From a virus, in the IMG/VR virus record IMGVR_UViG_3300047546_000774, positions 1 to 31,539 of that record: a stretch of DNA of 31,539 nucleotides; one strand, 5' to 3'. How positions within the stretch are numbered: the stretch's first letter is position 1; each line of letters begins with the position of its first letter. The notes under the pieces are model-generated. The model had not been told where the DNA came from. It ran no database searches and saw only the letters and a program-made list of their open reading frames with translations. The translations under genes were made by a program, and so were the position numbers. Positions 1 through 31,539 of the stretch are shown here, piece by piece.

Positions 1-905
1 CCCTTCTCCAACATCTGAGCCTTCGCCGACTCCGACACCTGAGCCTTCTCCATCACCAACTGTTGAACCATCTCCGTCGCCTTCTCCGACTGTTTCTGAT
101 TCATCCTCTCCAAGTCCGAGTCCTTCGCCTGAACCAACGCCTTCGCCCACCGCAACTCCGACTCCAGCAGATTCATCCTCTCCATCACCCGAGCCGACTC
201 CATCTCAATCGCCAACTGAACCCGCGCCTTCAAGTTCGCCGACCCCTGAATCAAGCCCACAGCCCACCCCATCAGAAAGCCCAACAGCAACATCCACTCC
301 ATCTCCATCGCCTAGTCCTTCCACGGCTCCAACACCTCAAGTAACTCCTCAGCCCGAGCCAACTCCTGAGCCGTCGCCGTCTCCGACACCTGAACCAACG
401 GTGACTCCTTCACCAATACCGTCGGAACCAACTTCCACTCCTTCTCCTGAACCTCAACCAACATCGGAACCAACGGCTTCACCTTCTCCAAGCCCTCAAC
501 CTTCGCCAACTCCGACTCCTCAACCTGAACCGACCCCGCGACCTGAGCCGTCCACAACTGAACCCACACCTTCGCCATCTCCTACCCCAATTCCATCTCA
601 GTCACCTGAGCCGATTCAAAGTCCCGAACCAACCCCTGCTCCGAGTCCAAGCGATAGCCCTTCGGTAGAGCCGACTCCCGAGCCGACTCCTGAACCTTCA
701 CCTGAGCCTTCTCCTGAACCTGAACCCACTCCCACTCCGTCCCCTGAACCTGAGCCAAGTCCAAGTCCTGAAGAGTCACCCTCTGCCGACCCTGAGCCAA
801 CGCCAACTCCTGAGCCTTCTCAAGAACCTGAGCCTCAACCCTCTGAAAGCCCAACGGAAACTGACCCGATAAATCAAACACCTGAACCACAACCGACATC
901 TGAAG
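1..905 (+). repeat. Low-complexity Pro/Ser/Thr/Glu codon repeats
   Basis: Short degenerate repeats of CCT, CCA, TCT, ACT and GAG/GAA codons encode tandem P-S-P-E-P-T-type units. Unit boundaries drift and codons vary, so the repetition is kept at protein level rather than by recent DNA duplication. Because of the base bias, several other frames also stay open here; these are artefacts. Confidence 0.85.
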
Positions 906-1414
906 AATCTCCCTCTGAAATAATAAAAGACATCCTACAAGATGGAACTGTCACAGCCAAGGAAGTTGAATCACTTGTTGAATCTGCTAAAGCGGATGGA
1001 AAACTCGATGCTGAAGAGCGCGAGATAATTGCGACTGCGATTGTTGCTCAATTCGCTGATGCTGTTGCTGTACCAGCCGAGGCACTCAAAGAAGCGGGTC
1101 TCGATTATGCCGACCTTCCAGCCGAGACTCCTGTTGATGTTCGAACTGATGAAGATGGAAACCCTGTCATCATTACCGCTGAGGTTGCCGATGCTTTAGA
1201 ACTTCTTGTATCGCCAGCCGAAATCTTGAACGCGATATTCGAATCACCTGCTCAACTTATTTTTGCTCTTGGGAATCTCGGTGCCGATATGTCACCTGAA
1301 GAAAGAGAAGAAGCAACGAAAACAATTATTGCCGCGACAATCGTTGGCAATATCGCAACAACTACAATGGCTTCCGTCGCTGTCGGCGGTGTCGGATATA
1401 GGAGACCAAATTGA
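2..1414 (+). CDS. Partial Pro/Ser/Thr/Glu-rich surface-type protein, C-terminal part
   Basis: The frame is open from base 2, so the 5' end lies outside the window and no start codon can be assigned. About the first 300 visible residues are low-complexity Pro-Ser-Thr-Glu repeats of the [11 protein letters not shown] kind, typical of an extended, wall-spanning or stalk-like linker. The last ~165 residues are ordinary sequence. They begin around [17 protein letters not shown] and include two acidic helical stretches, a region around [20 protein letters not shown], and a hydrophobic segment near the C terminus ([19 protein letters not shown]) that could be a membrane helix. I recall similar globular modules in proteins of freshwater actinobacteria, but I do not recognise a named family. 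Translation is probably coupled to the next gene through a TTGA overlap. It could be a virion adsorption protein or a host-surface protein analogue. Confidence 0.8.
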
Positions 1415-1584
1415 AAAACTTTATCAATGACATGATTGGGCAACTTTGGACATTACTTGGAATGTTCGTTGCTTGGATTGTTTTGGATGGAACTGCGAAA
1501 GGAATTGTCGGCTACGCGATTATGGCTACCCTCGGCGTTTGGGCTTTGACTTATCCTCTTCGTCGGGAGAAGAAAGAGGACTGA
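1411..1584 (+). CDS. Small two-helix membrane protein, TTG start
   Basis: A 57-residue protein starting at TTG, chosen because AGGAG lies 7 nt upstream and the start overlaps the preceding stop (TTGA). It has two hydrophobic stretches, roughly residues 8-26 (around [12 protein letters not shown]) and 29-48 (around [17 protein letters not shown]), followed by a charged tail ending RREKKED. That shape fits a small holin-like or membrane-accessory phage protein, and its coupling to the Pro-rich protein suggests the two act together at the envelope. I do not recognise a family. The last ~20 codons overlap the 3' end of the convergent gene on the opposite strand. Confidence 0.7.
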
Positions 1585-1822
1585 CCTCTTCTGATTTTGC
1601 GAATGGACTGAACGCTCCATTGATTTCATCAAGAGTTAGTTTTCCATCATCGAGATATTCTCGAGCCAATCGTTCTGCCACGGATGCGACTGCCAGCAAT
1701 CCAGCCATCGATAAGGCAACCCATGTTTCAACTCCCATGACCGCGCCAGCACCGAGAGTGCCGAGAGCGCCGACTGTAAAGACGGCAACCATGCGGGTCA
1801 AAATATCTTGGAGTTTTTTCAC
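1526..1822 (-). CDS. Holin-like small membrane protein
   Basis: A 98-residue protein from a GTG start. Two hydrophobic helices are visible, around residues 11-29 (VAVFTVGALGTLGAGAVMG) and 32-48 (ETWVALSMAGLLAVASV). They are followed by an amphipathic acidic stretch (REYLDDGKLTLDEINGAF) and a charged Ser/Glu/Lys-rich tail. This resembles small actinophage membrane proteins often annotated as holins, but the window has a better holin candidate beside the endolysin, so the role is uncertain. It lies 14 nt downstream of the metallopeptidase stop. The SD-like GGAG is very close to the GTG and lies in a hairpin arm, so a start at the internal ATG (codon 11) is possible. Its 3' end overlaps the convergent + strand gene by 59 nt. 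Confidence 0.7.
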   Translation of the reverse strand: MKKLQDILTRMVAVFTVGALGTLGAGAVMGVETWVALSMAGLLAVASVAERLAREYLDDGKLTLDEINGAFSPFAKSEEVSPLSSPDEEDKSKPKRRG

Positions 1823-1830
1823 TCTCCAAG
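1807..1830 (-). promoter_or_regulatory. Hairpin enclosing the start of the holin-like gene
   Basis: Perfect 7-bp arms CTTGGAG and CTCCAAG are separated by 10 nt. In the - strand transcript the GGAG of the ribosome-binding site is in the 5' arm and the GUG start is in the loop, so folding could hide the initiation site. It could also be chance. Confidence 0.35.
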
Positions 1831-1836
1831 TCTAAC

Positions 1837-2403
1837 CTACGCGCTTCTCCCAACTAATTTATCTAAATCAGGATAAGACTCAACTGCTTGTAATTGTTTC
1901 CTGATTCTCTCGGATTCTTTTTTCTGCGCTACCCAATTTTTTCTTGATTGTGGGCATCGGGCTTTGACTGCTCCATTCTTTCCAATGACCTTGACACCTT
2001 TGAGGTGGTAGGCACCTTGAAGCGCATCGGCAGATTCTTGTCCGAGGAAGTGTCGAACTAAATCGAGTAGACAGGATGCGAACTCTGCTCTGTGTCCGTT
2101 GAGGTCTGTCAGATGATGAGCGACCTCATGAAGAATTACATATTTACCACGCGCCCACTTCGGAAGTTTGATTGCTCGCTTTCCGTAATAGATTGTCGCG
2201 CAAGCCTTACGACGACCTCGACCATCGAGAACGACAATCGGGCGTTTGGCTTGTATGCCGTATTTATCGATTACATATTTTCGAGCAATAATCTTGTCTA
2301 CGAATTTCTGACACTCTTTGAGTGTGAGGGCTTCGCCGTACTTGATGCCCGATAGTTCTTCGGCGGCGTAAAGCCGACCTGCTTGGTCTTTGACCTTTGG
2401 CAT
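1837..2403 (-). CDS. Zinc metallopeptidase, TIGR04338-like
   Basis: A 188-residue protein with the zincin motif HEVAHH: His92, Glu93 and His96 fit HExxH, and His104 (NGHRAEF) is a plausible third zinc ligand. Length and layout resemble the actinobacterial TIGR04338 putative metallohydrolases, and more loosely SprT-like proteases. No signal peptide is visible, so it probably acts in the cytoplasm on a host or phage protein or in tail/head maturation; the substrate is unknown. The C-terminal ~50 residues are rich in Lys and Arg. The gene is the first of a two-gene - strand unit with its own operator-promoter just upstream. A family assignment is reasonably sure, the biological role is not. Confidence 0.8.
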   Translation of the reverse strand: MPKVKDQAGRLYAAEELSGIKYGEALTLKECQKFVDKIIARKYVIDKYGIQAKRPIVVLDGRGRRKACATIYYGKRAIKLPKWARGKYVILHEVAHHLTDLNGHRAEFASCLLDLVRHFLGQESADALQGAYHLKGVKVIGKNGAVKARCPQSRKNWVAQKKESERIRKQLQAVESYPDLDKLVGRSA

Positions 2404-2424
2404 ATTTCCTCCCTTTCATTACCC

Positions 2425-2446
2425 ATTATACCAAACGGGGGTTTGG
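2425..2446 (-). promoter_or_regulatory. Operator-promoter of the metallopeptidase unit
   Basis: CCAAAC-GGGG-GTTTGG (2431-2446) is a perfect 6-bp-arm palindrome, reading AACCCCCGTT in its core on the - strand. After 3 nt comes a consensus -10 box, TATAAT (2430-2425). It is the best -10 box of the operator family described here and drives the - strand. Confidence 0.75.
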
Positions 2447-2529
2447 AAAGATTCCAAAAGTCGAGCCGTCCCCGTTCACCTTTGACCCGACACGCCACGA
2501 TTTGACACGGGTTTCGAGCCTAATCCTGA

Positions 2530-2559
2530 TTGGTATTACTAACCCCAGTTTGGTATACT
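2530..2559 (+). promoter_or_regulatory. Operator-promoter for the 2585 gene cluster
   Basis: A -35-like TTGGTA (2530-2535), an 18-nt spacer containing the operator core AACCCCAGTT (2541-2550), and a -10 box TATACT (2554-2559). It is followed by a GAGAGAGGAGG ribosome-binding site and the start codon at 2585. Together with the - strand copy at 2425-2446 it makes a divergent control region; the ~85 nt between holds no gene that I can see. Confidence 0.75.
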
Positions 2560-2584
2560 GGAGCCGAGAGAGAGGAGGCGCCCC

Positions 2585-2719
2585 ATGGAGAAATGCTCCA
2601 AGTGCGGTGTTGTGGTTGGAAAGTTAGAAATGTTTCCTGAACAACTTTGCTTGGCTTGTTATGCGGTTGTTTTCGAAAAACAATTTCAGAGCGCCTTGAA
2701 GATTGCGAGGTTGAAGTAA
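2585..2719 (+). CDS. Zinc-ribbon microprotein, 44 residues
   Basis: A 44-residue protein with two CxxC knuckles, Cys4-Cys7 and Cys22-Cys25, then a basic helical tail. The spacing fits a minimal zinc ribbon, as found in small nucleic-acid-binding or protein-binding phage factors. It is first in its cluster, with a strong GAGGAGG ribosome-binding site and an operator-promoter directly upstream, so it should be expressed early and strongly. The stop overlaps the next start (TAATG). Too small for a family assignment; function unknown. Confidence 0.75.
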   Translation: MEKCSKCGVVVGKLEMFPEQLCLACYAVVFEKQFQSALKIARLK

Positions 2720-3039
2720 TGGCTCTTGATTACAAGAACTACAAGTACGGCAACAAGGTGTCGGCTGATAGCGATACTGTTGAAACTGCGATTCTTGAAG
2801 GAGTCGTCGTTCCTCAAGCACCCGAGGCTCACCAGTTAGAACACGCCGCGGAATGGTTGGCGCTTTACGCTTCAGATGACAACATTGAGGTTGCTCAAAG
2901 TTTTGCGAATGTGATTGCCTTCTTGGAACTCACAGCGCAATCCAAAAGGAATCGTTCGGTCTTGGCTGAAGCCAAAAGGAAATACGCCAAAGAACACGGA
3001 ATCAAAGTTTCCCAAGTTCGTGTAAAGAAGAATAACTAA
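2719..3039 (+). CDS. Conserved-type small helical phage protein
   Basis: A 106-residue protein. The ATG at 2719 was chosen over an upstream in-frame ATG because it overlaps the preceding stop as TAATG, and the upstream one would lie inside the zinc-ribbon gene. The middle (EHAAEWLALYASDDNIEVAQ and the segment after it) looks helical and the C terminus is strongly basic (KRKYAKEHGIKVSQVRVKK), which would suit nucleic-acid binding. No recognised domain. The stop codon lies within the next operator. Confidence 0.75.
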   Translation: MALDYKNYKYGNKVSADSDTVETAILEGVVVPQAPEAHQLEHAAEWLALYASDDNIEVAQSFANVIAFLELTAQSKRNRSVLAEAKRKYAKEHGIKVSQVRVKKNN

Positions 3040-3057
3040 CCCCAGTTGTGATATACT
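3038..3057 (+). promoter_or_regulatory. Operator-promoter for the 3083 cluster
   Basis: Core AACCCCAGTT (3038-3047), 4 nt, then the -10 box TATACT (3052-3057), followed by GAGAGGAGG and the ATG at 3083. No clear -35 box is seen. The site overlaps the last bases of the upstream stop codon. Confidence 0.75.
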
Positions 3058-3082
3058 CAGATTGTTCTTGAGAGGAGGACAA

Positions 3083-3310
3083 ATGAAGCCGTGGTGGATA
3101 ACTAAGAAGTGGAAAGCCACTTTAGTTCTTGCCGCTTGTAACAAGTGCGGTTCTGATGTTCAAGTTGGAGCCACTAAAACAACTAAATCAGGTTTACCAA
3201 TTTGGTCTTATGTTTTTGATTTAGGTGGATGCTTCTGCCTGAAGTACGACCAACCAACAATGGATTTGGTTTCAACACAATTACTCAAAGATAAGGTGGG
3301 TCAAAAGTGA
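3083..3310 (+). CDS. Small cysteine-containing protein, 75 residues
   Basis: A 75-residue protein starting at the ATG placed 7 nt after GAGGAGG; an upstream in-frame ATG falls in the promoter leader and is rejected. Cys19-xx-Cys22 and Cys50-x-Cys52 could bind one zinc ion. The N terminus is rich in Trp and Lys (MKPWWITKKWK). I do not recognise a family. It overlaps the next gene by GTGA, so the two are translated together. Confidence 0.75.
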   Translation: MKPWWITKKWKATLVLAACNKCGSDVQVGATKTTKSGLPIWSYVFDLGGCFCLKYDQPTMDLVSTQLLKDKVGQK

Positions 3311-3696
3311 AAGTAAAAATTACTTGGAAAGCGTTCGGCAATAAAGTCGAGCAAGGTCGATTTGTCTCGAGCGTTGAGTTCGACATCTACGACACAAATC
3401 CATCGCATGAGGTTCTTCTCAATGCGATTTACAAGGCAACCAATCTTCAGAGCGAACTAGCCGACTTCGGTGCTAACGCTTTTGAAATCTATCTATGGAA
3501 AGTCATCGAAGCAAGATTGGCTGAGGATAGAACTCACACATCGCTTTCAATCGGCGACGAAATCGAAATCGACGGTCAGAGTTACACCTGCGCTGATTTC
3601 GGTTGGGTCAAGACTGAAAATGCTGACATCAAGTTCCTTCCGAGCGAATACGGCTTAGGTGCGGTTTTCTCGGTGACTGAGAAGGTGAAAGCATGA
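3307..3696 (+). CDS. Hypothetical phage protein, 129 residues, GTG start
   Basis: A 129-residue acidic protein from a GTG start that overlaps the preceding stop as GTGA. A central segment (SLSIGDEIEIDGQSYTCADFGW) looks like the edge of a small beta-barrel; the rest has mixed helix and strand character. No catalytic motif or membrane segment is visible. It is the second gene of an operator-driven four-gene unit. Function unknown. Confidence 0.75.
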   Translation: MKVKITWKAFGNKVEQGRFVSSVEFDIYDTNPSHEVLLNAIYKATNLQSELADFGANAFEIYLWKVIEARLAEDRTHTSLSIGDEIEIDGQSYTCADFGWVKTENADIKFLPSEYGLGAVFSVTEKVKA

Positions 3697-3821
3697 AGTG
3701 TGATTTCTGCGATGCTACAAAGGTAAAACTAATTTCAATCACATACCAAGGCAAACCCTCAAAAGTCTGCCTAAGTTGCCAAGAGTTTGATGGAATTCGA
3801 GACGATGGAGGTAAGTCATGA
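3693..3821 (+). CDS. Zinc-ribbon microprotein, 42 residues
   Basis: A 42-residue protein with Cys3-xx-Cys6 and Cys26-xx-Cys29, a textbook minimal zinc ribbon with an intervening basic beta-hairpin (KVKLISITYQGKPSKV). It starts in ATGA overlap with the previous gene and ends in ATGA overlap with the next, so it is embedded in a coupled operon. Function unknown; DNA, RNA or RNA polymerase binding are all possible. Confidence 0.75.
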   Translation: MKCDFCDATKVKLISITYQGKPSKVCLSCQEFDGIRDDGGKS

Positions 3822-3973
3822 CTATCAATTCAATCGCAGATATACCCCTTGAACAACAGACACCCGAAAACTGTGCCAAGGCTAACCATTACGACTGGCG
3901 CTGGATTGACCATTTCAATCTTGGTCGCGTCCATGTTTGCCGAGTTTGTAACACGGTAGTTGGTACAGGGTGA
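3818..3973 (+). CDS. Small Cys/His protein, 51 residues
   Basis: A 51-residue protein with His32, His39 and the pair Cys41-xx-Cys44, plus an aromatic DWRW patch. The GRVHVCRVCN segment resembles one half of a zinc site, with His or Cys19 perhaps completing it. It is the last gene before the next operator and ends a few bases before it. No family recognised. Confidence 0.7.
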   Translation: MTINSIADIPLEQQTPENCAKANHYDWRWIDHFNLGRVHVCRVCNTVVGTG

Positions 3974-3978
3974 TTTTC

Positions 3979-3998
3979 AACCCCAGTTATGTTATACT
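3979..3998 (+). promoter_or_regulatory. Operator-promoter for the 4024 cluster
   Basis: Core AACCCCAGTT (3979-3988), 4 nt, -10 box TATACT (3993-3998), then GAGAGGAG and the ATG at 4024. The bases from the core through the leader closely match the copy at 3038, so the conservation covers the whole start cassette. Confidence 0.75.
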
Positions 3999-4023
3999 CA
4001 GATTGTCTTAGAGAGGAGACAAA

Positions 4024-4359
4024 ATGAAGAATAAATATCAACAGCGAGTTTTCGATACTAAGGAACTCGTCAATCAAATCGGCTTGATGAATGTTCTTGC
4101 TATTTCAGGCGGGCGCGTTCATTCAATCGTCAATGATGAAGGTGAGACCGTCGAGGTTCAACTTCCTGTCGGTCATGGCTACCGAGTAGCAATCACTCTT
4201 GGCTTCATGGATACATGGATTGTGCGACGCGAGTTCGTCCGCAAGGGTGTAGTCAAGGTCAAGGGTGTTGTCGAGGATGTCTACTTCACAGAGGTAGGCG
4301 AAGTCGCTTACAAAGCAAGTTGCTATGTCAATGTTCCATTCGGAAAGGTGGATGCCTGA
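4024..4359 (+). CDS. Hypothetical phage protein, 111 residues
   Basis: A 111-residue protein, probably beta-rich: several alternating hydrophobic strands such as VEVQLPVGHGYRVAITLGF and a run of Val/Lys-rich strands from REFVRKGVVKVKGVV. No catalytic motif or membrane helix. It leads an operator-driven unit that continues through four more genes with overlapping starts and stops (4359 ATGATG-type, 4532, 4843, 5433). Function unknown. Confidence 0.75.
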   Translation: MKNKYQQRVFDTKELVNQIGLMNVLAISGGRVHSIVNDEGETVEVQLPVGHGYRVAITLGFMDTWIVRREFVRKGVVKVKGVVEDVYFTEVGEVAYKASCYVNVPFGKVDA

Positions 4360-4535
4360 TGGGGTTGTATAAAGCACCACAATTCAAATTCAAATGTTCG
4401 GATTGTAATTATCACGCTACGGTCAAAGGACTGTGGGCAGTAATTACTCGATACCCCGACCATTCCGCTTATACATTTTTGTGTGCGTCCTGTGACATGA
4501 AAAAATCGACTAAGAGAGAAGAGGTAAACGCATGA
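4359..4535 (+). CDS. Zinc-ribbon microprotein, 58 residues
   Basis: A 58-residue protein with Cys13-xx-Cys16 and Cys42-xx-Cys45, flanked by basic and aromatic residues (FKFKCSDCNYH) and a Lys/Arg-rich tail. The ATG chosen overlaps the preceding TGA; a longer reading frame upstream is only the shadow of the previous gene. Another member of the run of zinc-ribbon proteins in this cluster. Confidence 0.75.
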   Translation: MGLYKAPQFKFKCSDCNYHATVKGLWAVITRYPDHSAYTFLCASCDMKKSTKREEVNA

Positions 4536-4846
4536 CTCAAGAATCAATATCATGGGGAGAATTAGCAGAACTTACTCATGCCACTCAGGTAGAGAAATTC
4601 AATTTTTGTACTTGTGAGGATAACGAGGGTAAAGAAAATCCCTACGCAGATTGCCCAACTCAAAAACCCTATAACCGCGTAGACGCGATTATCGCTTATG
4701 AATCAGGCGAACTAGATGAAGAGAAAACTATTGAACTTTTCCAGCATTTAGTCAATACTGGTTTGGCTTGGCAATTACAAGGTCATTATGGAAGAACTGC
4801 GAGCGCTCTAATCGAGGCTGGCGTAATTACTAAGGGGGAGAAATGA
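4532..4846 (+). CDS. Conserved-type phage protein, 104 residues
   Basis: A 104-residue protein. Its central part (GELDEEKTIELFQHLVNTGLAWQLQGHYGRTASALIEAG) resembles DUF7417-like small phage proteins in which a LFQxLxxTGLxxxLQGxYGR motif is common; the family name is from memory and less sure than the motif. Cys27 and Cys29 lie in the N-terminal FCTCED stretch. ATGA overlaps at both ends show tight coupling. Function unknown. Confidence 0.75.
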   Translation: MTQESISWGELAELTHATQVEKFNFCTCEDNEGKENPYADCPTQKPYNRVDAIIAYESGELDEEKTIELFQHLVNTGLAWQLQGHYGRTASALIEAGVITKGEK

Positions 4847-5436
4847 CAACTGATACAAAAAATTGGAATAAATCCGTAAAGTGCGTTAGTTGCGAAGATG
4901 TCTTTGAAGATGGCGACCATACCTTCTCGAATGTAAAGGATGGCGTACTCTGCTACGGATGCCAAGAAGATGATTTACAAAGCGCATCAAGTCTCGTACT
5001 GGTTCACGGTGGCGAAATCAATTCATGCCGAATCGGTAACTATGTCATCTATGACGATGATTTAGAGATTCCCGATTTCCTCAAAGATTTATGCGGTGAG
5101 AAAATTGATGTCCGCAAGTGGACTCAAACCGATGGCTGGCGTGGGCATGGCTCGACAATCGAGAACTTCAAGAATGTCAAGGTTATCGCTCAAGGCTGGA
5201 CAAGTGGATGGACTGAGGACCATCCTCGCAAAGCCAAATTCAATCAATTCTTGAACGCGATTGCTGAAGGTGAGTTTTCGACACCGTATCCGTTCTATGT
5301 CTTGACTGAGCAGACATCCAATGTCTTTTCACAAACCATAGATGTCTTTACAACTGAACACTACGAATCTCGAGTCATCGCATGGCTTGAAGAGATTGGA
5401 TACCCGCAATCAACTTTGAAAGAGTGGTTATCATGA
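4843..5436 (+). CDS. Zinc-ribbon-headed hypothetical protein, 197 residues
   Basis: A 197-residue protein. The first ~40 residues form a zinc ribbon (Cys14-xx-Cys17, Cys37-xx-Cys40). The rest is Trp- and Asp-rich (RKWTQTDGWRGHGSTIE, WTSGWTEDHPRKAKF) with no motif that I can name. Here the zinc module is attached to a larger domain, unlike the stand-alone ribbons upstream, so those may share a binding partner with it. Coupled to both neighbours by ATGA overlaps. Function unknown. Confidence 0.75.
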   Translation: MTTDTKNWNKSVKCVSCEDVFEDGDHTFSNVKDGVLCYGCQEDDLQSASSLVLVHGGEINSCRIGNYVIYDDDLEIPDFLKDLCGEKIDVRKWTQTDGWRGHGSTIENFKNVKVIAQGWTSGWTEDHPRKAKFNQFLNAIAEGEFSTPYPFYVLTEQTSNVFSQTIDVFTTEHYESRVIAWLEEIGYPQSTLKEWLS

Positions 5437-5522
5437 GTACGAATCTCTATTGTGGTGAATGTAAGACTGAATTGATTCAAGAGAACTACACGCTCAAATG
5501 TCCAAAGTGCGATTTGAGATAA
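5433..5522 (+). CDS. Zinc-ribbon microprotein, 29 residues
   Basis: A 29-residue protein, Cys7-xx-Cys10 and Cys23-xx-Cys26, essentially nothing but a zinc ribbon. It starts in ATGA overlap with the previous gene. So short an open frame could be chance, but the position, overlap and clean four-Cys pattern argue for a real gene. Function unknown. Confidence 0.65.
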   Translation: MSTNLYCGECKTELIQENYTLKCPKCDLR

Positions 5523-5534
5523 ATTGATAATTAG

Positions 5535-5556
5535 TATAAACTTAGGTTTATATTAG
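5535..5556 (+). promoter_or_regulatory. Diverged operator-promoter of the deacetylase gene
   Basis: TATAAAC-TTAG-GTTTATA (5535-5552) is a perfect palindrome with 7-bp arms, of the same AAC-N4-GTT form as the other operators but with TTAG instead of CCCA in the centre. The -10 box is closer (TATATT 5549-5554 or TATTAG 5551-5556). GAGAGAGGAG and the ATG at 5574 follow. The changed centre and spacing suggest different strength or timing. Confidence 0.65.
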
Positions 5557-5573
5557 GGAGAGAGGAGAAATAT

Positions 5574-6497
5574 ATGGAACACGCAATACTGGTTCATACG
5601 CCTGAATATGCGAATTGGGTCTTTGACAAAACGCATCCAACTCAAGGGCGTAGATTTCTCCATGCTCGAAACAAGTTGATGCTCGAGGCGCAAAAACGCC
5701 GACTCAATGTTTGGGAGATAGAACCCGAGCATTGCTCTACCGATGACCTCCATCTTGTTCATGATATGTCGTATGTATTCGATGTAGTTGTGCGTGGAGA
5801 ATCATCCGAATGGAACGGACAACGCCACGACCTAGGCGACTTAGCCAAGTTGTTTGTGAGCGGTACTTTGACTGCGCTCGATACTTTGATTGACAAGAAA
5901 ACTTTGCTTGCCATCAACTTCGCTGGCGCCAAGCATCATGCGATGCGTGACTACTCAAGCGGATTCTGCGTCTTTGCTGATTTTGCTATCGCCGCAACTA
6001 AGGCGACTAACGAGTACGAACACCGCGTTGCTATCTTTGATTGCGATGCTCACCATGGTGATGGTACCGAAGTTCTACTCAAGTCAAACAAAAATGTTAT
6101 GACTTACTCGGTTCATGAGTACGGAATTTTTCCAGGCACGGGTCTTTTGACTGATTGGAAGAATCGCGCTTACAACTTCCCGCTTGCTTCAGGTTCAGGC
6201 GATGATGCTTTGATGAGCGCAACCGAGGGCTTCCTTGATGCGTGTGATGAATTTCAGCCAACTATGATTTTCGTTGCTTGCGGTGCTGACGGTTTAGCCG
6301 ATGACCCGCTATCCAATCTCAAGTACACGCCCGAGGGTTACTTCAACTCCATGCGAGTTATCCGTGAACAGTTTCCAACTACGCCGATTCTTCTCGGCGG
6401 GGCTGGTGGTTACCTGCCTGATACGGGAACTCCCGAGGTATGGAAGAACGCCGCGCTTGGACTTATGGCGATTCAAACCGAGGTTGTGAAACCCTAG
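5574..6497 (+). CDS. Histone-deacetylase-family zinc amidohydrolase
   Basis: A 307-residue protein covering the whole HDAC/AcuC/acetylpolyamine-amidohydrolase fold, which removes acetyl groups from lysine or acetylated amines using zinc. The active site looks complete: His121-His122 (the general base pair in AKHHAMRDYSSGF), Asp156/Asp158/His160 in IFDCDAHHGDGTE (Asp158 and His160 as zinc ligands), Asp239 in CGADGLADDP as the third ligand, and Tyr280 in GGAGGY as the transition-state tyrosine. The SVHEYGIFPGTG loop and an N-terminal HPTQGRR also fit. No signal peptide, so cytoplasmic. It has its own operator and is followed 16 nt later by a proteasome-like gene. The substrate is unknown: acetylated host protein, polyamine or a modified base are possible. 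An unusual gene for a phage. Confidence 0.93.
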   Translation: MEHAILVHTPEYANWVFDKTHPTQGRRFLHARNKLMLEAQKRRLNVWEIEPEHCSTDDLHLVHDMSYVFDVVVRGESSEWNGQRHDLGDLAKLFVSGTLTALDTLIDKKTLLAINFAGAKHHAMRDYSSGFCVFADFAIAATKATNEYEHRVAIFDCDAHHGDGTEVLLKSNKNVMTYSVHEYGIFPGTGLLTDWKNRAYNFPLASGSGDDALMSATEGFLDACDEFQPTMIFVACGADGLADDPLSNLKYTPEGYFNSMRVIREQFPTTPILLGGAGGYLPDTGTPEVWKNAALGLMAIQTEVVKP

Positions 6498-6513
6498 GAG
6501 TTACGATTAGGGC

Positions 6514-7077
6514 ATGACCACAATCGTAGCCGTCCAGTATCGGGATAAGGTTTTATTCGGTGCTGACTCACAAGTAACGAGCGGGATTGGTCGCGTTGCG
6601 AATCATCCTCAGATGGTGAAGATTTCAAAGCGTGGTGAATTCATAATTGCTGGAAGTGGCGAATGTGCGCCTTGCGATATTGCTCAACATATATGGATGC
6701 CACCAAAACCAAGCAATGCCGAATTGGATGATTTGTACCATTTCATGATTGCTCGCGTTGTTCCATCTCTCAAACAATGTTTCAAAGATAACGAATACAA
6801 GTGGAACGAAGCAGACGATGAGGAAACTAAATTTGCTTTCCTTATCGCTATTGGTGGGATGGTCTTTGAACTCGCCGATGATATGTCTATTGCTCTTGAT
6901 TCAAAAGGATTTTATGGAGTCGGCTCGGGTTCTAGTTATGCGATTGGAGCACTCGCTCAAGGAGCAACGGTTGAAGAGGCTCTCAAGATTGCTTCGAAGT
7001 ATGACGCCTATACATCCGCGCCCTTTATGTACTTAGAACAATCAAAAAAGAAAGTTGCGCCATCCAATAAAAAGTAG
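6514..7077 (+). CDS. Proteasome-beta/HslV-like Ntn hydrolase
   Basis: A 187-residue protein beginning MTTIVAVQYRDKVLFGADSQ, matching the start of HslV and proteasome beta subunits. Removal of Met would expose catalytic Thr1; Asp17 (GAD) is in the normal place, and Lys35 probably corresponds to the usual Lys33 with a two-residue insertion. The C-terminal half has the expected YGVGSGSSYAIGAL turn, a helix (VEEALKIASKYD) and the Asp-x-x-Thr/Ser region (YDAYTSAPF). Members of this fold are compartmented peptidases in HslV or 20S proteasomes, often ATPase-fed. No HslU-like ATPase is visible in the window, so it may self-assemble, use a host ATPase or act on its own. There is no propeptide. Probably co-transcribed with the deacetylase (16-nt gap, weak SD). 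Confidence 0.88.
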   Translation: MTTIVAVQYRDKVLFGADSQVTSGIGRVANHPQMVKISKRGEFIIAGSGECAPCDIAQHIWMPPKPSNAELDDLYHFMIARVVPSLKQCFKDNEYKWNEADDEETKFAFLIAIGGMVFELADDMSIALDSKGFYGVGSGSSYAIGALAQGATVEEALKIASKYDAYTSAPFMYLEQSKKKVAPSNKK

Positions 7078-7083
7078 TATCCT

Positions 7084-7102
7084 AACTCCAGTTGTATATC
7101 CT
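7084..7102 (+). promoter_or_regulatory. Operator-promoter of the small membrane protein gene
   Basis: AACTCCAGTT (7084-7093) is a one-base variant of the operator core. A less perfect -10 box follows (TATATC 7095-7100 or TATCCT 7097-7102), then GAGAGGA and the ATG at 7122. It starts a few bases after the proteasome-like gene's stop. Confidence 0.65.
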
Positions 7103-7121
7103 TACAACAAGAGAGGAATCT

Positions 7122-7307
7122 ATGAACGAGAATCAAGAACTGATTGACCAAAAGTTCAGTCAGATAATCAATAAGCCAACTATCAAGGCAAAGCGTCCAC
7201 CAGCAAAGTTTCCTGAACTTCGCTACTTATGGGGCATCACCTTGTTGGGTAGTTTCATTCTGATTGTCATTAGTTCGGTAATTAGCACCATAATTGAATC
7301 CCTCTAA
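7122..7307 (+). CDS. Small single-pass membrane protein
   Basis: A 61-residue protein with a charged N-terminal half (NENQELIDQKFSQIINK, KAKRPPAKF) and one C-terminal hydrophobic helix, about residues 37-58 (around LWGITLLGSFILIVISSV). The ATG at 7122 was chosen because GAGAGGAA precedes it; an in-frame ATG 30 nt upstream lies in the promoter. Topology would be N-terminus inside. It is the last gene of the + strand cluster before the terminator. Function unknown; superinfection exclusion or lysis control are possible but unsupported. Confidence 0.75.
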   Translation: MNENQELIDQKFSQIINKPTIKAKRPPAKFPELRYLWGITLLGSFILIVISSVISTIIESL

Positions 7308-7352
7308 TCCGCATACGCAGATTACTCGGGACTCAAAGTAAGTTCTATCGGG

Positions 7353-7397
7353 AACAGGAATTACTCGGTAACAATCAGCCGAGTGATTCCTGTTTTT
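7353..7397 (+). terminator. Intrinsic terminator closing the first early cluster
   Basis: A 16-bp stem with one G-U-type mismatch pairs AACAGGAATTACTCGG (7353-7368) with CCGAGTGATTCCTGTT (7379-7394) around a 10-nt loop, and runs into five T. The T-run is on the + side only. The loop holds the stop codon of the convergent - strand gene. Confidence 0.85.
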
Positions 7398-7581
7398 CCA
7401 TATATCGTTCGGGGTCATAAATAGTTATCGCTTTCGCAATTAGGTGCGGTTGTAAAGTCTTGGCATGATGCCCACAAAAGTATAGTTCGCCATTGAGGAA
7501 AGTGGCTCCGACTTTAGCCCTTGCGCCACATCTATCGCATTTCTCAAAGACTTCGAGAACTGTCTCGACCATAGAAGTCAT
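7375..7581 (-). CDS. DUF7455-like zinc protein
   Basis: A 68-residue protein with Cys15-DR-Cys18-GARA followed by LYFCGHH (Cys36, His38, His39), the pattern of the small actinobacterial DUF7455 proteins, which occur in hosts and their phages; the family name is from memory. The motif suggests a zinc site; the function is unknown. The start overlaps the upstream stop as ATGA, and the stop lies within the loop of the + strand terminator. It is the last gene of a three-gene - strand unit. Confidence 0.8.
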   Translation of the reverse strand: MTSMVETVLEVFEKCDRCGARAKVGATFLNGELYFCGHHAKTLQPHLIAKAITIYDPERYMEKQESLG

Positions 7582-7712
7582 TTCTTTTTTTCAGGCGGAT
7601 ATTTTTCAATCCGTTCTTTGATTCTTCCATCCTTGGCAAGTCTGACTATCCATCCATCTTTGATTTGAATTGGATTGAATGGATGTTTGGTTTTGTACTT
7701 TCCGCTACTCAA
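7578..7712 (-). CDS. Small basic protein, probable TTG start
   Basis: A 44-residue, strongly basic protein (KYKTKHPFNPIQIKDGWIVR, then a Lys/Glu-rich tail). The TTG at 7712 was chosen because AGGA lies about 6 nt upstream and it overlaps the preceding gene's end by only 8 nt; the alternative ATG at 7817 would overlap that gene by 113 nt. It ends in ATGA overlap with the DUF7455-like gene. No family recognised. It could bind nucleic acid, but nothing in the sequence shows it. Confidence 0.55.
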   Translation of the reverse strand: MSSGKYKTKHPFNPIQIKDGWIVRLAKDGRIKERIEKYPPEKKK

Positions 7713-8133
7713 GGCGTCCTGCGTTTCTATCCGTAACAGGACCACCGACAATCCAAGCCCTACAAGTGCGAGCGCTGGCACATTTGAAATCGAACGCCTC
7801 GCAATATCCCAAGTCACCTGCCTCGGCTACATCCCAAGCGGTCTCGCGGGTATCGCCTTGAGCGAGTCCCCCCTCGATACATTGGAGCATCTCTGAGGTT
7901 TGGATGAACGCCGCGCAGTTTCCGCATCGCTGTTTCTTGGCTTCTTCGGCGCTAACGCCCCATTCAGCCCCCATCTTTGCCCAGTAGTCATCATTAGGCT
8001 CGGATGGGTTCAAAGGACCGTAGGAAGCCGTTTCTATGGCTTTGGCGCGGTTCATGAGATTAGCCCTTACATCCTGAGTCGCGGTTGGGCATGAAGCCTT
8101 CAAAAGTTTGGAGACTGCTGGCGTAAGGGTCAT
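7705..8133 (-). CDS. Cysteine-rich phage protein, 142 residues
   Basis: A 142-residue protein. The C-terminal half holds Cys70-xx-Cys73, Cys85, Cys111, Cys118 and Cys124, in a CGNCAAF ... GYCEAFDFKC ... RTCRAW layout that I associate with conserved phage proteins of unknown function. The spacing could hold a metal or iron-sulfur cluster, or disulfides; I cannot tell which. The N-terminal part is ordinary helical sequence. It is the first gene of the - strand unit, with a weak ribosome-binding site, and a LexA-like palindrome lies 17 nt upstream of its start. Confidence 0.78.
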   Translation of the reverse strand: MTLTPAVSKLLKASCPTATQDVRANLMNRAKAIETASYGPLNPSEPNDDYWAKMGAEWGVSAEEAKKQRCGNCAAFIQTSEMLQCIEGGLAQGDTRETAWDVAEAGDLGYCEAFDFKCASARTCRAWIVGGPVTDRNAGRLE

Positions 8134-8149
8134 GGCTAAGGGTATCAGG

Positions 8150-8163
8150 CGAACAGATGTTCG
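8150..8163 (-). promoter_or_regulatory. LexA-box-like palindrome
   Basis: CGAACAGATGTTCG matches every position of the Gram-positive/actinobacterial LexA consensus CGAAC-RNRY-GTTCG (consensus from memory). It lies 17 nt upstream of the 7705-8133 gene start, where a repressor would block initiation. Its AAC-N4-GTT geometry equals that of the phage operator family. I see no good -10 box, only TGATAC 4 nt past the core. Confidence 0.55.
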
Positions 8164-8164
8164 A

Positions 8165-8186
8165 ATTGTGCGTACATTGTGCGTAC
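8165..8186. repeat. Perfect 11-bp tandem repeat beside the LexA-like box
   Basis: Two adjoining perfect copies of ATTGTGCGTAC (8165-8175 and 8176-8186). Eleven bases is one helical turn, so two proteins could bind side by side on the same face of the DNA. It lies in the divergent region between the - strand unit (start 8133) and the + strand operator at 8216. Confidence 0.7.
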
Positions 8187-8215
8187 AAAATTCTTTCGTG
8201 ATTGGGATGATTTCT

Positions 8216-8235
8216 AACCCCCGTTGTGTTATACT
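8216..8235 (+). promoter_or_regulatory. Operator-promoter for the second + strand early cluster
   Basis: Core AACCCCCGTT (8216-8225), 4 nt, -10 box TATACT (8230-8235), then GAGAGGAGG and the ATG at 8261. No clear -35 box is seen. It starts the 8261-9023 genes. Confidence 0.75.
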
Positions 8236-8260
8236 GGTGTTGTCCGAGAGGAGGACGGAA

Positions 8261-8503
8261 ATGGCAATTCAGATTGAAAACAACGAGATTCTTGATTTCG
8301 TTGAATATGTCGATAGTTTCTATAACCCTGTGACTGGTGTTTATCCAATCAAGGGAGCAACTGTTGAGGTCATCACAAAAGCGGTCAAAACTTATATTGG
8401 TGGAATTCGCCAACAAACCACATGGGGCGGTGGCGATAGCGTCGATAGAGAGTTCGTTCGAGACATCATCCTTCAGAATCCTGAATGTGTGGTAATCGCA
8501 TGA
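8261..8503 (+). CDS. Hypothetical small phage protein, 80 residues
   Basis: An 80-residue protein from the ATG that follows GAGGAGG; the frame continues open upstream but those starts lie in the promoter. The sequence suggests alternating helix and strand (ILDFVEYVDSFYNPVTG, VEVITKAVKTYIGG) and ends with a DSVDREFVRDIIL stretch. No motif recognised. First gene of an operator-driven unit, coupled to the next by ATGA overlap. Confidence 0.75.
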   Translation: MAIQIENNEILDFVEYVDSFYNPVTGVYPIKGATVEVITKAVKTYIGGIRQQTTWGGGDSVDREFVRDIILQNPECVVIA

Positions 8504-8598
8504 ATATCGAAGTCATAGGTATCGGGGTCTCAAAAGAGGACACCGAGAAAATCAAGGAAATCATTATCGAGAAACTCAAAGAGGGAGGCACAAAATAA
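8500..8598 (+). CDS. Microprotein, 32 residues
   Basis: A 32-residue protein: a short strand (NIEVIGIGV) followed by one amphipathic helix rich in Lys, Glu and Ile. It overlaps the previous stop (ATGA) and the next start (TAATG), which is the main reason to accept so small a gene. Function unknown. Confidence 0.6.
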   Translation: MNIEVIGIGVSKEDTEKIKEIIIEKLKEGGTK

Positions 8599-9023
8599 TG
8601 GCTACACGCTCACTAATCGGAATCAAAAACAAAGACGGCTCAATCGAAACAATTTACAATCATTGGGACGGCTATCCAACTTATGTCGGAACTGTTCTGA
8701 CCCTGTTCTACGATGAGAAGGCAACCCGCAAGTTGCTCAAGTTGGGTAATCGCTCCAGCCTTCACGCCAAGCCAACCAAGGTAGACACTTATCAGGCTCG
8801 AGGCGAATCAGGTCAGGAATCGGTCAAGTACGGCTCATTCGCTGAATTCGCTCAGGCTCCTAAGTCGGGCGCTGAGTTCGCTTACCTGCTTGAATCCAAC
8901 GAGAAGTTTGGATACGCGGGGTCTAGTTGGGTCGCTTATCAGGTGGATTGGCAGAACGATTCCCTCAAGCGCCTAGGCATCATCGAGCGCGGTGTTTCCT
9001 ACAAGGAGACACTCGCCGCTTGA
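8598..9023 (+). CDS. Conserved phage protein of the MATRSxIGI type
   Basis: A 141-residue protein. Its opening MATRSLIGIKNKDGSIETIYNH, then WDGYPTYVG, is the signature of a family widely seen in phages of many hosts (MATRSxIGxxxxDGxxxxIYxHxDGYPxxVG). The family has no established function that I know of. The middle is rich in Lys/Ser and the C terminus carries a YQVDWQNDSL strand. It is the last gene of its unit, ending about 12 nt before the next operator region. Confidence 0.85.
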   Translation: MATRSLIGIKNKDGSIETIYNHWDGYPTYVGTVLTLFYDEKATRKLLKLGNRSSLHAKPTKVDTYQARGESGQESVKYGSFAEFAQAPKSGAEFAYLLESNEKFGYAGSSWVAYQVDWQNDSLKRLGIIERGVSYKETLAA

Positions 9024-9024
9024 G

Positions 9025-9053
9025 TTGAATAACCAACCCCGATTTGATATACT
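9025..9053 (+). promoter_or_regulatory. Operator-promoter for the 9081 cluster
   Basis: A -35-like TTGAAT (9025-9030), a 17-nt spacer holding the operator core AACCCCGATT (9035-9044, right half-site degenerate), and a -10 box TATACT (9048-9053). GAGAGGAG and the ATG at 9081 follow. Confidence 0.72.
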
Positions 9054-9080
9054 GAACCTGTTCTTAGAGAGGAGAACGAA

Positions 9081-9590
9081 ATGGCTAAAAGAAGTCAGTT
9101 AGCGGTGGGTCAAGAATGGGCTTACAGCAACAAGAGACAGCACCAGCACAGCGCTTGGGGCGGTCATTACAAAGCAACGATTGAATCTGTTGAACCTTAC
9201 AAGGCAAACAGATACGGTTCAAACATTAGACCAAGCGGTGAAGGTTTGGGTGTTTTAGTTTCTGTCGAAGAAAAATGGCGTGGCGAAATCAGAAAAACTC
9301 AAAAGGTGATTCAGTTGAGCCAGTTATGGAAGCCATGGGCTGAGTATGAAGTGGAACGCGCTGAGTATTTAGGTCAATACAAAATCAATGAAGAAAAGGC
9401 AAAAATCGCTAAGGCTGAGAAAGAAAAGTTTCAACAAGAGGTTTACCGACCAGCGTTGAAAGAGTTCTTTCAAGCAATCAAGCCTTTTACTGGTGAAAAA
9501 TATGTCAGCGGTTACACAAGAATCGAAGAGTTGCCAATCGAAGTCTTACAGGCTGTGACCAAGGCGATTCAAGAAAAGGCGGTGGCATAA
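9081..9590 (+). CDS. Hypothetical phage protein with coiled-coil, 169 residues
   Basis: A 169-residue protein. The N-terminal third is rich in Gln, His, Tyr and Arg (YSNKRQHQHSAWGGHYKAT) and looks like a small beta domain containing a GVLVSVEEKW strand. Residues ~100-130 (EYLGQYKINEEKAKIAKAEK and the stretch after it) form a likely coiled coil, followed by a helical C terminus. Strong GAGAGGAG ribosome-binding site. It ends immediately before the next start. I do not recognise the family. Confidence 0.75.
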   Translation: MAKRSQLAVGQEWAYSNKRQHQHSAWGGHYKATIESVEPYKANRYGSNIRPSGEGLGVLVSVEEKWRGEIRKTQKVIQLSQLWKPWAEYEVERAEYLGQYKINEEKAKIAKAEKEKFQQEVYRPALKEFFQAIKPFTGEKYVSGYTRIEELPIEVLQAVTKAIQEKAVA

Positions 9591-9956
9591 ATGGGTTGGG
9601 ATGTAACTCAGGTCGGTGCCAATATCACTACCAAGAAATTCATCGAGCATTACATTCGCAGAACTTATGACGGAATCTATGAAGCCGTCAGAATCTTCGA
9701 AGGTAAAAATGTCGGAGGTCAAAAGGCTTTCTATGTCGCCCTTCGCAGATTGGAAAACAATTCAGTCTTTGCCTGTGTCTTTTTGACCAAGCGTAAGAAT
9801 GGGCAAGTCTCAATCAAGGTCATGGGAGAAGATGAAGAGCCGTTCTACTACGAGGCTCCTCAATCATTCATCGATGTCTTGACTCCGCCTAAAACAATGA
9901 CGGGCGCATGGTGGAGATGGCGATGCCTTGAGAAATATCAGGTGGTCACCTCATGA
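9591..9956 (+). CDS. Conserved-type phage protein, 121 residues
   Basis: A 121-residue protein beginning MGWDVTQVGANITTKKFIEH, with alternating strands such as AFYVALRRLENNSVFACVFL and a C-terminal WWRWRCLEKY stretch. I recall similar MGWD-type small proteins in other phages, possibly the DUF6927 group, but I am not sure of that family. Starts one base after the preceding stop and ends in ATGA overlap with the next gene. Function unknown. Confidence 0.78.
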   Translation: MGWDVTQVGANITTKKFIEHYIRRTYDGIYEAVRIFEGKNVGGQKAFYVALRRLENNSVFACVFLTKRKNGQVSIKVMGEDEEPFYYEAPQSFIDVLTPPKTMTGAWWRWRCLEKYQVVTS

Positions 9957-10069
9957 GATTTACAAAATCAGAATCAGGTGAAGTCAAAGCCACTTGTCAA
10001 AAATGTAGAAGGGTCTACAACTTATCAAGCGCGTGGGACTCAGCGAACTTGGATTGGCATGACTGCTAA
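9953..10069 (+). CDS. Zinc-finger-like microprotein, 38 residues
   Basis: A 38-residue protein with Cys15-xx-Cys18 and the terminal pair His36/Cys38, enough for one zinc site. It overlaps the upstream stop as ATGA. A further, separate member of the many small zinc proteins in this genome. Function unknown. Confidence 0.65.
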   Translation: MRFTKSESGEVKATCQKCRRVYNLSSAWDSANLDWHDC

Positions 10070-10125
10070 GTGGTTTATTTACCGCAAGCGAGGTAGGCTC
10101 CGTCTATCCCGAGTTAGGAGTAACA

Positions 10126-10302
10126 ATGGCAAAAGAAGCCAAGCCCGTAAAGCACGAACTCTTCTCTTACAAAGTTGAGATGGTGGTTCATGTTTTTGCT
10201 GAGAATGAACCTCAAGCAAAAGAGCGTTTAGATAGAGATGGCGGATTCGTTAGCAAAAGAGATACCTTCTTGCTAGATAAAACTGAACTGCCTAATGGAT
10301 AA
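10126..10302 (+). CDS. Hypothetical small protein, 58 residues
   Basis: A 58-residue protein with a good TAGGAG ribosome-binding site 6 nt before its ATG. A strand (LFSYKVEMVVHVFA) is followed by a helix (NEPQAKERLDRDGG) and a short strand, a layout like a small alpha/beta 'HVFAENEPQAKE' repeat protein, but not identifiable. The 56 nt upstream show no operator copy, so it is presumably expressed from the 9025 promoter. Overlaps the next gene by 8 nt. Confidence 0.68.
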   Translation: MAKEAKPVKHELFSYKVEMVVHVFAENEPQAKERLDRDGGFVSKRDTFLLDKTELPNG

Positions 10303-10408
10303 AGTCGCTCTAGTTATCAGCCTTATCGCGCTCGCCGTATCAATCAAAGCGCTTCGTGAATCACGATGGATTGAACTCGATTGGAACTTTGACGACGATA
10401 AATCATAG
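10295..10408 (+). CDS. Small membrane-anchored acidic protein, 37 residues
   Basis: A 37-residue protein: an N-terminal hydrophobic helix (residues 3-19, KVALVISLIALAVSIKA) followed by an acidic Trp-containing tail ending DDDKS. A single-pass membrane peptide. It overlaps the previous gene by 8 nt and converges on the terminase gene, sharing 6 nt across the two stop codons. Its small size makes it less sure. Confidence 0.6.
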   Translation: MDKVALVISLIALAVSIKALRESRWIELDWNFDDDKS

Positions 10409-12004
10409 GCGACCCCACTCGTTTGATTGACCGATTGAGAATGGGGCGATGCTTTGAATAACAGATTTATTTTCATACAGCGCTAGAAGGATTGCTTCGG
10501 CACGGTCAGGTGAGGCAACTCCGCGTTTCTTCATATCTACCTTAGATTCAATCACGACTCGACCCGATGCGTCCGATGTATAGGTTGGTCCTGCCAACTG
10601 TGAAAGAACGAATCTATCTACATTCAATCGGACATCCTGTTTGCCGTCTTTCGGTTGAATCAACTGTCGAGCGTTCCACCACATCTCGGCTCTTTGATTC
10701 TTGAACTTGGCTTGGTCTTTCGGCTTCTCCGCTACATTGACTCCAATAATGTCCGCGGGTAACTGGCGCTCCTTGACCCATCTATCAAGCAAGGAGACAA
10801 CACCCCAACCTAATCCGATGGTATCGACCTTGACTCGAACTCGGTCTTTCAATTCTCTTTCTTGATGAATCTTGATACAGGTTTCAATCTCTCGCATTAC
10901 TACGCCAGCGACATCAACTGCGTTGGCGTTTTGTTTTCCCGATGAGCGATGAGCAATGCTTACCTTGTATCCATCTGCTCGAGCGATAACGAATTCATCT
11001 CCACCATCTGAAGCAATATCTACCCCAAGTTTGATTATGTTTGATTCCAATGGCTCTTCGTTCTCGGTAGATAACTCAGCCCATGCGAACGGGATAACTT
11101 TGCCCGTACTCGACTTGGGGAACTGCGCCATCACACGGGCTTCAACGAATGGAGAATCTTCACCGAATTCGGAAACAACATCATTGACCCATGTTTGGTC
11201 TACTAGGTGAGTCTTGACTTCGTGGGCTTCTATGTAATCAGGACATGAGCGACATCTGCCCGTAGCCTCACCCGTAAAGTTTGGAGTGTCATAGGCGCTA
11301 ATTGGAATGATGTTGTATAGCGGACTCGAACATATTCTTTCGAACCAAGTTTGTTCTGTATCTGTTGGCGGGTTTCCAAGTACAAGGAGTTTGGTATTTC
11401 CACCCGTCATGAGAGATTCAAGTGCGCCACCGATTGTGTCCGATAAACCTCCAGCCTCATCAACAACAACTAAAAGGTTTGGAGCGTGGATACCCTGAAC
11501 CGCTGTTTCATCATGAGCGCTTGGACTAAATCCGTATCCAACTACGGTGCCATTGATTTTCCATTGAACCGTATCGGCTTCCCCAGGCAGATTGTGTTTA
11601 GCATGAACTCTTCGAATATGCGGCCACATAATGTTTCTCACCTGTCGGTGTGTGGTCGCTGTTGTAATTGCTACCGCTGTTCCCGCTGGATGCGTTGATA
11701 ACCACCACGCAACTGCTCGCGCCGCTAGGTGAGATTTCCCAGGCGCGTGACAGGCTGGAACTACTGTTCTTTTATTTACTAATAACGAATTGAGAATCTC
11801 TTTTTGTTTACTCCAAAGAGTCTCGCCTAATCCTTCTTCAACAAATCCAACTGGGTCGCCTTGCCATCTCGCCCACGGATTTTCTAACTCGGCATCAAGC
11901 ATGACCGATAAGGCATGACGCTCTTCAGGTGTGAGCATCGCAAGCAACTCGGCTTGTTTGATGGAATCACTTTCGAGGAACTTATCGAGAAGTCTCTCGC
12001 TCAT
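10403..12004 (-). CDS. terL: Terminase large subunit
   Basis: A 533-residue packaging motor and headful/cos nuclease that loads DNA through the portal. The ATPase domain has a Walker A-like PACHAPGKSH at residues 83-92 and Walker B LLVVVDEA at 177-184, with a coupling-type LGNPPTD at 209-215. The RuvC-like nuclease domain shows Asp329 (GVDIASDGGDE), Asp394 (VKVDTIGLGWG) and Asp500 (ASPDRAEAI). Length is normal. It follows the small subunit by 3 nt. Unusually, the next gene downstream is not portal: the operon ends here against a convergent + strand gene, and upstream lie replication, recombination and DNA-modification genes. Confidence 0.95.
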   Translation of the reverse strand: MSERLLDKFLESDSIKQAELLAMLTPEERHALSVMLDAELENPWARWQGDPVGFVEEGLGETLWSKQKEILNSLLVNKRTVVPACHAPGKSHLAARAVAWWLSTHPAGTAVAITTATTHRQVRNIMWPHIRRVHAKHNLPGEADTVQWKINGTVVGYGFSPSAHDETAVQGIHAPNLLVVVDEAGGLSDTIGGALESLMTGGNTKLLVLGNPPTDTEQTWFERICSSPLYNIIPISAYDTPNFTGEATGRCRSCPDYIEAHEVKTHLVDQTWVNDVVSEFGEDSPFVEARVMAQFPKSSTGKVIPFAWAELSTENEEPLESNIIKLGVDIASDGGDEFVIARADGYKVSIAHRSSGKQNANAVDVAGVVMREIETCIKIHQERELKDRVRVKVDTIGLGWGVVSLLDRWVKERQLPADIIGVNVAEKPKDQAKFKNQRAEMWWNARQLIQPKDGKQDVRLNVDRFVLSQLAGPTYTSDASGRVVIESKVDMKKRGVASPDRAEAILLALYENKSVIQSIAPFSIGQSNEWGRL

Positions 12005-12007
12005 AAG

Positions 12008-12526
12008 TTAGGCGCTTCTTGTTTTGCGTGATTCGAGAACCTTGGCTATTTTCTCTTGAAGTTCTCCCATGGTGACTGTAACTCGAACCTCTGACACAGA
12101 ATGGCTTAGAACCTCTTGCTTATCAATGCGCCCGAACTCTTCAGGCACCTGACGCTCAAGCCACCAAGCCGATGCTTTCCAATCGCCTTGACTCGCCGCA
12201 CTTGAGATAACTGCGACCTTTTTAGCGATTGCTTCGTTTCTCGCCCGCGTCAAAGACTCTAAAAAATTCAAATATATTTTCTCCTCGGGTTTAGGTTTGG
12301 CATCAGGAATCGTCGCCAATCTATCCCGCTCTGTCATTCCTCGGCTCATCCAATGATAGAAAGTGGACTCAGCAAGATTGACCATGCCTACTGCCTTGCT
12401 AACTGGAACACCAAGAACAATCAGATTGATAAGTTCATCGCGTCTAGTGTCATCGAGTAGAACGGTTGTCCCCTTGGGTCTGCCCTTGGGTTTAGCGCTC
12501 TTCTTCTTTACTACTGCGGTTGTCAC
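12008..12526 (-). CDS. terS: Terminase small subunit
   Basis: A 172-residue DNA-recognition subunit that brings the large subunit to the packaging site. The basic N terminus (VKKKSAKPKGRPKGTT) leads into a helix-turn-helix (VPVSKAVGMVNLAESTFYHW), followed by a helical region rich in Arg and Ala that would form the oligomer and a C-terminal segment that may contact TerL. The GTG at 12526 was preferred to an ATG 24 nt upstream because GCAGGAG lies at proper distance and it overlaps the stop of the small gene before it (TAGTG). Position next to terL supports the call. Confidence 0.88.
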   Translation of the reverse strand: MTTAVVKKKSAKPKGRPKGTTVLLDDTRRDELINLIVLGVPVSKAVGMVNLAESTFYHWMSRGMTERDRLATIPDAKPKPEEKIYLNFLESLTRARNEAIAKKVAVISSAASQGDWKASAWWLERQVPEEFGRIDKQEVLSHSVSEVRVTVTMGELQEKIAKVLESRKTRSA

Positions 12527-12654
12527 TAGAACTCCTGCCCTATGTACCAAAATCCTAAGTCAATAGTCCAATGGTATTTATCGATTGAGAAGCCAAGCGC
12601 AAATCCGCTGTTGCGTCCCCAAGCGAACCAATATCGTCCTATCTTTTTCTCCAT
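12526..12654 (-). CDS. Small aromatic-rich protein, 42 residues
   Basis: A 42-residue protein unusually rich in Trp, Tyr, Phe and Gly (IGRYWFAWGRNSGFALGFSI, WTIDLGFWYIG), likely a small beta-sheet. AGGAG lies 13 nt upstream of the ATG, somewhat far. Its stop overlaps the GTG of the terminase small subunit, which supports both genes. Similar short IGRxWFAWGxxFGFAxGF-type peptides occur in other phages, I believe, but I can name no family. Confidence 0.65.
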   Translation of the reverse strand: MEKKIGRYWFAWGRNSGFALGFSIDKYHWTIDLGFWYIGQEF

Positions 12655-12669
12655 GAGTTTATTCTACTC

Positions 12670-12807
12670 CTAGCAACTCGAACAATAATTCACAGTTCGA
12701 ACATTCTCTTTTCTCATTGTGATAATGCGAGCGCAATGAAAGCACGGAACTTGAACCATCGGACTTTCATCCTCAACTCTTTTGATTTCTAACCCGAGTA
12801 GTTTCAT
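12670..12807 (-). CDS. Zinc-ribbon microprotein, 45 residues
   Basis: A 45-residue protein with Cys22-xx-Cys25 and a C-terminal Cys42-xx-Cys45 (NYCSSC), with a Met/Arg/Lys-rich linker between. It starts in ATGA overlap with the double-ParB gene. Another member of the zinc-ribbon set, here on the - strand in the packaging/modification operon. Function unknown. Confidence 0.68.
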   Translation of the reverse strand: MKLLGLEIKRVEDESPMVQVPCFHCARIITMRKENVRTVNYCSSC

Positions 12808-13994
12808 TCTTTATCCTCCACCGTACAAGATTCAATAGGGATAAATAATAACTCAGCAACATCTTTCCAGCCATAGATTGAATTAGCCCACTCATTCAAA
12901 TCCTCGGTATGAACTCTCATTGAATGTTCGCCCACTCGAATTGTTGTTCGACCAACGGGGATATGCCCAGGCTTGGATTTTCCACCCGAGAGAATCTCTG
13001 AAACTTCTTCAGCGGTAAATCCTGTTCCCTTCAATCCTGTTGAGGTCAAAAGTTTATTGAGTTCCTGCGGGTCATAGGTTGCCAAGTCGCTTGTTCGATT
13101 GTCCACAATCAGAATCTTTATCTCCTCGACATCATCGACATCGACCCAATGAACTGCCACCTTTTCCCATCCCAACTGGACTGCTCCTTGATAGGTATGG
13201 TTTCCCGAAAGAATGTGCTTGGTGCGTTTATTGACCACGATAGGTCGGTACTGACCCATTACCTCTAGGGATGTGATGATTGCTCCTACATCGCCCTCAC
13301 GCGGGTTCAGAGGATGAACTTTGACCTCATTGATTGGAACTGTCTCTATGTCCTCGGGGTTTGAATCAGAACGCTCAAGGTGAGGTTGAGGTTCAACTGG
13401 TTTGCGTTCAGGTAATCCCAATCGGGTTTTGATTGCTTTGATGGCTTTTTGCTTTGTCGGAGCCTCGGTGTATAACTGCTCCTTCCAAGCCTTGTATGCC
13501 TCGAGTTCAACCGTAAACTTCCAAGCGCTAACCTTTACTTCAGGGTCACTAGGTAAAGGCTTAGAATCGCTTATAGGGTCTTTATCCTTGCCAGTCATGA
13601 GCCTATCTAAAGTATCAACCTCAGATTGAGTAAAGCCCGTACCTTCGAGTTCAGGTAGAGCCGTCAAAAGATTTTTCAAAAGTGGTTCGTTGTATGAAGC
13701 GAGGTCGGTCATTCGATTGTCAGCCAAGACAATCTTGCGAGCGCTCTCCTCATCTACATCGACATAGGTGACTTTGATTTTCTTCCAGCCAAGTTTCCTC
13801 GCCGCTTTGTATGTGTGATTCCCCGCGAGGATAAAGTTCGAGCCATACTGAACAACAATCGGTCTGTACTGCCCATGGGCTTTGAGAGATTGAGCAATCG
13901 CTTCAATATCGCCACGACGAGGATTTGTCGGGTACGCCTCAAGGGATGAAATAGGAACTGAAGCAACTTGTCCAACTTTTATCTTCGCTTTCAT
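12804..13994 (-). CDS. Tandem double ParB-like domain protein
   Basis: A 396-residue protein with two ParB/sulfiredoxin-fold domains. The first, residues ~10-105, has YPTNPRRGDIEAIAQSL, HGQYRPIVV, and GNHTYKAARKLGW followed by DNR. The second, residues ~220-325, repeats the pattern (HPLNPREGDVGAI, MGQYRPIVV, GNHTYQGAVQLGW, DNR). The linker is basic and Pro-rich. In ParB proteins this fold binds and hydrolyses CTP; in other phage proteins it occurs as a nuclease-like or modification-linked module. GNHTYxA replaces the usual GxxR box with a GNHT motif. Located directly after the carboxy-SAM-synthase-like gene (ATGA overlap), so it may work with DNA modification. The ATG at 13994 is preferred to a TTG 15 nt upstream. 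Confidence 0.85.
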   Translation of the reverse strand: MKAKIKVGQVASVPISSLEAYPTNPRRGDIEAIAQSLKAHGQYRPIVVQYGSNFILAGNHTYKAARKLGWKKIKVTYVDVDEESARKIVLADNRMTDLASYNEPLLKNLLTALPELEGTGFTQSEVDTLDRLMTGKDKDPISDSKPLPSDPEVKVSAWKFTVELEAYKAWKEQLYTEAPTKQKAIKAIKTRLGLPERKPVEPQPHLERSDSNPEDIETVPINEVKVHPLNPREGDVGAIITSLEVMGQYRPIVVNKRTKHILSGNHTYQGAVQLGWEKVAVHWVDVDDVEEIKILIVDNRTSDLATYDPQELNKLLTSTGLKGTGFTAEEVSEILSGGKSKPGHIPVGRTTIRVGEHSMRVHTEDLNEWANSIYGWKDVAELLFIPIESCTVEDKE

Positions 13995-14638
13995 TTGATA
14001 TACAACCAAGCCTCAAAATTGTAGAACTTCCAAAACATTGTGCCTACTGTGAATCCTGCGTTCTCTGCCAATATCTGATTTCGCATGGATGAGTTCACTT
14101 TCATCATCGGGCGAAGGTCGCGCTCTTTATTGAGTATCTGTTCAGCAGTAAAGGCTTTGCGCTTGAAGTCGTAGTGAGCGCCATGGATAACCTGCTCGAG
14201 TTCGCCTGATTCTTCTCGAACTTTCTCAGCCCATATAAAAGCCCCACCCTCAACTAGAGATTCATAGATAAGGCTCAGAATGTTTGGTCTATCCTCATAC
14301 GGAATGAACTGAAGAGTGAAGAGTGAGAGAATCAAACTGGACTTACCAAAACCATTGAAGGCTCGAAGGTCTTTGCGAACATAAATCGTTTGGTCATGGG
14401 ACTCAGGCAAAAGATTGTCGGCTATATCAATTCCGATTTTCTTACCTCGGTGTGGAAGGCGCTCAAGAAGTTTTCCAGTTGAACAACCTAAGTCAATCAC
14501 CTGAGTATCTTCAGTCATGAAGTATGTACTCAAATCACAAATTGCTTCAGTTAGCGTGTGATAGTTCGGGATTGATTGCGCGATATGCTCATCAAAGTTT
14601 TGAATTGTGTCGAATGAGAATGGTTCAGTAGAACTCAT
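13991..14638 (-). CDS. CmoA-like carboxy-SAM synthase homologue
   Basis: A 215-residue SAM-dependent enzyme fold (DLGCSTG at 49-55) with features specific to CmoA rather than general methyltransferases: FDEHI (15-19) and IPNY (23-26, Tyr26 near CmoA Tyr39), FTLQF (107-111), GGAFIWAEKV, HYDFKR (155-160) and a C-terminal FWKFYNFEAWL. CmoA makes carboxy-SAM from SAM and prephenate. An Arg (Arg173, in KERD) can be aligned with CmoA Arg199, which from memory binds the carboxylate, but this needs a one-residue gap. CmoA is ~247 residues; this one lacks ~8 residues near the N terminus. The ATG at 14638 (AGAAGG ribosome-binding site) gives a 14-nt overlap with the DNA methyltransferase gene; a further upstream start is rejected. 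Probably supplies its modified SAM to that neighbour. Confidence 0.82.
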   Translation of the reverse strand: MSSTEPFSFDTIQNFDEHIAQSIPNYHTLTEAICDLSTYFMTEDTQVIDLGCSTGKLLERLPHRGKKIGIDIADNLLPESHDQTIYVRKDLRAFNGFGKSSLILSLFTLQFIPYEDRPNILSLIYESLVEGGAFIWAEKVREESGELEQVIHGAHYDFKRKAFTAEQILNKERDLRPMMKVNSSMRNQILAENAGFTVGTMFWKFYNFEAWLYIK

Positions 14639-15695
14639 GAAGCCTTCTACCAATCGCTTCCACGACTGGGATAGTGATGGTTCTCCCGCACCGCTCGTAT
14701 CTTTCGGAATCTGAAACTCGTCGTCCATCATCGTAAAACTCCGTCCATCCATCAGGTAAACCTTGAAGGCGTTCACACTCCAAGGGTGTTAGTTTTCTCA
14801 AAGCAAAACCTTCATCGTCGCCTGTAAGAACTCCGTGTCGGTCTTGCGCTGTAATTGTGTACATCGGGTCTCCATCATCTTTGATGAGTCGTCCGTTTGG
14901 TTTCTTGTTTACTCGGGCAACATCTAAAACTGGTCTCACGAAGGGAACATTGTTACCGCCAGTTCCCATGTGAGCGAGAAGTGTTGGAGCGACATTCTCA
15001 AAAGTTCTAAAACTGTTTTCGCGTCGAATGAACTGCTCGACTACATATTGTCGGGAGTTTCCTCCTTTGTAGTAGTGGGCGTCAAGGGTCGGAGAAATGT
15101 GGGAGAAAAACCCCTGCCTTCCTTCTCGTTCTTTCGAGTTCGACTGAGCATTGCTTCCACTTGTTGCTCCGATAGGAAATACTTTTGGTCGGGGTTTTCC
15201 TCTAAGATGTCCGATAAGGAATACCCTTTCTCGGTGTTGCGGGACTCCGAAATTTTGGCTGTCAAGCAATTCCCATTGACAGTCATACCCCAAGCCATCC
15301 AAGACTTCGAGGATGATTTCGAAGGTTCTTCCTCCGTCGTGGTTGAGGAGTCCTTTGACATTCTCAAAGAGGATATACGGTATTGATTTTTCGTGAGCGA
15401 GTCTAAACATTTCAAAAGCGAGTGTCCCTCGGGTGTCATCCAAAGAGAATCCAGTTCGCTTTCCCGCAACTGAAAAAGTCGCACAAGGGAATCCTCCAAC
15501 GAGGAGGTCGGCATCAGGAATGTCTCCAGCGGAAACATCTCTAATATCTCTTCCGTCAGGTTGTTCTCCGAAATTTCGGGCATAAATTTTCCTCGGTCTC
15601 TCTAGCCATTCGTTAGCCCAAACGCACTCATGACCTGTTCTTTCAAGTCCAAGTCGAAAGGCTCCAATTCCAGCAAAAAGTTCAATGAACTTCAT
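14625..15695 (-). CDS. DNA cytosine-C5 methyltransferase, candidate carboxymethyltransferase
   Basis: A 356-residue Dcm-type enzyme with all the standard motifs: I (ELFAGIGAFRLGLE), IV with catalytic Cys71 (GGFPCATFSVAG), VI (ENVKG, 111-115), VIII (QHRERVFLIG), a target-recognition region (~170-300) and IX (LECERLQGLPDGWT). Motif X differs from nearly all relatives: YERCGRTITIPVVEAIGRRL has Arg338 where GNS/GNA has Asn. In M.MpeI, from memory, replacing this Asn by a basic residue allows carboxy-SAM use. Motif IV also has PCA where PCQ is usual. The gene overlaps that of a CmoA-like carboxy-SAM synthase, so I infer transfer of carboxymethyl rather than methyl to cytosine. An ordinary methyltransferase remains possible. 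No cognate restriction enzyme is seen. Confidence 0.9.
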   Translation of the reverse strand: MKFIELFAGIGAFRLGLERTGHECVWANEWLERPRKIYARNFGEQPDGRDIRDVSAGDIPDADLLVGGFPCATFSVAGKRTGFSLDDTRGTLAFEMFRLAHEKSIPYILFENVKGLLNHDGGRTFEIILEVLDGLGYDCQWELLDSQNFGVPQHRERVFLIGHLRGKPRPKVFPIGATSGSNAQSNSKEREGRQGFFSHISPTLDAHYYKGGNSRQYVVEQFIRRENSFRTFENVAPTLLAHMGTGGNNVPFVRPVLDVARVNKKPNGRLIKDDGDPMYTITAQDRHGVLTGDDEGFALRKLTPLECERLQGLPDGWTEFYDDGRRVSDSERYERCGRTITIPVVEAIGRRLHEFY

Positions 15696-15994
15696 TAGAT
15701 AACTGGTTTCGCTGGTCGTCCTCGTCTACGGATTATGTTTCCGTCAGCATCATATTCGGGAGTGCGTGGAATTTCATTGCGGATGATTTTGTAAATCAAC
15801 TGCTCGGATACTCCCATTGCTTCAGCAATCTCTCGGTAAGTGATGCGTTGTTTACGCAGTCGAAGAATCAACTGTTTGCGTCTCTTTCCTAAATCCTGAA
15901 TCTGAACTTGGTGAGTGCGAATGGCATCAGTCAGCAATTTGACTTCATCAAGACCCTTACCGTCTAACTCAGTTGCTTCCATGACCGTACTCAT
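15695..15994 (-). CDS. Small helix-turn-helix protein
   Basis: A 99-residue protein with an N-terminal helical stretch and a helix-turn-helix of the sigma-factor/resolvase type (RITYREIAEAMGVSEQLIYK, residues ~50-70), then a basic tail rich in Arg, Gly and Pro (RRRGRPAKP) that could bind the minor groove. It directly precedes and overlaps the methyltransferase gene (TAATG), and overlaps the membrane protein gene upstream (ATGA). It could regulate the operon or recruit replication machinery; it is also a candidate for the protein that binds the AAC-N4-GTT operators, but nothing shows this. Confidence 0.75.
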   Translation of the reverse strand: MSTVMEATELDGKGLDEVKLLTDAIRTHQVQIQDLGKRRKQLILRLRKQRITYREIAEAMGVSEQLIYKIIRNEIPRTPEYDADGNIIRRRGRPAKPVI

Positions 15995-16197
15995 AGCGTC
16001 TCTCCTTCTTCGAACAAGCGTTCGAGTGATTCGTCGAACTTTACTTTTTTCTCAATCGTGTTTGCCGTAGCCACAAACTCTAAATGGATTTTGGCTCGAC
16101 TCTTTTCAAAAGCAATCGCAATAGCCAAGAAGAATGGCGCAAAGAAAACCATAACTCCTAGGACACCTGCGACTGTCCAAATAATTTCCCAGTTCAA
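15991..16197 (-). CDS. Small single-pass membrane protein, 68 residues
   Basis: A 68-residue protein with a hydrophobic N-terminal segment, residues ~5-30 (WTVAGVLGVMVFFAPFFLAI and a few more), followed by an acidic/basic helical tail. Probably a single-pass inner membrane protein with the tail in the cytoplasm. It overlaps both neighbours. No family recognised; why it is placed between nuclease and DNA-modification genes is unclear. Confidence 0.75.
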   Translation of the reverse strand: MNWEIIWTVAGVLGVMVFFAPFFLAIAIAFEKSRAKIHLEFVATANTIEKKVKFDESLERLFEEGETL

Positions 16198-16604
16198 AAG
16201 TTCCTCTCTTTCCTAACTCCTCGTATGTAAAGCACTAAAGAATTTTTATCTTTTTTCGGTGGCAGATAAACCAACGACTTCACATACTCAGGAGAATCAT
16301 CAGGAAGTATTCCCGCATCAACGAGTCCATCAATCGCCGCTTTGACTGCTGGATTACAAGCGCCTACATCTTGGAGTCTCCCGCCTTTTTGGTGCGGTTC
16401 AACTGTGACGGTAATCCATGCCATCGGCGGTATTCTCTCAGATTTCGCCAATAGTTGAAAACCGAGTCTCCACTCTTTTGTAAGTTTGGCTCGTTCCCAA
16501 CGATTACCCGCTCGCTCCGCATTGGTTGTCCAAGGTCGCTGATTGAACTCAAGCGTGTAAATCGTCTGCTCGGTCTCATCGATACGGCAAAAACATTCTT
16601 CCAT
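16194..16604 (-). CDS. RusA-like Holliday junction resolvase
   Basis: A 136-residue protein fitting the RusA family of Holliday junction endonucleases, which cut branched DNA left by recombination before packaging. Key region: LQDVGACNPAVKAAIDGL, then VDAGILPDDSPEYVK, giving Asp79, Lys88, Asp92 and Asp102/Asp103 as likely metal-binding and catalytic residues. The DxGNxxPAxKAxIDGLVDAG form is the common actinophage version. It follows the HNH gene after 3 nt, with no clear ribosome-binding site, so it is probably translationally coupled. It fits the ERF/Gam recombination genes further up the operon. Confidence 0.85.
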   Translation of the reverse strand: MEECFCRIDETEQTIYTLEFNQRPWTTNAERAGNRWERAKLTKEWRLGFQLLAKSERIPPMAWITVTVEPHQKGGRLQDVGACNPAVKAAIDGLVDAGILPDDSPEYVKSLVYLPPKKDKNSLVLYIRGVRKERNF

Positions 16605-16607
16605 GTT

Positions 16608-16997
16608 CTAAACATGAGGCAATGTCCACTTCATGTCAAATTGCGTTTTTTGTCCGTAGTTATCTAACTTCCACCACACATTGACATTATCCTGAAAAGG
16701 AATCTCTTCTGCCGACTCAACCTTTTGAATTAGGTAGCCGAGTTCACGGGCTTTGGCTCGATTGGATTCGACCCATCCATGACATCCGCTAATTCCAGTT
16801 CCGCAAAGAACAATTAGGTTTGCTGGTTGATGAAGCAATTCATCTTTCGAGCCACCCATCATTCGGGGGCGTCTGTGATGAACTGAAACAGGAGTTCCAA
16901 GAAAATCAGTAGCGCAACGCTCGCAACGATAATTAGCCCGAGCAAGAACTAGCCATCTCGTTTCATCAGAAACTCGATTAGGTTTAGGTTTTGCCAT
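16608..16997 (-). CDS. HNH endonuclease
   Basis: A 129-residue zinc-supported HNH nuclease. Cys25-xx-Cys28 and Cys65/Cys72 form the usual zinc pairs; the HNH core is His40/His41 (VSVHHRRPR), Asn60 (PANLIVLCG) and His73 (GCHGWVESN). Length and layout match free-standing phage HNH proteins that often sit beside the terminase or replication genes and help packaging or genome cutting. Here it lies in the recombination/modification operon rather than next to terL. The start overlaps the end of the preceding gene by 49 nt. Confidence 0.9.
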   Translation of the reverse strand: MAKPKPNRVSDETRWLVLARANYRCERCATDFLGTPVSVHHRRPRMMGGSKDELLHQPANLIVLCGTGISGCHGWVESNRAKARELGYLIQKVESAEEIPFQDNVNVWWKLDNYGQKTQFDMKWTLPHV

Positions 16998-17122
16998 TGG
17001 AGTCTTTCATCCGCGATGGCGTCCAAGCAAGCAGGGCATATCGCTGAGTTCGTTTGAACCGCCATCTGCTGTACCAATCGACAAACCGCAATATCCTCAT
17101 AGGTCAGATGCCACCTGTTCAT
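16949..17122 (-). CDS. Hypothetical small protein, 57 residues
   Basis: A 57-residue protein. The ATG at 17122 was preferred over more upstream starts because GGAAAG lies 7 nt before it and the overlap with the previous gene is then only 26 nt. It has Cys12 and a CPAC pair in the middle, possibly a zinc site with a neighbouring residue, and a helical C terminus (LQWQNLNLIEFLMKR). It overlaps both neighbours. Family not recognised. Confidence 0.62.
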   Translation of the reverse strand: MNRWHLTYEDIAVCRLVQQMAVQTNSAICPACLDAIADERLQWQNLNLIEFLMKRDG

Positions 17123-17489
17123 TATCACTTTCCAACGGAGCATCTTTTCCTTTCGCCAAAATCTGCCGAATCTCATTGAGATATTTTTCGGCTACTTCAG
17201 GAGGAGCCTTTCTCTGACCCGCTGATTCAATCTCCAAAGAAATCAATCGTCCGCGTTCGCGCTCACGCTCTGAACTCTTTCGGTATCTCCATTCTCGATT
17301 GATATGAGAAGGATTGATTGCTGAGTCGTGATTAGCATAATGGGCAGAAACAATTTTCTTCGCTACTTCTAACGGTATGTCATCATCTAAAGATTCAGCC
17401 CATGCGCGAACTTTCAATTCATCAACCTGAACTCGAAGGTCATAGATACCTACATAACCAATTAGAATCGCAATATCAGATAGATTCAT
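17097..17489 (-). CDS. Putative helicase-loader-like replication protein
   Basis: A 130-residue protein. The N-terminal ~75 residues resemble small helicase loaders of the G40P-loader type: a helical bundle around VRAWAESLDDDIPLEVAKKI and HYANHDSAINPSHINREW. The rest is charged and ends in an acidic tail. Such proteins bring the replicative helicase to the origin. Support: it follows a replication-initiator-like gene with a 14-nt overlap, an arrangement found in many phages. The match is at the level of pattern, not motif, so the call is moderate. Confidence 0.6.
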   Translation of the reverse strand: MNLSDIAILIGYVGIYDLRVQVDELKVRAWAESLDDDIPLEVAKKIVSAHYANHDSAINPSHINREWRYRKSSERERERGRLISLEIESAGQRKAPPEVAEKYLNEIRQILAKGKDAPLESDNEQVASDL

Positions 17490-18192
17490 TTTCTAACTTC
17501 TTTGCTAGTTCAACTGCCCTCATTGCTGATTGCTCATGCTTGGTTCTGACTCCAACTCCACGCAAAACTAAATCCATCTGACGCATTGAAGGAACTGTTC
17601 CGATGTAATCAAGAGCCTGTTCAATCTGTTGCTCTGAGTAGCCTCGCTTCTCAGCCGCTTGGCAGATTGCGAGAAGAGAGTGCCACGCATTTTTTCCTAG
17701 TGGCTTGACTCTTTGTTTTTCCCACCATCTTCGAGCAACTGCTTCCGAGAGCGCGACAACTGCGACAGCAGTTTCGTCGCTCTTTGTTGTAGATAGGACG
17801 GATGTATAGGACGGATGGTACGGAGTGGAGTTGGGGAGTTGAGCCTCCAAAGTTGGGGAGTTGGGGGTATCTGAGTTGGGGAGTTCTACCCCTCCTAAAC
17901 TTTCTTCCTCCCCAACTGAATTGGGGAGTTTCTTCCATATCAACTGATACACGGTTGCGTTACCTCGGGAGTTTCCCTTGGTGATAATTTTCAAATGTCC
18001 ATCGGTAATCATCTCGTTGATGACCTTTCGGACATACTCAACCGAGCATCGACCCTTTGAAGCAAGGTTTGACTGAGAAGCAAAGAAACGACCATCATCA
18101 TGAGAAATATCGGCGAGCGCAAGATGAATCAAAAGTTTGGTGCCATCATAAGGAGAATCGCTCCACACTTTTGTTATCCATCTTATGCTCAC
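17476..18192 (-). CDS. Winged-helix replication initiator-like protein
   Basis: A 238-residue protein whose first ~90 residues form a winged helix (TKLLIHLALADISHDDGRFF, SQSNLASKGRCSVEYVRKVI, GHLKIITKGNSRGNATVYQL) as in phage replication initiators such as DnaD/RepA-type N-domains. The middle (~95-140) is a Pro/Asn/Ser-rich linker with repeated LPNS/TPNS units. The C-terminal ~90 residues are helical (ARRWWEKQRVKPLGKNAW). The GTG at 18192 was chosen for its GGAGG 6 nt upstream and its GTGA overlap with the previous gene; the frame's TTG 24 nt upstream has no such signal. Paired with a loader-like gene, so I infer DNA replication. Confidence 0.72.
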   Translation of the reverse strand: MSIRWITKVWSDSPYDGTKLLIHLALADISHDDGRFFASQSNLASKGRCSVEYVRKVINEMITDGHLKIITKGNSRGNATVYQLIWKKLPNSVGEEESLGGVELPNSDTPNSPTLEAQLPNSTPYHPSYTSVLSTTKSDETAVAVVALSEAVARRWWEKQRVKPLGKNAWHSLLAICQAAEKRGYSEQQIEQALDYIGTVPSMRQMDLVLRGVGVRTKHEQSAMRAVELAKKLENESI

Positions 18193-18566
18193 AAAATACC
18201 TCCGCAATGGGGACAAGATTTTTTACGCCCCTGAATTTCAATCACTCGACCATTGATACATCTCAAATCGACATAGACTTTACAGCCCTTGCGAGTCTCT
18301 TTGAGTCGCGCAATGCGTCCCGCTTTATGAAGGACGGACAATACACCCGAAGCAGTTCCGTGATGAAGTCCAGTTATCTCAGAAAATTCTTTCCAAGTTA
18401 TTCCTGTGACCTGTCTTTGTCCAAGCAGGTTCAAGGCTTGCGCCTGACGCAAAGCGGTCTTTCCTGACCTATCTGCGTCTAGCGCTCGCTCTTTACTTGT
18501 ATCGGTACCGCTGTGACCTGAAGTTCCGTTATACGGTAACTCGGGTTGAATCTGTTGTATCGACAT
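18189..18566 (-). CDS. Winged-helix DNA-binding protein with C-terminal CxxC
   Basis: A 125-residue protein. Residues ~50-95 form a MarR/Rrf2-like winged helix (TWKEFSEITGLHHGTASGVL, then LHKAGRIARLKETRKGCKVY); a CPHCGG motif at the end could bind metal. The second of two close ATGs was chosen because AGAGG then lies 6 nt upstream. It overlaps the ERF gene by 38 nt and the initiator by GTGA. It is a good candidate for transcription control or a replication accessory role; it could also be the operator-binding regulator, which I cannot show. Confidence 0.7.
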   Translation of the reverse strand: MSIQQIQPELPYNGTSGHSGTDTSKERALDADRSGKTALRQAQALNLLGQRQVTGITWKEFSEITGLHHGTASGVLSVLHKAGRIARLKETRKGCKVYVDLRCINGRVIEIQGRKKSCPHCGGIL

Positions 18567-19194
18567 TGGCATCCTCTTCCAATTTCGGTGGGTTCAATTT
18601 TGACTGTTGCTCTTTGAACTTGGTACGGAATTGGTCAAGAAGTCCAACTGGGTAAGCGTCCTTGTTCGCTGTTATGTACTGACCGATTTCAGATAACGAT
18701 TCGATGTTCGTTGCCTGATGAATTTTTGTGAGAACTGCTTGAGGCGCTAAAACATCCTCCGCACTTGAGCGTTCGTATGAAGTGGCATCAGGGTCGGGTT
18801 CATCTGTTGGTAAACAGAGTGCTTGAAGTAATGCGGTTCTAAATGCGACTGACATGGCTTTGGCTGTTGCTTTATCACCTGAGTCCATTGCTTCACCGAC
18901 AACTGTTGTTTTGATAGCGTCACCACTCGCACCGATGAATGTATAAGTAACTTTGACTTTGACATGACCCATCGCTGTTCGATTGCGACCAATCTCAACT
19001 GTGTCATACGAGTAGTCCTCAACTGTCGGTACAACAACAACTCCAAACTTTTGTAGTTGTGGAGATACTGCGTTTACAACTGAATCAATTCCACGGAAAT
19101 TGAATCCTTGGGCTTGATTGCGGTCTTTCTTAGCAATGCCACCAACTGCTTTCATAACTTCATTGAGGGCTTGCGCTATTGGTAATTTATCCAT
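18529..19194 (-). CDS. erf: ERF-family single-strand annealing recombinase
   Basis: A 221-residue protein of the ERF family (P22 Erf-like), which coats single strands and pairs homologous DNA. Signature stretches: QGFNFRGIDSVVNAVSPQL, FGVVVVPTVEDYS, a VKVTYTFIGASGD strand, and EAMDSGDKATAKAMSVAFRT followed by LLQALCLPTDEPDPD. The last ~75 residues are a linker and variable tail, as usual in this family. It lies 10 nt downstream of a Gam-like gene, and both fit an operon start dedicated to recombination and protection of phage ends. Likely early expression from the 19765-19794 promoter. Confidence 0.92.
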   Translation of the reverse strand: MDKLPIAQALNEVMKAVGGIAKKDRNQAQGFNFRGIDSVVNAVSPQLQKFGVVVVPTVEDYSYDTVEIGRNRTAMGHVKVKVTYTFIGASGDAIKTTVVGEAMDSGDKATAKAMSVAFRTALLQALCLPTDEPDPDATSYERSSAEDVLAPQAVLTKIHQATNIESLSEIGQYITANKDAYPVGLLDQFRTKFKEQQSKLNPPKLEEDANVDTTDSTRVTV

Positions 19195-19204
19195 GATTCT
19201 CTCT

Positions 19205-19741
19205 CTACTCTGCGATTACGAATGAAACTGAAACCTCGGCAGGTACAACCTTGACCGATGGCACAATTTCACCTTGGGTTGATATTACCTTATCAGCATC
19301 TTGATTCAAAGCACCTAGGGCTTTTTTATCAATTTCTTTTTTGATTCGAACTAATTCAGGTGCGCTTGTCTCAGCCCATGTGATGAACTGTTCTTCGTTC
19401 TCAATATCGAACTTGACGCGACCTGCGGTGGTCTTGATAGTGCCATGGGGCAAAACTACCGATTTACGCCCTTCAGAGCGTTGTAGGAGGGCGTATGGCT
19501 TTAGGTTAGCCTCAAACCATTCAGCATCTCTCTCAAGGGCTGTATTGACCTTCGCAAGCCATTCTGTGACCCTTTGAACTTCTCGGTCAAAGATGGCTTT
19601 GTTATCTGATTGCTTGCGTCTGATTGAAGCAAGTTTTCTCATAGCCCAATCTGCTTTTGAATCATTATCTACAATAAATGGTTCACGGGCTGGTTCTTCA
19701 ATGATTTCGAAATCATCAACTGCTTGTATTGCGTTGTCCAT
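19205..19741 (-). CDS. Gam-like host-nuclease inhibitor
   Basis: A 178-residue protein resembling Mu Gam, which binds double-strand ends and blocks host exonucleases. Features: an N-terminal helical region (MRKLASIRRKQSDNKAIFDR), then coiled-coil-like helices (TEWLAKVNTALERDAEWFE), and the strand-turn region RKSVVLPHGTIKTTAGRVKF, typical of Gam. The end matches the usual Gam tail (VRIKKEIDKKALGAL). The ATG at 19741 was chosen because CGAGAGGAG precedes it and the upstream frame is inside the operator; longer readings are shadows. First gene of the long - strand operon. Confidence 0.72.
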   Translation of the reverse strand: MDNAIQAVDDFEIIEEPAREPFIVDNDSKADWAMRKLASIRRKQSDNKAIFDREVQRVTEWLAKVNTALERDAEWFEANLKPYALLQRSEGRKSVVLPHGTIKTTAGRVKFDIENEEQFITWAETSAPELVRIKKEIDKKALGALNQDADKVISTQGEIVPSVKVVPAEVSVSFVIAE

Positions 19742-19764
19742 GTGGACTCCTCTCGTTAGGGGAG

Positions 19765-19794
19765 AGGGTACTAAACTGGGGTTTAGATTGTCAA
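19765..19794 (-). promoter_or_regulatory. Operator-promoter of the recombination-packaging operon
   Basis: A consensus -35 TTGACA (19794-19789), an 18-nt spacer largely filled by the perfect palindrome CTAAAC-TGGG-GTTTAG (19771-19786), and a -10 TACCCT (19770-19765), then GAGAGGAG and the ATG at 19741. The palindrome fills the spacer, as an operator for a repressor would. Best -35 of the family; it probably drives genes down to the terminase. Confidence 0.8.
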
Positions 19795-19797
19795 GCC

Positions 19798-20079
19798 CTA
19801 CAACCCAATGATTTGTCCAACATACATCGAGGCACCGACAACTGACATAATGAAAAGTCCTCCGACTGTTCGAATGACCCACTCGGAGCGACTTTCCATC
19901 TTTTGAAGTCTATCTGTTATGTGTTCCATGGCTTGAGAGATTCGTTCCGTATCTGAGTCATAGACATCTTTTCGGAGATAGGTTTGACTTACATTGAGAT
20001 TCATCTGCTTGACTTCCATTGTCAGGTCATCAAGCCGACGCATCACTTCTCCTAAAGTTGGTTGAATCTCTTCTGCCAT
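19798..20079 (-). CDS. Coiled-coil membrane protein, lysis accessory-like
   Basis: A 93-residue protein with a long N-terminal coiled-coil region (residues ~8-65, LGEVMRRLDDLTMEVKQMNL and on) and one C-terminal membrane helix (~70-90, TVGGLFIMSVVGASMYVGQI). This resembles XhlA-type or actinophage lysis accessory proteins, placed after endolysin and holin genes. It is the last gene before the recombination operon's promoter. The role at the membrane during lysis is inferred from position. Confidence 0.7.
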   Translation of the reverse strand: MAEEIQPTLGEVMRRLDDLTMEVKQMNLNVSQTYLRKDVYDSDTERISQAMEHITDRLQKMESRSEWVIRTVGGLFIMSVVGASMYVGQIIGL

Positions 20080-20081
20080 GA

Positions 20082-20561
20082 TTATTCCTTGTATGCGGGA
20101 CGAGCAACGCCCATAATGAGTTTGTAGGCTCTCTTCTTGAGGAAAGCACCATCGCCGTTGGACTGACTGCCCTTGGTATCACCGCTGGTATTCCCTTCGT
20201 AAACCCAAAGAGTTCCTTTGCCATCATTTTTCAAAACAATTCCAACATGGTCAGCCTGAGCATCATCGTCGAACTGGAAGAAGGCAATATCGCCAGCCTT
20301 CGCCTGACCGACTGGAACTATCTGACCTTTCTTAGCGAACCATTTCAAACCAACATCGCAAGAAGCAAAACCCTTTTTGGACTGAGCCGCGATTAGGTCA
20401 GAGAGTCCTGCCTCTTTGAAACACCATGAAACATACATAGCGCACCAAGGCTGATTGTTGAGTCCGAACCATTTTCCGAACTTAGTATCGTTGTTGGCAC
20501 CTTCGCGGTATCCAGCATCAACTTCGGCTTTAGCCGCATCAAGAACTTTTTGTAATGACAT
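20082..20561 (-). CDS. CHAP-type endolysin
   Basis: A 159-residue peptidoglycan hydrolase with a CHAP/NlpC-type cysteine peptidase fold: Cys40 in QPWCAMYVSWCF, His105 in DHVGIVL and a third polar residue at about Glu122/Asn124 (VYEGNTSGD). It probably cleaves peptide cross-links of the host wall. The only domain is catalytic, with no separate binding domain and no signal peptide, so it needs the holin to reach the wall. Holin upstream, coiled-coil membrane protein downstream: a compact lysis cassette. Confidence 0.88.
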   Translation of the reverse strand: MSLQKVLDAAKAEVDAGYREGANNDTKFGKWFGLNNQPWCAMYVSWCFKEAGLSDLIAAQSKKGFASCDVGLKWFAKKGQIVPVGQAKAGDIAFFQFDDDAQADHVGIVLKNDGKGTLWVYEGNTSGDTKGSQSNGDGAFLKKRAYKLIMGVARPAYKE

Positions 20562-20842
20562 TATGCCTTCTTTTTGGCTGAAGCCTTCTTAGTTGGCGCA
20601 GTAATTTTCTTAGTTACTGATGCGGTAATCGCATCTGCTACTTTGCCAAAAGCGGGGTCGTTTGGATTTGCCGCTCTGAGTGCGACTGGAAGAACGGCTG
20701 AGACACCAGCCGCCAAAATTGCCTTGAGTGAATCTCCATCGAGAGCGAAGATGTCTCCGCCTGTAATCATAAATGCCGTAGTGACCGCCGCTAGAAAAGA
20801 CCGTCCATAAGAGGCGAGCATTGCTTTAGTTTTCTTATCCAT
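20561..20842 (-). CDS. Holin
   Basis: A 93-residue protein with two hydrophobic helices, residues ~10-28 (SYGRSFLAAVTTAFMITGG) and ~38-55 (SLKAILAAGVSAVLPVALRA), then NPNDPAFG and a Lys-rich tail. The LASYGRSFLAAxxA...VLPVALRAxNPNDPAFG pattern is the common actinophage holin form. It would form pores that release the endolysin encoded next (the genes share one base). The 48 nt upstream hold a palindrome CAACCTAGGTTG at 20887-20898, partly inside the previous gene's end. Confidence 0.85.
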   Translation of the reverse strand: MDKKTKAMLASYGRSFLAAVTTAFMITGGDIFALDGDSLKAILAAGVSAVLPVALRAANPNDPAFGKVADAITASVTKKITAPTKKASAKKKA

Positions 20843-20890
20843 TATTTCTCCTAAGAGTAGTAGGTAAATTCTAACCTATGGTTTCTCAAC

Positions 20891-21130
20891 CTAGGTTGCT
20901 TGATTTCCAATACACAGTAAATCAGCCCCGCTAGATAAAAGCCAAACCGTGTCTCCCGTTTGAGGCGAGTAACTGTGAAGATACTTGACTGATGGAAGGG
21001 TATTTGTATCTCCAGCGATTTGAATGTCAATCGTCTTTGCTGAACTGTTGTAATTGACCACATAGCCTTGACGAAGCCTGAGTCCCTGTGGACTAGCCTT
21101 GATTTGATTTACGAGATAACTCAAGTCCAT
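20891..21130 (-). CDS. Small tail-associated protein, OB-like
   Basis: A 79-residue protein rich in beta-strands (GYVVNYNSSAKTIDIQIAGD, TVWLLSSGADLLCIGNQA). It has the appearance of the small OB-fold or spike-hub subunits found at the end of siphovirus tail operons. It shares one base with the tail hub gene upstream. The role is inferred from position and strand pattern. Confidence 0.7.
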   Translation of the reverse strand: MDLSYLVNQIKASPQGLRLRQGYVVNYNSSAKTIDIQIAGDTNTLPSVKYLHSYSPQTGDTVWLLSSGADLLCIGNQAT

Positions 21131-22248
21131 TAGAACCTCCGAGTTCTGCCGACGGCGTTCATGGTTCCATTCGCCGCAAGCGGGATGGAAATAGCGTCAA
21201 GCATCAGAACCTTATCAATACCAACTGGCGAGCGCGTGACCTTTACCAAGTCATAAACATCGTGGGCAGGATTCACAATTTGGTCCCATGTGATTTTTTC
21301 TGATGCGCCAATAACTTTACGGAGTTCGGCTCTCGCCGCTTCCTCTGCTTCGGCAACTGTAAGAACGGTTGGCGAACTCATGAACTTGGGAACTTCGCCA
21401 TAGGTTCGACGATATGTTGGCGATGACGGATTATCGTCCCAAGCCTCGCCTAGAACTCCAATACTTAGATTTGTACCCTCACCAGTAAAGATAACTCCGT
21501 TGTAAGTCTCGTCGGTTGAAAGAGAGCGAGCAAGTTGAATCAAAACTGAATCACTACCATCGGTATAAGTTTCAACTGGAGTTCCCGAATCAGGGTCAGG
21601 GATTGGTCTCATTCGAGCAATCCCATTCTCATCAAAATATAAATCCATTGAAGCAGACTCAGCAATTTTCAACGCTTCACGCCAAGGGTCACTTGACTGG
21701 TCAAGGGTCGGATAGAGAAGGGTTGTTGTTTGATTAGTAGCAGGAAAGATTGTTTGAACTTTTGGATAACGATATTTCAAAATTTGTTCAATGGCTGTTT
21801 CTTTGGCAGTTCCATCCTCAATATAAAACTCATGATTAGTAAACTTGGCTCTAGCCAAAAGTAGGCTTCTATCTGAACCCTTGATAGCAACTTTGATTCC
21901 TTGAGCGCTTTCGGTTATATCAACGCTGGTAATAACAAAGACACCAAGGGGAACAAGTTCCTCAGTACCATCTTGAAAAACGATACCGCGATAGATTTTC
22001 ACTTCTCGGTTATATGGCAACAAGACTGAAGAGATATTATTTGTAGGAACTAAAGTCCCGTCTTTATCGACAAACTCAAGTGAACACTCTCGGCGAATTG
22101 AACGACGATTATCAATGGTAACTTCACCTGAGATTGGTTGCGCCGTACTGAGAATGGTTCCGTTTGCCATATCGTAAATCTCAATTTTGATTGTGCTTAC
22201 ATGAGATTTCCGAACGGCTGTTTTGAATTCCGTGGAAACTGGATACAT
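21130..22248 (-). CDS. Tail hub/minor tail protein, DUF5047-like
   Basis: A 372-residue protein. The opening MYPVSTEFKTAVRKSHVSTI fits DUF5047-type phage tail proteins (family from memory). The body shows alternating beta-strands and an ELRKVIGASEKITWDQIVNP segment seen in gp27-like hub proteins, and the C-terminal half has the LMLDAISIPLAANGTM stretch common to them. It likely forms part of the tail tip hub that meets the tape measure end. Adjacent tail genes overlap it at both ends. Confidence 0.8.
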   Translation of the reverse strand: MYPVSTEFKTAVRKSHVSTIKIEIYDMANGTILSTAQPISGEVTIDNRRSIRRECSLEFVDKDGTLVPTNNISSVLLPYNREVKIYRGIVFQDGTEELVPLGVFVITSVDITESAQGIKVAIKGSDRSLLLARAKFTNHEFYIEDGTAKETAIEQILKYRYPKVQTIFPATNQTTTLLYPTLDQSSDPWREALKIAESASMDLYFDENGIARMRPIPDPDSGTPVETYTDGSDSVLIQLARSLSTDETYNGVIFTGEGTNLSIGVLGEAWDDNPSSPTYRRTYGEVPKFMSSPTVLTVAEAEEAARAELRKVIGASEKITWDQIVNPAHDVYDLVKVTRSPVGIDKVLMLDAISIPLAANGTMNAVGRTRRF

Positions 22249-22673
22249 TACGGAGCCTCAACCTCGTAATAAGTAACCTTGACTTTGCGTACTAACGAAC
22301 CTATTTTTCCTGATTCAGTCCAGTTACGCTCAACAAAGCGAACATACTTTTGACGACCTAGTGGGTCGTGAACATGAAGAGTTCCTTGATAAGTGAGAAC
22401 TGGATATAACTCATCCCATTCTGTTTCACCTGTTGTGACAAACTCATAAGTTCCATCCACACCATAAAGTGACTGAGATACAACAACAGTCTTTGAAGCC
22501 CCAAGTGGTTTGAACACACCATAAGATTCAACTATCGTTGAGTTCAAAGGCTGAAGTACATCAATCCCAGTAATGCGGATAGTTGGATTTTCAGGGGCAG
22601 TAAAAGACCATTGAGCAGGGTTTGTAATTTGAATAGGTACAGTTGTTGTGTATGCCGATGAAATAGTTGCCAT
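22248..22673 (-). CDS. Minor tail protein, 141 residues
   Basis: A 141-residue beta-rich protein (TVPIQITNPAQWSFTAPENP, TYEFVTTGETEWDELYPVLT, LVRKVKVTYYEVEAP). No motif to name it. Its place between the DUF5047-like hub and a fibre-like protein in the tail operon suggests a tail-tip structural role. It shares one base with each neighbour. Confidence 0.72.
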   Translation of the reverse strand: MATISSAYTTTVPIQITNPAQWSFTAPENPTIRITGIDVLQPLNSTIVESYGVFKPLGASKTVVVSQSLYGVDGTYEFVTTGETEWDELYPVLTYQGTLHVHDPLGRQKYVRFVERNWTESGKIGSLVRKVKVTYYEVEAP

Positions 22674-24244
22674 TAGATGTCAGCCCTCGCTTTTGCTCTA
22701 TAAGTAACTGTTGTATCCAAAGGAACTTCATAATCATTCAAAGATGCTATCTGCGAACTATCTGCTGTGACTGGTGAATTACGAATTGCGCTGTAAGTCG
22801 TACCATCATCATCTGAACGCTCAACATCAAAAACAAAGTTGCTAAATCCTCCGCGTGTGAATACGGCTTCATCTCCAGCATGAAAAGCGATTTTGTCTAC
22901 ATAGTGAACTTCACCCGAACCAGCACTAGATACTTTCACAAATACTTGAGCATGGGTAGCGGTAGGTGGAGCAAGAACTGTTGCTGTTGGTGATACCCAA
23001 CCTGAACTGGTATCGGATACTCCAGTTCCATAGGTTGTCGAGATTGTGCCTCCCGTTGAGTTGAGATAGCGAATACCAACTTGAGTGGTACGAGATGTTG
23101 TACCAGCGCGGAAGTCTGCGATAGCCGAGAATTCTTGGTTTGCGGTAACTGTGAACTTTGTTGCTGTTGTAGTTGAAGCAACCATATCCCCGCTGGCGCT
23201 CGCTGTTAGTTGAAGAGATGCGCTTCCTGATGAGGCTTGTGCGGTGGAACGAGCAATCGCGCAGTTAGTTACCGCCGCCCATCCAGTTGTATTAGTTTCA
23301 AGGGAGGCTTGATTCGGACTCAAGATATTTGTTCTTCCAAAAACGGTTAGAGTCACAGCACCTTCATTTGAATCAAAGAACGCGGTAATCAATGGAGTTG
23401 CTGGAGCATCAACATCAATAGTGAATTGACTATAAGCCCAATCGCTAAAGTAATTAGAACCATTTACTAACTGAGCAACTCTGACATAGGCGCGATAAGT
23501 TGTTCCATCTGCTAAGTCAGCCTCAAGAGTTTGACCATCGTTTGTGGAAGCAACGATTCCTGTCTCGACTGTTGGAGTTGAAGTATCTGCGCTAAAACTT
23601 CCACCTCCATAAGTAGTTGAGTCAAAGACTTTTATTTCATACGCGCTCTGTGGGTCACCATCAGTATCGGCATAAGTCCATGTGACGGATGGAAAAGTTG
23701 TATCGCTAATTGTTCCTGATGGAGCAGTCACGGTAACCGTAGGTTGTGCGGTAGTAATAATATCCAAGTAGAGTTCATAAAGGTTTGCTCTATCACCACT
23801 AGCCGTAGCGTTATCAGTAAACTTTACAACCAAGTTATCTATTGCTGTTTGACTCCATGCTTCACCAGTTGGAGAGGCTGTAAGTTTGAAAGCGGTATCA
23901 ACTGTTCCAAGCGCAAAAGTGTTTTGTTTTGTGTAAGGGACTGAATAACTAACTGTTCGACCATTTCGGTCAGATATAACACCAAGACTAAGTTGGGCAT
24001 TACCTGAAGTTCCTACGCTCATGCGAGCGCGAAGATTGACATAAACAATTTTTTCTGTTGCCGCTAGAGTTGTTGTGCCAAACTCTGCTTCATAGGAAGC
24101 GGGGACTGTTGAACTGGTACGGGTTATGTAGGTCGTGTCGCTATTATCTGAAAGCGCCGCATGAACTGAACCCGAACCACCTGAGATTGTAAACGCCGTT
24201 GCGTTATTCCAGTTAGCATTAGGGCGAAGTGTGTAGGTAGCCAT
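22673..24244 (-). CDS. Minor tail/adhesion protein with Fn3- and CBM-like domains
   Basis: A 523-residue protein, Thr/Ser/Asp-rich, of beta-domains. Residues ~165-275 look like a fibronectin type III domain (PTVTVTAPSGTISDTTFPSV, then YEIKVFDSTTY and TYRAYVRVAQL). Residues ~305-460 resemble a CBM4/9-type carbohydrate-binding jelly roll (ASLETNTTGWA, GSASLQLTASASGD, HAQVFVKVSSAGSGEVHYVD). The ends carry smaller strands. Such proteins at the tail tip bind the host surface. The substrate is unknown; carbohydrate binding is inferred. Confidence 0.72.
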   Translation of the reverse strand: MATYTLRPNANWNNATAFTISGGSGSVHAALSDNSDTTYITRTSSTVPASYEAEFGTTTLAATEKIVYVNLRARMSVGTSGNAQLSLGVISDRNGRTVSYSVPYTKQNTFALGTVDTAFKLTASPTGEAWSQTAIDNLVVKFTDNATASGDRANLYELYLDIITTAQPTVTVTAPSGTISDTTFPSVTWTYADTDGDPQSAYEIKVFDSTTYGGGSFSADTSTPTVETGIVASTNDGQTLEADLADGTTYRAYVRVAQLVNGSNYFSDWAYSQFTIDVDAPATPLITAFFDSNEGAVTLTVFGRTNILSPNQASLETNTTGWAAVTNCAIARSTAQASSGSASLQLTASASGDMVASTTTATKFTVTANQEFSAIADFRAGTTSRTTQVGIRYLNSTGGTISTTYGTGVSDTSSGWVSPTATVLAPPTATHAQVFVKVSSAGSGEVHYVDKIAFHAGDEAVFTRGGFSNFVFDVERSDDDGTTYSAIRNSPVTADSSQIASLNDYEVPLDTTVTYRAKARADI

Positions 24245-27200
24245 TATCTGTTAGCCAACTCCTTTGCCAAAACTGCGAATGTTTCTTGAATACGCTGAGT
24301 AATTATGTCAGCCTTCTCATCAACATTTTGAGCCGCACTTGTATCAACATTGACTACGAAAGCACCCTGTTCAATCGTGATGTTATTTCCTGAGATTCCG
24401 CGAGTCATCAAGTCCGCATTTGTGACCGCCGCTAGATTCATTTGAGCGTTAGCAATCTTGGCACCGAACGCCGCTTCAGAACCGTACATACCAATCGCCG
24501 CACCTGTGAAACTAATCTGCTTTTGAAGTTCATTGATTTGAGCGATTGCCTCGGCGCCTCCGCCAAGGATTGACGCCGCAAGTTGAGCGCCCTTGATTGG
24601 TCCCTGTTCAACTAAATCTTGAATTGCTTTGGCATCAAGTCCTAGTCCTTGAAGGGTGAGAATCTGATTAGCAAACTGTTGGCTCTTGTCCAAACGCATC
24701 CGCATATTCTCGATAAGAGATTTAGCCTTTGGAATGAATCCGTCAGGTAACTCAACACCTTTGAGACCAGCAAAACTTAGGATTGTATCTTTGAGTGAGT
24801 CAGCAAACTGTTTAGCCGCATCTTGTAAATCTGTTAGAACATCGCGCATTGACTCAATACCCGCGGTCATTGCTTCACGAATCTTCTTCATCAAGTCAGC
24901 CTGAGCCTGAACTTGGTCTGCGGAATCTTCAGTAGCGCCATTGGTCTTGGCTAACTCTTCTGCTTTCTTTCTTTCTTCGGCAAGAATATCTCCAAAGCCA
25001 AGTCCCTGTTTCAGACTGTCCGCTAAGTTGCCAAAAGCATCAGTCATCTTTCCAAGGACATTTCCCGTTGTAAATGATTTGACCGCTGAAGCAAAAGCAA
25101 GAACCTTTTCTCCAGCCGCAATACTCAGGGCGCTTAGGTTTTCAACAAGGAATTTTCCAACTGGTAAGTCTTTTAGACCCTCAATAACATTGACAAGAGC
25201 CTCTAATTTAGGAATTGCGAAATCAACTACATTTTCTACAAGGTCACCAAGAATATCACCAACTTCAAATTGTTTGAGTTCAGTTACAAAAGAACCAACT
25301 TTGCTTACTGCTCCACCTATAATCTTTGAAGCATCGGATAGTAACTGAACTAATTCAGTACCCATCTTGATGTCGCCAGCCTCTAAAACCGTTTCTCCAG
25401 CCTTTTTCGCAAAACCACCAACTGAAGTAAGGGCATCAGAAATAGCCTGAACTAAACCTTCGGCAATAGGAACTTTAGTTACTTCAAGGATTGTGTCACC
25501 AATCTTCTTTGAGGTATCGCCAATCTTCTTTAGACCACCTGAAATGAAATTGACTAAATCTGTTCCAAATTCTTTTTCTTTCAATCCGCTTGCTGTCTTA
25601 CTCACATTCACCAAGGTTGTCTGTACTGTTTCTAATTTTTTGATAATTCCGCCTAAAGCACCATCTGAGATAACTTGCTTTGTTGCGTTCGTAATCGATG
25701 TAGCAAAAGAGCGTAACGGTTTTGCCGCAGAATCAAAAGCAGTTTCTATCTTAGTTCCTAGACCAAGGACTTTAGAAGCGGCCGCATCAAGTGGCGCCGC
25801 TAACGCCGCCTCGATTTTAGGAATCAAACGCAAACCGTTGGCTATTTCGGTTATGAAATCTGCTACACCTTTAGCCGCGGTTTTGAAAAAATCTCCAAAT
25901 TTTTCAAGAAGCATTGCGAGGAAATTAGGAACAGAGGCGAGCGCTTTACCAACTCCCTCAGCAAAACCATTGAATAAATCTAAGGCTCCTTCTAATGTTT
26001 CACGGTTTCCTTTGAGCCATGAAACTAAAGCACCAATACCTTTTGCTAAGAATCCACTTATCTTTTCAACAAGAGTAAAATAAACTTCAGCAATAAAGTT
26101 GATAATTTTTGCGATGCCTTTGCCAACAAATGAGTTAGCATCTAATAAGTCACCTAAGAATCCAATAAATGTTCCAATGAACTTGAAGATGCCACCAAAG
26201 ACGGTAGCAAAAGCATCAATCAAAAAGTCAAGGATTTTAGCAATTACCATTCCGACAATGTTGTGGGTATCAAGTAAATTGCCAAGGAACTCAATAAACA
26301 TACCAATAAATTTGATAATGCCCCCAATTACTGTGGCAAAAGTTTTCCATAAAAAATCAAGAATCATTCCAATTACTTTGCCCACTAAACCATGGGTATC
26401 AAGCAACATACCTAGACCCTCAAGGAAGAATCCAATAAACTTGAGAATTCCACCAATAACAGTTGCGAAGGCTTTGAATACAAAGTTGAGGACTGCTCTA
26501 ACTACCTTACCAAAGGCGGTTTGTCCACTTGTTACATATCGAAGAGCGCTCAACAACATAATCAAAGTTTTGATTACGCCTTGAACTGCGGTAAGAGTTG
26601 CCGTATAAATAAATTGGAAAACGCTAATCATGGTTTGTCCGAATGAAGTAGCAGGACTGATTGTTTGCCCAAAAGCGATGAGTAGATTTCCAAGTCCAGT
26701 TAGAATCCATGAAAGCGCGGTTCCAACTGCTTGAGCAACGGTATTGAATACTTCAGTTACAGTATTTCTGAATGTTTCGCTGTTCTTCCACGCATATACA
26801 AACGCCGCTACTAACGCCGCGATAGCGACAACAATCAAAAAGATTTCAGCAGTCAAAACCTTTTGTACCGCCGCTAATGCTTTAGTAACATTTGTCCAAA
26901 TTTTTGTAGCATTGACCGCTAGATAAGATTGAATCTTATAGGCGATAACTCCAGCCGTGAGAGCAATTAGCGCCGCCCCTAAAGCATAAGCAACAGTTTT
27001 ATGGTCTCGTAAAAAGCGTGTAGTTTTTTCAACTGCGGCCGCGACTATATTGATTGCTTTAGCAAAAACCATAACTGCCACAGAGAGAACCGTGCTAAAT
27101 GTTTCTCCAACTTTGCGAGCCACATCAAGCAAAGGTCTAAGGGCTGTCAGTAGACGACCCATGGCTGATTGAACCTGTGTCGAAGTCATAGCCATAGCGA

Positions 27201-28287
27201 CAAAGCCAGCCGCTATTGGATTGAGCATTTTTAGAAGATTTCCAAAAATAGGGATATTCGCAAAAACTGTTTGTCCTGCCTTAGTCGCAAAAGCCGTTCC
27301 AAAACCAGCAAGGATAGGAAGAATCATTTCAAACTTGCTTGCTAGGTCATTGACTTTGGTACCAGTCAAATCCATCCCGTCAATAAAATCTGTAAATTTA
27401 TCTATCGCATTAGCAATAGGGGTTGTAAGTTTTACAAGAACTTTTGTAATTGCCTCAAGAATTACCTTGAGTTTTCCACCTTCGCTTATTTGATTGATGA
27501 TTGTTTTTTCAAATTTGAAAGCAGACTTGATAATTGGACCAAAGCCTTTGACTACGACTCCGCCCATCGTAACCATGAGGTCATTATGTAAATCACCAAA
27601 GAGAGTAATGAGTTTTGCTGGAGACTCAAGAGCAAGCGCATAAGCACCCGCCGCTTTTGTTCCTTCGCGCATGACAAGATTGACAACAGCCTGTCGGCGC
27701 TCTGCCATTGTGAGTTGAGCCGCTGTTTTGCCGATAGTTCGAGCGTATGCTGAATAAGCATCGGTAGCGCCAGTTGTAATACCAATCTGACGAAGGACTC
27801 GAGTATTACCTGTTGTGACTGCGAAGGTAACTGATTGAAGTGCTTGTTCAGCGCTCACATTGGATGCGACTGATAAATCTTGAGCGGTCTTGGCGAGGTC
27901 AGCCGCTTTACTCAAATCTATATTTGATTGAGCGAATTTGAGTGTTGTCTGTTGAGCGACAGATGCTTGAATACCCAACTGACGCATTGAATCGGATGCC
28001 GTCTTGAGGGCTTGATAACCCTTACCGCTAGAGGCGCCAACTGCTTGAAGTGCTAAATCTAATCTTTCAACTTCAGCCGCCGCACGAAATGATTTCATTC
28101 CAAAAGCGATAAGACCTGCCATCGCCGCGCCCGAAGCAACACCGATGGCAGTTAGAGAACTTTGTAATTTTGAACTTGCTTGTTGAAATTGTTCAGCCGA
28201 CTTTACGGCTTTATCCATCCCCGAAGTGAATTGAGCAGAATCCGCACTAAGCCGAGCGCGGACTTCCATGGTTGGTGATTCAGCCAT
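24244..28287 (-). CDS. Tape measure protein
   Basis: A 1347-residue protein that sets tail length and guides DNA out. The N-terminal ~240 residues have the typical tape measure opening (KAVKSAEQFQQASSKLQSSL, then a helical VASGAAMAGLIAFG and a SDSMRQLGIQASVAQQTTLK region). The middle (~290-730) contains many hydrophobic stretches and a 43-residue repeat; the rest is helical with Lys/Ala-rich segments. Hydrophobic segments may insert into the host membrane at injection. No lytic domain is recognised. At about 1.5 Å per residue a tail of ~200 nm is predicted; the figure is a rule of thumb. It begins in TAATG overlap with the tail chaperone extension. Confidence 0.93.
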   Translation of the reverse strand: MAESPTMEVRARLSADSAQFTSGMDKAVKSAEQFQQASSKLQSSLTAIGVASGAAMAGLIAFGMKSFRAAAEVERLDLALQAVGASSGKGYQALKTASDSMRQLGIQASVAQQTTLKFAQSNIDLSKAADLAKTAQDLSVASNVSAEQALQSVTFAVTTGNTRVLRQIGITTGATDAYSAYARTIGKTAAQLTMAERRQAVVNLVMREGTKAAGAYALALESPAKLITLFGDLHNDLMVTMGGVVVKGFGPIIKSAFKFEKTIINQISEGGKLKVILEAITKVLVKLTTPIANAIDKFTDFIDGMDLTGTKVNDLASKFEMILPILAGFGTAFATKAGQTVFANIPIFGNLLKMLNPIAAGFVAMAMTSTQVQSAMGRLLTALRPLLDVARKVGETFSTVLSVAVMVFAKAINIVAAAVEKTTRFLRDHKTVAYALGAALIALTAGVIAYKIQSYLAVNATKIWTNVTKALAAVQKVLTAEIFLIVVAIAALVAAFVYAWKNSETFRNTVTEVFNTVAQAVGTALSWILTGLGNLLIAFGQTISPATSFGQTMISVFQFIYTATLTAVQGVIKTLIMLLSALRYVTSGQTAFGKVVRAVLNFVFKAFATVIGGILKFIGFFLEGLGMLLDTHGLVGKVIGMILDFLWKTFATVIGGIIKFIGMFIEFLGNLLDTHNIVGMVIAKILDFLIDAFATVFGGIFKFIGTFIGFLGDLLDANSFVGKGIAKIINFIAEVYFTLVEKISGFLAKGIGALVSWLKGNRETLEGALDLFNGFAEGVGKALASVPNFLAMLLEKFGDFFKTAAKGVADFITEIANGLRLIPKIEAALAAPLDAAASKVLGLGTKIETAFDSAAKPLRSFATSITNATKQVISDGALGGIIKKLETVQTTLVNVSKTASGLKEKEFGTDLVNFISGGLKKIGDTSKKIGDTILEVTKVPIAEGLVQAISDALTSVGGFAKKAGETVLEAGDIKMGTELVQLLSDASKIIGGAVSKVGSFVTELKQFEVGDILGDLVENVVDFAIPKLEALVNVIEGLKDLPVGKFLVENLSALSIAAGEKVLAFASAVKSFTTGNVLGKMTDAFGNLADSLKQGLGFGDILAEERKKAEELAKTNGATEDSADQVQAQADLMKKIREAMTAGIESMRDVLTDLQDAAKQFADSLKDTILSFAGLKGVELPDGFIPKAKSLIENMRMRLDKSQQFANQILTLQGLGLDAKAIQDLVEQGPIKGAQLAASILGGGAEAIAQINELQKQISFTGAAIGMYGSEAAFGAKIANAQMNLAAVTNADLMTRGISGNNITIEQGAFVVNVDTSAAQNVDEKADIITQRIQETFAVLAKELANR
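26080..26500 (-). repeat. 43-residue tandem repeat within the tape measure
   Basis: Three consecutive units of 43 residues (129 nt), with a partial fourth, each carrying FATVIGG (or FATVFGG), KFIG, LLDTH and an ILDFL helix. They lie at about residues 595-735. The high but imperfect similarity suggests duplication within the gene followed by drift, and offers a way to change tail length in 129-nt steps. Confidence 0.75.
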
Positions 28288-28499
28288 TATCTCCTCGCTT
28301 TTGCTCTTCTCTCGGCTTTCTCACGCTCTTTTTCTTTGAGGAGATAAAAAGCGTTCCATTCTGTCAATTCCATACTGCTAAGTGGGCGGTGGGCTTCACT
28401 TCCATAAAGAAGTTCACCCACCGTCCGACCTAACTTTTCTGCTAGTTCGAAAAGAAACCTACGCTCAGGATTCTTTAGGAAATCGCGCCTGTGATTCGT
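28287..28499 (-). CDS. Tail assembly chaperone, frameshifted extension (gpT-like)
   Basis: Open frame from 28499 to its stop overlapping the tape measure start (TAATG). It encodes a gpT-like part: FLFELAEKLGRTVGELLYGS, MELTEWNAFYLLKEKERE, ending in a basic tail. No ATG, GTG or TTG precedes the conserved region, so it must be reached by frameshift from the upstream chaperone frame. The shift is +1 (or -2) relative to that frame, and the extension adds about 60 residues. Confidence 0.8.
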   Translation of the reverse strand, partial: TNHRRDFLKNPERRFLFELAEKLGRTVGELLYGSEAHRPLSSMELTEWNAFYLLKEKEREKAERRAKARR

Positions 28500-28827
28500 C
28501 TACCGCCTTTTCACTCAAGCCCGAACTGCCAAGAGCCTTTGTTGCCAAACGCTCAATGACTGCGCCATTCTTTGAAAGAATCGCTTCGCGGTCTTTTTCT
28601 GTAAAGACTGGTAAACCCGATTCAGGGTCAAACACAGTTGCGATAACTGTCTTTGCGTACATATTCGAGACATCCACTTTTTCTGCCGAAGAAACTCCCT
28701 CAGTAAGTGTTGCTCTTTGCGCCGCTGTCATCGAACGGATTTCAACGGTGACTCCCCATTCAGGAACTTCTACAAGTTCCTTGGTGATGTCATCTGCGCT
28801 AAAGATTTTGTCGCGTAATGCTGTCAT
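28465..28827 (-). CDS. Tail assembly chaperone, short form (gpG-like)
   Basis: A 120-residue protein with the layout of siphovirus tail assembly chaperones: beta-strands (VEVPEWGVTVEIRSMTAAQR), a helical middle and a charged end. It sits between the tail-tube genes and the tape measure, the classical place for the G/GT pair. AAGGAG precedes the ATG by 7 nt. Most ribosomes should stop at the TGA at 28467-28465; a fraction should shift by +1 to make the longer form needed to handle the tape measure. Confidence 0.85.
   Translation of the reverse strand: MTALRDKIFSADDITKELVEVPEWGVTVEIRSMTAAQRATLTEGVSSAEKVDVSNMYAKTVIATVFDPESGLPVFTEKDREAILSKNGAVIERLATKALGSSGLSEKAVDESQARFPKES
28467..28499 (-). other. 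Programmed ribosomal frameshift window
   Basis: The two frames are both open only between the +1-frame stop TAG (28502-28500) and the 0-frame stop TGA (28467-28465). Candidate slippery sites in this window: TTT-C (Phe TTT to TTC) at 28482-28479, and AAA-G (Lys AAA to AAG) at 28476-28473. Both let one tRNA re-pair one base ahead, consistent with a +1 shift. Confidence 0.65.
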
Positions 28828-28889
28828 TTCTTTTCTCCTTGGACACTAGATTGGTCACGACTTATTTAGTTTTTTTGAATCAATCCCTA

Positions 28890-29306
28890 TTAGGACCAAG
28901 TACCGCGTGTTACGGCACCTGTTACTTGGAATTCAGCAGAGTATGTCACTACATCTCCGATAGCACCACTCTTCTCGTAAGAAGTTAGGTAGCACTCTCC
29001 GCTGTACTTGACATAGGTGCTTGTTGAACCTTCAGGACCATACTCGAATGAAACAGAAGCCGCTTGACCAAGAATTGCCGCCAAGTGAGCATCAACTGTC
29101 GCATCCCAGTTTCCTGACACGCTGATTGTTGAGTCGGTCAATCCAACAACATAAGACTTTGCGGAACTACCGAAAGCGGAAGTTTCTGCGGTGTCTACTG
29201 ATTGTGGAAATGAGACATCAGTTAGGGTGTTGCTAATATCGGTAAGGGTGCCACCTGAATTATCTACTTTGAATACGGTGGATTTACCATGACGAAATGT
29301 AGGCAT
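28890..29306 (-). CDS. Major tail protein, short paralogue
   Basis: A 138-residue tail-tube protein. It shares with the next gene upstream the opening MPTFRHGK and the stretch SVDTAETSAFGSSAKSYVVG, then a similar D-x-T-(V/I)-S-x-x-G strand. Tail-tube proteins stack in rings around the tape measure. Whether this short form, the long form, or both build the tube is not clear from sequence. It is separated from the long paralogue by 3 nt. The 62 nt downstream to the chaperone gene show no clear terminator. Confidence 0.82.
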   Translation of the reverse strand: MPTFRHGKSTVFKVDNSGGTLTDISNTLTDVSFPQSVDTAETSAFGSSAKSYVVGLTDSTISVSGNWDATVDAHLAAILGQAASVSFEYGPEGSTSTYVKYSGECYLTSYEKSGAIGDVVTYSAEFQVTGAVTRGTWS

Positions 29307-29309
29307 TTT

Positions 29310-30041
29310 TTACCTCCTAGTAAAAGCCACCACAGGGGTAGCCGAGCCTGTTGAACCTGCGACTGTGTAGTTCACTCGTAGGTATCGGTTTACGGTTGTG
29401 CCACTAGCAACTTCAATTCTTTCTGAAGTTTTTGAAGTGCTAGTTACGGTTGTGAAAGTCACCAAGTCAGCGTAAGTTGAGTTATCTGCTGAATGTTGAA
29501 TCTTGACCGTGATGTTTCCATTGCGTGTATTTACTGGAACTGAGAGATAACCTGCTCCACCGTTAGCGGTTGATGCTCCGTTATCAACTGCGGTTCCGTT
29601 TCCAGTCGCCGTTACTGCTGAACCTGAAGAAAGAATCTTTCCGTGTTCAACTGCGTTGGTAGATTGGAATTCTGCGCTTGCTTGGACAATATCCGCGATG
29701 GCACTTGAAACCTCGTAGGATGTGTCGTCTGCTTGGAGCATGATTGCTCCAGTTCCGTTTGAGTGACCTTCAACAGCCACAATAACTTTTTGCTTTGTTG
29801 CGCTTCCAAGAACGGAAGCAAAGTATTGGTCAGTACCAGTTGAAGCGGTTGATTCAAACATACCGCCAAGGGATACTGTTCCATCACGATGACCGACTAC
29901 ATAAGTTTTTGCGCTAGTACCAAAAGCGCTGGTTTCAGCGGTATCAACTGAGGTTGTCGCGCTTACATCATTGAAATATGTAGAAAAATCGTATTGGTCA
30001 ATAAAGACATTGATATTTTTACCATGACGAAATGTAGGCAT
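29310..30041 (-). CDS. Major tail protein, long paralogue with extra domain
   Basis: A 243-residue protein whose first ~135 residues are a tail-tube domain related to the short paralogue (MPTFRHGK, SVDTAETSAFGTSAKTYVVG). The last ~105 residues form an additional beta-domain (LSVPVNTRNGNITVKIQHSA, DLVTFTTVTSTSKTSERIEV, YLRVNYTVAGS), typical of the Ig- or discoidin-like decorations that stick out from tails and may bind host surfaces. The pair could be used in different ratios along the tail. Confidence 0.85.
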   Translation of the reverse strand: MPTFRHGKNINVFIDQYDFSTYFNDVSATTSVDTAETSAFGTSAKTYVVGHRDGTVSLGGMFESTASTGTDQYFASVLGSATKQKVIVAVEGHSNGTGAIMLQADDTSYEVSSAIADIVQASAEFQSTNAVEHGKILSSGSAVTATGNGTAVDNGASTANGGAGYLSVPVNTRNGNITVKIQHSADNSTYADLVTFTTVTSTSKTSERIEVASGTTVNRYLRVNYTVAGSTGSATPVVAFTRR

Positions 30042-30292
30042 TATTCATCGCCCTCTTCTGCTTCGGCTGGTGAGGCTTCGGCGACTGGTTCTTCTATGAT
30101 TGGTTCTTCAACTTTAGGAGCCTCAACCTTTGGCTCTTCTACTACTTTGGCTGGTTTGTCAGCATCTTCGATAATGCCTGAATCCAAAAGCCACTTGATT
30201 GCGGTTGCTGGTAAATCTTCAACAATCTTTCCAGCCTCGGCGCGTTTATTGGGAGGGTAATCGATACCCTGTAAGACTCGATAGCGAGCCAT
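30041..30292 (-). CDS. Conserved-type phage protein with acidic tail, 83 residues
   Basis: An 83-residue protein. The first ~42 residues (ARYRVLQGIDYPPNKRAEAG, then LPATAIKWLLDSGIIE) are a short module seen in many phages near head-tail or tail genes, often with a Y-P-x-x-x-R-x-x-x-G core. The rest is a Glu/Pro/Val/Ala repeat ending in acids (VEEPKVEAPKVEEPIIEEPV). GGAGG lies upstream of the ATG. Probably a virion or assembly factor; the function is unknown. Confidence 0.75.
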   Translation of the reverse strand: MARYRVLQGIDYPPNKRAEAGKIVEDLPATAIKWLLDSGIIEDADKPAKVVEEPKVEAPKVEEPIIEEPVAEASPAEAEEGDE

Positions 30293-30408
30293 CTAAACCT
30301 CCTCCGTGACAGCACATGGGTAACCCAAGTAACCGTCAGGTCACTCGGACACGGAAGAGACGAAAAACTCGGGCGACTAGCGCACAGTAGGTCTAGTGTA
30401 GCGCATAC
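30293..30408. other. Intergenic gap between the OB-like gene and the tail operon
   Basis: 116 nt with no gene that I can support. It contains TGGGTAACCCA, an 11-bp palindrome, two GTAACC copies close by, and imperfectly pairing GCGC arms near 30375-30402. None matches the AAC-N4-GTT operator, and no good -10 box is clear. It may hold the late promoter for the tail operon or part of a terminator, which I cannot decide. Confidence 0.4.
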
Positions 30409-31539
30409 TTATTTTGATACTAATTCTTTTGCTACGACTTTTTTGACTCTTGATAAGAGCGTCGAGAAGGTTCCTTTGTACTCATCGATACCCTTGACTG
30501 TTCCCTTGATTATGAACTCGTCGCCAATTTCAGCCCTGAAAGAGTATCCTGAATCAAACCATTTGACTTTGTAATCTCCGCTTTCAAAAGTCCAAAGAGT
30601 CGTACTGCCGAACTGAGTCTCGAAGGTGTTGCTTGATAAGACCTTGACTGGCAACTCGACGCGCTCGCCAACTGGAGCAATCTGCTCAGACTTGTAAACC
30701 TTGGCTGTTTCCTTGGCAATCTCTTGCTCAATCAATTTCTGTTGAGCCTTGATTGCTGAAATAAAGATTCCGATTGTTTCGTAGCGTTGATACTGTAACT
30801 GAGCCACAGCCCGTAGATTCTGAGCGTAACTAGAATCGCCTTCGAATTTCTGAGCAAACTCGATAATAGCCTGACCCTCGGCTTTTTCTGCCTCGGAGAA
30901 CTCGGTGCCATAGATTTTCTCTAATTCAGCCTTGCGACTATAAGAGCCGAAGAAGTAATCCAAGACCGTACCTTTTGTAATTTCCTTGATGTATCCGATG
31001 TCCTTGACTACCTTGACTGCCAAGGTTGCTACGCTCAAAGTTCCGATACCTGAGAATCCGACTCCGAAGTTACCGCCAAACTCTTCTTCGAAATCTTGTT
31101 CGGTGACCAACGCGGTTGCTGAAAAATCCCAACCTAAAAAGTCTTTGATACAAGTTGAGCCGACCTGCTTGATGGTTCCTGATTCTTCATGCTGGACAAA
31201 CAAAACACTTTTGCGAGCGCGATTGGTTTGGCAATGCTCGCAGTAACCTACCTTGACATCGCTTGGCTTGATTTCAGTCGAACCAGCAATCGAGCGGGTC
31301 AAAACCTGACCTTCGATTACTTCAGCAACAGCCAAGAATTTGTAGCCGTTGTATTTGACTGCTTCGCCTTCAATAATAAGAACTGGATATTCATAAACAA
31401 TCCCATTGACGATTTCTTCACGGGATTCGATACGACAAGTAAAGCCACCGCTCAAGCCCTTGCGCTTACCGCGCTCGGCAATCTTTTGAGCCTTAGCAAG
31501 AGTTTTCTCCACATTGACGCTGGAGATTCTAAACTCTCT
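30409..31539 (-). CDS. Zinc-finger/OB-like conserved protein, 5' end missing
   Basis: At least 376 residues; the frame stays open to the window edge without a convincing ribosome-binding site at the GTG at 31512, so I take the gene to continue outside. Residues near REFRISSVNVEKTLAKAQ look like the normal N-terminal part. A zinc-finger-like CEHCQTNRARKSVLFVQHEE, then VGSTCIKDFLG, lies at ~90-130. The C-terminal ~85 residues (RVELPVKVLSSNTFETQFGS, YKVKWFDSG, GTVKGIDEYKG) resemble an OB fold of single-strand DNA-binding proteins. I recall relatives in plasmids and phages of actinobacteria. Role in DNA metabolism is inferred. Confidence 0.72.
   Translation of the reverse strand, partial: REFRISSVNVEKTLAKAQKIAERGKRKGLSGGFTCRIESREEIVNGIVYEYPVLIIEGEAVKYNGYKFLAVAEVIEGQVLTRSIAGSTEIKPSDVKVGYCEHCQTNRARKSVLFVQHEESGTIKQVGSTCIKDFLGWDFSATALVTEQDFEEEFGGNFGVGFSGIGTLSVATLAVKVVKDIGYIKEITKGTVLDYFFGSYSRKAELEKIYGTEFSEAEKAEGQAIIEFAQKFEGDSSYAQNLRAVAQLQYQRYETIGIFISAIKAQQKLIEQEIAKETAKVYKSEQIAPVGERVELPVKVLSSNTFETQFGSTTLWTFESGDYKVKWFDSGYSFRAEIGDEFIIKGTVKGIDEYKGTFSTLLSRVKKVVAKELVSK

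Follow-up and report, generated by a model that had tools for sequence, protein, structure and literature searches.

A gene for a predicted zinc deacylase of the histone deacetylase (HDAC) family lies at positions 5574–6497 of the window analysed here, an entire virus record of 31.5 kb. Its product belongs to a subfamily that the tree and signature residues set apart from those of AcuC, acetylpolyamine amidohydrolase and HdaH, and that freshwater Actinobacteria have in common with a widespread lineage of their phages. Members carry a lysine immediately ahead of the catalytic histidine pair, and we call them the KHH clade. That the phage protein is an active zinc deacylase appears highly probable; the best overall explanation – that it holds a host (or phage) target deacylated during infection – has, in our judgement, about an even chance of being correct.

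Phage enzymes of the HDAC family have hardly been described. This is evident from the lack of a match in PHROGs and from the viral structure library, in which the only HDAC folds recovered with the phage protein at E ≤ 0.001 belong to giant viruses. Giant-virus HDACs (Hyperionvirus, Catovirus, Yasminevirus, CeV) have the fold in common with the phage protein at 13–22% identity, and are proteins of eukaryote viruses. No model in PHROGs v4, NCBIfam or PADLOC matched the phage protein, and a literature search restricted to open-licence papers turned up no account of an HDAC-family enzyme from a phage. That an actinophage should have an HDAC-like gene is in itself not unprecedented, because gp202 of Rhodococcus phage E3 is already annotated as a "putative histone deacetylase protein". 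New here are the coherent KHH clade, the apparent core status of the gene in a common freshwater phage lineage, the lysine signature and the link to a phosphatase.

An intact gene with a complete active site

The reading frame is intact, beginning with ATG and running for 307 codons over exactly 5574–6497 of the plus strand; GAGAGGAG (5560–5567, plus strand), read from the sequence 6 nt ahead of the ATG, is a likely ribosome-binding site. Against the Pfam Hist_deacetyl profile (PF00850) the predicted protein scores 188.3 bits (E = 2.5e-55; curated cut-off 27.9), and the match, over profile positions 2–294 of 298, takes in the complete domain. Searching the PDB by sequence gave HDAC6, HDAC2 and HDAC8 as best matches (E down to ~1e-34), and an AlphaFold2 model built with 18 phage sequences (pLDDT 84.7, pTM 0.89) returned only HDAC8 structures as top hits in Foldseek (TMq up to 0.82), as expected of an arginase/deacetylase fold. 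Confidence in the model is low at residues 123–128, which adjoin the active-site histidine pair. The earlier note, made from the letters alone, had called this a complete HDAC-family enzyme, and these data bear that out. It had also placed the catalytic and zinc-binding residues at His121-His122, Asp158, His160, Asp239 and Tyr280, and each is found precisely there, together with Asp156 and Asp163. By the chemistry of the family, H121 and H122 would activate water, D158, H160 and D239 would hold the Zn2+ ion of this arginase/HDAC-fold amidohydrolase, and Y280 would stabilise the intermediate.

Comparison with the class-I-like enzymes HDAC8 and HDAC2 shows the same fold, zinc ligands and catalytic residues (TM 0.82 to HDAC8) at only 24–27% sequence identity. 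Where those enzymes have GG[LW]HH and GGGGY, the phage protein has GAKHH (followed by A) and GAGGY; it nevertheless carries the class-I-like CGAD motif. The description of the protein as of normal length holds for the domain, which is complete, but the protein is a compact member of the family, and its alignment with HDAC2 shows a gap in the region of the L2 loop.

The gene closes a same-strand run, and the following gene starts 16 bp past its stop codon. A promoter of its own, as once proposed, finds no support: the scan yielded two promoter-like matches upstream, fewer than in shuffled sequence (mean 4.4), and the one at 5514–5542 is weak (9 of 12 positions). We thus reject it. Upstream on the same strand lies a gene of unassigned function (4843–5436, plus strand) that recurs as a neighbour in 20 loci. 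Most of the gap between it and the HDAC gene is occupied by a 29-aa reading frame (5433–5522) that begins shortly before the upstream stop codon and contains two CxxC pairs, resembling a zinc ribbon.

A separate clade marked by a lysine

The earlier note had asked for a position in an HDAC-family tree, and the position obtained is a separate clade. In our careful tree the phage sequences form a single group (support 100/99) within a KHH clade that comprises phages, chromosomal genes of freshwater Actinobacteria and Microbacterium phage Magritte, and which is set apart from AcuC-type and class-II-like sequences with support of 100/100. The Magritte protein (gp204, "hypothetical protein") is 37% identical to ours and bears the KHH signature; Magritte is a 133-kb phage, and the neighbours of gp204 differ from those in the window phage. 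The E3 protein, although likewise from an actinophage, is very divergent, has leucine before the histidine pair and sits on a long branch; its membership of the clade is not supported.

The closest cellular genes are chromosomal and come from freshwater Actinobacteria, including Candidatus Planktophila (41–54% identity); identities in the rest of the phylum reach ~30–40% at best. Two orders have chromosomal KHH genes (12 of 296 and 17 of 166 genomes, respectively), and one copy resides on a contig of 1.095 Mb. From these closest relatives we infer that the host is a freshwater Actinobacterium. A quick tree had nested the phage gene among host genes, as though it had passed from host to phage; we discarded this reading, for the careful tree does not fix the branch order inside the clade and is compatible with transfer in either direction between cells and phages.

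Lysine at position 120 (GAKHH) is present in 19 of 19 phage sequences, in all 26 chromosomal sequences and in Magritte. Not one of 48 further actinobacterial HDACs has it; nearly all of these have glycine or leucine there, as AcuC-type and class-II-like enzymes do. Residues 117–122 of the phage protein read A-G-A-K-H-H, with proline or alanine at position 117 among relatives, and further positions specific to the clade are W15, T23-Q24-G25-R26 and A277.

A recent survey of bacterial deacylases (Graf et al. 2024, PMC11532494) offers a frame for these differences. There, an RPPXHH or GGGXHH segment together with an XGGY motif shapes the foot pocket and sets acyl preference: RPPXHH marks robust deacetylases, XGGLHH marks AcuC, and an aromatic X marks long-chain deacylases. 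GAKHH combined with AGGY, as read from the sequence, matches none of these motif classes. In the HDAC11-like long-chain deacylases (cluster 5b) the X of GGGXHH is tyrosine or phenylalanine, whereas in the phage protein it is Lys120, following A/P-G-A. By analogy K120 would line the foot pocket on which acyl preference depends, and its charge points to an uncommon acyl group or else to a charged substrate. Among classical bacterial deacylases assayed to date, none takes off succinyl or glutaryl (PMC11532494).

The same motifs bear on whether the enzyme could act as an AcuC would, removing acetyl groups from the acetyl-CoA synthetase of the host, or from further enzymes of central metabolism, and so providing more acetyl-CoA during infection. 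AcuC-family proteins (cluster 2) have a (G/A)GGY motif and lack RPP (PMC11532494); the phage protein likewise has A277-G-G-Y280 and no RPP, and CGAD agrees with such an affinity. However, the leucine of XGGLHH is replaced by lysine in all KHH members, phage and chromosomal alike, the phage protein stands apart from AcuC-type sequences with full tree support, and neither acs nor acuA was recognised in the part of the neighbours that was scanned. We consider such a takeover of central metabolism quite unlikely. Acetyl-CoA synthetase and polyamines had been named beforehand as known substrates of bacterial members; nothing ties the phage protein to the former, and both the LHH motif of AcuC and the RPPGHH motif of the polyamine enzymes are absent.

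A near-core gene of a freshwater phage lineage

At least 226 relatives of the phage protein are present in IMG/VR according to a two-motif profile scan (a first scan gave at least 100). Across 81 phage loci, H121, H122, D156, D158, H160, D163, D239 and Y280 are unchanged in every one, and the median pairwise dN/dS of 0.112 (46 unsaturated pairs) indicates that the gene is under strong purifying selection. A ratio of ~0.11 and an invariant active site reject gene decay; the invariant site, purifying selection and correct fold together give good support to the view that this HDAC-family protein works as a zinc deacylase.

The large terminase of the window phage (10403–12004, minus strand) provided a lineage marker independent of the HDAC gene itself: contigs were picked by terminase match and then checked for the gene (n = 40). 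Twenty carry it. Nineteen of the 20 that do not, by a reading of coordinates, end before the expected position of the gene; the other, L339, is a short contig that is borderline as to whether this position is reached. All 20 contigs found to reach the position thus carry the gene, L339 being the borderline case, and since those lacking it stop short of its place, the gene is apparently close to core in this lineage.

The gene is not confined to a single arrangement. In four loci (L075, L077, L079 and L081) it lies in another context and has no HslV-like neighbour; two of these, L075 and L081, group within the phage clade of the careful tree, which suggests that the gene has been exchanged between phages.

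The usual gene after the HDAC gene encodes an HslV/proteasome-like Ntn-hydrolase (6514–7077, plus strand; phrog_1040). An obligate operon of the two was entertained and rejected, the HslV-like gene being kept without an HDAC gene in related phages. In these HDAC-free relatives it adjoins tail, portal or endolysin/lysis genes, and for this reason it may be a protease with a structural or lysis-linked role, not the deacylase's partner.

Chromosomal neighbourhoods and the role of the enzyme

Clues to the pathway come from the chromosomal relatives. Within 3 kb of the HDAC gene, 12 of 30 chromosomal loci have a gene for a dual-specificity-phosphatase-like (DSP-like) protein with a CX5R motif (PF00782), and in one freshwater actinobacterial genome the HDAC and DSP-like domains are joined in a single protein of 486 aa (L277:5287–6747). 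Because of this proximity and this fusion, deacylase and phosphatase are probably parts of one circuit in cells, with a regulatory or processing function, the phage having the deacylase alone. Genes for VWA-domain proteins are near the HDAC gene in 11 of the 30 loci, sigma-like genes in six, NrtR-type NUDIX genes in five and ARPP-1 genes in four; four of the five loci with NUDIX genes (L242, L265, L271, L274 and L275) also have ARPP-1. None of these neighbour families (DSP, VWA, sigma-like, NUDIX, ARPP-1) occurs around the HDAC gene in the phage loci examined. A phage-encoded DSP partner was sought and set aside, none being found among 19 phage records in a search that had no positive control in phages. 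The phosphatase being the best cellular clue, its absence from these records means that the role of the phage copy may differ from the chromosomal one.

Polyamine and amine genes provide a different clue. A deacetylase of acetylpolyamines or other acetylated amines could feed polyamines to DNA packaging or shift polyamine pools, and some chromosomal relatives do lie near fitting genes: a PotABC-like ABC transporter (L238), a primary-amine oxidase with an amino-acid permease (L244, L269), and an omega-aminotransferase with an aldehyde dehydrogenase (L240). By raw count, such contexts are nonetheless few among the 30 diverse chromosomal loci. The ApaH/AphA acetylpolyamine amidohydrolases (cluster 4; PMC11532494), which have the superfamily and catalytic residues in common with the phage protein, are distinguished by RPPGHH and an extended L2 loop that confers polyamine specificity, whereas the phage protein has neither, its L2 region being short. 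With amine genes at few loci and the ApaH motifs missing we do not adopt this as the main reading and regard it as fairly unlikely. The L240 gene pair had been considered for putrescine catabolism, a role dropped when NCBIfam placed the dehydrogenase with methylmalonate-semialdehyde dehydrogenase.

Certain chromosomal relatives lie beside genes for NERD, Schlafen-group-3 helicase, MoxR and VWA proteins, as is seen in conflict islands, and the phage gene is a conserved one amid small non-structural genes. Both observations would suit an enzyme that undoes the effect of a toxin or defence acting through acetylation, a GNAT toxin for instance, or one directed against an acylated signalling molecule. 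Yet no PADLOC model matches the HDAC protein or its close associates, there is no resemblance to known anti-defence families, and our search found no paper reporting such an HDAC. We take counter-defence to be improbable. Among the roles offered in the earlier note, alteration of host acylation or deacylation of a metabolite survives as the best general statement, while its acetylation-based counter-defence lacks a PADLOC match; there is no specific support for counter-defence, AcsA activation or polyamine deacetylation.

The explanation that we favour – a target held deacylated – can be set out as follows. In cells, gene order and fusion join the HDAC to a DSP-like protein, often near a VWA gene, and the two would be functionally coupled. 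During infection the phage copy would keep its target deacylated, be it a regulator or metabolite of the host that belongs to this pathway or something acylated by the phage, and host acylation would be unable to reverse the state so imposed. We put the chance that the target lies in the pathway of the chromosomal relatives at slightly less than even. A bolder version takes the KHH clade for a class of classical zinc deacylases with a new kind of substrate, K120 being the binding residue for an acidic acyl group, such as succinyl, malonyl or glutaryl, or for an anionic or phosphorylated substrate. The chromosomal enzyme and its phosphatase, fused or adjacent, would catalyse successive steps, and phages would use the deacylase alone to rewrite the modification. 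This we think unlikely. The L277 fusion is a concrete handle on the pathway, and a near-core HDAC in abundant freshwater phages makes the question of whether phages erase host acylation directly testable.

Acetyltransferase-like proteins of the head module

A target acylated by the phage itself brings into consideration GNAT-like domains. Among HDAC-bearing contigs of 53 kb or more, 13 of 18 have a hit to such a domain, as against neither of two HDAC-free 59-kb relatives. Virion proteins with such domains might acetylate the host on entry, the deacylase resetting this later. The hits examined are mostly head-module proteins with a KHGDHDQSSHGSW repeat, two of which adjoin a Mu-F-like gene. However, most scores are below the Pfam cut-off (five exceed it, one of these in an unrelated ATPase-GNAT protein), the phages are related so that the 13/18 versus 0/2 contrast is not one of independent observations, and the head module is beyond the reach of the window. 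We judge a reset of the phage's own acetylation very improbable, and these proteins as a phage-side partner of the HDAC are a lead only.

The repeat proteins with GNAT-like domains are found in L394 (1126–2385), L395 (163–1911), L396 (1099–2949), L397 (166–2187), L399, L400 and L401; those of L394 and L395 are the ones beside the Mu-F-like gene. They may be delivered with the virion. One also has an ADP-ribosyltransferase exoenzyme domain (PF03496).

Other genes of the window

The phage setting assumed from the outset is confirmed by genes for terminase, tape measure, tail proteins, a CHAP lysin and ERF in the window, which also encodes a cytosine methyltransferase and ParB-like proteins. This gene set, together with the 52–53% identity of the large terminase to those of Arthrobacter phages, makes an actinobacterial host likely.

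A long protein rich in Pro, Ser, Thr and Glu repeats, with a conserved C-terminus, is encoded at 401–1414 and has relatives of up to ~690 aa. At 1837–2403 on the minus strand is an HEXXH metallohydrolase gene that recurs at 47 loci of these phages and has TIGR04338 (Rv0185) as a related family. A CmoA-like methyltransferase gene (13991–14776) adjoins one for a double ParB_N protein (12804–14009); in the relative G807 (L398) the neighbouring position is taken by an ATPase-GNAT fusion, an arrangement that recalls DNA-modification cassettes.
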